Positions 1-64,000 of a DNA stretch of 64,000 bases are shown piece after piece. Within the stretch, counting starts at the first letter, position 1, and each line of letters begins with the position of its first letter. The notes beneath the pieces are model-generated. The model was not told the DNA's origin, ran no database searches, and saw nothing but the letters and a program-made list of their open reading frames with translations. Origin of the DNA: Caenorhabditis elegans. Taxonomy: Eukaryota > Nematoda > Chromadorea > Rhabditida > Rhabditidae. The position numbers were made by a program, and so were the translations under genes. The DNA is taken from assembly GCF_000002985.6 (NCBI RefSeq), contig NC_003279.8, positions 10,664,001 through 10,728,000 of the forward strand. The letters are read 5' to 3'.

Positions 1-2877
1 CGTCTACTACTTGATGGTAATGCTGAAGATGTGGATGGCATATCATCATCTTCCTCATCTTCGTCCTCTTCTTCAACGCCTTCTTGAATTTTTTGAATGT
101 TTCGATACTTTTCTCGAATCTTTTCGTGATAATGATCCAGCTGCTCATCAGTTTTTCCTTTTTTCCGAATCGTTGGATCAGAACTTCTTCTTTCTGAAGA
201 TGTTGAAGGTCCTGTTGATTCTTGATTTTCAAGTTGTCTTCTAAGATTTGAAGGCACTGATCTCTTCCGTTTCGGTGTCACAATTGTTGGCGGAGATGTT
301 GATCTACTACGAATATTCGGTTGTTCATCCTCGTACACCACTTTCATCGGACTTGAACGTTGTCTTCGTGTTGATGAAGTTGGCTCACTTTCAGTCTCAG
401 TTGATTCATCTTCAATTGTATTTAAAACTTTTCGTACTTCAGCAAGAGCAGTTGCATTTACAGATGTGGTAGAGGAATTGGAGATGACTGGAATTGTCTT
501 CTTATTCATTTATAGTTGTCAGTTAGTTGTGTTCTTGTGATAAAATCGGTTGAACTTTAAGGCGGAGTAGAGCCAAAAAATAATTTTTTTCGCTTTAAAA
601 GACAGAAAATAGATTGGAATGACCGAATATAACTGTAAAACTTCATTTTGATTTTTTTTTGAATAATTTCAATATTGTCTGGGCTTTCTCGGATTTTTTT
701 TCTTATGTGACATTTTTTATTGAAAAAACACTAATACCATAGTCCTGGTTGAAAATTTGACCAACTAGACTCGATAATAATTTTTTTTTAATTTAAATTC
801 ACTTTTTCCCGTTTTAAAGTGAATTTCAATAATAATTTCAATTTAAAGCGAAAGTTGTGAATTGAAAATACTCATTTTTTCGAATAAAATTTTTTTTAAA
901 CATTTCAGTATTCTAAAATAAATTTACGGTCTATTTTCTGACATTTAAAGCAAATTTCTTTGACTCTACTCCACTTTCAAGTTTCTATGTAATTGTGAAT
1001 AAGGAATTTCGAACAAAAACTGAATTATTAGAAGAAACACAACATTCACACAAAACACATTATAATCTAAAATAGGAAATATATATTTAAAAACACAATA
1101 AACTGACAGCTGAAAACGAACAAGAAGCTACGCTTTTTAAAAATGGAAGAATATGAACCTCGGCCATGTGTCCATTTGTGTACTCCCCGAGGACAAGTTG
1201 GATCTATTATTTGCAGAGATATTGCAGTTTTTCGCTAAAAAGCATCATTTTGGCCAATTTTTTTCTTAATTTGCACAGTGTTTTAGGTGAAAGTCGACTT
1301 AAAAAACAATTATTTCACGTTTTCGGTAATTTTGAAATGTTTGTAAATATATCGAATTTCACTAAAAAAAAACCAGAATTTATAGTTTTTAAAGAATAAA
1401 TAAAACGATTTTCACAAAAAAACAAGCATTTTTGCTATAAACTGTGAAATTATTGCAAAACAATAAATGCAGCTTTCTCCTCGAGGAGTACACGAGCTCC
1501 GTAAATCGGCACTTGACCATGATAGAGGTTTTTAAAATCATTCTTTCATATTTCAAAACAGAGGAAATTGAAAATGCGCTTCCATAAACCAACACCATCA
1601 CCTCTATCACAACTTTTAATAGAATTATTTTTTCTAGAATTAATTCTAAATTTACGAAACCAAAAATAAAAAAAATCACGACAAAACTGTGCTGAAAAGA
1701 AGAAAAAACTTAATCATTTCGAAATTTTTTAATTCGTTTAATACTCACCAAAATCCCAAAACTTCGAGGTAATTTGAGGAATTGGAGTTGATTGGCCTGA
1801 AAAATCGTTTTTTATCGGAAAATTTCTCCCAATTTCCTCTCACTTTCTCTAGCAGAATCTGCGTGTCTTTCTGCTTCTAAATGTCGTCTTGCACGTGCCA
1901 TATTTGCAGCAATCTCTTCTCTTACACTAGGCTCACGTCTTCCATCAAGAGCTCTTTCGGAGCCACGTAGATTATATCCCATGTCACGGAGTTCAATCAT
2001 TTCAACGTCCAGTGGAGGTTCTGAAAATTGGCTAGTTCTGGTTTAGTTTTTAAGGTTTTTATGAAAACCGATGATCGAATTAGTTGAAAAAAAAATCAAC
2101 CACTTTCAGAATTTTGAATACATGTAGCATGGCAGAAGAAAACTTTTTTTTCGAAAAAAAAACACTTTTTGAACATTTTTCTGTTAATTATTCGGGGTTT
2201 CTTGATTTATAATTTTTTTTTGCAATTTGATTTGGAGCGTGTTTTCCGAAATTTTCAGGCATTCAAATCAAGCAGTTGTTTTATGATTTTTTCTATATTT
2301 TACACTTTTTTAATAACTAGAATTTAAATAAAAACTTACGTTCTGATTCTCTGTACAATTCATCCACTGAATCATTGATTGTTCTTGTAACCACAACTGG
2401 ATCTGTTGTATCAAAAATCATATGCAGATAGGCGACAACACTCTGAATATTAAAATATACATAATTTTCAAACGTTTCTGAAATTTACCTTAATAACAGT
2501 GAAAAAGAAAACAATAAATCCAGTATATGAAGCAGCAAATACAAGTGAGACACCTTGAGAAGCGACAAATCCAAGGATAAGGGGAAGAATAATAAGTATA
2601 AACCATACGTAGAGATGCATTGTGTTGCAGAATATTGAAAAACCCGGTTCATAGTACCTGGAAAATTTTGAATATATTGGAATTTAGCTAAAGAAAATCA
2701 ATAATTTAATTCTATAAAAAAACGAAGCAATTTAATCAATTTTTAGAGAAACTTTATGAACCTGTTTTCAACGAAAAAACTTTTTTATTGTTTTAAAATG
2801 AATACTAACCATCCACCAGTGAGCGATGCCCAAATACCCTGTCGAATAACCTCGATGATGTGTGTGCCAACACTCAT
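1..2877 (-). CDS. Pecanex-like multipass membrane protein, N-terminal part (3' end outside window)
   Basis: Exons in transcription order: 2810-2877, 2657-2489, 2442-2340, 2020-1844, 1796-1749, then 487 to the left edge. All junction phases agree. The first 22 residues (MSVGTHIIEVIRQGIWASLT, then GGW) followed by YYEP closely match the conserved start of pecanex proteins, and two hydrophobic segments follow (about residues 35-80), as in the family. The later part is charged and Ser-rich with an acidic run near the window edge, like the long disordered region before pecanex's main membrane core. The last exon is joined across a 1.26-kb intron through an ATTCCAG acceptor, which is phase-compatible but not the strongest consensus; an ATG at 509-507 would be the start if 1-509 were a separate gene. 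Pecanex proteins are membrane proteins linked to Notch signalling and ER function in flies. Family call firm; linkage of the last exon moderate. Confidence 0.75.
488..1748. repeat. Pecanex intron 5 with a large imperfect palindrome (about 1150-1545)
   Basis: The intron is AT-rich apart from an inverted repeat. The left arm begins near 1150 and contains GTGTACTCCCCGAGG. The right arm (about 1484-1545) contains CCTCGAGGAGTACACGAG and ACCATGATAGAGG, the reverse complement. The arms stay alignable inward toward 1250 and 1420. Another fragment of the same family lies at about 17756-17800 in a lonp-1 intron. It looks like a non-autonomous palindromic element; no transposase is present. Confidence 0.7.
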
Positions 2878-3958
2878 CGTGGCGGCTCGAGAGCTTCAGA
2901 CTCCAAAATCGCTCGATTTTCTCCGGTTTTACTCTGCAAAAATCGATATTTCTAATGTATTTCTGGTTTTGTTCGGCAGAAAACTAAAAATCAATCAAAA
3001 TTCAAGCGAAAAGGCTTTTCAAAAAGTGAAAATCAATGAAATGTGAGCAAAAGCGAGCAAGCTGAAAAAACAGAAAAACAGACGACAATGTACGCAAACA
3101 CCGTGTGTGACGCGCATTTGCGGACTCGGAAAAACTTTTTTTGGCAGGCACAGAAAGTGGAATATCATGCTGAAAAGATGAAAATAATGATAATTGCAAT
3201 TGGAAACATATGTAAAAATGTTTTTAAAAATTTTTATTTGAAAAATTGAGTATGTTTAATGCGCAACTTCGGTTTAACTTAAGGATGTTCAAAAAGTGAA
3301 TTTTTATTCTATTTACACAGAATGACTTATTATGTATCCTCTGATGAATGTCTTGTTGTTACGGAGGAGATTTGTCTTTTCGATATGTTTCCTGGAAATT
3401 TTACTATTTTTTTTTCAAACTTGAATCAAAAGTTGTTGTAAAAGCTTGATTTTGTTTATAAAATTACGCAACAAATTAAGATGCGTCTTGTATACAAGGT
3501 TAATAGATGAAATAAGGTATTTACAATTGAAAAGTATACAGAAAGTTTCGGAAAGTTCCAGAAATTTCTAATTAGCTCTAGAAACTATCGAGAAATATTT
3601 GTTTGATAGGAAAAGTAACTAATATTCAGTTGAATAAACATAAAGTTCCAAAAAATATTATAAAACTACGAGAAAGTTGCTTTTTAGTTGTTACAATGTT
3701 TTGGAAATCTACAAATCAATTTTTCCGAAATCCAAATTCTCACAACCTCTTCTCCATTTTTCTCTACATAATGACCCTCTAATACCGTTCGTCTTCCCGC
3801 TCGGGTCACTCGGAATTGAACAAGGTCGTCATGTTCAGTCACTTTCCTTTGTGTCTCGGAATCTCTTGTGTCTGTGGAAAGGAATACATATCCTCCATAT
3901 TCTTGTATTATAATAAGTGGTTGTCACTGTCTCATACAGTCCACTCGTATTTCACCAT
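2878..3958. promoter_or_regulatory. Divergent intergenic region (pecanex / FKBP)
   Basis: About 1.1 kb separates the two divergent start codons. The only strong signal is a heat-shock-element-like run at 3541-3568. I see no convincing exon; the ORFs here lack splice or homology support. Confidence 0.6.
3551..3568. promoter_or_regulatory. Heat-shock-element-like array, four perfect alternating pentamers
   Basis: The sequence GAAAGTTCCAGAAATTTC has the form GAAnnTTCnnGAAnnTTC with exact 5-bp phasing, and an imperfect further unit lies just upstream (3541-3549). It is about 390 bp 5' of the ER FKBP start and 670 bp from the pecanex start. HSF-1 binds such arrays. Weaker related tracts follow to 3680, so it may be repeat-derived. 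Function is inferred. Confidence 0.55.
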
Positions 3959-6900
3959 ATGACACCTTTATTCATATTCTTAGTTCTACTAACTTCACAA
4001 GGTAGCTTTTTTTTATCCAAGGAATATGTCTACCAACCGACAGAAATTTAAATTTGCTCCATTTTGAAACGGTATATCTCAATTCATTTTGTAGATATCA
4101 ATTAAAATTAATTACAAAACTATAGAAAAAGAATTAGAAATTATTTCTTCAGTTGAAATTTTTTTCACTAAACAAAAGACAACTGAGATATGAGCAACCA
4201 AAGTTGACCAATGGGATGCAGCACTGATTGAGAATGTACAGTCTACTACTTGAAAATCACTTTAGCCAATCGGACCCAAAAAAACCCAAAATTCATATTG
4301 AGGCCGTTCAAAAATTGCTCAATAATTGAATATTTTGTGGACTATCTATATATAGAACCTGTCATTTGATAGGAAACCTTATGAATGAGTCCATATAGAA
4401 AATTTCTGGAGAACTTTGAACTTGGAACAGTAGATCTTAAAATTATTCAGGTCATTAATTGTGTTTCCCAAAGTATTTTGATGGGTGGAAAAGTTTCTAA
4501 TTTTTCACAAGTTTTTAAAAATTTTCTAGAAAATCTGCTTACTAAGTTGCCCTGTGTGTACAATTTGCAAAAAATGCGAATTCACGGGCCTCTACTGAAT
4601 TTCAGATTAAATTTGTATTTGAAGTTTTTTTCCAGTTCTTGGTGGTCTGAACAATGGAGCATCCTCGAAGAATGTAGGTGGGAGAAGGCAGCCAACTGGT
4701 GGAGGAGGACTTGATGAAAATATTCCTGTAATTGAAATTCGAGGAGAAGGAGCTCCGATGAGCTCAGCTCAAATTAGACATTTAGAGGAGATGGATAATG
4801 GTGGTCCATTGGATATTAAGGTGAGTTTTATGTGTATAATTACGCTTACTTGGAGTTTCCTACTTATTGTAACTAGGTACTACCCGGGACACAACTTACC
4901 CCTTTTTCCAAAAACATCTGTGTTTCCATCACATAACTAAATTAAAAAAAAATAAATGTAAGGTTTTGATACCTGCAAATTTGATTTTAATGATTCAAAA
5001 TAACTGCATTTCCAGTGCGACTCAACTTCTTTCAAAAACAACAGTCAAGTTTTCAGATCGAAAAAACGTTTGTGCCAGCCAAGTGCCCTCAACAAGCAAA
5101 ACGACTGGACTTTGTAACTTTCCATTACAAGGTAACAAATGCACACTTCTGAAAACATTTTTGATTTCAATTTCCAGGTGTTCACAGAAGATAACAAAAA
5201 AGTATATCAAACATATGGAACTGGTCCAGTCACAATTCAACTTGGAACTGGAATGATTATGCCAGGACTTGATAAGGTGAGCATTTTAAATATTCTACCG
5301 TATTTCCTATATTAGTTTTGAATCCCTTTGCTCAACTTTTACAAATCATATCTCAGTAGTCGTTTGTTCTATAGAAAAGTTGTAAACTGATAAAATTTTT
5401 GTGAGATATTTTTCTATAGTTTGTAGTTTATTAATTATTTAAAGGTTCAAAACAAAATGAAATATGAGCTGCCAAAGTTGAGCAAAGGGGTGAAAACTAA
5501 TAGAGGAAATACGGTATTTGAATGCTTAGCACCAGGTTTTATGTGTTCTCCGGTTTGGCTAAAGTTGAGTAAACCGGTTTCCCTGTTTATGTTCGTTCGA
5601 AATAGTTATTCTTGACAAGTAACCTACTTTGCTTGTTTTCTTGAGAAAAATGAAATGATTGATGGAACAATTTTTTGTTTTGTAAATTTTCCACCACGGC
5701 CGCCAGTTTAAAAAATGAAAATGTACCAATAATATAAACAAACAAGCAAACGCAGCATTTAGGCTCGAGGAAGGCAGCCTACAAACTTACCTATGCCTCA
5801 AGTTAGGCAAAGTTGTTCCAAAGCCTGAAAACTTGCCAAGATGCGCGCTGACCTAGCTTGCCTATCTAAGATCCTACCTCTGCCTACGTGCCTGCCTACG
5901 TGCCTGCCTACCTACTTGCCTAGCCATGCCCACGCAAAGTCTAAAGCTGTGTTTGCCTCTGCGTTCACCTGCCTATGCGATTGCCTTTTTACATACCTGC
6001 CTATACACTTGCCTACCTGTCAATGTTTGCCTGAATATGCCTCACCATACCTGCCTACTTACTTGTGTGCCTACCAGACTATAGCCTGAAACCATGCCAA
6101 ACGCAGATTTTAATCAATTCTATAAAAAGCAAAATGCTGATTCTCTCGAAAATTTTATTTGAAAAACCTATTTTTTGAATATTTGAAGTGAAATCACAAC
6201 CATTGAAAGTTCACTTTCAGAAAAAAAAAACAGTCAAATATCTATTTTTATTTCCAGGGTCTGAAAGGAATGTGTGCAGAAGAGCTTCGAAAAGTCCGTG
6301 TACCATATCGTATGAGCAGAAAGAGCAAGAGCAAGGTGTGGAAAAATATACCGAATGATGAAAACTGGCTGATTTTTAACATTGAAATGGTCGAGATCAA
6401 GCCATACACCCCAGAGATTCAGTTTAAATTTTTGGATTTGAATGAGGATGAACAGTTGACAAATAAAGAGGTTCAAGATTTCCAAAAGAAAATGAAAAAA
6501 GAATTTGGAAAGACATGGAAGAATGAGGATATTGACAATGTCACTGCTGCTGGTTATTATATCAAGTAGGTTATGCATATTTATTATTTGATGGATTCTC
6601 AAATTACTGGAGATTTTTATTTCAGAAACTTATTTTACATAGATAAATTAAAAACATTCCAGATATTTCGATGTGAATGGAGATGGAATTGTGACAGAAG
6701 TTGAATGGCTGAAAATTATGGATCGAGATGAGAAACTTATCAATGATAAGAAAACAAAAGAAAAGGGACGAAAGAGAGATCCTGGAATTGGATGGATTTT
6801 GGATTTTGATAATGACGGAATTGTTTCTTATAAGGTTTGTGGAGAACTGTTTTGCTTTAAAAAAAGTTTCAAATAAAAGATAATTTAATTTTCAGGAAAA

Positions 6901-6970
6901 TGATGAAGCTGCTGATCGATTTGATGCAGGGCCAACACTTTTGCCAATGGAATCAAAGGATGAACTCTAA
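3959..6970 (+). CDS. fkb-7: ER-lumen FKBP-type peptidyl-prolyl isomerase with three EF-hands and KDEL
   Basis: Exons 3959-4001, 4636-4820, 5057-5131, 5178-5276, 6258-6565, 6663-6834 and 6896-6970 encode 318 residues with consistent phases. Order: hydrophobic signal peptide (starts MTPLFIFLVLL), Gly-rich linker, FKBP fold from about residue 77, then EF-hand loops DLNEDEQLTNKE, DVNGDGIVTEVE and DFDNDGIVSYKE, ending SKDEL, an ER-retrieval signal. This resembles vertebrate FKBP7/FKBP14 (one FKBP domain plus EF-hands, secretory-pathway folding). The FKBP site is degenerate: the usual GWD reads GLD, and the IPPxLAYG-like strand is replaced by a basic stretch, so catalysis may be weak. AATAAA overlaps the stop (6969) and recurs at 6996. 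The symbol fkb-7 is from memory of the neighbouring cosmid; another fkb number is possible. Confidence 0.88.
4002..4635. other. FKBP intron 1
   Basis: 634 bp, AT-rich. An ORF from 4385 crosses the 4636 acceptor in a different frame from the FKBP, and I do not regard it as coding. Short stretches resemble the palindromic element in intron 4 (about 4190-4240). Confidence 0.6.
5296..5517. repeat. Palindromic MITE-like element in FKBP intron 4
   Basis: The left end TACCGTATTTCCTATATTAG is mirrored by the right end CTAATAGAGGAAATACGGTA, and internal GCTCAACTTT pairs with AAGTTGAGC. The element is about 222 bp. Partial relatives with GGGGTGCAAGACTAAT occur near 40815 and at 62490-62750. Confidence 0.75.
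5759..6085. repeat. Degenerate GCCTGCCTAC-type low-complexity repeat
   Basis: An irregular array of GCCTAC/CTGCCT units in FKBP intron 4 creates an 82-codon ORF rich in Pro-Thr-Cys. Related GGCAGGTAGG tracts recur at about 9110-9215, 10310-10365, 25780-26170, 27650-27860, 28480-28600, 29410, 35290, 47820-47950 and 48250-48440, almost all in introns or intergenic DNA. Not coding. Confidence 0.8.
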
Positions 6971-7544
6971 TAAATTAAATTTCGTTTTGTTGACTAATAA
7001 AATAACTGTTTTGAAGTTGATATAATAGTTGTAGTAATTTTTTGTAGAGTCGGACCTTTACGGGAAAACCTTTTTGTAAATTTCTAACCCAAAAACATTC
7101 GATTCAAAGTTTTCCAATAACTATCATGAAAAGGAAGTAAATTCTATGAAAAAATATGAAGAAAAATAGAAATTGGAAATCAATCTGTAGTGCCTTGTCG
7201 TGTCTCAAAGTCTATGAAAAATTGATAAAAGTCTGTATGTGGTGTTTTAATTGTCTTGTTTATCAATAATTTTTCTGAACAATTTATTATTATTATTATG
7301 ATTGAACCGGGCAAATTCCAACATTTCCCGTGCTTAATAAACTCCGAAAATTTTGATGTTATGTCTTTTGGATCACCAAAATCAGTTCCGTGTAGTAAAA
7401 AACGTAACAAAAACGTGTTTTCCCAATTTGAACATTTTTAGCTTGTTAAAAACTTGACTAAAAATGAAAATTCATTTCTTTCAAAACAAGGCTAATACAT
7501 ATGTAAGTCTCCAGAAACTGTTCGGTTTTGTGAACAATCTGGAT
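6971..7544. other. Convergent 3' intergenic region
   Basis: It lies between the 3' ends of the FKBP and LIM genes. It contains the FKBP poly(A) signal and AT-rich sequence; nothing else is recognisable. Confidence 0.6.
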
Positions 7545-8589
7545 TCATTTTGGCAAATCCTTTGCAACAATCATCCGAAGCTGAAGATCCCAGAAACAAT
7601 CAGAATGGACACACATTCGATTCGGAAGTTGATGGAAATCTACTTTTAATGGCTTCTGGCACCTGAAAATGAAATATTAACTGAATTAAAACGGAAATAG
7701 GTATATTACACAGAACATTGGAAGCAAGTGGGATGCCACGTGGAATTCAGCGCCTCACAAAAGTTGGTCTTGATGAACTCGCCACAACCTGGATATTTAT
7801 AGGGTTTCTGAAGTTTCGGAAGCTTTAGATACCTTTGCAAATAGGACGAGTCGTCTTGATATGGCACTCGGAGCACAGGATCACTCCATTCTGTGGAACA
7901 CACCTGGAATTGATTAATGTAAAACTATTAATATTTAAATGAAATACCTCTCCCCGTCATTGATACGGCATTTGCACAGATCGCAAAGCAGATGATTCAC
8001 GTGCCAGACCTGAAATTTGGGGTTAACTTGTGATTTAGATGGGTTAAACGGGCTAAACTTTCAAACCGAGAATAAAAAACTAGCTCCTTGTTCATATTTT
8101 GATGATTTCGAAATAAGAAAATCCGTTGTATTTTATTAAATTGAGAAGTGTAAATTACTTTTATGGTGCCAGATGATCAAATATATATAGTAAAACTTTT
8201 AACAAATGTTTGGAATTCGAGTCAATTTCGAGTCAAAAAATGCCAATTACTGAGCTTTTGTCACTTTTTGTGAAAATTATGGAGCTGTCGCATGCTCAAA
8301 TTATTATTATTATTATAATAGTATGAAGAAAAACCTTTTTTTGAGCGACAACTTCCAAAAAAGTGACAAAAACTGTGTAACTAACACTTTTCGAAACAAA
8401 ATAAAACTGTATTCAAAAGACTTATGAAAAGTCACACGACGGGAGTAGTTCCAACAATTTTCTAATTGGAGCTACTTCACCTTTGACTGTCAGCTTTCGA
8501 ATAAAATTTCGAGAAAATCTTACTTTTCCATTTGCCAGAATAGCCGACTCCTCGCCAATTTTCACCGAGCAATGTCCACATTCGTTCAT
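7545..8589 (-). CDS. Small protein with two LIM zinc-binding domains
   Basis: Exons in order 8589-8524, 8009-7948, 7903-7833, 7788-7710 and 7662-7545 encode 131 residues, in phase throughout. LIM 1 starts CGHC at residue 4 and continues through WHVNHLLCDLCKC to CSEC. LIM 2 starts at ICKGCGEF and continues through WHPTCFQCSVC to the closing Cys in MCVHSDC. Each domain has the Cys/His spacing of a double zinc finger, and apart from a short tail (QLRMIVAKDLPK) the protein is all LIM. LIM domains mediate protein-protein contacts in cytoskeletal, adhesion or nuclear complexes. The closest general similarity is to PINCH/testin-type LIM repeats, but two domains alone do not fix a subfamily. The start shares a 223-bp divergent promoter with the pseudokinase gene. 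Confidence 0.85.
8010..8523. repeat. LIM-gene intron 1 containing a palindromic element (about 8165-8485)
   Basis: GAGCTTTTGTCACTTTTTGTG near 8250 is inverted as CAAAAAAGTGACAAAAACTGT near 8355, with GTCGC motifs on both inner sides. The right end resembles the GCTAC..CACCTTT end of elements at 30034-30476 and 57450-57891. Confidence 0.6.
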
Positions 8590-8812
8590 TTTGAAGTTTA
8601 AAAAACTCTAATTTTGTTGGAAATAAAATACATTTCAAATAATTGACTTTCTAAAAATTCCCCACGGCCACGTGTTCGGCCTTGATTGTGAAATGATAAA
8701 CAAAGAAAAACTTCCAAGAAAAATTGAAAACCAATCAGTTTGAATTTCGCATTGCGAACAATTGCGTCGTCGGATAAGAACAGAAAAGTCTCGGCTCAAA
8801 AAAGATAACGAA
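8590..8812. promoter_or_regulatory. Short divergent promoter (LIM / pseudokinase)
   Basis: The 223 bp between two divergent start codons includes GGCCACGTG near 8665 (an E-box-like CACGTG). Trans-splice acceptors and promoters for both genes must lie here unless there are distal 5' exons. Confidence 0.5.
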
Positions 8813-10824
8813 ATGGAAGATCGTAACATTACGGAGGAAGATCGCGTTTGCCCACAACTCCCTGAGTTTGATGAACAAGCGAATGTTCAAACGGATTTGA
8901 AGAAAATGAAACCGGTTCGTTCAGATGTTCAGGTTTTCTTTATTATGGTTTGAGAAATCGACGCTTTTTCTAGGGAGATGCAATTGGAAAGAATTGGAAA
9001 GTGGTGAAAGCAATTCAATCGGATAAAGGATTCAATACAATCTACGTGGCGGAGCATGTGCAAAAGAAGAAGAAGATGGCAGCCGTTAAGGTACGATGTT
9101 TCAGGTGTGCCTATCGGCGTGTCAATGTATGGTTTTTGGTGGTATGCCTGCCACATTTGATACGGTCTAGGTCCTCGTAGGACCTAGTCTAAGTGAAAAT
9201 AAGGCGGTAGGCAGGCAAAGGAGTACGCAATTTCCCAACATTCTATAAGTTTCAATATTTCTGTAACACGAAAAAACTGCCAACCGAGTTTACAATTTTC
9301 AGGTTGAAAGAAAGACGGAGGCCATCAAGATGCTCCAATTCGAGCTTTTCGTCTTGTTGACAGTTGAGAAGAAAAACCAATGCAAACAATTTTGCAAGTA
9401 AGCTGGAGAGATTTCAAAAAAAGATTACAAAATCTTTTATTTTCAGACTGTTTGAGAAAGGAAATGAGAAGGAGTACAACTGGATTGCAATCACCCTTTG
9501 TGGAAAAAGTTTGAGGGTAGGTACATGACTAGAAGATTCTACATGGCAGGAATCCCGCCCTCGCCTCTCGCCGGCAAGTCTTACCAGTTGCACAGGGTAT
9601 TGGCAACTAATGAAAAGAGCAAGAGACAGGTCATCAAGACCAATTGCACACAGGGAAGCGAAAGCGCCTGCTTTTCACCTCGACAGTATGCAAAGCCTAT
9701 TTTTCAGGCTCTGCGCAAAAACCAGCCAACTGGAAAACTAACGGTTGCATGCGGATTGAGTGTTGCCCAACAATGCTTGAAAGGTCTTGAAGAGCTTCAT
9801 CGAGTGAGAAATCTAACTTTAATTATTTCAACTTTCTTGATTTTCAGATGGGATTCATCCATCGCAACGTTGCTCCGTCCGTATTTGCAATTGGAAGATA
9901 CACTGGTGACAATCAATCTGATTTAAGAAATGTAAACGCATAAACTTTTTTTTTCAAATTTCAAATTCAAATTCCTAATTTCAGATCTATATTCTCGACT
10001 TTGGATTTGCTCATCAGTACATGATTAAGGATGGAACACTGAAACCTCCGTCAGCTCATCCATGGAAATACGTGGGAAGTCTTCGTCATATGCCACGTGC
10101 CGCATATTCGAAAGTGGAATTCTCAAGAATGGAAGACTTGGAAATGTGGTTCTATATGAGTGTTGAGCTGGTTAAGGGATGTCTTCCGTGGGCTCATTTG
10201 AAGGTAAGACTTGTTGAGTAGAATATGGCTCCAAATGCAATCGAAGAATGTCTCTGAAAGTAACTTTGCATCAAAGAACGGCATCACTATACCCTTGGGC
10301 TTTTACGGGAGGCAGGCGGTTTCAGGCTTTGGCACATGACTGCCTGCCTGACGCCTGCCTGGAAATCCTCCTTTGCATATAACTTTGCACGGCGAAGTAG
10401 GTGTAAATGCATTTTTGACATATATCAAAGCCCTTCTCTATGTATCCTTTTCCAGAAACCAAAAGAAGTGCATGACTATCAAAAGTTGTGCCGAAATGGT
10501 CTTCAAATGCGTGAAATGCTCGGAGGTCTTCCACCAGAATTCGTCGACATTATGCAAATAGTAGGCAACTCCTTTGCAACTTTTCCCCTAACAATCCATT
10601 CTTTTTCAGGTTGACAAACTTTCATTCACCGACACTCCGAACTACACAGAAATCTACGGACTTCTCACCAACGCGATTCTCTTCAGTGGCAAAAATGTAT
10701 GTCTTTCACACAATAAAAGTGTTATCATTTATCATAATTACAGGAATTCCCGTACGATTGGGAGGAGGCTGAGATCAACGAGTTCAAGAATCCGCAGAAG
10801 CCAAGTGTGGAGCAGGCAACCTAA
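8813..10824 (+). CDS. CK1/tau-tubulin-kinase-family protein, predicted pseudokinase
   Basis: Exons 8813-8932, 8974-9090, 9303-9397, 9447-9516, 9708-9803, 9848-9931, 9985-10203, 10456-10560, 10610-10696 and 10744-10824 encode 357 residues with consistent phases. Start is the first ATG (8813). The protein resembles the TTBK-like branch of the CK1 superfamily: ATP-site Lys in MAAVKVE (residue 79), helix FELFVLLTVEKKNQCKQF, DFGFAHQY (DFG at 199-201) and a helical C-lobe (EDLEMWFYMSVELVKGCLPW). The HRD-x-K catalytic loop reads HRNVA (171-175), so the catalytic Asp is Asn and the following Lys is Ala, and no GxGxxG glycine loop is visible. It therefore probably has no phosphotransfer activity. Many nematode CK1/TTBK genes are germline-expressed, but nothing here shows that. 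AATAAA at 10843. Confidence 0.88.
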
Positions 10825-11277
10825 TAGCTCTCTTTCTATGGAAATAAATTGACTTTTTTGAATATTCAAAGTGTTTTTATATCTTATAACGTTATTCCAT
10901 AAACTCCCAGTACAATACATCTACAGAACTAGAGAAAAGAGAGTTCAAAGATCAGAGATCAAACTACATATGAACAGAACGAAACTGCATTTTATATGTA
11001 GTTACATTGTAGTAAACGATATAATTTCATTTCAAAAGATGAGTTATCATATATTTAGGAATGACCCTTTTGTAGATCCCCTCCATCCCTGATACGGTAG
11101 CCTTAAAGTTTCGATCTTTTCGAGACCAGAGAACATTTTAGTGTGAGCGATTAAAATTTCACGAATACAAATAGAAATGTTCATTTTAATCTTTAAAATC
11201 ACGAAATTGAAAGCAAGAAGACTATTAACCGGAATGCAGATAGAAAATGTACAGAAAATTCAAAGAATGTCGGCCAA
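10825..11277. other. Convergent 3' intergenic region
   Basis: Between the 3' ends of the pseudokinase and ttc-1: AT-rich, with the pseudokinase poly(A) signal. No gene seen. Confidence 0.6.
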
Positions 11278-12803
11278 TTATGCATTTTCCTCTTCTTTCT
11301 TTTCCTGACTTGCACCTTCTTGTTTATTCGTAGCACCTTTCATTTGAACCGAAAATCCTCCATTTCCATTCGGGACCATCTCAAAACTGTCTGTCGAGAG
11401 CCCAAACGGCGATAGACAGAAATTTCCGAAACCCTTCAGTTTTTCCATCACATCGGCTTTCATCGCCTCATTTCGATTATTAATTTTCTCATTGATTTCA
11501 GCGATTTTCCGATCAAGTTCGACGCGGCGTTTTGGAAGAGATTCCTGGAAAAAGTTTACTTCTAATTTCAAAAAGAAATCTACCAAAATCGATACCTGTA
11601 ACTGTTTATAATCTTCAATAGAATTCTCATACTTTTCTGACATATTCGAGTATGCAAACGCCCGTCGTTCCAGTGCTTTCTCGTTGGTTGCTCCAATCTG
11701 AAAATTGATTTTATTTGTTTCAAGCTAACTAGCTAATAGTAAGTCGCAAAATTTTGCTATCTAAGGGTCTCAACACGAAAACCGTTTGTTAAATGCAAAA
11801 GGACGCCTTTTGAGGATTACTGTAGTTTCCAACTATAGGAGCCGGGTTTTCGATTTATGAGAAATTAGTTTTCCGACATTTCGATTTTTTTTTAATTTTT
11901 TGAAAAATATCTTAAAATTTTGCCAATTTTTCCTCTTGTAGAAGATAATTATGTGTTTCCTGATGTTTTTTTCGTAAAAGTAAACAAAATTTGATAAAGA
12001 AAAGGATTTTTTTGTCAATTTTCAAAACCCTTTTCTTTTTGATTTTCAGGAAAAATGAAAATCGAAATTTTTGTTGGAAATTTCAGAAATACTTAAAGCT
12101 GCAAACTTTTATTCATTTTAACGCCAAATTTTAGTGACAAGGCCGTATTTTGTGGTCGAAATTGGGAAAATTTCGCGTCTGTGTAATATTTCATGCTCTC
12201 TTCAGTACCTCAATTGATTTCGACGCAGCTTCCACAGCAGATTCCCATTTTCTTAACTTGATAAGTGCAGCTGCTGAATTTGAAAGAAGAATCGATTGTA
12301 CTTCTGTGGATGTTGGAGGGCACGAGGCAATGGCTTCCTGGAAAAATTTCAATTGTATACTGTCGAAATAGACCGATCAAGCCGTTAATTTTGCAAGTCT
12401 GCGGCGCGTTGTATGCATGTAGATTTACGAAGAATTTTGTACTACACTCGGACAAGTGGGGATTTTTTTTGAGATGATTGTGTAGTTTTCAGCTAAAATT
12501 CTTGTTTGTAATTTTTCGATATTTTTAAAAATCAAAATTTTTGTTTTTCAAATTATTGTTTTCTTTACTATAAAATTATATGAAAATTGAATTAATACTT
12601 GTCCACGTGTAGTACAAAATCCTGCGTAAATCGACAAGCTTCAAACCGCGCCGCACGTTTGCAAAACATTCCAATACCTGATATTTTTCATTCGCCTTTT
12701 CGAATTCTCCATTCGCAAAGAAATTATTTCCTTCTTTTTTCAATGAATCCACTTTTGTTATCTGATCCTCTTCATCCTCGAAAATTTCTTCGATAATTGC
12801 CAT
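11278..12803 (-). CDS. ttc-1: TTC1-type tetratricopeptide-repeat co-chaperone
   Basis: Exons 12803-12678, 12337-12209, 11697-11596 and 11544-11278 encode 207 residues in phase. An acidic N-terminus leads into a three-TPR block, with helices at KKEGNNFFANGEFEKANEKY, at SNSAAALIKLRKWESAVEAA and at KALERRAFAYSNMSEKYENS. A conserved C-terminal segment follows (LKGFGNFCLSPFGLSTDSF), matching the tail of animal TTC1. TTC1 TPRs bind the EEVD tail of Hsp70/Hsp90 and have been linked to Ras and G-alpha signalling. The start codon lies 259 bp downstream of the lonp-1 stop on the same strand, so co-transcription with lonp-1 is plausible. Introns 1 and 3 carry repeats described separately. The family call is firm. 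Confidence 0.9.
11698..12208. repeat. ttc-1 intron with dispersed-repeat sequence
   Basis: It contains a stretch (about 11755-11860) with GTCTCAACACGAAAACC, GCAAAAGGACGCCTTT and GGAGCCGGGTTTTCG. Related 'cgagacc ... gcgcctttaaagatta' blocks lie in a lonp-1 intron (16700-17035), 5' of sdha-2 (21690-21760) and near 24545 and 26225. Noncoding. Confidence 0.6.
12369..12670. repeat. Inverted repeat in ttc-1 intron 1
   Basis: The left arm contains GCAAGTCTGCGGCGCGTTG and TACGAAGAATTTTGTACTAC; the right arm (12601-12670) contains GTAGTACAAAATCCTGCGTA and CGCGCCGCACGTTTGCAAAA. The arms of about 75-90 bp pair with a roughly 130-bp AT-rich loop. No ORF of its own. Confidence 0.75.
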
Positions 12804-13062
12804 TTCTAAAGCTGAAAATAATGGTTTTTAAATAAAGAGAATATTATTTAGAATTTAAATGAAAAATATTTGAAAAGATCAAACAACTTGAGATTATTAA
12901 AATTAAAAAAAAAACAAAAATAAAAGTAGGAAAATGTTTATAGCCTGAACTTTTTTCTTTTCAAAACGTTTTTAAAATAACAAAACAAGAAAAAATGGAT
13001 TAGGTGAATCAACAAAATCTATCTGAAAGGTATTAACTGGGGGTGAAAGAAAGGGACACGTA

Positions 13063-16000
13063 TTATTGGAAGAGATGCTCGTAGAGCTCATCATAATGCG
13101 AAACGAATCGAATATCCAACTCTGATTTCATGAATTCTGGTAAATCATCAAAGTCTCGACGATTCTCATTTGGAAGGAAGACTCGTTTTGCTCCGACACG
13201 GCGAGCCTGAAAAAAAATGAAATTTTTGAACGAAAAAAGAACAGAGGACCCACCGCGATCACTTTTTCCCGAATTCCACCAACTGGCAGCACTTTTCCGG
13301 TTAATGAAATTTCACCAGTCATCGCCATGTCCTGCACAACAGGTCGGTCTAAAGCGAGTGAAAGAAGACTTGAGACAAGAGTTACTCCTGCAGATGGTCC
13401 GTCTTTTGGTGTTGCTCCCTAGAAAAATGGAATTGGTTAGTTGAAATTATTTCAAGATTAAGCTCACTTCGGGTACATGAATATGAATATGTGCTTTATC
13501 GAAGAATTTGTTATCGGGTTGCTCTCTTGCAAGAATTCCTTTTGCAACAGTCAACGCTGTTCGAACACTTTCTTTCATTACATCTCCTAAATTTCCAGTT
13601 GTTTCAATACTTCCATCCTTATCATTTGTCAAATCAACAGGTCGTTTCAATACAGTTTCAATATAAAGTGCAGATCCACCCATTGCTGTCCATGCGAGAC
13701 CCATTATCACCTGAACGGAACGTGAATTAAGTTTTTAAAACAGTTTTTTCGCTTACTCCAGGCGGTGTTACTTCATACATTCGATCTGATGTGAATTTGG
13801 GTCTTCCAACGAACTTTTGCAAGTTTTCTGTGCAAACTACAATTTGTTCGGCTGAAGATTTTAAACAATCTGCAGATGATGTAGAGGTGATTGGTTCGGC
13901 TTCTGAGTTTTCAGTGATAGCAGTTGTTGCTTTTTCGGCTGGCTCCTCATCCTCGTTTTGTTGTTCAGCAATTTGAAGAGCTGCTTTACGGAAAATCTGG
14001 AAAAAAAAGGTAATTTCTATAAGCAATCTAAATATAATTGTCGAAACAGAACAATCAACTCGAGGCGCGGATCTGAGACCCGAAGAACTCGGGGGATGTC
14101 CAATTGGGGGATTACCAACTCGGGGGATTGGCCCCGCCCACAGAACCGTGGCTTGCAATACGCCCATTTCTGCAACTGCCGCACGGTTTAAAAATTATTT
14201 TTTCTTGTTAATTCTCGCTCTATTGAGAAAAATACAGTTTTAAAACCGTGCGGCAGTTGCAGAAATGGGCGTATTGCAAGCCACGGTTATGTGGGCGGGG
14301 CCAATCCCCCGAGTTGGTAATCCCCCCAATTGGACATCCCCCGAGTTCTTCGGGTCTCGCGGATCGTCCTGTTTTTACCAAAACATACTCTTTCAATATG
14401 TTGCTGTAAATTTCTGACTCCAGATTCACGACAGTAATGCTTAATGAGCTCTTCCAACGCAGAATCTTCAATTTTCAGTTGTTCTGTGGCGAGAGATGTG
14501 TCTTTTCTGAGTTGAGGAATGAGATGTTGATGAGCAATTTCAACTTTTTCCTCGGCTAAATAACCGCTAACATCAATCATTTCCATTCGATCACGAAGTG
14601 GTCCCGGGATTTTTGAAATCTCGTTTGCCGTGCAAATGAACAAAACTCTGAAAATTAGAAATAAAATTATAGAACCAAGAGGAGAAGCATCTTCAAACCT
14701 AGACAAATCAACTGGAACATCCAAGAAATGATCATTAAAATTCGCATTTTGTTCTGGATCAAGAAGTTCCAAAAGTGCCGATGCGGGATCTCCATGGAAT
14801 CCAGCTCCGCCGATTTTGTCGACTTCATCGATAAGAACAAGAGGATTCTCAGTTTTCACTTTCTTCATGCATTGAATCATTTTTCCAGGCATTGCACCGA
14901 CATATGTACGACGATGTCCCTTGATTTCTGCCACATCAGTCATTCCACCAACTGAGAAACGGAAATACTGCAAATGTTAGATTTAATTTTAACAAGAGAA
15001 AGTTTAGGAAAAAAAACTGAACCTCTCGATTCAAGGCAGTCGCAATTGATTTCGCAATAGAAGTTTTTCCAACTCCAGGTGGTCCATGGAAGCATAGAAT
15101 CTTTCCACCAATTGATTTTCGAAGTAAATTGACTGCAATAAACTCCATAATTCGTTCTTTAACATCTTTCATTCCATAATGTCCTTCATCAAGAGCTTTC
15201 TTTGCAACTGAAAGACGACGATTCTCGGGTGATGTAAGTCCCCAGGGTACTGATGTCAACCATTCCAGGTAGTTTCTGAAAAAAAACGGAACTCAATTTT
15301 TTTTTTGCTTTAAAACATTTAAAATAGTCTGACATTCAGGAAAAAATGCACTTAAAAATGATATTTTTCAGTTTTGAATTTCTTTCAAAACGAGAACTGT
15401 AAGACCAATCGGCGAACCAATCAAAAGGAGTGGGCGGAGTTCCTGGTCGTCGATCCTGTAGTTCTCATTTTGAAGAAAATTAAAATAAATAGATTAACCA
15501 AAAGTGAATAATAGAAATTTAGAAAGTTGGAGTTTTCGTTTAATTTTAAACAATTTTTTGGGGTTTTAATAAAAAAGTTTAAAATTTCTGAACTATTATT
15601 TTTTTTTATATTCCGGAAAATTGAAATTTTTTTAAATTGAAATGTCGAATTGTCAACTTTTCGATAAAAAAAAACATTTCAATTTTTCACGACATCCAGG
15701 AGCTGGTTTCTGAACACTTCATAAACAATCCGGAAGCTTTTGGAGAAATTTTGATTTTTGGAAAAAGAATTCGAAAAAAAATTCGATTGGAAAATTGGAA
15801 AAAAGTTTACTTTTCCGAGCATTTTTAGCCTTTTAAATGCATATATATATTTTTCTATAAAACTAATATAATTTTCAATATCTACCTCGTGACACTAAAT
15901 TCACTGGAATGCGGATCCAAAAACTGCAACTTTGTCTTTTCTTCGTTAATAACTTTCAATGCATATTCTGGAACTGCCAATGTTTTGATTCTTTCATCAA

Positions 16001-18372
16001 TTTTCTCAATAATAGTCGTCTTCTCATCCTTTTCAATTCCCAACTCCTTTTTGATTACTTTCAATTGCTCATTGAGCAAGTATTTCCTATGATGATCCTG
16101 AACCTTCTTCTCAACATCTTTATTGATATCATACTTCAATTTGGCAACTGCTTTCTCCTTTTGAATCAGAAGAAGAGCAATTTTGAGTCGCTTTGAAACC
16201 TAAAAAAATAATATAATTATTTTCATTTAAAAAAATTTAAATTTAAATTTACATCAATTTCATCCATCATTTCCTGAAGATCTTTTGTTTCTGCAGATTG
16301 TACAAGAGTTGCAACAAGATCACATAGATAAACTGGATTATCGATTACATTTTGAGATGGATGAAGTAGAAGATTGATTTGTTGACCGAAGAGTTGATTG
16401 AATTGTACTACATCTCTGAAATAATATTTGAATTTAGGAAATTGGAAACTCATAAAATCAAAAAATAACTTTCGGAATCAAGGTTTTTTTCAATTTGCAG
16501 GGGAAAAAATGCAAATTTTCTATATTTTTTTCTCGAAATATACACAGTTTTTGTTGAATTTATAGTTTTATCCTTTTTTCAATAATTTTACTACAATCTT
16601 TTTCGTTTTTTTTTTCGATTTTACTTTTGGCCATTGTAAAATACATAACATTTTGCAGATTATTTCCGTATTTTCGATTCAAAATGATTAATATACATTT
16701 TATTGTACCCGGTCGCATTTCTCCTGTTATTCAAAAAAGTGTGCGCCTTTAAAGATTACTTTAATTTCAAACTATTGTTTTTTTCGGAATTTTCGTCGAT
16801 TTCTCATAGCTTTTCACACAATACACACAAGTTTTTTATAAATGTAATGACACAGATTTTATTTTCGAACTTTGCGATTTTTTTTTAATCTTATGTATAT
16901 AATTTTCAACGAGAATTTATGATAATCGATGAAAATTTCCGAGCAACGAATATTTGAAGTTACAGTACTCTTCAAAGGGATATATCCTTTTTAGATTACA
17001 ATAAGTTTGTCGTGTCGAGACCGGGTATCGTAATATTGAGGTACAAATGGCTAAATAATCGCAACTTGATATTACCGAATCGTCTGCACAATGGCCATCA
17101 TCGTAGCCTTCGTTTCATTATTCTTGGGCACTGGCTCTGCAACAACATTCTCGGTTCGAACCATAATAATTCCTTTTTTCTGTTTTTCTCCAGTTGCTGA
17201 TGGTGGTGTTGTCTTCTCTTCTTTCTCTTCTGTTGCTGAAATTTCTGGAGCCACTGAAGCCACTGAAGGTGCAAGTGGAGGTGGTGATGGTGGTGGAGTG
17301 AGTGGTGATGTTGCTGATGCTGCACGCTTTCCACGAGCACGTCTTCCATTCAATGGAGTCTCATTTTTCGGTGTAATTTCGTCAATTGGTTCAAGAGCAC
17401 GAATTCTTCGATGAGCACTGAGTACCAGCTCAAGAACACTTCCCTGATCACGGACTTCGATAATTTGAACGAAAGAACCAGTTGGGTAGACTTCTGATAG
17501 AGATGTGATCGTTTCTTCTTTGTTTCTGGAAAAAAATATACTAATTTGCGCGGGAATTCAAAAATAATTCAGCAATTTTAATCCATTTTTTGTTGCAAAA
17601 TTGAAAAAAATACAAAACAATTTTGAAAAAGTGTATAAATTTTTTAGAAGTTATAGTCGGTATATAGAAGATTGATTTTTTTCTGTTATTTGATGATTCC
17701 AATAACAAAAATGGTTCCAAATCAAAAATATCAGGCAAAAACTGTAAAAGCATTTCCTCGGGGAGTACACGAGCTCCGTATATCAACACATGACTAGTTT
17801 TTCGGCGATTGTTCCATTTTTAAGTCAAGAAGAGATCCATTCAAAAACTACATACTCATCGTCTCTCTTCACAAAAACTCCAGCATACGGCTGTTTCAGT
17901 GAAAGCTGTCGCCTGATCAGTGCTTTTAAATTGTCATCTTTCACGATCTGAAATTTTAATTTTCAGTTTTCCGCCAAATACGTTATCTAATCTCACATCA
18001 ACTTTCTTGATAAATCCTGGAAATAGTGGATATCGATTGATAGCTAACATTGGGACATTTGGCATATCGGCTGGCACTTGAATCGGTGACATTCCTCCCT
18101 GAAAATCAATTAAAATCGTCTTTTAATGACTGAAATTCTAAAAAACTTACCAAATCTTTGTACAGTTCCAATGAGTCATCCACAGCGATTGGATCGTCAT
18201 GAGTGGAATAAAACCTCCTTTCTCCTGAATTTCCTGCTAATTCCATAGATTTCATCATTAAAATCGATTGATTTCTTTGAGAAAATGTGGCAAAGCTTTG
18301 ATGTGCTGAAGCAGCGGCAAGAAGCCGCGTGCGAGTTGCCCCGCGGAGTAAAACCGCTCCAGCGCGGTACAT
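13063..18372 (-). CDS. lonp-1: Mitochondrial Lon protease (AAA+ serine protease)
   Basis: Thirteen exons: 18372-18151, 18098-17997, 17947-17856, 17525-17076, 16415-16253, 16199-15886, 15275-15023, 14967-14699, 14647-14389, 13996-13757, 13710-13468, 13418-13254 and 13206-13063. They encode 971 residues with every phase closed. A basic, Ala/Ser-rich presequence (from [11 protein letters not shown]) targets the matrix. The LON N-domain follows (FPGFIKKVD onward), interrupted by a Pro/Thr-rich insert (about residues 185-260). The AAA+ module has Walker A GPPGVGKT at 512-519 and Walker [11 protein letters not shown] at about 574-583. The protease domain has catalytic Ser878 (PKDGPSAG) and Lys921 (GGIREKV), 43 residues apart as in other Lons. 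It degrades damaged matrix proteins, and its ATPase and protease residues are intact. spcs-1 ends 249 bp upstream and ttc-1 begins 259 bp downstream. Confidence 0.97.
14075..14358. repeat. Near-perfect hairpin element in a lonp-1 intron
   Basis: The left arm 14075-14191 is the reverse complement of 14241-14358, with about one substitution and one 1-bp indel over some 117 bp and a loop near 50 bp. The arms are GC-rich for this genome (for example GGCCCCGCCCACA and CTGCAACTGCCGCACGG). It sits between the exons ending 14389 and starting 13996, so the pre-mRNA should form a long duplex. Confidence 0.9.
15276..15885. other. lonp-1 intron between exons 6 and 7
   Basis: 610 bp, AT-rich. A short GC-richer stretch (about 15390-15470) with GGCGAACCAATCAAAAGGAG looks like a fragment of a dispersed repeat. 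No exon seen. Confidence 0.5.
16416..17075. repeat. lonp-1 intron 4 with dispersed 'gtcgtgtcgagaccggg' repeat
   Basis: TACCCGGTCGCATTTCTCC near 16705 is inverted at 17010-17035 as GTCGTGTCGAGACCGGGTA, enclosing GTGCGCCTTTAAAGATTAC and TACAGTACTCTTCAAAGG. Palindromic non-coding element of the family also seen in ttc-1 intron 3. Confidence 0.65.
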
Positions 18373-18621
18373 TTCTGTTGAACGGGGAGTAGGATAGGAG
18401 GATTCAAGACTTCAGAATAAAAAAGTAAAATGTGTCGCATTAAAACGTCAATAAAATATTAAAATCGTTGTAGATTGAAAATGAATTTATTATGGTTCAG
18501 AAGATGATTCTTATATCACACAGAAAAATGAAGAAGAGCTCATAAATAATTTAATTTAAAATAAATATTTGACCAGATCCCGAGTAAAACGTTTTTCTTT
18601 AGTTTTTGCATCATTGCCGAT

Positions 18622-19040
18622 TTATTTCGTCTTCTTTGTCTCCTTTTTCTTGTCTCCAGATTCTTGTGGTTCCGCAGGTGTGTGCCACTGAAAATTAAAA
18701 CATTTTATACGATTTCTGTAACTTTTTCTCACCACAATCGGGTTCTTTCTGAAGAGGAATGGCCATGGTGGAAGAATGATGAGAGCTGTGAACGCAGATG
18801 CTCCCAGCACTGTGAACATGGCATATGAAAGCTGTTGAGTCCAGAATCCAACGAGGAAGCCAATAATTCCAGCAATAGTGAGGATTACCTAAATTTTATT
18901 GCTTTATTTTATGTAATTTCAGTCAATCAATTGTGGTTTGTTACCTGGTAAGTTCTCTCGGCGACTTTCTGTCCTTGAAAATCAATATGCGACGATAGTT
19001 TCTGCAGTGGAGCAGGGAGCATTGCAATCATTCCGTCCAT
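18622..19040 (-). CDS. spcs-1: Signal peptidase complex 12-kDa subunit (SPC12/SPCS1)
   Basis: Exons 19040-18945, 18888-18733 and 18687-18622 encode 105 residues in phase. The N-terminal segment (HIDFQGQKVAERTYQ) is the conserved cytosolic part of SPC12 proteins. Two membrane spans follow, VILTIAGIIGFLVGFWTQQL and YAMFTVLGASAFTALIIL, then the PPWPF turn and a Lys-rich cytosolic tail. SPC12 is a non-catalytic subunit of the ER signal peptidase complex, which removes signal peptides from secretory proteins. Length and topology are normal. It lies 337 bp after sdha-2 and 249 bp before lonp-1 on the same strand. Confidence 0.94.
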
Positions 19041-19377
19041 GGTTAATTATGTAATAATTAAAAATCAAATTCAGTTATAAAAATACAAAAAGATTAAAGC
19101 AAAACGAATTCGGAATAATTTTGTTCCAACACTCCTTCATACAATGACGTAAAATAGAGATTTTCCATGGAGCGCACTTGCACATTTCATATTTTGAAGA
19201 ACATTTGCAAATATTTGTGGATTGAAAACCAGAAATAAATCTTAAATAAGCTTAAATTGATATATTATTAAATTCAATAAACTTTATTCTAATCAGGAAA
19301 CAAATAAATTTCACACAAAAGAAAAAAACATACAGCTCGAACACAATTATGTGAACAAAGAAGAACAAAACAACGAA

Positions 19378-21583
19378 TTAATACGATCGGACCTTTGGTG
19401 GAACCCAGTCGGTTTCAGATTTATCGAGAGTTTTGTCGATAACTGGGCGGTATGTCAAATCAACAGCTCCAGTTTTCGTATCGATACCGATGATGGAATG
19501 CTTGCGCCAGTGCTGATCAAACGGTTTTTTCTGCTGTCCCTCAAGTGGATTGCTGTAGTCATATTCGTCAATTCTTTCTTGGAAATCATCACGAGCGTGG
19601 GCTCCACGAGATTCAGTGCGATTTTCGGCGGCGACGATGGTTTGATTGGCGTTGATAAGCAAATTCTGAAGCTCGAGAGTTTCGACAAGCTCCGAATTCC
19701 ATACTTTTCCAGAGTCGGCACACGCCTTCAAATTTTGTTGCTCTTTGTAGATGGAGGACATTTTATCGACTCCTTCCTGAAAATATCCAATATTTTTTGA
19801 AAATAGAATAAATCTGTATTTACTTACCTTCAAAAGATCGCCCCGTCTGAAAACAGCAGCATGTTTCTGCATTGTCATTTGCATCTTTTGTCTTAATTCG
19901 ATAGATGAAATATCTCCTTTTGAGTGCAAAAGTCCGTTCAAATTGTCACACGATTTCTCTTCACAATTTACCGGAAGCTCCGGGATTGAATCTCCTGGTT
20001 TGTTCTCATTAAGGATACTGAAATCTTTAGTTTAAACCTGTTCAGATAAATGAAACTAACGTGAGAGCGCAAGATCTTCCAAAGATAACCAAATCTAGAA
20101 GGGAATTTGCTCCGAGACGATTTGCTCCATGAACTGAATGTGCTGCACATTCACCAGCGGCATAGAGTCCTGGAATCACTTTATCTCCTCCTTCAGGTGT
20201 GAAATCGAGAACTTGTCCCTTGTAATTCGTAGGAACTCCTCCCATGTTGTAGTGAACAGTTGGAATGACTGGAATCGGCTCTTTGGTTACATCCACACCA
20301 GCAAAGATTTGAGCGGTTTCCGAGATTCCTGAAAGAAAATTATTAACAATTGAAAACACTAATATCACGTACCTGGCAATCGTTGTTGAAGCTGTTCAGC
20401 TGGAAGATGATGCAATTGAAGGTAAATATGATCTTTGTTTGGTCCGACTCCTCTTCCTTCATTAATTTCCATAGTCATGGCTCTTGAAACAACATCTCTT
20501 GACGCTAAATCCTTGGCATTCGGTGCATATCTTTCCATAAATCGTTCTCCTTGCGAATTGACCAAATATCCACCCTCTCCTCGTGATCCTTCGGTGATCA
20601 AACATCCAACTCCGTAGATTCCAGTTGGATGGAATTGAACAAACTCCATATCAGAATTACGAATACCTGCACGAGCGGTAAGAGCGGTTCCATCACCAGT
20701 ACAAGTGTGAGCAGATGTACACGAGAAGTAAGCTCTTCCATAGCCTCCGGTGGCGAGGACAGTGTTCTTTGCGCGGAAACGATGAATCTGTCCAGTTTCA
20801 ATGTCCAGTGCAACGACGCCAATGCATTTTCCCTTATCCATAATCAAATCCAAAGCGAAATACTCGACAAAATAATTACAGTCGTATTGAAGAGATGCAC
20901 CGTAGAGGGTATGAAGAAGTGAGTGTCCAGTTCTATCGGCCACACAGCAAGTACGGTGAGCCTGTCCTCCACGACCGAAATCATTAGATTGACCTCCAAA
21001 AGCCCGTTGATAAATTTTTCCGTCTGTTGTACGCGAGAAAGGCATTCCTGCAAGAAAATTGTTGTTTTTTAATGTTAGAGAATCTTATTGACCGTAATTT
21101 TCAAGTTCAATAATAGCTCTTTCGGCTTCTCGAGTCATATAGTGAATCGCGTCTTGATCTCCAAGCCAATCGGACCCTTTTACAGTGTCGTAGAAGTGCC
21201 AGCGCCAGTTATCTGGATTCATATTTCCCAAAGCGGCGTTCACACCTAAAAATCAAAATTTAAATTCTGTTCGTATACTTTGAGCGGCTCACCTCCTTGA
21301 GCCGCGACTGTGTGCGATCTTGTGGGGAAAAGCTTCGTAATGACGGCAGTTTTCATTCCACCTTCGGAGAGTCCCATCGCAGCTCTCAAACCGGCTCCTC
21401 CTGCTCCCACAACAACCGCGTCAAAAGTGTGATCAACGACATCAAAATTGGTGGTTGCGCTCACTTGTTTTCTTTGAAAATTGATAAAATTAGTGAAATG
21501 GCGTTAGAAAATAAATTATCTCACTTCATATAAGTGCGAACAGGTGTTTTCGCACGGTTTATCGACTTTACGACATTAAGCAT
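19378..21583 (-). CDS. sdha-2: Succinate dehydrogenase flavoprotein subunit (complex II, SDHA)
   Basis: Exons 21583-21525, 21471-21293, 21245-21093, 21047-20373, 20328-20061, 20017-19828 and 19776-19378 encode 640 residues in phase. A short basic presequence ([18 protein letters not shown]) directs matrix import. The FAD fold begins [11 protein letters not shown] (42-49); the covalent-FAD His is His73 in [11 protein letters not shown]. Other family blocks present include [41 protein letters not shown] and [14 protein letters not shown]. It oxidises succinate to fumarate, passing electrons via SDHB to ubiquinone in the inner membrane. Nematodes have two SDHA paralogues; sdha-2 is assigned from remembered synteny with lonp-1. 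A TTTATT (AATAAA on this strand) lies about 95 bp beyond the stop. No catalytic lesions seen. Confidence 0.96.
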
Positions 21584-22040
21584 CTTGCTGAAAATACAGG
21601 AAAAATATAGAACGTTCAGAAAAACAAATAAAAATCCGATAACGGTTGAGGTGAAACCAAAAATGAGTTGGCCGCGCGAACGATACACCGTAGTTCACAC
21701 TTTCGGTGCGAGACCCACCGCTCAATTTTTGTTCCTGCGCCTTTAAGTTTGAAACAACTACGGTACATTTTTCTCTATTTATTTACATGAAATTTCTGAA
21801 AAGAAACGTTTCATTTGAAATTTTATCGTAAATTTACATCTTCATTTCATAAAATTCCAGAAGAGAAAAACAATACACAAACACGACTTTTAAAAACCAA
21901 AGGCCTGTCGTTCATTTTCGAAAACTAACAGTCTAAAAATGAAAACAAAAAAAAAAAGAAAATGATGTTTTATTGATAGGGGCCTAGAGCAGGACACGAA
22001 CTCGAAGATTAGTTTGCCAATCCATCCAGATGAATGGTAT
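21584..22040. other. Gap between NDUFA13 and sdha-2 with repeat fragment
   Basis: The 457 bp between co-oriented genes contains a repeat fragment (about 21690-21765: GGTGCGAGACCCACCGC and GCGCCTTTAAGTTTG). Either an internal promoter for sdha-2 or an intercistronic region expanded by the repeat is possible. Confidence 0.5.
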
Positions 22041-23053
22041 TTACCAGAACCACTTGGACATCCATTGTGGGAACCAATTATCGTAGAATTTCGGTCCAGC
22101 GTACTCAGAGTGTTGGCGCCAAAGATGATCACGGGTTTCATTTGATCCCCTTGAGTGAACGAATACCTAAAAAATATGATAAGCTCCAGAATTGTTATAA
22201 ATTTTTTACCTCAGTAGCAGTTGGATCCCACCACTTGTCTCCGAGAGTAAAGTACACTGGCTCTCCGTACCAGGTTCCAGTCTTCCATCCTGGAACATCC
22301 TTCATAATTTCCTCTTCCAGAGCACGATTCTTGGCCAACAATTTGAGCCAATATCTGTCACGCTCGGCAGTCAAGAACGGCTCCATTGCGTTGTTGATGT
22401 CAACATCTTCGAACTTTTCAGTGCTGTAAACTTGATATTTTTGGAGATAAATTCACTAGTTATCTTACATGTCCTTCTTCTTTCCTTCAAGAGCAGCATA
22501 GACTCCGTAGGCAGTAGCTCCGAAAATGGCGGCGACGACGGTTCCAGCTTAAATTTGTGATTGATTTTAAGAAAGTTTTGTGTTTTGAATCAAAATTTGA
22601 TAGACAGAAACTTAAAAATAGAATACTGTTTCAACAATAAATTTGATAAAAATGTATTTATTCTTCGCGTTATATTATTTATAGAAAATAGTGTGAAATA
22701 TCAAAAATTACAGCAAAATAGCAAACTGATCCCAAAATATTATGCTAAAAACGTTCTCTGTCATTTATATTTTATTGCTCAAGACAAACAGCTTTATTTT
22801 TATAAATAGCGTCTAAGCCTTTTTATTCTTTAAAGTTTCTTGAGAATCGTTTTTCAAAATATTTATTCTGTATTTCACAGCATTCTTCTCAATTTTTTCG
22901 GCGTTTTGCGTTGTTTCATTTCGAGTAATATTTTAAAGCAAAAAAAAACAACTCACGACTCCAGACAAGCTTCGGAAAAGTGCGATGGAAGTTGAATGCA
23001 CGATAGCCTCCTTTTGGAGGCATATCCTGCCGAAACTCTGCTCCAGTGGCCAT
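22041..23053 (-). CDS. NADH dehydrogenase (complex I) subunit NDUFA13 / GRIM-19
   Basis: Exons 23053-22957, 22547-22469, 22423-22210 and 22166-22041 encode 171 residues in phase. The N-terminus (FRQDMPPKGGYRAFNFHRTF) matches the QDMPPPGGY start of NDUFA13. A single membrane span (GTVVAAIFGATAYGVYAAL) follows, then a charged coiled region containing AEEE-like RALEEEIMKDVPGW, corresponding to EEEAIIMKDVPDW in vertebrates. The C-terminus ends in an aromatic WMSKWFW. NDUFA13 is a supernumerary inner-membrane subunit required for complex I assembly. It is the first gene of the minus-strand cluster; sdha-2 follows after 457 bp. It shares a 316-bp divergent promoter with kbp-5. The C. elegans name, recalled only as C34B2.8, is left blank. 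Confidence 0.93.
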
Positions 23054-23369
23054 TTTACCTGAAAATAATGAATATAAATTCGATAAAAAACCGAATAAAT
23101 TATAAAAATCGATAATTTCGTTGAGGAAAAAAAAACTTGCAAACAGAATAGAAATTGATAAGTCGGGCAAAATGTGCGGCACGGGAATGTGGGCGTGGTC
23201 TTCGTCGCAACACTGCGGCGCACTTTCACAGCGATTTATTATTTTGGCGCGTTTATCTTTTTTTTTTGAAGACGTATTTTGCATTTATCGCTTGTTTTCT
23301 TCTTGAAATTGCTTTTTTAATATAAAAATCTGCTTTCAAACAAAATTCAAACTTATTTTCAGTACTAAA
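23054..23369. promoter_or_regulatory. Divergent promoter (NDUFA13 cluster / kbp-5)
   Basis: The 316-bp interval has a GC-rich core at about 23165-23250 (TGTGGGCGTGGTC, TGCGGCGCAC). GGGCGTGG is an SP/KLF-type box. It is the probable promoter of the whole minus-strand mitochondrial block as well as kbp-5. Confidence 0.55.
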
Positions 23370-23922
23370 ATGAATCCAAATCATAATGAAGGCCTCCTCG
23401 AGCTGTACACACAAGCAATCTCACTCGAAGCTCTCAAAGACGCTGAGCAATTCCTCGAGAATAGTTTGCTAGGAAAAGATGCACAAGTCGAACGTCTACT
23501 CGCTCAAGTTCTCATCGAAGAGCAGCAAATCGAGACGAATCGCAAAAAGATAGCACAATTGAGAATCGAGAAAGAAGAACTGGAATTCGGTGGGTTTTCG
23601 GAACTTTTCTGGTTTTATAATAATAATTAATTAATTAATTTAAATTCAGATTGTGCAAATAGTGACCTGAAGTCGTTGGAGCAGATGCAAGCCGAGCGAG
23701 ATGAGCTCCAGAGGAAGTGCCAACCGGGGCAGCACACTAAATCGGTGAGATAGGGGAGATTTTGAAGCTGAGAAATGCTTTTTGTTATCTGAAAACATTC
23801 AGCGTTTCTATTATTATTTTTAATTCTAGAATCACAAATCATCTGAACAACTTTTGAGAATGAAAAAAGAAACCGACGCTCTACGTGCCTACATGAAGAA
23901 GATAAGTCAATTCGAAGACTGA
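23370..23922 (+). CDS. kbp-5: KBP-5, KNL-binding kinetochore protein (small coiled coil)
   Basis: Exons 23370-23589, 23650-23744 and 23830-23922 encode 135 residues in phase. The sequence is almost wholly helical and charged, with heptad-like coiled coils (about residues 35-75 and 80-130: LLAQVLIEEQQIETNRKKIA; LEQMQAERDELQRKC). There is no catalytic motif. The identification as KBP-5, a KNL-1-associated outer-kinetochore protein, rests on remembered synteny with the C34B2 genes and on the coiled-coil character, not on a diagnostic motif. The terminal ISQFED* lies 409 bp before the next gene on the same strand. Confidence 0.75.
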
Positions 23923-24331
23923 AGCCATCAAATGAATCTCTATCAATTATCCCTCAATTTAAATTAATTTCCATTCAAATCGATCTGTTCTCATATTTCC
24001 TCATGATGTGATTCTCTAATCTTTTGTACATCTACAAGTTATTTTGTTTTATAAAGCCACATCTCACTTATGCATAGTTTTTGTGTCCAAAACGGAAGTG
24101 TTATTGGGAAGAAAAAGTACAACATAAGGGAAGAGTGAAGAAAATCGAGAGACGCAGATATGACTTTTTATTTGCGAACACGAAAAGCAAAGTGACCAGC
24201 AGCATTGGACACTTTTCGAGCAAACTTTTCGTCCGAGGAGGAGCTCATTGAGCTTAAGTCTCAGAGCACTGACCATTACTTCGGTCACTCTACTGTTTTG
24301 AGAAGCGTTGAGCTCTTTCAATCGTGTAAAA
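23923..24331. other. Gap between kbp-5 and the membrane-protein gene
   Basis: 409 bp, AT-rich, holding the kbp-5 3' UTR and the 5' region of the next gene. No further feature seen. Confidence 0.5.
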
Positions 24332-27300
24332 ATGTTACCAAAAACTGGATCATTCGATGGGATTCCTAAAAATTTCAGAGCAAGTTTGAGAAGTGAGTAT
24401 TTATGGTCTCGAAATTTTTTTTAAATCTTGAATTCTTATTTTTGTTTTTCTTTCTCTAGTTACTCCCAGGATTAAACCAGTAAATTAAAAAAATGCACTT
24501 AAAAATTCGATAACTTCCTAGAGTAACTTCCTACTGTAAATTTAAAGGCGCATACACAAAATATTTTTCATAACGCGCGGCAAGACCAATCCACTAAATT
24601 CGTCCTCCCTTGAAGTTTTTCTGCCAAATTTCTCATTTTTCAGAATAAATTCCTGAAAACTTTTGAATTCAAAATTTTCGTGCTTAAAAATAAGATGTAC
24701 GAGACAATGTAAACACCAAATATTATTGCACATGACCCCCGCTAATCTGTATTGAAGTAAACATTTTTTGGCTGAAGTTTTTTTGTGGAAAATTTTTCAC
24801 AGAAAATTTTTTAGTTTTTGTGCGGTTTCGGGCGTCTTTATCTAAAGAATTCCAGAAACTAACAGCGAAGACGGATCGGACATTTTCGATTACATGGATG
24901 AGGGAATTACGAGAAGGTAAATTGATTTTTTTTTCTCATTTTTCAAAATTTAATCTTTTTCTTTTTTGCTGCTACCGTACCCTGCCCACGGTCAATTCCA
25001 TTTCTTTTATTTTTCAAAAATTCTCTTGAAACTTTTTTCGTTATTTTTTCGATAAATTTTCCAAAGAAAAACATTTTAAAGAAAAAAGTATCCAGAAAAT
25101 GGCTACTGTAGATGAAAAGCGTCGATCGTGCCAAGACCCGATGTCTTGATTTTGGGGGAAAATCGCAGCGAAAACCGATCTTTTGTTTTGCTTAAGATAT
25201 TTCAACAAAAACAAATAATTGCAACAAATTACTTTTCGGTTTGATCCTTTTCGTACATCCCGGGTACATCAATTTTCTATATATATATCTCAACACTTTT
25301 ATCCTATAATCCCCACTTAATCTTCAGTATCCTCCCATTCAAATTTGTTTCCACAAAGAAAGAAGATACTTCCCAATTTGCATCCAAATATCACCATAGA
25401 AACGAGACCCGCTTACCCTGTGTTCCCGTATTTTATTTGTTTTTCCTCCCAGCTGACTCAATTTCTCAATAAATTACTATTTTCTTCCAGGTCACTTGTT
25501 TTTTTATGTGTGTGTGTAAGGGTTTCCCGTAGGTGACGTCATCAGTAAAAAGTGTTTCGAAATATAAAACACGATTATTTGAAAGGATTATGCAAAAATA
25601 TAACCTTCAAAGATGTGTCAATAGTGAATTGGTTATTTCGGGAATTTTTATGTCGATTTCCATATTTAGTTTGTGATTTTTATTTGTATTGTTCATTGAC
25701 ATTTTATCGGCTGATAATATATTTACTTTTTTATGTTTTGATTCAAACCCTCCACGTAGGAATAAATATGTTTCCCTAGTAGGCAGACGGGCCTAGGTAC
25801 ACAAGTAGGCGAAAGAGCTTGTTTTGTAGACAGGCATTCATGTCGCATAATATGTTGGAGGACTTCGAGGTTACCAGACTTCTTAGGTATTCAGGACGTT
25901 TCTTAGGTCTACCCCGTAGCCCCGCAAGTAGGCATGCTGGACACCTCTCAGGCATACCTTGTAGGCACCAACGCAGACACTTGAAATTATTTTAGGTCAT
26001 GTAGGCACGCAGTTAGGCGCGTTGGATAATACCAATGATTATCTTGTAGGCACCAGAATATTAGAAAAAAAAATGTCTTGCAGGCCTACCTTGCAGGCAC
26101 TCAGGCAGGCACACAAAATGCTTCTCAGGTCTAACTCAGGGGTACGCCTATCTCGGAGGCACGCATATTTGTGCCTGAAGATGAAGTTAAGTACATTTAA
26201 ACTATTTGTGAATTCATAACATTTCGTGGCGAGACCCAATGCTAAAACTTGTAACTTTTTCTCGGGTTTCCAGTATTGAAAGGAATTCAAAAAACCGCTC
26301 ACTATCGTTTGCCTAAACCTGCAAATAAATGTTTCTAAATATTTACAGAGTGACTAGGTTTGGTAGTGTTTGTATGTTCCTAGACTCTGACTCAGCCTCT
26401 TCTTGATTTCATTTTTTTTTCTTTAAAAAATTGAATTTACTAAGTGATATGCTTCCTATTTATTATATTCTGTTGTTCTGGAGATTTCAAAATTTACATA
26501 TTCCAAATCTGAATTTTGAGAGCAAAAATGGTCGTAAAATGTGACGCATATTGATGACTACTTTCCGATTAAAAAATTTTTTTTTGAATAATTATAAATA
26601 TTTTCAGTTCTTCACAATTCTCGGGAATCCTAACAATTGCACCTTCTGTCGCCGGAAAAACATCTGGAGATTTTGGACATCTTACAGCTGAATTCACTGC
26701 TCCAACTCAAAATGAGGAGAAACCACTGAAGAAGAAGCTTGTGGGAATTCTCAAAAATACGCTCAAGTGAGAAAACACCATTTTTGTGATTTTCGCGATC
26801 ATATATACTAATCATTTAGCTTTAAAAAATGTATGGCCGCCTAGCTACTAATGCCTTTCACCAATATTTTCTTATTTTTGCTTCCTCATACAAACTGTTT
26901 TTATTTATGGAAAAAGTATGGGAAAAGCGATAAATTTAGGGGAAAGATGGACAAAAAAATGGTGCAAAAAGAACAGAAATGCACTTGAATAACCCTAAAA
27001 GGCGCGCATGTTGAAATGCTTTTACTTAATTTGCAGTTTGCTGAGCTCGGCAAGTTTGCCGAATTTACCGTTTGCTGAGCTCGGCAAGTTTGCCGAATTT
27101 GCCGAGCTCGAAAAATGTTAAGATTAGACTTGTTTTTACGTGTCATTTTTGAGCTCATGTTTAAAATCTTTTATTCCATATGTTTCTATATTTTCTCTCC
27201 CTTTCAAATTAGCATTAATTTCTCCTTTTACATCAATAATACTGCCAAATAGCTCGTATTTCTTGAATAACAAACATCTGAAAACGCGAGAAAATTTCAG

Positions 27301-30300
27301 CCACTTTTTCTGAATTCTTTTTCTGTGTTGAATATTCTTATTTTGTTATTTGCCTTCAAGCTATATTCCGTCTGCTAATGCGGATTTTAAGGAGACTAAA
27401 ATGCAGGTATTAATTCATTTTGTTTTCTTAACAAAATCCAAATTAAAAATGATTCACCAAACTATGTAGTTCGATATTTGAAAAATTCTTAAAACAAATT
27501 GTTCACTTTTTGATTTGATAAGGGGTTTGTTCTACCGAAAAATGCCCAAATTTAGATGATTTTATCATTCCCAAGGGAAATGTTCTTCTTACGATTTATG
27601 AACTTCTTTTTTTTCTAAAACCCGAAAATCTAAAAGTGTCGTTGTAGTTTATTGTATGCTTCCGTTGTAGGAAAAGAATGTTGTAGGAAAAATTGTAGGC
27701 ATTCACAAAATCCCTGCCTGCCTTCGAGGCTGCTTTAAGAAGAACAGAATTCTTCAAAATTTCTTACAGTTACTTCAACTTCCATAAATCTTATCACTGC
27801 CCACGCCAAAAAATGCAGAAAATGATTAGTAGGCAGGCACGTAGGCCTGACTATGTGCCTATCCATAACTGAATATTTAATCAGATCCGAATGAACAAAA
27901 GAAAACAAAAAAGTTCGTCACTCCTGTCTTTCATCTCTCTTTCTCTCAACACATCGGTCCCCTCAAAACCAGTTTCATTCTCAAAATCTTCTCCTGATTC
28001 TCTGCGGCTCTCTGATTCACAAGCTATTTCTCTTTGACCACTTCCACTTCAGAATCATCTCTATTTCTCCCAACAACCAACACATCCATTTTCGTCATAT
28101 TTTCTCTTCTTCGGTTCCACAGAAACAATGTATTTTTGCTAGCCATTTTTGGGTGTCCAAGTTTTGAAAACACTTGGGAACTACTACTACTGGTAACTCT
28201 ATATTTTATTTTTTCGAAATGTTTTTCACTGGGTCAAGTGACATTCTCTAACGTACTGCTGGTTCTGAATCCTCTGTAAAACAGAGAGAAACAAAAAGGT
28301 TAAAATTTCGACATTTTATTTGTTTTTTTTCTATATTAAAACTAATTTTGAAAACTAGGTGCGACCCACACCCACCCGCCTATCGCCCTGAAAAAAAATC
28401 CCTTCTGAAAAATTACAAAAATTTTAATTTTGGTGTTTAAAAACCTAAACAAAAATAGAACACTCTGAAGCTAGTCCGTGCCTCTGAGGGTGCCTACAGG
28501 AGTGCTTAATTGAAATTCGAAAAATAGATTTGCCAATATATGCGCTCACGCTCAGATTCTGAGGTACGTAGGCAGGCAGGTAGGCAGGTAGGAAAGTTTG
28601 GCCGGTTTAGTATTTCGGGTACTTTTCCCTATTTTGTCATTGAGCATATTTATTCATAAGAAATGATTTTTAAACATTTTTAATTCAAAATTTTTTACAT
28701 TTTATTTATGTGTACCTGATATACCCTAAATCTCTAAATCTCCAAATCCCCCCATTCATCAAATTGGCAGATGGTTCTACCCTCGTCCAAATTTTGTGTA
28801 CTCTAAACGGTCTCACGAATTTTGAAATGTAGTCGTCACTTTGAATTCCTGTTTTTTTTCAGTTGTTTTGTTGCTTATGATAGAATTTATCAGTTGTACA
28901 ATAAATTATATTACAGTCTAGAATTCAAAATTTTCGTTTCTTTTTCACGAGTGTTCTCAAAATATTTATTGAGTAAATAAAACATCGAATACTACTACAG
29001 AGACACACTTCATCAGTCACGATTGGGAAGAGTGAATCGTTTTTTTTAAATATTTTTTTTGATTTCTCTGATGTTTTTGACAGAAAATTGAATCGGAAAA
29101 TTTACAAGAACAAAAAAAAAAGAAATTTAAGGATTTGATTTAATACTTGCAGTTTTTTAAATCTTCTCACCAATTCGAATTTAATTTTGAAAAGGTTTTC
29201 AAAAAATTTCAGTTTTTCAAATATTTTCACGATTATTTCTAATTTTTCAAATTCCTAAAAATAATACTTTTCAACCAACAAATTTTACATTTTTTGGAAA
29301 AATACAAAGCAGACTTTTTGCTAGATCTTCAAGCCCAATTCAAGGTTCAAGTAACTTTCGATAAACTTATTGAAATTGATCATGAGAAACTTGAAAGTTT
29401 TAGAATCAGGCGGTAGGTAGGTAGGCAGGTACATTTACCTACATACAATTGTAAAATTTTTGAGATTCAAACTAACAAAAAACTAAAGAATATCGGGCCG
29501 TTTTCGTCTCATAAACTATAAAAGACCCGCGATCAAAAAAAGCGCATAAATATGAGAGAAATCGTTTCGATTTCCTCTTTTCTTTATATTGATTTCCTCT
29601 TTTTTCTTCCCTGTTCAAAATTTTTTCAGAATCATACCTCTAATGCACAAGACGTCAAGTGATAAAGATATAAATCAAAATCCAAAGGAAAAACCACAAG
29701 AAGAAGAAGACGGAAAAGTTGAAGAATCAGTAAAATCTGCAAGATTTCAAAGTAAGGATTCGGAGAAAGATTCAAAAATGATGGAATCGGATTCAGCTGT
29801 GTTTGAAATCGATGAGTTGAACTCAACAATTGCACCGTCGAGCAGTCGACAGTGTATTGTTGAAGCAGGTTAGTAACCAACACTGCTTGTCATCTCGTGT
29901 GAACTGCTTTTTGAAACATTTTCAAAGTTGACTATTTTGATTTAAGTTGCTTCAAATGACAAATATATAAAGCGCCACAAAAAAGAGATCCTTTCAAATT
30001 ATAAAAAATTAGGATTAGTTATAATAGAGTTTGTTAAAGGTGTAGTAGCGCCAGTGGGGATTTTGTCTAAATGCACTTATAATGAACCAAAACGACAGAG
30101 TATCATAATAAAACACTCCAAAAACTTTAGATTTCTCATAATTTCCGGTCAAAGTTTTGGCATATTGCCAAAATTTTGAAAAATACGAGCTTTTGAGGAA
30201 ATCCAAAGTAATGCCCCATATTCCGACCCCTATATTGTTTTAATACGAATAATTAAAACAAATAAAGTTACAGTATAAAGAATGTGGGAAACATTTTTTG

Positions 30301-32500
30301 TCGTCTTCCACATATATGAGTGACAAAAACTTAGTTATTGTCACTTTTTGACTGTAAATAACAAAATTTCAAAAACTAGTTGACACATTTTATTATGATA
30401 ATCGGTCATTTTTACACCATAGGAGTAGTTTTAAACACTTTCTTCATTGGCGCTACTCTACCTTTATCACATTTTTGGTCATTTTGTAGTCTTCTGAATA
30501 ACAAAAATCTCGCTAAATTTCCTTCCTCGCATTCATAATTTTCGAAATTTTTTTGCCTAACTCTAGGTCTATTCACATTGGCCAAATTTTGATTTTCTGC
30601 CGGTTACTATATAGCCTTCGTCATTTGGAAAATTTTTTATCAAAATACCGACAATTTACTGTCCGGTACACAGCTCTTGCTTGTTGAACCGTCTCAACGT
30701 TAAAAACTTTTAAATTTTGGAAAAGTTTAATAAATAAAACGGCGGGACCCATCAAAACTGTATGGCTCTTTGAAATAACTTCAATTGTTTTTCCGAATGC
30801 ACTGCTTTCTGATTTCCGTGATTTTTCAGTTTGTGTGGCCCCTCACTATTAGCTTAAGTTTTCATCTGTTCCTCAGTTGAGCAGGAAATTTATTTTAAAA
30901 GATTTCCTACGTTGGTCAGCTTATTGAATTTTGTCTTCAACAATAGCTTTCACAAATTTAAAAAAAAAAAATTTTCGAAAAAAATAGCTTAATTTGATAA
31001 TATGTAATTTTACAATCTATTTATAAACTTTTTGACTATCAAATCAAACTACTGAATTCTAAAAATCCGAATATCCAGGTCAGTCAGACCACCACAAAAA
31101 TTGAAGGTACTCTTAATCTCTGCCAAAAATACAATTTCAACCACAAGTCAGAGTATTTCAAAATTAAATTCTCGACAGAAAAGTGTGAGTGAAGAAACCT
31201 CAAAACAAAATTCATTCTCTCTGTTTGTGTCAGTTAGTCAATGTTCAAATGAACATACAAAGTCTCGACTTTTTGTTTTTTGCTTCTTGAAAAATTCACG
31301 TGATCTATGTATATTGCTTTACTATTTCTACACTTTTTATTTGGAAATAGCCAATTATCTCAAGAAATGAGTGGCGAAACAGGTACATTTTCAAATTACG
31401 ACATACTTTTGAAAATCAATTCTGAAATTATTTTACTTCAAATAGTTGAGGAAATTGGAAAAAAATTGTCTGAAAAAAAACAAGTGAGAAGAAAATTTAG
31501 TAAAAAAAAATTTTAGTTTAAATTTTAGAAAAATTTCACCACGACTTTTACTTATTTGGTATCTGCAAGTTTATGGTTTATTTAATTTTAAAAGCTTAAG
31601 ATTTTGGGTTTTCAATTTTTCAAAATATCGAGAAACGATTTTTAAATTAGGTTTTTAAAAAAATAATTTTGGAAAAAAACGTATCATCTTCCAAAATATT
31701 ACTTATCAATGCACTTGAAGGGAGTTTTTAAAAAGAAGAAAATATTTAATTTTTCCCATAAAAATTTTCTGCACTTTTATCAGAAAATTTTAAAAAAATT
31801 AAAATTTTTTTGAAAAAGTCATGATATATTTAGTCATGTACGTTCTTAAAAGTGTTTTTCACTGGAGATGTTCTACCTATCAAACGTGGTGTCACAGTGT
31901 CCCATGTCGGTTTGATCTACGTAGATTCACGATAATTGCGGGAATTTAAAGGCAGAGCTCTCAACTTATTTCGCATGAACGTGCTGACGTCACATTTTTT
32001 GGGGAAAAAATTCCCGCATTTTTGTAGATCTAACCGTACAGTCTGACACCACGTGCAATTAGTAAAAAATATTTTTTAGAACAATTAACAAAAGAGAGCT
32101 TTAGTAGTTTGTCGTTAAGCTTCACACATTTGAAAATGTTTTCCACTTAAAAATCACTACTAAAGAAAGTTACTTTGCGAATTAAGAGCACAGCAAAAAC
32201 TTCCCAATTTTTCCAGATCTCGAATGTGCTGTAACAGCGAAGAAGCCAAAGAAGAAGCCTGCTCAACGAACCGATTTCCATCCACGTCCTCCATTTTCAT
32301 GCGTTCCAATTTATACTGCAATTCTTCTCGGATTATTAATTGTTTTAATTGTTGGAGCAGTAACAACTATAGTCGATATGAGACCTGCATTCATTTATGG
32401 AGATGCTGGGAATACAACTCATTTACATCTTAATAAGACATTAACTTCAATTATTGAACCACCTCCACCAATATCGTTTTCAACTTTGAAACCTCAATAG
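24332..32500 (+). CDS. Uncharacterised single-pass membrane protein, large introns
   Basis: Supported exons: 24332-24392, 24856-24916, 26608-26766, 27361-27406, 29630-29868 and 32217-32500 (stop TAG). They read MLPKTGSFDGIPKNFRASLR, an acidic patch (NSEDGSDIFDYMDEGITR), a Lys-rich stretch, an acidic KPQEEEDGKVEE segment, and a last exon with a basic KKPKKKPAQR followed by one span (YTAILLGLLIVLIVGAVTTI) and a Pro-rich tail. A type II-like orientation (basic N-side cytosolic) is inferred. All junctions agree except 27406 to 29630: the former ends in phase 0, the latter needs phase 2. So an unseen exon of 3n+2 bases lies between, or transcripts begin internally at the ATG at 29643. I recognise no family. 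Introns of 1.7-2.3 kb carry many repeats. Confidence 0.65.
24917..26607. other. Intron 2 of the membrane-protein gene, repeat-rich
   Basis: It holds a GGCA/TAGG-type repeat field (25780-26170), a perfect palindromic CRE (TGACGTCA, 25534-25541) and a GGCGAGACCC fragment (26225). No exon with splice support was found. Confidence 0.55.
27036..27110. repeat. Short tandem/palindromic repeat TTTGCTGAGCTCGGCAAG
   Basis: Two copies of a roughly 35-bp unit containing TTTGCTGAGCTCGGCAAG then TTTGCCGAATTTACCG / TTTGCCGAATTTGCCG, ending GAGCTCG. The units are themselves near-palindromic. They sit in intron 3 of the membrane-protein gene. Confidence 0.75.
27407..29629. other. Intron 4 of the membrane-protein gene; probable missing exon
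   Basis: 2.2 kb containing GGCA-type repeats (27650-27860, 28480-28600, 29410) and a C/T-rich region (27920-28110) before an ORF at 28034. Phase arithmetic says a coding exon may be hidden here; I could not locate it. Confidence 0.5.
30034..30476. repeat. Palindromic MITE, GGTGTAGTAGCGCC ends
   Basis: The left end TAAAGGTGTAGTAGCGCCAG mirrors the right end TTGGCGCTACTCTACCTTTA. Inside, blocks around 'caaaacgac..tatcataataaaac' pair with 'gttt..tattatgataatcg'. A second copy is at 57450-57891. Confidence 0.8.
31885..32053. repeat. MITE with CGTGGTGTCA terminal inverted repeats
   Basis: The left end CGTGGTGTCACAGTGTCCCA mirrors the right end ACAGTCTGACACCACG. The interior has TTGATCTACGTAGA opposite TGTAGATCTAAC, plus GCTGACGTCAC. 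A related full element is at 61659-61843, with partial copies near 56640-56690 and 59765-59862. Confidence 0.8.
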
Positions 32501-35500
32501 GGATATATTAGTAAAATTATTAACTCAATATTATCAGTTGGCAGTTTCACAAAAATTCGATGGAATTAAATTATTTTTCTGTACATACGACGTAGGTCAA
32601 CTTTGTCGCACGATTCGAAAATACCGGTGTATTGTTTTTATTTTCTCTGTTTCTTTTTCTTTTTTTTTGTCAAATTTCATTGCATTGAAACTTGATTAAA
32701 TCGATTGTTCTGTTTTATTCATGGGAGCATTAGAAACCTCTGTCATTTGAGAGAGGAGGGATCTTATAATAAATTTAAAGGCAGAGGACCACATTGAATT
32801 AGATTTAAAAAAAGACCAATTTGAAATGTTTTCAGAGTATCTGCTTTCTTTCTCTTTCTCATAACTTCCACTGTAACTTTTAAATTTTCAGAATTGCTCT
32901 GAATTTATGTCATCTCGTACCAAATTCCATTCCTTCCAGGCTCTACAAAACGAAAGGAAGGGCACCTACACCCCTTTTTAACACATTTTCGGGCACATAA
33001 AATGTGGGTGGCAACTTTTATTGCGAACTGGTCGGAGGGTCCAGAAATAATTTTGAAAACTTTATACCAACTGCGCACACCGTTGCAACCTTAAAAATCT
33101 TACCTAAATAATGTGTACCACACATATAGCTCACCAAAGCAGTAAAGCCATCGAAGCAGTTCAAAATTCTTTCACAAGGCGTCTATATAGTAGGACTGTA
33201 GGCAAGTAGCTCTCAATAAGTGATCCGGAATATAAAACCTCGTCCGAAATAAATGAATTATTTGGGCTCACAACGCTGCAAGGACGACATCTGACAACCG
33301 ATAAAAAATAGATTTTGAAAATGTTAAACGGTAAAATAGATCTGAAAGTACCTAACTTTTTTACTTTCTCGGACAACACTAGAACGCGTTGTAAAAGGAA
33401 GTTCTCTTGGAGCGGATGTAGATCTGAAATTAGAAAGCATTTTTTTGTTAACTGAACAGTAAGCCAACGGACATTTCTCAAATTTATATCTAACTTAAAA
33501 AAGGATAACTAAGTTAGGAAACGAACGAAATCTACTCTTGATCAATAAAATTCATTCTCTACAATCCTATTATTTCTGCTGATTTTTAAATCCTATTCCT
33601 TCTCATGCTCTTTCACTATGCCCACAATCTCCCAGTCCACCCTCTAACCATGAACCTTTGTTTGTATTATCTTTATTTTCTTTTCACGCTTCTTCAAGAA
33701 CGTAATAAATTATTATTATTATACCAGCCGTTGACCGCGCCTACGGCGCGGGCACCGACTGGTGACATTCAAAATACTTGACACACATACCTTCAATCAC
33801 TCAAAAATTTCTCATCATGAAAAAATGTAATCTTACAGTATCATTACAGTACTTTCACATTATCCCCCATGAACTCCCAAACCAATACTTCACCTGAAGC
33901 TCAGAAGGGGATGTTTTGCAAAATACAGTGTCCCTACCGTGTGCCAACAGTGCCCCCCCCCCCACAGTACCACTACAGTACCTTGACATTATTCTCCACT
34001 AACTCCTATATCAACACCTCTTCAAAATGTTTTCAATAAATTGAAGTTTGAATTACCGGCAAAATGTTTTGGAAAAATTAAAATTTTGAATTCCCGCCAA
34101 AGTGATTTCAATAAATTAAATTTTGAAATCCCGCCAAAATGATTTCAAAAAAATTAAAATTCGAACTTCGCGGCAAAATATTTATTTCCAGCAATTTCCC
34201 ACCGAAAGTTTTAAGGGGCATTTTCAACATGAAGGATTGTTAGCTGGTAAGAAAGAAAATTTACAAAACTTGGGGGAGCTTACTTTTTTTGACTTTATCA
34301 ACTTTCACAAGATGCCACATCCGGCACCGGACACCAATCTCAAAACTTATTTGTAAAAAGCTTTGTTGTATCAAGGGTATTCTTAATATATAATCAAAAT
34401 ATTAAATCACTAAATGTATCTCATTTAAAAATCACCAATAAGCTAATTCGAGCCCACTTGCGCCCCACGGCCGTGTGGATTTTTGAGTGTCTTGAGTTCT
34501 GTGCGGCTGTAGGTGGTGGTAAATGTCAAGTTTTATATGTCGTTAAGTTTGATTTTTTCTAACCAATAAAATGTGTATATTCAGTTGTCTTGCTCGCTGA
34601 CCAAAAAAAAGTTACAGTGCCCTAAAGTGGTCGCAATAATTAAGGACCACCCTGTACAAACTGTGACGTCACACAAATTTTTAACAAAAATGGCGGTTTC
34701 TAAAGATCAAATTCGAAAATTCTAATTCTAACTATCCGTAACTTTGGTTACAACAACAAACTCATTTTTCAAATTAACTATGCCTAAATTGATTTTAAAT
34801 TATATCCCTTTTGGACACACCCTGGTCATTTCTATCGCTATCTACATATATTCTAGTGTTTTTCCTGATCTTCCGATCCCCCTATAAAACTTGATCTACC
34901 TGATCTTATTCCCATATGTTTGCTTTCCTACAAACCTCTTCTCACCATTTACAAATTTCCTCTTCTCACCATTTACTCATTTCTTTGGTTTTCCGCTATA
35001 AAATCCGATAAAGTGAGAGAATGAAAAGGCGAAGCATGTTCTTTTTTTTCTTATCGAAAGAGAAGAGAATCGAAAAGAGAAGAAAAACGGTAGAAATATT
35101 GATACTATGTTTTATTCAACTTTTGACGATCAATGACCAAAAAGCGTCAGATGATTGAAAAAGAATGTGAGGAGTACGGATAAATTGAGTTCAGAAAATC
35201 AAACCAATCATTTTTGAATCAAAAAATTCACTTGTTTTTTGCCATCTTAAAGTTGAACTGAAGCTATAAATGATCTCATCTATATTGGCAGTAGGCACTC
35301 GTGTAGGCAGGCAGGCAGGCAGGAATTTTTGTGAAATTTTTTTTGTTTTAATCGGAAATTTGTTAACTTCAATAAGAAAAATTCTTGAAACCCAGTAAAT
35401 CAAAATAAAAATTCAAAAATTTCCCGAAAATCTACCAAAAACCGATGATCAGCGAAAATTTTAAAGTTGAACGATTAAATATCGACATTTACAAAAATTG

Positions 35501-35679
35501 AAAACTTTTCAAAAATGAAATAGTTATTTTCAAAACCAACGATATAAAATAAAATGTCAAAGAAAAAAGTTCGTTATTCGACTTTATTTTCAGAATTTCA
35601 GACAAATACAAAATAAAACCCGCAAGGAAAAAAAGATACCAGATTAGTCAAAAATTGTACAAATTGTTGTGTTAGTTGT
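32501..35679. other. Convergent intergenic region, 3.2 kb
   Basis: It contains a GC-palindrome (GACCGCGCCTACGGCGCGGG, about 33732), a C12 homopolymer near 33953-33964, and short tandem units of 'ttttgaaatcccgccaaaatgatttc' type (about 34040-34180). It also has a GCCCCACGGCCGTGTGG stretch at 34461 and a GTGACGTCAC site near 34662. No gene supported. Confidence 0.55.
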
Positions 35680-38600
35680 TCAGAAAGTTCCGGATATATT
35701 GTTGATGTGCTCGACAATCACATCGTAGAATGTGTAGATACCCAGTGCAATCATCACAATGAATATTGTGATTATCAACAGTGTTATTATCAGCACTCTG
35801 GAATAAAAATTTGTTGGTTTTGGAGTGATGGCATTTGTGGAAACTGGTGAAAGTCGGAAATTTTTGGAAAAAGCAACACCTACGCGCAGTTAAAATTCAG
35901 AAAGTGTAGACTAAAAAGTGCTTGAAAATCGCAAAAAAAATTTGTTTTCTGGTTGTTTAATATTCTGCGAAAAATCTTAAATTTAGCAATCAGTTTTTAT
36001 TTAGTTCACAAAAGTTCACCATGCTCCTGCAACAAAACACATTCACCTAGAATCGAAAAAAAAATAAATCGGTTCAAACTTATGAAGTGAAAGCAATAAA
36101 ATCTATAGATTTGCTGAAAAATACCAAAGGTGTGTGTCAAATCTTCTTGGTAAGACTTTTTAAAAGCTCCAACAAAGACTTCAACTATTCAAAAAATCAG
36201 AAATAAGTATGGAAATATATTTTATTGATTTTAAAACTATATCGATTTTTTTTGAAAATTTTGAAAAGGTCTAAAAAAGTAATAATATTCAAATTTGGCA
36301 AAAAAAAATTGTTCTAAGTATTTTTCGGTAGATCTTTTTGAACTTTTATACAATTATAGTTATTATTTTTGAATTAAATATAAGCTTCTCTATTTTTTTA
36401 TTTTTTTAAATCAATAATTAATACGCGCACCGTTCTGCAATAAATATTTTACTCATTCCCTGTAAATCAAAAGATCAACCCATTTATCATTATTACACAA
36501 TACCCGGATTTTAGGATATGCAAACAAAAAGATCTAGAACATTCACTTCTCCGTATATAAATGACGTCAACGGTCACTTGCAAGTCGCTGTTTCTATGGT
36601 CAATGGACTGAAGCCTCCCTTTGATGTACAGGCTGAAGTGGGGAAAATTTCCAAAAGAAAAGTTAGTTTATGAAAAGGGAAAAGAGAAAGTATTTGAATG
36701 TTTAAAAGATCCGAAGAAAGTTTCAAGGGAAAGTGTCAAACCGAACAGAGATCAGATAATTATTAGTTTGAAACTTTTTTCAAACTTGAAGAAACTTTTT
36801 TAGAAAGTTTTGAGGCAAGTTTTGAAAGGTCGAAGATTTTAAACTTGAACTATTACAGCTCTCAACCTTTCACAGATTTTCTATTCTTCTTTTGGAGTTT
36901 AACAAAAATTTGTAAATTAAAAAATATTTTTTCTCTATAATGTTTCTGATTACAGCGGTGATGCTAAATTGTCCAAATCTCAGTGGAAAAGATTTAAGAT
37001 TTTTTTAAAAATTGCTGAAAATAATAGTCAAAAAATCTAGTTTTGGCAAAGCAATAATTTTGGATGTTGAACAAAAGTTGCAAAGAAAATTTCATTCTTC
37101 AGAGAAATTTGGCCCATGCCTAAACTTGGACTGAAACTGAATGGTTTTCTTGGTCCAGTTTTGAGTATATTTCAAAAAAAAACCCCACATTCATTTTGCC
37201 TTAAAGGCACATATGTAGGCATTTTCAAGCCTACCTACTATATGTTAAAAATTAAATTTCAAAAGTAGGTTTTTTTTAATTCTAGTTTTTTTGGGTTTCA
37301 ATAAAAGTTATACTTCCTATTTAAATTAAGAAAGGCAATGACAATTTTTATAGATATTTTAAATTGCCAAGATGAATATTCAAAGTATTTTTTTTTTATT
37401 TCAATATAAAATTTAGTGTTTTGGGGTCGTTCTGAATTATTCAGATATTTCAGATAGATGAAAAAAATAGATGAAAAAAGGCATAGTGTATTTTCAAAAT
37501 ATTTTTCTAACGGAAAAGTTATATAATTTTAAATTTTCCCATGTGAACATATAACTGGAATATTACCTTGCATTGCATGCGGGAGTATATGCATAATAAT
37601 CAGGAATATCAAACCGATTAGGAATAAGAAGTGTGACCGACCTGTGTGACTGTTCTCGTTCGATTCTCTGCATTTCTTTATGGGGAAGTGACAGAGGACG
37701 CATGTCGAAACAACGAGAAATCTGAGAATTTGAATGAAGAGTTGTTGGAAGAGGTGGAAGAGGTGGAGGAGGGATTGTAGATGATGAGACATGAAGAGGA
37801 ACAGGTGACGAAGAGGGTGGATTATTTGAAGAGATTATTGGACGACGGGATGATGCTGATGATGAAGCTGTTGAGGTGGAGGATTCTACCACTCTGAAAT
37901 ACTTTTCTTACTTGTTCGTTTAGACACTTTTTCAGGAAAAAGGATATTTACTATTTATTTTTAAAAAAATTTATTTTGCGAAACGCTTGGCTTGCCTGCT
38001 AACTATGAATCTAATTTCTGAGCCTTCTTTCTGAAAAAGGAGTTTTTAAATAGACTTTATCAGAAGTATGAGCTACAGAGAAACACTTTAAATTTGGGTA
38101 CGGCTAGTGGGGTGTGCCTATAAACCATTCATATGAATTTTTTGAAAAGTTTGATTCAGATATTCGGTTATTTGACGAGTAGAAAAACCGTTGAAAAAAC
38201 CAAATACCATAGCTTTGCAAAAAATTTGATTTTTTAAATTTCGAATTGACACTTAGTTTTCATCACTTTTTTCCGGCATCTTAAAAAAAATTATTATGCT
38301 ATTTGGTTTTTACTTCAATGTGTGGTAAATTTCGAAAAATTATTGAAAATCTAAAAGTCTTCAGCCAACTTCATCAACAAAAAAATCTATTTTTTTCAAA
38401 AGCAACCTAAATTATTTTTGGGTTCTCACAATTTTCAAAAATCACTGTGAGAAATTAATTTTTTATTTAGAAAAATGGACTGAATACAATTCCAGATATG
38501 CTGTTTCGCAGTTTGAAGCCTATTTTTTCAATTTCTTTGTACCTTGCAGTCCTCTTTCAATTAACATAAATATTATTTACAATTAGGTATTTAAAAAGTA

Positions 38601-39800
38601 GCTGAAACATTTTTTAAAAAGATTACTCATTGAGAAATCCATAGTTTTCAAATTCTTCAAGATTATCAAATAAATGTTTCTTGATGCCTTGTAAAATATA
38701 ATCTCTACTTCTTTTTCCTGAAACCACATAAGTTTCTAAAAAGCCAGACAATTTTTTGTCATGTATATACATAAAAATCCATCATGCAACATCGAATATT
38801 GCGGCATCATTTTGATGATTCAATTATAGAGACGATTTATCATTCACTCGGAAAGATCACAGAACATTTGGCAATTTGCCAGAAAAAAAGAATGGCCGTC
38901 TTGCAACGATGTGACTAATCTGGTGGAAAAGATTTAGTTGCAGACGACTTAGACAAAGTGTTCAAAACGTTTGGTATTTAAAGTTATAATTACTTTTGCA
39001 TTTTTTTCTAGAATTCGGCAAGCCTTGGTAGCGTCTGAAACGTTCCAGAATTTTTCCAAATTTTCTAGAGCTTCACCAATTCTTCTATAAGTTTCTCAAA
39101 TTTTTTACAAAACTTTTTGATTTTTCAAGTCCCAAGAGTTTCTAGAAGTTTCTAGTAAGTTCTATAAAATCTTTCCAGAAATTTTCAAAGTTGTTCTAAT
39201 GCTTTCTAGAAGTTATCGAAAAAAAAAATTTTATGAGACGAATTTTTACTAAAATTTAAAAAAAAAGTAAATTTCGTGCCAAAATTTTTTCTGAAAATTC
39301 AAATATCCCGTTTTCAAATTAAAAGAAAAGAAAGGAGTGTTGTAATTTGAACCCCACTGTTTTTACAGGGCCACTCATTCAAGTTTTCAAAATAATTACC
39401 TTTTCCCAAATCCTGCACCATAACGTTCACTTTTTTCATCAAAAGAAGGTGGAGGAGGTGGCAATTGAGCCAAAAAATCGCTCATCGAAGGTTTTGAACT
39501 CCGTTTTCCCATCATCTTCCAACTTCGAGAACATAGTCCTGTTAGTTCTTCTACGTTCTCGTAGACCTGGAAAATATTTATGAATCATGAACAATCAGGT
39601 AGGTTGTTTTGGGATTTCGGGAAAATTTACAAAAGTTTTCATTTTTGAGTGTCAAAGTAAAAACTAATTTTTAAAAAATAAAGATAGAAACTGACCGGTG
39701 AAGCTAATTCAGATGAGCTTGAAGAAGAAGAAGAAGAAGACGTTGAAACTGTTGAAGTTGGAGAAAAGTCAAATGTACACACGTCATCGTATACACCCAT
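35680..39800 (-). CDS. Ser/Pro-rich protein with C-terminal membrane anchor (unknown family)
   Basis: Exons 39800-39696, 39566-39400, 37893-37567 and 35797-35680 encode 238 residues; all phases agree. Order: N-terminus MGVYDDVCTFDF, a poly-Ser run, a conserved-looking block (VYENVEELTGLCSRSWKMMG), a proline motif LAQLPPPPPSFDEK, Ser/Pro-rich linkers with IPPPPLPPLP, a charged block (HKEMQRIEREQSHRSVTLLI), and finally one strong span (VLIITLLIITIFIVMIALGI) near the end. With about 20 residues after the span it could be tail-anchored or a type II protein. Proline clusters suggest SH3, WW or profilin partners; that is inference. A splice acceptor directly precedes the ATG (TTCCAG then AATGG), so a noncoding 5' exon or trans-splicing is likely. 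I do not recognise the gene. Confidence 0.8.
35798..37566. other. Intron 3 of the Ser/Pro-rich gene
   Basis: 1.8 kb, AT-rich. A perfect CRE (TGACGTCA, 36562-36569) lies next to TATATAA (36554), which on the minus strand reads CRE followed by a TATA-like box. An internal promoter is conceivable. A GGCA-type fragment is at 37200-37240. Confidence 0.5.
37894..39399. repeat. Intron 2 of the Ser/Pro-rich gene with HSE-like minisatellite (about 39000-39215)
   Basis: Near 39000-39215 the sequence repeats TTCTAGAA-like units (GTTTCTAGAAGTTTCTAGTA, TTTCCAGAAATTTTC, CTTTCTAGAAG), resembling heat-shock elements, in the style of the tract at 3541-3680. Similar HSE-bearing repeats are known from Caenorhabditis Helitrons; the assignment here is inference. 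Confidence 0.5.
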
Positions 39801-42800
39801 TCTGGAATTTTACTATATTTTTAAATATTTTTTTAAATATAAAAAGTTTCAAGATGAGAAAATGAATATGTGTAAGTTGATGTGATGAAAATATTGAGAA
39901 AGATTTTGTTTCAATTGAAAATCATGAATCCTCATGGAATAAACAATGAAATAGAACAGTTTGAAACATAGATATTTAATTGTTCAATAAAAACAACAAA
40001 GACAATTTGGAAACGAAAAGGATAAAGGGAATATATGAAAATATAAATTTTCCCACAAACGTTATTACTATGTGCTTTTGTCTTTAACATTTTTTGATTT
40101 TTCCATGTTTTCCAAAAAAAAATCGAATAACAATAATTTTCACTTTTTCAATGTTTCGGAGGATCGAAAACTCGGAAAAAAATATATTAGAAAATTCACA
40201 AAATAAAATTTCTTATCAAATTTTGTTTATATTGATGAAAAAATAGATAAAATACATAATTTTCTTTCAAAATATTTGGAAAAAAATTGCCTATTTTCAG
40301 GTTTTTTTCTCGAAAAAAAAATTCGAGAAGAATTGGAAATTTTTCGGGAAATCTTTAAAAAAAATTTACCGAAAAATCAACAAAAAAAATTACATTTTTT
40401 TGGAAACCCTAAAAATCACAGTGTTTTACCAACTGGAAAATGAAAACTGGCATTTTTTCGGAAAATCTAGAAGCCAAAATTTTTTCGAAACCGAAAATTT
40501 GAAAAATTGATAATTTTTGAAAAATTCCACTATTATTCTGAAAAGTGGGAAAACCGGAGAATAGAAAACAAATTTTTTCAAGAGAAATAAACATTTTAAT
40601 TTTTAGTTCTTGAGGGATTTTTAGGAACATATAGGAACATAAAATATTGGAAAAATTGTAACAATTTCAAAAAAAATTTTAAAAAACCAAAAATTTATAG
40701 TATTGTCCTACTTTGGCAGCTATGCTGATTGTGGTTTTACAAAATATTTTTCTGAAATTCAAACATTAAAATAGTTATGAAAGCAGAGACAACCGAGATT
40801 CAATATGTGAAGAGCAAAAGGGGTGCAAGACTAATCGGGAAAAAAATTTGGAAAGTATATGTAGTTACCGGGAAGTTGTTTTTTGAATAAAAACTGTTCT
40901 GACAAAAAAAAAGAAAAAGTTTTCAAAAAAAAAGTGCACAAATAATGTGGAAAATGCATGAGAAATTAGTGCGAATAGCCACTTGCCATTCTTCTCTTCA
41001 CTCTTTTTTTGATCATTCGCCGACTCTTTTTGCTGTTCCAAAATGACAGTTCGAATTGTCCAGCGTTGTTTTCTATTCTCTCTCTTTTCTGTTTGTCCAG
41101 TGATAAGCACGGCTTTTCCCTTTTTCCCCTCTAACAATCGGTGTGTCTCTCTTTCTTTCTTTTTGATTTTATATATTTGCATACAGAGACACAGTATGGT
41201 TCATATTTATACACTCCCTGATAATACTGATGACCATTGAAGACGCAAGAGAATACACAAAAATGGTTTAGATGGTGAAAGTTGCACTTTTTGGAAATTT
41301 GCTCTGTTTTGAAAACTTTTTGAGAAAAAAAAGAAGCAGTTTTGATTAAAATTAAATATCTATAGTTGCTACAAAAATTTTTTGGAGATTTTCAATATTT
41401 AAACAAGCATATAATATTTGTTTTATTAGTATTGCACCTGAATGCTTATATCTCACTTTGTTTTGAACATGTCAATAAGTATCAATTAAACTACAAACTA
41501 TGTCTAAAACAACTGGCAAAAATATTGGTGCAGGAACGCATTCCAAGTTTACTTAAACATGGAGGCAACAAAAAAAGTTAGAAAGTAGTGAATTAATCCT
41601 TTGTAAAATTGTTTGTGAGTTACGAGTAGGTCACACAAAAACCAGTCAACTGTGCTAATCCAAAAGTTAATACAATCGTAATCCTTCTTGACCCTTATTT
41701 TGGAAAATGTTCTCCAAATAACTTGGAAATGTTGCATAATTTATTGATGCAGATTTTGGATTTAAGTTGAAGAAAAACTTCGGAAATGAACGTTTGTTGA
41801 AATACTAACGCTTATACTAGTCCTAATTTGAGACCCCTTGTTTTTTGAAAAGCCCTACAACATTAAAAAATTGCTACGAAACAAAAAAATTCTGCTTCAA
41901 GCTGTTGTTTATATTATCATGAAAATATTTTTTTAAAAACACTAATACAGCAAATTTAATGAGTTGAGAAAACAGATCAAAACAGAATCTAACTTAAAAA
42001 GTGAGAAATGAAATCTAATACCTCAAACCGTTTTGGCAAAAGGTGTGAGTGTGAATGTCAATATAAGTGCAAATAAATGAAAAGAGGCAAAAGGCATGTC
42101 GAAAAAACTACTGAATGGATAAAATTTGAAGGACCTGATGGGTACTTGAGAAATATGTAACTGCTTGGAAAAGGCAATTGACGAGAGTTCAAGGATCAGT
42201 TTTCAATTATTTTTGATAACTAAACTTCATGTATTATTTCAGAAAAAAAACAGAATTAAGCCGTTCAAAAATAGAAAAAAAAAAACGAAAAAGTATAGTC
42301 AAGAATAGTAATTTTCTTGTTCAAAACGTTGGCTGCCGTGAAGTAAAACAAAACTGTCGATAATTGTCGCTAATCTCTGCCAAAAAAAAACGGTGAGAGG
42401 ATAATTGACTTCTTGAACAAGAATCTTTAATGGGTTAAAAGTCAGAATGAAGTGTCGTACAGTTTGTAGAAAATAATGAAGAATTAGTACATATGAGAAG
42501 TTGTAGACAATGAAAAAATGCCAAAAATTAACAATCTGTCCTATTTTTGCAGAAAACTAAAGTGCGAGAACCCGGAATTTCTAAATTAAAAAAAAATTTT
42601 GGCATTTTTTTGGTTCAACATTTGCATTTAAAAACAACTTTGAAAAAAATATAAAACTTACTTCTTGCAACTTATATTATGGGTGCCAAAAAAACCAAAT
42701 ATCATAGTAAAACTTTTCAGAAATGTTTTGAAATTATTTTAAATTTACAGCCAAAAAGTGGCAATTAATGCGTTTTTGCCACTCTTTTAGGAAGTCTTCG

Positions 42801-44832
42801 ATCTAAAAATTATAATTTGAATTTCATAGTATACTCATTTTGAAAATACTTATATTCAAACATTGCAGAGATTCGAGTTATAGTTTTCCCAAAAATCGGC
42901 AAAAACTGAATAATTGCCACTTTTTGGAGCAATAAAAAATTTACAATTATTTTTTGAAAAGTTTTACTGTGATATTTGGATATTTTGGCATCACTATTCT
43001 ACTTTTAAAGTTCCTAAAGGAATTTGAAAATTTTTCAGTCTCAATACATTTTGAATTTTCTAAACGGTTTAACATACAATTACATCATTTTAAATTGGGT
43101 TTTCAAAATATGAAAATCAAATAAATAATTACTTCTGCATCTCAGCTTGAAACAATTGAATATTTCAGTTTTTAGAGCTCCTAAACTTGAACCAATCGAG
43201 ACATTGAGAAAACCAAGACTTTCAACAAGGACTGGAATACCTGCAGAAAAGAAAAAGGCGAGGCGATATGTTGTTGTAATTACCGTGGAATGGTTGGTCG
43301 AAATGAACTGGATATAGATATGTATATGTATATTCGGTATTGGAAGTGAAGAGGCATTCATTCAAATGGCAGAAGCCAGACGAGATTTTCAAGTGAAAAA
43401 CAGTACATACGGGAGGGAGTGAAGAGGAAAAAGGAGAAGATTAAGTCATTCATGGGAAGACGGAATTACTGTAAAAGTCCTTCTACCGTATGATTTTTGC
43501 AACTAGTATGATGAGTTGAGTCTGCAGATGGAAATCTGGCATGAAGCTAATAAAACGTTAACCTTTTTACTGGGATATGAAACTGACTATTGAATGGGTT
43601 GGCATTGCAAAGTTTAATAAGAACATAGGGGTTGAACTAACAATGAAATGTATTTATTTGTGTAATCACAGCAACTGAAGGTCGATAACTCAAAAAATTA
43701 ATAAAAATTTGGAAAAACTTTAAGAGATTAAAATTTTAATATTTTCCAGAAGTATAGGTAGCTAAATGTAGAATAGAGAATCTGGAGATTTTTTTTCGCC
43801 ACTGGCATAGTTCTACAGTAACCAAATGTTATGGCAAAACTTTTCAAAAATGGCAATTTTTGCATTTTTATTATATTTGAGTCATTTGTATCAAATTTAT
43901 GTAGATGTTGCCCCATTCCTATGAGTTTTTCGAAAAAAAACCCACTTGTGCGAATTTACCAAAGCTTTGGCAGAAATAACAATTTGGTAAGTTTGGAGCA
44001 TCTCAAATAAAATTAGACAAAATGCTCACAGACGCTACATCAAGAAATAACCACTACAGCACTTAGTCAGTTATTTGACAGATAATATCCATTTCTCCAA
44101 AACCTCTTCGACCCCTTAAATTTTCAAACTTTTGAAATTCGTATTCCGGAGGAATTTCGGAGGAAATTTTTGAATTTCGTCACACTTCGCTTTTAAAATG
44201 GATCACGTCTTATTTGATTTTTCAAAATTTATTTTAAATTTATCAAAAAACAACAACTTTTAGAAAGAAACAATCGAAAAGTTGAAAACGTGAACTTCCA
44301 AAACAAACAAATAAGAGCCACGCTGGCTAATAAAAACGAGCAAATCTCAAAGAAATCAAATCAGTTTCGATTTTACGAAAAGACGATCTCCATCACTTTT
44401 CACTTCAGACACGTGTCCATTGACCGGTGAGTTGAAATATGTTTTCAGAGAATTTTAACATGGGTTTCCGGGGTTTCGTTGCCCCGGAAGGCCTTGTTGT
44501 CCAATAGATGGCAGTCTTTGTGAGTAATGGTCGAAACTTGGCCAAACTTTTGCCAGATTTTGCGCAGGCTTTGGATCAGTCTTTGATTATGTGTTCAGTT
44601 TGCTCGCAAGATTGAACGAGAAGTGGAGATCTTCGTCTAGATTCAACCACACAATCGTCCTTTGAAGCATCATCGATTTCTGATCCCAGATCCAACAAAA
44701 GTTTGACAAAGCTTTGACCATTCTTTACAAAGGCTAAATCTGAGCGGTCAAACATTGCTCAAAGAACTGATAAACTCAAACAACCTTCTTTCAATTTCAG
44801 TTTGAAATAACGAAAAGTCAGCAACACCGATC
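39801..44832. other. 5-kb divergent intergenic region
   Basis: AT-rich with repeats, including a palindrome at 42682-42994. A candidate 5' untranslated splice pair for the minus-strand gene exists: donor after TTCCACG (43284-43285) and acceptor TTTTCTGCAG (about 43240), but it encodes only a short ORF. No protein-coding gene supported. Confidence 0.5.
42682..42994. repeat. Palindromic element with GTGCCAAAAAAACCAAATAT ends
   Basis: The left part (CCAAATATCATAGTAAAACT and AAAAAGTGGCAATTA) is inverted on the right (TAATTGCCACTTTTT and AGTTTTACTGTGATATTTGG). The interior sequence resembles parts of the 30034 and 57450 elements. Confidence 0.8.
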
Positions 44833-46337
44833 ATGATCGTATACGTCATTCTGGCAATCGCCGCAATTCTTGCCTATTTTTACTTCAAAAATAGTGCAAA
44901 TGATGCTCCAAAAAGCAGAAGAAGTACTAGAAGCACTCGTTCTACTAGGACAACAACTCAGAAAAGAAGTTCAACCAAAGCTGCTGATCAACAACCAGCT
45001 GCTCCGGCTCCTGCACCAGCTTCGGTTCAGCAACAGCCAGAAGCTCCGGCACCTGCCCCAACAGCTCCAGATGTTCAACAGCCTGGCCCAGCTCCTGTCC
45101 CGGTTCCAGAACCTGCCCAACTCGCTCCACAATCTGCACCTGAGCCAACTCCTGATGCTCCAGCTGCTGCCCCAGTTCAAGAAACTCCACAGGTTGCCCC
45201 AGCCCCTGAAACACCTGCCCCAGCCCCTGAAACACCTGCTCCAGCCCCTGTCCAAGAGACTCCTCAAGTCGTCGCTCCAGCTCCCGAACCAACTCCAGAA
45301 GCCGCTGCTCCCGTTCCAGCTGATCCTCAGTCCTCTCCAATCATTCAAATTGGCGGGGATTCTGAGATGTTGGCTCCGAAAGACAATGCTCCCGGTGGAA
45401 TTGGTGGAAAATCTGAAAGATTGTATCCAACTGAGAATGTTGTTACTGGAAACTCTGTGATGATTGCTCCAAAGGACAATGTTGCTGGTGGTGTTGGAGG
45501 AAAATCGGAAAGTTTGGCCCCGGATGTTGGATCGGCTCCAACATCAGCAGTTTCTACTCCATCAACGGCACCGGATTCTAATGATGTTTCGAAAAAGTAT
45601 AAGAAGAAGAAGAACAAGAAGTCGAAATCGAAGGACAAGAAGAGTAAGTTCTTAATAGATTTCTGATAATGACTGACATTTTATTTTTCAGAGACTGCCT
45701 CCAAAAAGAACAAGAAGAAGAAGAAGAGCAAGGGAGAAAGCGCTTCATCCACTCCTCAAACTCCAAATGATCCAGAAACCGGAGTCCAAACAGCAAACGA
45801 GATTCGCAACGATGCTCCAGAATCCAATGTCAACACGGCATTGTCGATTCGCTCTCCGGCTCAAGTTGCCCCAGAACCTGATGTCAAAACAGCTGCCGAA
45901 GACAAGAACGATGTTCCGGAATCTGATGTAAAGACTGCTGCTGAAGACAAGAACGATGTTCCTGAGTCTGGAGTCAAAACAGCTGTTGAGGTTAAGAATG
46001 ATGCTCCTGAATCTGATGTCAAGACGGCTACTGAGGCAAACGGTGGTGCACCTGAATCTGGAGTGATCACTGCAACTGAACTTGGCGCAGAGCAGAAAGC
46101 AAATCCTTCTGAATCTCAGGGCTCCTCGGCAGTTTCGGTAAGAAATCTAACAGTAAACCTGAAATACCAGAATGTTACAGACCGCTGCTAGCAACGCTTC
46201 GAAGAAGAGTAAGAAGGATCGCAAGAAGAAGAAGAAGAAGAGTAAGATTATCAGAAACCAATTTGAAAATTAAAACTCAATTTTCAGAGCGCACCAAGTC
46301 AAAGGGAACCAAGGATAAACAGCACTCGTCGAAGTAG
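44833..46337 (+). CDS. N-terminally anchored Ala/Pro-rich protein with Lys-rich segments
   Basis: Exons 44833-45643, 45692-46137, 46181-46241 and 46288-46337 encode 455 residues in phase. Residues 1-18 form a hydrophobic anchor (MIVYVILAIAAILAYFYF), followed by an Arg/Ser/Thr-rich stretch and a long Ala-Pro-Glu region (about 50-170). Three loose repeats ending LAPKDNAPGGIGGKSE or similar follow (about 175-235), then a Lys cluster, four tandem units around PESDVKTAAEDKNDV (residues about 315-395), and a final Lys-rich tail. No enzyme fold is visible. It looks like a disordered membrane-tethered protein; the sub-cellular membrane is unknown. Its Ala/Pro/Lys composition resembles linker or ribosome-receptor-like proteins only superficially. 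AATAAA at 46357. Family not recognised. Confidence 0.85.
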
Positions 46338-47236
46338 TCTGAACTTTTTGTAGTAGAATAAAGGGAATTCTGGGTTTATTTCTGTATTTTTCAAATATTA
46401 CAATTTTGTTACACGGACAAAAAGAAGACGAGAGGCGCCTTCGTTACAGCTCAATCTTGTAAATAGTTGATAATCTGTAAATCTTGGTTTAAGAATTTGC
46501 CAATATTTCAATTAGAGGGCACTAAACTTTCTGTAAATTGTAAATACTGTTGATCCATGGATTGCGGGAAATTCATAGTCATTCCGAAAGTACAAATTTT
46601 CTCCAAAGAGAAATATTGCATCAAAGCTCATTTGAAACACTGGGAGTTTCAAAATTTTAAATGAATTGAATAATTTTAATTTAGAAATTCAAATTTTCTG
46701 CAAAAATTTTCATTGGAACGCGCTCGATACACTTGATAATTTGAATTATTGAAACTATCAGCTTTAATGAAAACAAAACTTCCGCATAAGTTAGAAAATT
46801 GTGAAAATTTAACAACTGACTAGCATATCCATTAATCCACAACCTCTACACCCCTCATTTTTTAGTTGAACATTAATTGAATTGCAAATTGCTTTTCGAT
46901 TCGAATTCAATTCAAATGACCGCCTATTCCTATTATTTCAACTACACTTTCCAACTGCAATTATGAATTACGACACAACAACACACATGCATTGAGACAC
47001 CCCAAAAAAAGATGAGAAATAGTGTCATTTCAATTACTCAATTGAAAGTAAAGATTGAAAGTTCACTTTTTATTAAGTTTTTGAGCAAATTTTATTGTCA
47101 AAAAAATATATATGAAACAAATTAGCCTTTGGAAAAAATGGAGGGAGCCAGTTTAACAGGAAATTGACATTGAATGTGCTTTTTTAATGATAACAATTGT
47201 GAAATCTTTTCAGACAAGCTTAAACGTAGGACACAG

Positions 47237-47336
47237 ACTAAACCTGAATCAAAGCCTAGGTCTAAGAAAAGCCTAAGCTTTACCTTAATCTTAATACTAA
47301 GCCTAAGCCTAAGCCTAAGTCTAAGCTTGCGCTTGG
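47237..47336. repeat. Degenerate interstitial telomere-type repeat (TTAGGC)n
   Basis: The tract 47299-47325 reads AAGCCTAAGCCTAAGCCTAA then GTCTAAG, the complement of the nematode telomere unit TTAGGC. Decayed units flank it on the left (AAGCCTAGG, AAGCCTAAGC). Interstitial tracts are common in C. elegans. Confidence 0.85.
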
Positions 47337-49329
47337 GCTGAAAAATGATTACCCACGAGATTAACGGTAACATTTTTTAGTCAAAATTGTAAAAGTAACA
47401 ATGAAGCGGCATATTTTATGAATCTTGAACAAATTTCAATAGAGAGAAGCATATGAAAAAGTATTCAAAGAATAAGGTATACACAGAGATGTTCTTTTTT
47501 TTCTTTTCCATTTCGATTTCACTTTTCGATCCGATAAATCGTCACTTTGAAATGAAATGAAATGAAATGACGGAATAAAAAAACATACAAGAGAGAATGG
47601 AATAAAGGTGTATTACACCTTCTCCTCTTGACAGGTGACTTCGAACGGGCGGTGCCTCTTTTTGTGGCGATGTTGGAGGTAGGTCACAATCTTTTTTATT
47701 GCAATGTGTTCACTTTTATTAATATTTTGATGTGAAGCTTAGGAGCTTGGAGATATATTTGAAACGTAAAGAATTATTGAGTAAACTATTTCAATGGTTT
47801 TGGAAAGACTGTTTGCATTCCATCAATGCCTATCGCCTTACAGAATGCCTAGTTCCAGATTTGTAGGCACAAATGTAGGCTCTCCTGCCTACCAGGACTA
47901 TTTTGAGAACATTTTATTGGAAACCGTTTATAAAAAATTTATAGGCATCAGCCTTTGCAAATTTTTCCAAAAAAAATTTTAAAAAGAAATTGGGTTACGA
48001 AAACGTTTGAACTTTCTTTTCCATAAGTGTTTTCATAGATAAGGCCCACTAGATTTTTGCCCAACTAGGTCAGAGTTGTAGATCAATTTTAATGGAATTG
48101 GTTTATTATTTGCTTTGTATAGTTTTCTTGAAATTTTTGATGTGAACTTTTGCATGACCGTCTAAAACTGTAGACCACTGCAAAATTAAGAAGCCAAAAT
48201 CCCTTTCAATATTATACACTAATTCATATTGGAAATAAGTGAAAGCTACAGCTTACATGGCATGTAGGCACGGATGTAGGTATATACGCCTGCCTATTTG
48301 TAAATCACTGTAAAAGCTGGCAAAAGAAGGTAAAATCTCGTTACTTCGTTTCCGGTACTTTTGAGTTATTGCAAAAATTGATAAAACTACAGTACGAGGC
48401 TACATGTACGAGGCAGACGCACGTCAGGCAGGCAGGCATTATGCCTACGCTTTTCAGAAAATCCTACAGAGCAAATATGACATTACCTAAAATATTTCAT
48501 TCTCTAAAACTGAAAAAATAAGATATCAAAAAACAGTGTGACCACTTTTTATATGCTCGGTTATTTGAAAATACTCAACATAAAATTCAAAGAAAAACCT
48601 CACAGAGAAACTGTACTTGAAAAAACTTTGATGGGTATCTGAATACAATACAAATGGTAAATAAACAAATGGGAAAAGAGATGGAAAGGAGAATATGTTT
48701 CCAAAATTTTGTGAGGTTATAGCTGTGAACCACCAAAAATCTGTTGAAATGTTGAAACGAATCGTACAGAATATCACAGCTGCACAGAGAATTGCTCACG
48801 CCCCTCCCCTCGCCTAACAACTTTTTCATATCGGTCATGACCCGAGAATGTGCAGCTGGCGTACCAGGTGCAAAAGCCAACTGGATAGGCCGAGTTTCAG
48901 AAGTTTTTTGTGCTTAACGAATTGAGATGACTTTCAACGTATCAATTGTGAGAAAACTGTGTGTGTTCCGTCCTCTGCGTGGTCTTTTGCGCGGGGCCTC
49001 TTGAAAGTGCGCGTTTCCGCACATTTCGAGAGCTCCCTACTCATTCAACTGCACCACTCGAACATATTGCTTTTTTGCTTCACCGGCGGTATACAGAAAG
49101 ATGCTCCAAGAGCTTAGAACTCAACTACCGATATTACGCCTGGAATGCCAGGAATCGGGAAGTTGAAGGGAAGGTTTTTTTTCAATTTTACAAAACTATT
49201 TCAAACTAAATTTTGAATTCCCGCACAAATAAAGATCTCATTCAGAATTTTTTTTTGTTAGCACTGTAATTTAAAAATAATTCAGACATTTAAAATGATT
49301 TATATCGGTTCAAAAATTCCATCAAATCT

Positions 49330-49445
49330 AATTTAAATTCCCCCGTATAAAAAGAAAGCGGCAACCAATCAGCGGTGAGCGATGGGCGTGGCTGTCGTCA
49401 CTCATTGGTTGGCGTTCTCGTACACCAGTGTGCGAGTTTCATAAT
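49330..49445. promoter_or_regulatory. CCAAT/GC-box promoter-like cluster without an assigned gene
   Basis: Within about 120 bp are TATAAAAAG (49347), CAACCAATCAGCGG (49363), GATGGGCGTGGC (49382) and CATTGGTTGGCG (49402). The two CCAAT boxes are in opposite orientations around a GC box. This is unusually promoter-like, but no validated transcript start is nearby. Confidence 0.45.
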
Positions 49446-49776
49446 CGGTTGAAATGATTTGTTTTTTCTTAATTGAAAAATATTTTTCAAAGCAAAAATG
49501 TGTTAAATGAAGAAAAATTTACCTTAAAAACACCAGTCATGTAACAGTGGAAAGAAAATTAAAGCATCAAGTGGGGAACAAAAAAACCATAAAATGTGCA
49601 TGGAGTCATTGAAATAGAGAGAAAAACCTAGTAGAAACCGTAAAACATTAGATAAAAACACCAGTGTTTAAATGGAGAAAAAACAGAGAGCATCCAGAGA
49701 ATTGGCAGGGAAATACCTTTGAAGATTGTAAAGGAAATAAAGAGAAAAACCAAAAAATTATCAAGTTTCAGATGAA

Positions 49777-52700
49777 CTAGATGGAAACGGCGAAGAGAAT
49801 GTTCCGAATACCTTGCTGGATGTCGGCGATTGGGATAACCTGAATTTTCCAATGTGGTTTTAATTGACTAACAAACTCAATACAGTATACCTTTCCATCA
49901 GCTCCGCAATTTTCAATTTCTTCCTGAACTCTCTTTTGTAGATCGTAAAGCAACGGACTTTGGAGCCAAAGCAAAGAATATTTGAGGATTCTCAGACACT
50001 CTCCTGCTGATTTGCTCGGTGCTGAAACTTCCGGTCGAAACTTTCGAGTAATTCCCATAAAGCACGTCTGCAAGGCTGGAATCACTAGATCAGGTGGAAG
50101 AATCTGAAAAAAAAGAGATTTTCTTACAGAAACATTTGGTGTTTCAACTACCTCATCATTTGTCCGATTTCGAAGCTCTTTAATCTCTCTCATCAAATCA
50201 ATCAGAGTATCTGATTCGAGAGAAGTGAGAATAAGTTCTAGCGAAATCAAAAAATTGTGAACGCTGATCCCGTCAGATTCACTTGAAGTGGTTCCGAATC
50301 TTTGTGCAAGTGTTCCTCGACCTATGTTCATACTACTGATCGGATCGAACTTCGGCTCTTCAAGATGAACTGCTTGAATCGGAAATTGTTCAATCTCTGG
50401 TGGAATGTGTGGATCCTCATTGTTGTATCTCATGTCTTGATTGATGATTTCCTCGTATACAGGCTCCTGCTTCGGATAGCCATGCATGATTCCGACAAAT
50501 TCAGGCTCATCCAGGTCAGATAATTCTTTCTCAATGACTTGACGCCTCTTTCCTAATGTTTTGCTGGATTTAGTTGAGCTTCTTCTCTTCACTCCCGATC
50601 TTTTCTCACTTAATTCTACTTTCCCATTATTCGAAGTGTACCTGACGATTCGGTAGTTTTCATCGAGCTGTACAGCGCCAGATTGAATCATTCTGAAATT
50701 TAATTTTTCTTCTCTTTTTCTCAAATTCTTCTTTTTTCTCACTGAGCAAGAAAGTCTGATTCTACTTTTCCTTTTAATGCAAACATCATTCGAATGCGGT
50801 CTTCGATTCTGTAGTTGCTCCATTGACTCATTTTTGGAGCCAGTTTTTTGCAAAATCTGAATTACAATTATTAAAGGATATTTATTGAAAAAGTCGCTTT
50901 AAGTCTAGTAGGAACTTGCAAATTTCAAGCAAACTCAAAAAAATATCATCAACATCCTTCAAAAACCAATCACGAGAACTCTACTCACCTGCTACTGTAC
51001 GTAGACGCAGACAGGACGTTACCCTCGAGAAGTGCAAACTCATTGTAGATCAGGCGTATTGATTCAGCGCCATCTTTGGTATTTTGAATAAGAAAGTCCA
51101 TGAATCTGATGTTTGTGGGACATGAAGTGTCATCGGTGAGAGGCTTTTTTAAAGACAATTTTCCGTCGTTCGATGTGTATTTTCTGATTCTTCTCTTCTC
51201 ATCGAGCTCGACAGTTCCGTGTGTTTCAATTCTGCAAATCATAATTCTCTTAGCCATAGATAGAATCGGAATACTGGATGTGGAGAAATTATATACTGAA
51301 ACAAAATGTCAAATAAAAATACAAGAGAATTATGTTGAAGTTTAATGGAGATTGTACTTTAAAACACTCACACCCGTTCAAATATCAATTTTAAAGCTTA
51401 CGTCTTGAGGAAATCGTCTGCAACTTTTCCTTTCAATACAAACATCAATCGAATACGCTGCTCGATACTATATCTGTTCCATTCATTCATATTTGGTGCC
51501 AGTTTTTGATAAAATCTAAATTCCAATCCTTCTCGAACAACAGTAGGACAAATCTCTCACCTCAACTGATACATTTTATCAAGAATACGACTTGGTCGTT
51601 CGCTAAATTCCTTGAAAATTAGATTCGTCGCTTGCATTGGTTCAACGGAATGTCTGGTTTTTTGAATAAGGAAGTCCATGAGTCTCGTGTCTGAAATGAT
51701 ATTTCCTCCCAATTTGAGCTTTCCGTCATTTGAGACATATTTGGTGATTTTTTTCTTCCTATCCAGTTCGACAGTTCCATGAGTTTTTATTCTGAAGAAT
51801 GATTTTAAGTTCATTTGTTCACTTTAAAGGTGGTGTAGTCTAATGTTTTTTATTACTTTATTAGACTTAAAATTGTATGAAAACTCCGAGTTTCCGTCCA
51901 CCGACTGTAAAATAAAAAATTTGACGGCAATTTCAAAAAAAAGTTTCCAGCCGCTGCGACGTTGACAAGCCGGTCCAATTTCCATTTTTCACTAATTTTA
52001 GATCTTTTTTTGGGCCACCAAAACTTTTTTTGAAAAGTTTTCAGAAAGTTTCATTATGAAATTCGGTATTTTCAGACAATTTTGAATCTAATAAAGTAAT
52101 AAAACGAATTCTACTACGCCACCTTTAAATAATACAAATAGTCTTGAATTCTAAAAAAAAAGTGATAAATCAACTTCTTAAAATCAAAGTTTTCAATTTT
52201 CGATTCACCACATTTTTCGGCAATCCTATTTGAACCTACGTCTTGAAAAAATCGCCCGAAACTTTTCCATTCAACACGAACATCAATCGAATTCTGTCGT
52301 AGATATTGTAGTTGTTCAATGCATCCATGTTTGGTGCAAGCTTATGATGAAATCTAAATTTAAATTCTTCCAAAACAACGTTAGAACTAATCTCTCACCT
52401 GACGTAATAGACTCCATAATGACGACAATCGGGTTCTAGTCGGCAAAATTCTTCCAATACTTGATTAAAATTCATTGGTTCAACTGCATATTTAGTTTTT
52501 TGGATAAGAAAGTCCATGAACCTAGTGAAATGTACACGATTATCTTGCAACGAAAGTATTCCGTCATTCGACGTGTATTTGGTGATCTTTCTCTTCTTAT
52601 TCAGCTCGACAGTTCCATGAGTTTCAATTCTGCAAATTATTTTATGTCACACATAAGAAAGTGCATTATTCCTACCTCTCCAAGAAATCCGATTCCACTT

Positions 52701-52984
52701 TTCCACCCAATGCATACATCAATCGAATTCGCGCCTCAATACTGTAGTTATTCCATTCGTTCATATTCGGTGCAAGATCACAACAAAATCTTTTTAAAAA
52801 AGTAATATATTTTTAAAGGCCACCTCGCGGTCTCTTCTCACCTTTTATAATGATAATCATGCAAATGACTTTTTTCATTTAGGTATTCTCTGAATACTTG
52901 TACTGCAATCATTGGTTGAAATGCATCTTTGGTCTTTTCCACAAGGAAATCCATGAATATCTTGAGATCTGCATCTTCTGACAT
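49777..52984 (-). CDS. SPK-domain protein with four SPK domains
   Basis: Exons 52984-52842, 52789-52676, 52629-52399, 52353-52240, 51791-51561, 51515-51402, 51231-50989, 50856-50743, 50692-50152, 50103-49891 and 49839-49777 encode 706 residues in phase. Four SPK domains lie at about 8-112, 122-227, 237-342 and 357-462. Each has FMDFLIQKT-like helix 1, LAPNMNEWNNYSI then RIRLMF, and GTVELDEKRRI..Y.SNDGKL. A basic linker (SGVKRRSSTKSSKTLGKRR) follows, then a C-terminal module (about 560-706). SPK is a nematode-specific domain seen in chromatin and kinase proteins; its function is unclear and a nuclear role is inferred. Each SPK unit spans a long exon plus an invariant 114-bp exon. The plus-strand paralogue is at 56826-59275. 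Gene number not recognised. Confidence 0.88.
51823..52129. repeat. MITE in an SPK-gene intron, TTTAAAGGTGGTGTAG ends
   Basis: The left terminus TTTAAAGGTGGTGTAGTC mirrors the right terminus CTACTACGCCACCTTTAAA. An inner TTACTTTATTAGA pairs with TCTAATAAAGTAA. About 307 bp long, between exons 4 and 5 of the four-SPK gene. No ORF. Confidence 0.85.
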
Positions 52985-53265
52985 CTTTAGTGATACTGAA
53001 AGGGAACGCAAGATTGTTTAGAAAATAGCAATTTTTGTAAATTCGCCAAAAAACGTGAATTTCAGTAAAATAAAAAATTTTCTCGGGATTTTTTGTAGCC
53101 TGGACGCTACAAAAAATTACAAAATGAAATCAATTAAAGATCGATCAATAAAATAAATGGAAAAGGGTGAAAGGCTATTTAAGAGGAGCTGTGAGACTAT
53201 CGAATCCAATAAAAAACAAACATTTTTGTTTTACAAGAAACGCGACAAAAGAGTGCAATAAGATC

Positions 53266-54377
53266 CACTGCGACTTTTTTCGAACGAGGGACGAGGCAAA
53301 AAGGTTTCTAGGCCATGGCCGAGTCTCCGACAAGTTTCAGCGGCAATTTATATTGCATTGTTTTCCGCTTGTTTTCTTCAGTTTTTCTTCAATTTTCACC
53401 GTTTTTTCTCATTAAAACTAACAAATAAATACATTTTACAGATTTTGAAACGATTTTCACGTGAAAGGAAGAATTTTTGGGTCGACTAGTAGCTGCGGAA
53501 GGTCACACAGTAAGTATTATCGATTAAACCAAAAAAACCTAAACTTTTTTCCACACATAATAAAAAAGCTGTGTCAATGCTAATTGCACCTTATTTTCAT
53601 AACCAGACTTCTAAAAAAGTTGTCAAAAATTTTTTTTGGAACTTTTGTGTGAAAAATCGATAAAAATCGAGAAAATTCGATAAAATCAGATCCCAAATGA
53701 AAAAAAACCCAAACTTTTTTCCAAAGTAGATGCACGCGAAGCCTGAAAAATTTTTAAACATTTTTTTTAATATTTAGAAATTTCCAACAAAACAATTACC
53801 TCGTTCTCTTGGGAACTGGAACAGGAAGCCTCCATATCACAACGAGCTCGAATGCTGGCGACGCCTTTACGGCTACTTTCAATCTGTGCTGCCCGCCTTT
53901 TCCTGCTGACCATCTGAAAATTTATAAATGATTTATGTTCATGTTTTTAATGGAAAAAAACGAATTTTCTCGATTTTTATCAATTTTTTCATACAAAAGT
54001 TCCAAAAAAAAAATTTTTGACAACTTTTTTAGAAGTCTGGTTATGAAAATAAGGTGCAATTAGCATTGACACAGCTTTTTTATTATGTTTGGAAAAAAGT
54101 TTGGGTTTTTTTGGTTTAATCGATAATACTTACTGTGTGCCCTTCCGCAGCTACTAGTCGACCCAAAAATTCTTCCTTTCACGTGAAAATCGTTTCAAAA
54201 TCTGTAAAATGTATTTATTTGTTAGTTTTAATGAGAAAAAACGGTGAAAATTGAAGAAAAACTGAAGAAAACAAGCGGAAAACAATGCAATATAAATTGC
54301 CGCTGAAACTTGTCGGAGACTCGGCCATGGCCTAGAAACCTTTTTGCCTCGTCCCTCGTTCGAAAAAAGTCGCAGTG
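53266..54377. repeat. Foldback element: about 415-bp inverted arms around a 280-bp spacer
   Basis: The arm 53266-53680 is the reverse complement of 53961-54377 with only scattered differences. Both include GTTTCTAGGCCATGGCCGAG, GGGTCGACTAGTAGCTGCGG and GATAAAAATCGAGAAAATTC or their complements. Both arms therefore give the same translated ORF (with LGHGRVSDKFQRQF); I treat that as a repeat artefact. The unique spacer holds an exon-like segment. Confidence 0.9.
53800..53913 (-). CDS. Exon-like 38-codon segment in the foldback spacer (uncertain)
   Basis: On the minus strand an acceptor (ATTTTCAG) is followed directly by ATG, 38 open codons beginning MVSRKRRAAQIESSRKGVAS, and a donor (GAG then GTAATTG). 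A next acceptor (about 53755, TTTTTCAG) would add ASRASTLEKS.. and a stop near 53698, giving some 56 residues. The composition (basic start, Ser/Glu tail) looks protein-like. Its length of 114 bp equals the SPK exon, but the sequence is unrelated. It could be captured coding DNA, a small gene or chance. Confidence 0.35.
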
Positions 54378-54720
54378 AGCACGGCCTCCACCACGAGAAA
54401 TGCGCACACTCTCTCGCTTTTTGTTTGCGCGTTTGCGGACGACCACCTTGCCTCGCCGCCGCTTTCAACAGATATTCATGAAATTGAGCTAGAATCGCTA
54501 TTTTTGAACGAAATTTCGAATTTTTTTCACAGAAATAGTGAAGTTGATAAAATGGGAAGTCGGAACTTACAATAAATAGTTAATACGAGCTGTTTTTCAG
54601 TGATTTTTAGCAAGAATTAGATGGAATTAGAAGAATTCTGGACAGACGAGCACTTTTTTAGATTGAAAACTGTTAAATATAAAACGATAAGTGTATTTGA
54701 ACGATTTAAATAAAGAAAAT

Positions 54721-54828
54721 ATGTACGACTGTGGCTTCGGGCTGATTCTCGCTCTTCTCGTGGCAAGTGGATGTATCGTATGGACTTTGAACAGCTACAA
54801 CTTTTTTCGCGTTGGAGATAGAAACTAG
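54721..54828 (+). CDS. Possible 35-residue membrane microprotein
   Basis: ATG to TAG uninterrupted: a Cys/Gly start (MYDCGFGLILALLVASGCIV) forms one hydrophobic span, followed by WTLNSYNFFRVGDRN. It is too short for normal ORF calling. Codon choice (CTC, TTC, ATC) is more coding-like than the surroundings. No transcription or homology evidence is available here, so this is a hypothesis. Confidence 0.3.
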   Translation: MYDCGFGLILALLVASGCIVWTLNSYNFFRVGDRN

Positions 54829-55469
54829 CGATGAACTGACAAAATAAACATCACAAATAGGCGAGCATTTCCTCAGTTGACAATTTTTTGATATCTCGTT
54901 CCACTAAAAAGATACAGCTATGATTTGATGATTGAAGTCCCAGATACGGTACCCTCTCTTAAAACCATCAAATCTCTGTTCTCGTTGAAGATACAAAAAT
55001 ATGTTCAACTGAGAAAATGTTAAGCAGATAAAAAACAACATTTACCAGCAAGAACTACATTTCTATCTACAAAAATAATAGAGATTTTGACTTTTGAAAG
55101 TTGATCATCTTAAACTGGCCATGTCAAAAAATCCTGAACATCAAAATTGAGTTTTCTATTGGAAACATACTCTATATAAGATATCTAACAAATTTGTAGT
55201 TGACTACTTTCTTCTAATGTCTTTATTTTTTGAGTTATGAACTGATCTCTGATTTTCTCATAAATACGGCTTTCGGGGCCTGTAAAAAATTTGTCTTACT
55301 AGTTAGAAAAATATTGTCAACAGAAAAAATGTTCACAATGTCACACTGAACATTTTGTTGGTTGACAACTTTTTTGTAACTTTCATAGAAGCGGAGATAG
55401 GAGCATCCAAAGTGTGAGGGCGCAGTAGAGCGGGTACTGTATCAAAGCACCCAATCTTCTACATCAAAA

Positions 55470-55908
55470 ATCATCTTTTCAACATGGACGGATTTTTATG
55501 TATAATAGGTCAAAATGTGCGTATTAAAAATTGGAACAATCGTATTTTCTTAACTTTTTCAGTCCAAGCCAAATATTTTCTGAAAATTGCGAAAAACCTA
55601 AAAATTTGGTCATTTTAGTACTGTAGTCAACCTTCTAGATTTAATTTCATCTTACAACATTGACCAATTTTTATGCGTGATATGTCAAAATGTGCGTATT
55701 AAAAATTAGAACAATCGTATTTTTTCCGATTTTTGAGTCCAAGCCAAGTATTTCCTGAAAATTGCGAAAAACCTGAAAATTTGGTCATTTTAGTACTGTA
55801 GTCAACCTTCTAGATTTAATTTCATCTTTCAACATTGACCAATTTTTATGTGTGATATGTCAAAATGTGCGTATTAAAAAATAGAACAATCGTATTTTTT
55901 CCGATTTT
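55470..55908. repeat. 175-bp tandem repeat, about 2.5 copies
   Basis: The marker GTCAAAATGTGCGTATTAAA recurs at 55509, 55684 and 55859, an exact 175-bp period. TTTGGTCATTTTAGTACTGT, followed by AGTCAACCTTCTAG, recurs twice. Copies differ by few substitutions, so the array is young or homogenised. Confidence 0.9.
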
Positions 55909-56825
55909 TGAAATTTTTCATTTTACGGTCACTAGCTTCCGGAAAGTGCTGAAATTTTGAGCTGTAAATGTTTGATGTCAAAAAAAGTTTCTCTCATAAC
56001 TTATTTATTGGGGTTTTTTTGTATTAACTCATTAATTGGGAATATATTGAATACATTTTACAAAAAAAATTTGGGAAAAAATCTTAAACTTGCTCGTTTT
56101 AGAGGGGAATGTGTAATATTATGTTCACTCTCTTCACTTATTTCAATGACACAACTATTCTGTGAAATTTATGCCAGACTGTAGAGGACAGTACTCTTTA
56201 TCCGTTCCAATTGTTTCTTTTCAGAAATATGCATTTTCCTTTCTTCCCGACTCCTTCTAAGTGAGGTGGTTGAGCGCGCACTCTCGCCATGCTGTGGAGG
56301 TGAGAGACGCAGAGACCGCCTTTTTCTCTGCGCTCTCTCTGCGCATTTCTCGTGGTGGAGGCCGTGAGTGAGGCTGTCCCATCGATCCACTGCGCACAAA
56401 AATGTCGGGAAAATACTTTTCTTTTTAATTTGTGATGTTTTTGAATGCAATTTGCTTCTTTCTCCACTTAACTCAATAAATTTTTAGAATCTCGATAAAA
56501 TATCAATTTTATAAATTACCATGAGAAAGCTATTTGAAAAATTATTAACAAATTTCACGAAAATCGACACTGAAAAATCAAAAAAACAATTATTCGAATT
56601 GCCCTGTGACGTCACAAATTATTAAAAAGTATTTTTTCGCCATTTCGTGCGCAGCGGAGAGATGGGACAACCTGACACCGCGTGATTTCATCGATTATAT
56701 TTGTCTTCTTAATGCTTTTTTTTATAAAAGTGAATAAATCCCGTAATTTAACGATTTATTCGTTTTTTTCAAAAGTATTTAAAATATCTAATACCCTATT
56801 GTGCTCCATTTCAGGTTAACCAAAC

Positions 56826-59275
56826 ATGTCATACGACGCCAATCTCACGAAATACATGGATTTCCTCGTGAAAAAGACAAAGAATGCTGCTGAGCCAACG
56901 ACGTTTAAAGAAATATTCGATGAATATAGCCGACTAGACCCTGATCGGAGTACATATTCAATGTGCTATGACAAGTTAGAGCTACATCTCACTGTTTGTA
57001 TTTTAAAAATTTAAATTTAGATTTCATCATAGGCTTGCACCAATAATGAATGAATTGAACACCTACAGTATCAGGGAAAGAGTTCGAGTAATGCTCACAA
57101 TGGGTGGAAAAGTTTCCAAAGATTTCCTAACGACGTAGGTTTTAAGAGTGCTGTCGGAAATGTAAAAAGGATAAAGAGAAAGACAATTTGCAGAATTGAA
57201 AAGCTGGGAACTGTCCAACTCGATGAGAAGAGAAGAATCCTAAAATATGCCTCGAAGGACGGAAAATTCAAAATAGAAGGTGCACGGTCCGAATTCATGG
57301 ACTTTCTTATCCAACAGACCAGAGATGCAGTTAGACCGATGACATCGACCTCAATTGCCAAGGAGTTCTGCCGTATCAAGGATCGCCAGGTTTCAGTTGA
57401 TACGTTTAATAAAAAGTGAGTTTTAAAGAGTAGAGAAGGGAAGAGAAGAGGAGAAGCGCCAGTGGGGATTTTGTCTAAATATACTTATAATGACCCAAAA
57501 CGACCGAATATCATAATAAAACACTTCAAAAAATTGTTGATTTTTCATAATTTCTTTTTGGCAAATTGCCAAAATTTTGAAAAAAACGAGCTTTTGAGGA
57601 AATTTAGAGAAATGTCGCATGTTTTGACCGCTACAATGTTTTAATAAAAATAATTTAAACAAAATTAAAACATAAGAAATGAATATATTTACATTTGAAT
57701 ATATAAAAAATAATTTTTATTTTTGTCGATTTCCAAAATTATGAGTGGCAAAAAGTGAGTAATTGCCACTTTTTGACAATGAATAAAAATTTTTCAAAAT
57801 TTTTTTGAAAAGTTTTATCATGATATTTGGTCCATTTGGGATCAAAGGAGTGGTTTCTAACAATTTCCCCACTGGGGCTGCTCCACCTTTAATATCTCTT
57901 GAATGAAAATTGTTTTCCCACATTTTTCGAATTTTGAATAGTTTTTTTTCTTCAATTTTCCACAAGTTGAAGCCACTTGTAGAGCAATTTCGCTATTGAT
58001 AATTCAACTATATTCTAGATTTCGTCGAAATCTGGCACCAAATATGAGTCGATGGAGCAGCTACCTACTCGGAGATCGGATTCGGATGATGTTTGTATTA
58101 AAAGGGACAGTGAGAACTGATTTTCTTGCCGAGTAAGAAACAGTTGAACTTGAAATTAAAAAAAACTTAAATGAATTTTCAGAATTGAAAAATCTGGCAC
58201 CGTTCAACTGGATGACCAGCGCCGAATTGTCAGATATGCATCAAATGATGGAATGATAGAGTTGGAAGAGAAGACGTCGGGAGTGAAGAGAAGAAGGTCG
58301 ACCAAATCCAGCAATACACCTACAAAAAGACGCGAAATCACTGAGAATGAGTTGTCTGACACGGATGATGTAGAAGTTATGGAAATAGTTGATGGCTACG
58401 TGGAACAGGAATCTGCATCGTTTGATTTCGAGGAATTGGTCAATCGAGAAGCGTCATACAATCTGGATCAAGGGCACCTCTACCGTGAGATTCTAGAGGC
58501 TCCACTCCTTGAAAATCGAGATTCCAAATTCAATCCTTTCAATGCAAAGAGTGGTCGGCAGGCAGAGGTTCAAAGATCTGGAACTTTTTTAAACGAATCG
58601 GAAGGTACTTCTACAAATGCACAAGAATCTTTCGTCTTCCGTGGCTTCTTGAAGCAGGAGCCTGTATTTGAGCAATTCCATATTCAAAACATGTCAAACA
58701 ACCTGGTGAATCTACCCATTCCACCAGAGATTGAGGAAACCCCAGTTCAAGAAGGTCACCATGTTGAGCCATCGGGAATCACTGGATCTGACGGGATTAG
58801 ACTTCACAAGTTTTTGAATTCGTTAGAACTCATGCTCACATCTCTCGAATCAGATACTCTAAACGATTTAATGCAAGAGATTGAAGAGATTCGCCGTCGA
58901 ACAGATGAGGTAGTTGAAGAATCAAATTTTCCAATAAATTATCTTTTTTTTCAGATTCTTCCATCGGAGCTAGTGATTACTACCCTCCAGACATTCTTTT
59001 TGGGAATCACTCGAAAGTTTCGGCCGGAAACCTCAGCACCGAGCAAATCAGCAAAAGAGTGTCTGAGAATCTTCAAATATGCTCTCCTTTGGCTTAAAAA
59101 CCCGTTGCTTTACGATCTACAAAAGAGAGTTCAGGACGAAATTGAAAATCACGAAGCGGATGGAAAGGTATTAGATTGAGTTATTAACCAATCAAAATTA
59201 TATTTAAATATTCAGGTTCTCCTAATCGCTGACGTCCAGCAAGGTATTCGCAATATTCTTTTCACTGTTGTTTAA
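56826..59275 (+). CDS. SPK-domain protein with two SPK domains (paralogue of the 49.8-53.0 kb gene)
   Basis: Exons 56826-56974, 57021-57134, 57194-57415, 58019-58132, 58183-58909, 58955-59167 and 59216-59275 encode 532 residues in phase. SPK domains lie at about 8-114 and 120-226, again with 114-bp second exons. They are followed by the same basic linker (SGVKRRRSTKSSNTPTKRR), an acidic/Ser-rich middle and the same C-terminal module (ITRKFRPETSAPSKSAKECL; LLYDLQKRVQDEIEN). The penultimate exon is 213 bp in both paralogues and about 80% identical in protein. Compared with the minus-strand gene it has two fewer SPK units and a longer linker. Intron 3 (57416-58018) contains a palindromic MITE. 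The domain is nematode-specific; a nuclear or regulatory role is inferred only. Confidence 0.88.
57450..57891. repeat. Palindromic MITE in the two-SPK gene
   Basis: The left end GAAGCGCCAGTGGGGATTTT mirrors the right end CCCCACTGGGGCTGCTCCAC. AAAAAGTGAGTAATTGCCACTTTTT occurs internally, and ATCATAATAAAAC pairs with GTTTTATCATGAT. Same family as 30034-30476. Confidence 0.8.
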
Positions 59276-60160
59276 TTCACCTGTACTTTTCATAATTATC
59301 CTTTTTTCTCGTGATTTCACCATGACTCTATTCACCTTTTACGGTTTCGTTTTTTTTCCAATTTTTTAAGAGCCCTCCACTGTTAATTCTACTGTTATAT
59401 GACTGGTATTTTTCTCACAAATTGAACGGTTTTACGATTTATTTAAGTTTCTATCACTGAAAAATCTTTGATAATAAATCGGAAGTTAATTTTTTTTATA
59501 GAATGGATAGATCAATTGTCACAAGTGAAATACATCACATTGTTTCATTAATTTAAAATCTTTTTTCCTTTATTATAAAATCAATAAAAGAGCGGAAATA
59601 ACAATCTGCATCAACATTAAGTGCGGCACAGAAATGTGGGCGGGGTTAAAAGGCAAAAGTGCGGAAATTCAAATGAAGAAATTAGCAAAATTTAACAATT
59701 CTCCAAAACCAGTGGTTTTTCAATGTTATAGAATTTTTTAAATATTAACTGTTTAAGTTCTTTAACCAGGCTGAGCGTGCTGACGTCACAATTTTTGGCA
59801 AAGAAAATCCCACATTTTTTGTAGATCAATCCAAAATGGGACTCTTTGACACGATGATCTGAATTGTATTATGTAAGAAATTAAATAGTTTTCTCATAAT
59901 TTTAGGTTTCAAAAATGTATGATCTAAAATTCTAGTAAACCTTGAATTTGACTTTTTTTGGAAGATACATTGACTAGACGTTTACCGTCGTCATCCAAAA
60001 CTTGTGTTTTATTCATTTTCGATTTGGAATACTTCTGATAGAAATTTCAATTTATTCCAGCTGTTAAAAGTACGTACACACTTATCACCTGTTACTTTTC
60101 CCAACCAGCAAGAACGTTTGTTAACAGAATTAATTTGTAAATACTAAGCCAATTATGGTT
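59276..60160. other. Convergent 3' intergenic region
   Basis: AT-rich; AATAAA-type signals near 59474 and 59582. It holds a GTGGGCGGGG fragment (59637) and part of the CGTGGTGTCA-type element (59765-59862). No gene seen. Confidence 0.6.
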
Positions 60161-62136
60161 TTATGTGACAACGGGAACTAAAAACACTTGTGGGTGCACC
60201 ACATTACGTCCCGTGCACCCAAAAATAACTGCAAAGAACTTTTTGAAATTGAACGATGTTAATAATATTTTCAAATTATTTCTGTTGCAGCCCAAATAGG
60301 ATATTTGAATTATTATAGGTGTTGTTAAGCCATCAAATGCAATTGTACCAGCTATTAAATATATTATTAAGTTTTCTGCAGTGGATATAAATATTATTAG
60401 CATAATAACCATCTGAAATTAAAAATTTAGAGGGCTTTTCTTATCGATATGGGCTTCTCTATGTGTATTGTTTTTTAAGCTCTTCCGAGAACATATACTA
60501 AAATTGGACTAATACAGAGAAGATTAGCATGGCCCCTGCGCAAGGATAACACGCAAAAGTAGACGTTCCAACCGACACGCCTCTTTAGTTGTTTTGAAAA
60601 ATCGAAAAAAGTTCAAAAAAAGTTTACCTAACAATTTCTTGATATCGTTAAAAATTTCTCGAAAAAATGAACCAACAGATTCTTTCGAAGTTGCGCGAAA
60701 AAAAGGTTTTCAGTTATGTTTTTCCAGATTAATTTTTTTCAAATGTACATACTTTACCGTGCTCGTTTCTACATAAGAAATATATGGAAAACTTACAAAT
60801 TTGAAGAACAAGACGAGTACACTCTGCCAAAACATGTAGTTATGAAGATAAATATGCTCTTCAGAACGTAGATTACTACTTTTCCAAAGACTTAAAATAA
60901 TCGGAAAGTAGCAAACTGGACATAAGAATATGAGAATAATGTTCAAAATCATGTATGCCGTCTGCAATATGAAATTAAAAAAATACTATAATACACCACC
61001 TACTTGATAAAAGATAATAATAACATCAATTACTTCAAACGACAGAATAAACCAATGAGCCCAGTAAAGAAATATTCCAATCAGTTCATTTACAAAGAAA
61101 AATGCATACAAATACCAGATAAAGTCTGGTAAATTTCTTCTTGATAAAAACCGGGTGAAAATATGGAATGGGAAAAAATACTGGCAACAATTCTTGACAG
61201 TTAATAGAAAAACCAGCAAATGGAACATTTGATTAATGACAACTATGGTAAGAGCTGGTATTGTTATACATGTAACTGACAATATAATTAAAGGAATTTG
61301 ACTGAAAAAAACTTTAGATTATTCCTTTGTTTATTCTTTTAGCATACTTACAAAATACTTGTCTCTCCAGGAGTGCTTGTTGTAGAAAATGTTAACAAAC
61401 ATGACATAAAAATTGTCAGTAAAAGAACATAAGACATTATAACCATTACAAAGAAATGATGGATTATTGATGGAAACGTCTGCAAGTAATTTATCTTTTT
61501 GCTCTCACTTGTGAGGAGTTTAGTGAAAATGTCTCCAAAACTGGGGATAATTAGGCGGGACATGCTCAGGAACAGGAAGCCACAGAGTGGGCAATTTGTT
61601 GTCAAATTTTTTTTCGATCAGCCAATTTGGGCAAAAATATTGAAGACTTCTGAAAATACGCGTGGTGTCAGGCTGTCCCATCACGACTTAACCTCTAGAA
61701 AATTCGGGGTAATTTGCTCAAAAAATGTGACGCCAGAACATTCTTAACCATGCGAAATAAGTTGAAAACTCTTCGTCGATATTCCCGCATTTTTTTGAGA
61801 TCAATGTACATCAAACCGGAATGGGACACTCTGACACCGCGTGAAAATAGGTGAAAACTGAGTTTTCTATTTTTTATATGGTTCTTCCCCGCCTAGCCCT
61901 TAAAGGGTGTTGGGTGTAAAACTCGATAGAAACTTATCCGGCACAACTCTCACACAAAATTCAGTCAAATATTGTGTGTTTTATCTAACCATTTCTAGTT
62001 GTCGATTCACTTTGTGGACATAAAGATAAAATGGTAAAATAGTTAAATATAACATTATTGATAACCAAAAAAACGAAATTAATGCATGTGCAGAGAGGGG
62101 AATTTTTGAATCGATCAGCTCTTGTGTTACATTCAT
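60161..62136 (-). CDS. Seven-transmembrane chemoreceptor, srz-like
   Basis: Exons 62136-61990, 61479-61352, 61301-61004, 60961-60797 and 60412-60161 encode 329 residues in phase. An N-terminal segment precedes span 1 (LISFFWLSIMLYLTILPFYL) and YVHKVNRQ. Then come TFPSIIHHFF, further hydrophobic spans, FFPFHIFTRFLSRRNLP, LCPVCYFPIILSLWKSSNLR, HNYMFWQSVLVLFFKF, and a last span with TTPIIIQISYLGCNRNNL. The LPFYxYVxKVN and FPxxxHF features fit the class Z (srz) serpentine receptors; srxa or another sr family is the alternative. Such GPCRs act in sensory cilia to detect chemicals. Intron 1 hosts a MITE and intron 4 a U6-like sequence. No frameshift, so it is probably functional. Confidence 0.82.
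60479..60580 (+). pseudogene. U6 snRNA-like sequence, divergent 3' half
   Basis: CTCTTCCGAGAACATATACT, AAAATTGGA, then ATACAGAGAAGATTAGCATG and GCCCCTGCGCAAGGAT match nematode U6, including the ACAGAGA box. The 3' part departs (GGATAACACGCAAAAGTAGA rather than the normal stem-loop and tail), and only a short T run follows (60590-60600). It lies antisense inside intron 4 of the srz-like gene. Probably a pseudogene; a functional variant is less likely. Confidence 0.75.
61659..61843. repeat. MITE with CGCGTGGTGTCAGG ends in srz intron 1
   Basis: The left end CGCGTGGTGTCAGGCTGTCC mirrors the right end GGGACACTCTGACACCGCGTG, with ATTCCCGCATTTTTTTGAGATC in the interior. Same family as 31885-32053. 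Confidence 0.8.
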
Positions 62137-62917
62137 TGTTTGTGAGAATACAAACTACTCAAGGTACTTTTTTAAAATATATATTTCACCTGTTTTTCGA
62201 ATTTTCCTAAAATCGACAATTGTTCTTTATAATCAACCAAATAATATGAGGTAAACGATTAAAATAGGCAATAAAGATGATAATCAAGGAAAAAATAACT
62301 TCCAAACTTCCATTTATTTTGAGGAATTAAATCGGCAGAACATTAGAGGAAATAAATTGGCAGAGCCCGTAGTTTATATTTTTTCTGAATATGAGCAATT
62401 TATTTATTGAGTTGCCCGTAACTTATATTACATATTACATATTATTACAATTTATATTGCATTTATATTACAAGACTAATTTTCAATTGACCCGTAGGGG
62501 TGCAAGACTAGTAGAGGCTGCAAGACTAATTTTCGAAGATCCAAAAGTTTTGTAAAGTTTACGATTTCTCGTCAAAAACATGACTTGAGACAGTCTAAAT
62601 CATACAAAATACATACTTTCCCATTATTTTATCAATTATTTGAACACTTTTAATTGCTGATCTGGCCAAAAAAAATGGTGCAAGACTAATAGAGGCTGCA
62701 AGACTAATTTTCGATCGGTCCGTAGGGGTGCAAGACTAATAGAGGAAATAAGGGATCTAAAAATAATTTGTTCACTTGATGTCACAAACTCTAAAAACGT
62801 TTCTGTGTTTTTGTGATGCAACTGCCCCCTATTGCGAAACACTTCTAAAGTCCCCACCTACCTCGGTACGTATAAAATATGTTTAGACACACATGAGAAT
62901 CTATAATATTTTAGAAT
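62137..62917. repeat. Divergent intergenic region with GGTGCAAGACTAATAGAGG tandem units
   Basis: Copies of GGTGCAAGACTAATAGAGG, GCTGCAAGACTAATTTTCGA and CCGTAGGGGTGCAAGACTA occur at 62490-62550 and 62675-62745. They are related to the ends of the element at 5296-5517. The rest is AT-rich. Confidence 0.7.
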
Positions 62918-63329
62918 ATGTGTTTCATAACTCACGCTGTTGTTCTTGGTGTCGGGTATTGGATGGGAAAGCAGTATAGTCAAGGTTTTACTGTAAGTCT
63001 TCTTTTTAATTTTTAGGATCAAGAAATGTATGATATGTCAGAATGAGAATTCTAAAAATCATGTCCGCTTTATTATTATTGCATCCATTTACTCCATTTT
63101 TGTGCAATACTAATATAACCAATTTGGTATTTCTTAATTAATCAAATTTGATTTCATAGTATCGGCATTCTTTTAGGTTCGTCAACTGACAATTGACCCC
63201 ACCAATCCGAATACTCAGGAATTTGTAATCCACGTGGAGAAGAAAGACGCAGAGAAGTGCGGATTCTGGAAAGCTTCAAGATGCTGTCAAGAGAATTTTC
63301 CAGTACCTGAAGAGAAGAAAGATAATTAA
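62918..63329 (+). CDS. Small 75-residue protein of unknown family
   Basis: Exons 62918-62992 and 63177-63329 are joined in phase 0. The first exon (MCFITHAVVLGVGYWMGKQY) is a short hydrophobic, possibly membrane-inserting helix with a GxxxG-like spacing. The second is hydrophilic with three Cys (KCGFWKASRCCQENFPVPEE) and a Lys/Glu tail. AATAAA lies 38 bp past the stop (63367). It could be a small mitochondrial or ER membrane protein; the short N-terminal helix without a cleavage site fits either. A splice acceptor-like TTTTAG just precedes the ATG (62911-62914), suitable for trans-splicing. I do not recognise it. Confidence 0.65.
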
Positions 63330-63821
63330 TTTGAAGCATTGAAATATTTAAATAGTCGTGTGAATGAATAAATTATTATGGTTTAAGATACTTGTTGATG
63401 TAGATAAGTTTTTATAAATTTCTGATTGTGAGGTGTCCGAAGGCAGAAAATTTGGGTCCTGAAACGAACGAGGCTTTTCAGCAACAGTACCCCTTCATAA
63501 TTTGGGTCTAGTTAGCAAAGTTTTTAGTAGATTTCAGGCAGTCATTTCTCACTATTTTTCTATTGTTTTTATTTATTTTCATGTCAAAATTTACATTTTA
63601 CGCGTTGTTAAGAATTTTCCAATAAGAAGTTTTCATATGTATTGAAAATTATGAAAAATCAAGAGTACGGTGGGAAACGGTATCTGAAAAATTTCGCTTA
63701 ATTCTAAAATTGTTCAGAAACAATTTGTTCTCTGATACGTGAGAGAAACAGAATATTCAAACCAAATTTATTTCAATTTTCGGGAAAAAATATTATTTAC
63801 AAAATCTTAATCTTCTTCGTT
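63330..63821. other. Convergent 3' intergenic region
   Basis: AT-rich, with the poly(A) signal of the small gene at 63367. Nothing else seen. Confidence 0.55.
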
Positions 63822-64000
63822 TTATTGATTGGTTTCCACTTCCAAAAGTTCCACATTCTTCTTCGGAATCACTTGAGATGGCGCATTCTGACTATTTACA
63901 GTATTCTCAGTCCTATGATGATATTGATGCCAACACTGATGATGATGATTCCACCATGGATGTCCGAAAAATGGACCAGCACCTTCTTTTCGTTCAATGC
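63822..64000 (-). CDS. 3' end of a gene with a His-rich C-terminus (partial)
   Basis: Open from the right edge to TAA at 63824-63822. The frame gives a Gly/Phe/His/Trp-rich stretch (GPFFGHPWWNHHHQCWHQYH) followed by a polar tail ending KKNVELLEVETNQ. The aromatic/His composition recalls secreted or RNA-binding low-complexity tails, but the fragment is too short to name. No intron in the visible part. Confidence 0.6.
   Translation of the reverse strand, partial: IERKEGAGPFFGHPWWNHHHQCWHQYHHRTENTVNSQNAPSQVIPKKNVELLEVETNQ

Follow-up and report, generated by a model that had tools for sequence, protein, structure and literature searches.

The SPK domain (Pfam PF04435, DUF545) is known from nematode proteins such as SET-24, OGR-2, and GBAS-1. 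In the cited parts of the sources, a TEBP Myb-like fold has already been published for the SPK of SET-24 (PMC12886896), SET-24 could not be recovered by immunoprecipitation with chromatin, and GBAS-1, a G-protein activator, carries SPK. In TEBP-1 and TEBP-2, a C-terminal interaction part comes after several Myb-like units, according to the cited sections of PMC8113555. Newborn duplicates of worms are often adjacent and inverted (PMC2728529), and gene conversion has been described for worm paralogues that lie side by side in inverted orientation (PMC3966223), again as given in the cited sections.

The window analyzed here is the 64,000-bp stretch of Caenorhabditis elegans chromosome I from 10,664,001 to 10,728,000; the genome searched comprised 100.3 Mb in seven contigs. 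At ~10.71-10.72 Mb, two predicted genes, A and B, are encoded on opposite strands (Table 1). PF04435 matched four stretches in A (E 1.6e-117, 385.4 bits) and two in B (E 1.2e-58, 196.2 bits), over the curated cut-off of 22.1, and no other Pfam family, including the SET domain, exceeded its cut-off in either protein. The gene models and Pfam thus agree with the first-pass annotation, which had described opposite-strand genes sharing SPK architecture, linker, and C-terminal module, with four SPK units against two. The units are numbered A1 to A4 and B1 to B2 below.

Table 1. Features of the SPK gene pair and its spacer (window positions; gene models are predicted).
Feature	Position	Strand	Description
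Gene A	52984 to 49777	-	11 exons, 706 aa; four SPK units, basic linker, C-terminal module
Gene A exons 1-6 (5' to 3')	52984-52842, 52789-52676, 52629-52399, 52353-52240, 51791-51561, 51515-51402	-
Gene A exons 7-11 (5' to 3')	51231-50989, 50856-50743, 50692-50152, 50103-49891, 49839-49777	-
Pair of two-exon cassettes, gene A	52629-52240 and 51791-51402	-	Possible unit gain
Gene A 213-bp C-terminal exon	49891-50103	-	Counterpart is B 58955-59167; probable gene-conversion tract
A upstream remnant	52985-53265	-	281 bp outside the three elements; TTTCAG 11 nt before ATG
Foldback mobile element	53266-54377		1,112 bp; arms 53266-53679 / 53961-54377, 98.1% over 417 columns
Second mobile element	54380-56366		1,987 bp; CACGGCC/GGCCGTG as inverted ends; flanked by 6-bp repeats AGTGAG
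Small element	56371-56673		~303 bp; ends AGGCTGTCCCATC / GATGGGACAACCT; many partial relatives
B upstream remnant	56674-56825	+	152 bp outside the three elements; TTTCAG 11 nt before ATG
Gene B	56826 to 59275	+	7 exons, 532 aa; two SPK units, linker and module as in A
Gene B exons	56826-56974, 57021-57134, 57194-57415, 58019-58132, 58183-58909, 58955-59167, 59216-59275	+
Gene B first unit	56799-57134	+	Apparently chimeric; possible scar of lost unit

All 16 introns in the two models have GT-AG ends. The SPK units are encoded by two-exon cassettes of equal phase: phase 2 is found at all SPK-block introns (8/8 in A and 4/4 in B), and phase 0 at the last two introns of each gene. Loss or gain of a cassette therefore preserves the reading frame. 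The orientation is divergent, with the 5' ends facing inward and 3,841 bp from ATG to ATG; the 3.8-kb spacer with its own inverted repeat had been noticed before. Self-BLAST recovered inverted homology between the 3' ends of B and A (58786-59269 versus 50278-49786, 82% over 493 bp, E 2.6e-114), and shorter inverted matches are spread over the SPK exons. The inverted homology of A and B far exceeds chance. A and B lie on opposite strands, their coding sequences can be aligned, and their exon structures correspond, as in inverted gene duplicates. Between A and B, the 213-bp exon shows 85% DNA identity and 79% protein identity, which corrects the earlier figure of about 80% for the DNA. Elsewhere in the window, a U6 spliceosomal RNA gene is located at 60479-60577 on the plus strand (Rfam, 75.2 bits). 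Two minus-strand open reading frames, at 14287-14976 and 20365-21084, presumably resemble Lon protease and succinate dehydrogenase flavoprotein, respectively.

At least 84 exon-level SPK matches are present in the genome. Profiles of three SPK parts (a-b-c) and two C-terminal parts (e and d), run over the fetched regions, yielded 47 chained SPK units; this set holds only chained a-b-c units and leaves out divergent SPK genes. Searched with the linker plus C-terminal tail of A, chromosomes I-IV gave 24 matches at E <= 0.1, and five of these belong to A and B themselves. After A and B, the closest linker/tail relatives are the tandem genes IVp and IVq at 3.534-3.543 Mb on chromosome IV. These share with A and B the order of SPK units, the basic linker, and the e/d module, and their leader before ATG is near that of A. 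They differ in having three SPK units each, in their direct tandem orientation, and in a dS of only 0.22 between them. Two further SPK gene copies on chromosome IV, at 13.654-13.661 and 13.852-13.859 Mb, lie in opposite orientation ~200 kb apart. By a by-eye count, 11 SPK and module parts could be matched between the two copies; 10 are protein-identical, and one differs at the end.

The spacer consists mostly of three mobile elements, without which ~433 bp is left. The foldback element has two copies of 97-98% identity elsewhere, on chromosomes IV and II, and the loop is common to both. Its arm has 40 further matches of 75-79% identity, among 40 scored of 315 candidates, some of which represent two arms of one copy. 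Given arms that are 98% identical and such close copies on other chromosomes sharing the loop, the foldback is, from these comparisons, a dispersed mobile element younger than the gene pair. The inverted repeat of the first-pass annotation is thus real, but it is a later arrival. The second mobile element has a 96% copy on chromosome V. Its left AGTGAG copy overlaps the foldback end, suggesting that it was probably inserted after the foldback.

Searches with 254 of the 281 bp upstream of A (53012-53265) and 125 of the 152 bp upstream of B (56674-56798), both excluding the 27 bp adjoining each ATG, found no other match, although absence of a match does not prove rarity. The TTTCAG 11 nt before each ATG looks like a splice-leader acceptor and is a candidate for this role; IVp and IVq have TTTAAG at the matching position. 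By a by-eye count, the 11-nt leader of A is alike at 10 of 11 positions to that of the chromosome IV genes, and the leader of B is alike at 6 of 11 to that of A. A repeat in intron 3 of gene B (57452-57891) has a relative at 30044-30466, with stretches of 84% and 75% identity.

The tree of SPK units included 44 of the 47 units, as three units of the chromosome IV 13.65-Mb copy were omitted as near-duplicates of the 13.85-Mb copy. A1 was grouped with the first units of IVp and IVq (support 100/93). A2 was paired with B1 (98/87), and this pair was joined by unit 2 of the chromosome IV genes (92/84). A4, B2, IVp3, and IVq3 constitute one set (98/82), in which A4 lies beside IVp3 and IVq3, with B2 farther off (98/76). 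A3 had no supported placement. In raw identity, the top match of B1 is a chromosome III unit (52% over 94 columns). AU tests rejected A1-A4 as one clade (3.7e-5), B1 and B2 as sisters (0.0197), and all six window units as one clade (0.011). Such rejection of within-gene clades indicates that the units multiplied earlier than the genes did. Groupings above 0.05 were A4+B2 (0.353), A2+A3 (0.22), A1+A3 (0.101), and A1+B1 (0.0605). The first-pass annotation implied closest kinship between the units of the two genes; the tree supports this for A2 and B1 but not throughout. A1 and A4 side with family members on chromosome IV, in partial agreement with the outcome that the annotation had named as refuting its reading, although A4+B2 stays within the AU test and A1+B1 is not firmly rejected.

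Set against the three-unit relatives on chromosome IV, A can be read as having gained a unit and B as having lost one. The unit tree suggests a three-unit ancestor, and the proposal of inverted duplication followed by unequal gain or loss survives as inverted paralogues with one change in each gene. For the gain, exons 3-4 and 5-6 of A form cassettes of the same composition, 231 + 45 (intron) + 114 = 390 bp each, with 74% identity (282/383 aligned). Exon 3, however, is nearer to exon 7 (0.745) than to exon 5 (0.71), and exon 6 is nearer to exon 8 (0.791) than to exon 4 (0.772). A cassette duplication is a possible origin of these exons, which are singled out by equal lengths, not by identity. 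For the loss, the 27-nt leader and the 5' end of exon 1 of B resemble exon 1 of A up to ~56888 (sliding identity 0.70-0.83), and exon 1 across ~56895-56960 resembles unit 2 of A (0.67-0.77); the chimera reading rests on these sliding identities without a significance test. Exon 2 of B is 0.746 identical to A exon 4, 0.702 to A exon 6, and 0.649 to A exon 2. The NPFNA stretch of the linker is common to B and the chromosome IV genes and is missing from A.

The dS values (Nei-Gojobori counts, Jukes-Cantor) were 0.56 between A and B, 0.68-0.70 between A and the chromosome IV genes, and 0.62-0.63 between B and the chromosome IV genes, with dN/dS of 0.37-0.50 among A, B, IVp, and IVq. Judged from a dS little below that to the chromosome IV genes, A and B are old copies. 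It is improbable that A and B are young sister genes made by a recent inverted duplication driven by the foldback or its hairpin. Their adjacency and inversion, as often seen in newborn worm duplicates, the identity of the 213-bp exon, and the A2+B1 group would all fit such an origin, but the overall dS, the younger and mobile foldback, and the position of A1 and A4 beside chromosome IV units speak against it.

The trees allow more than one branching order of the genes. In the C-terminal module tree of 16 rows, which omitted the module of the chromosome IV 13.65-Mb copy and in whose chromosome III 13,502,187 row the e part was taken from the adjoining gene, A and B were closest to one another (74% aa), with no support for a fork uniting the two. 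With the last unit and module combined and outgroups included, the best tree placed A with the chromosome IV genes (57/61), and neither A+B (AU 0.15) nor B with the chromosome IV genes (AU 0.337) was rejected. Since this rooted order is ambiguous, a local inverted duplication is a possible origin of the pair, not a proven one.

The 213-bp exon is a poor gauge of the age of A and B. Its dS between A and B is 0.26, set apart from the remaining sequence at p 0.0047, and its dS between IVp and IVq is 0.06 (p 0.0085), with weaker contrasts for A and B against the chromosome IV genes (p 0.056-0.25). Residues shared by A and B and differing from the chromosome IV genes account for 13 of 24 informative sites in this exon versus 11 of 64 in the SPK parts (p 0.001). 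Silent-run tests gave p 0.0015 for IVp-IVq, 0.049 for A-IVp, 0.059 for A-B, and 0.70-0.83 for the other three pairs. For the three 3'-end intron pairs compared, similarity was within the range of shuffles. The likeliest reading is that gene conversion made the 3' module alike, for which these coding comparisons are good in the chromosome IV pair and suggestive in A-B.

It is also conceivable, if unlikely, that A and B arrived independently as separate members of the dispersed family and are now neighbours, with conversion equalizing the 3' exon only. The scarcity of A-B-specific residues in the SPK parts, the affinity of A4 for the chromosome IV last units, the leader counts, and the distribution of NPFNA are consistent with such arrivals. 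The A2+B1 pair, an A-B dS below both A-IV and B-IV values, and the non-rejection of A4+B2 argue against such arrivals.

On balance, we lean toward a reading in which A and B descend, as inverted paralogues of old date, from an SPK gene with three units and were shaped by gain, loss, conversion, and mobile-element spacing, and in which their Myb-like units would bind DNA or chromatin. The ancestral gene would have given rise to inverted copies A and B. A would have gained one unit, perhaps via duplication of a two-exon cassette, and B would have lost one via recombination between units 1 and 2. Later gene conversion would have made the 3' module exon alike, and mobile elements would then have widened a divergent upstream region of ~430 bp to 3.8 kb.

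The SPK family had been annotated as of unknown function, which can be narrowed through its predicted fold and the SET-24 precedent. A modelled SPK unit matched the Myb domains of TEBP-1/2 (Foldseek E 0.16, identity 10-12%). The best of these matches was the DNA-bound MCD3, and another was the MCD2 homodimer of TEBP-1. A profile search of PDB sequences with the six SPK units gave no match at E <= 10, TEBP included. The last units A4 and B2 are strongly basic, B1 and A3 also being +4; in the family as a whole, last units do not exceed the other units in basicity (p 0.47), in a test where a 1,500-bp distance rule classed IVp1 among last units. The linker of A and B contains a basic signal, likely a nuclear signal. 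For the C-terminal module, neither Pfam nor the PDB sequences gave a credible match, and the module shows an apparent internal repeat (profile comparison probability 51.7 versus <=1.9 in 30 shuffles, 4/9 rows).

Based on the modelled fold, A and B are most likely nuclear multi-Myb binders of DNA or chromatin. Putative binding would fall most likely to the basic last unit, comparable to the third Myb-like unit of TEBP-1/2, and the C-terminal module may bind protein partners. There is a lesser, though appreciable, chance that the SPK units make protein-protein contacts only, as dimer modules like MCD2 of TEBP-1 or a scaffold like GBAS-1. The homodimer match, the occurrence of SPK in GBAS-1, and the unsuccessful chromatin immunoprecipitation of SET-24 point that way; the DNA-bound state of the best match, the basic last unit, and the basic linker signal point to DNA.

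A and B become testable proteins, in which a predicted Myb-like array with a basic last unit is joined by a likely nuclear signal and by a C-terminal module that is so far uncurated. Whole-cassette exchange is suggested as a route of domain-number change in one gene family. Two further head-to-head SPK pairs were observed on chromosome X. One at 1.40 Mb shows 99.3% identity over 856 bp and 99.7% over 601 bp, with a gap of 1,360 bp, and the other at 0.21 Mb (210,540-212,258) shows 94.5% over 272 bp. These pairs are divergent and inverted like A and B, but much younger by identity, offering a younger case of inverted duplication for comparison. In the 1.40-Mb pair (1,399,485-1,404,672), the plus copy contains an extra internal direct duplication of 290 bp, at 99%. 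The additional pairs indicate that inverted duplication recurs in the SPK family, and since newborn worm duplicates are often adjacent and inverted, the arrangement of A and B is ordinary in kind.

The six SPK units of A and B share the Pfam domain of SET-24, OGR-2, and GBAS-1, as the cited parts of the sources describe these. A and B are distinct from them in having the C-terminal module, and in that neither SET nor any further Pfam domain passes its cut-off. A and B resemble TEBP-1 and TEBP-2 in the predicted SPK fold, which matches the Myb-containing domains of these proteins, and in several such units preceding a C-terminal part, and differ from them at the sequence level, where identity is 10-12% and no match is seen. 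It is a speculative idea, with a small chance of being right, that nematodes have in their SPK genes an equivalent of evolving zinc-finger arrays, in which the number of Myb-like DNA-binding units is retuned by phase-2 two-exon cassette swaps, alongside recurrent inverted duplication and 3' conversion. If so, they could quickly track genomic targets such as repeats, telomeres, and transposons.
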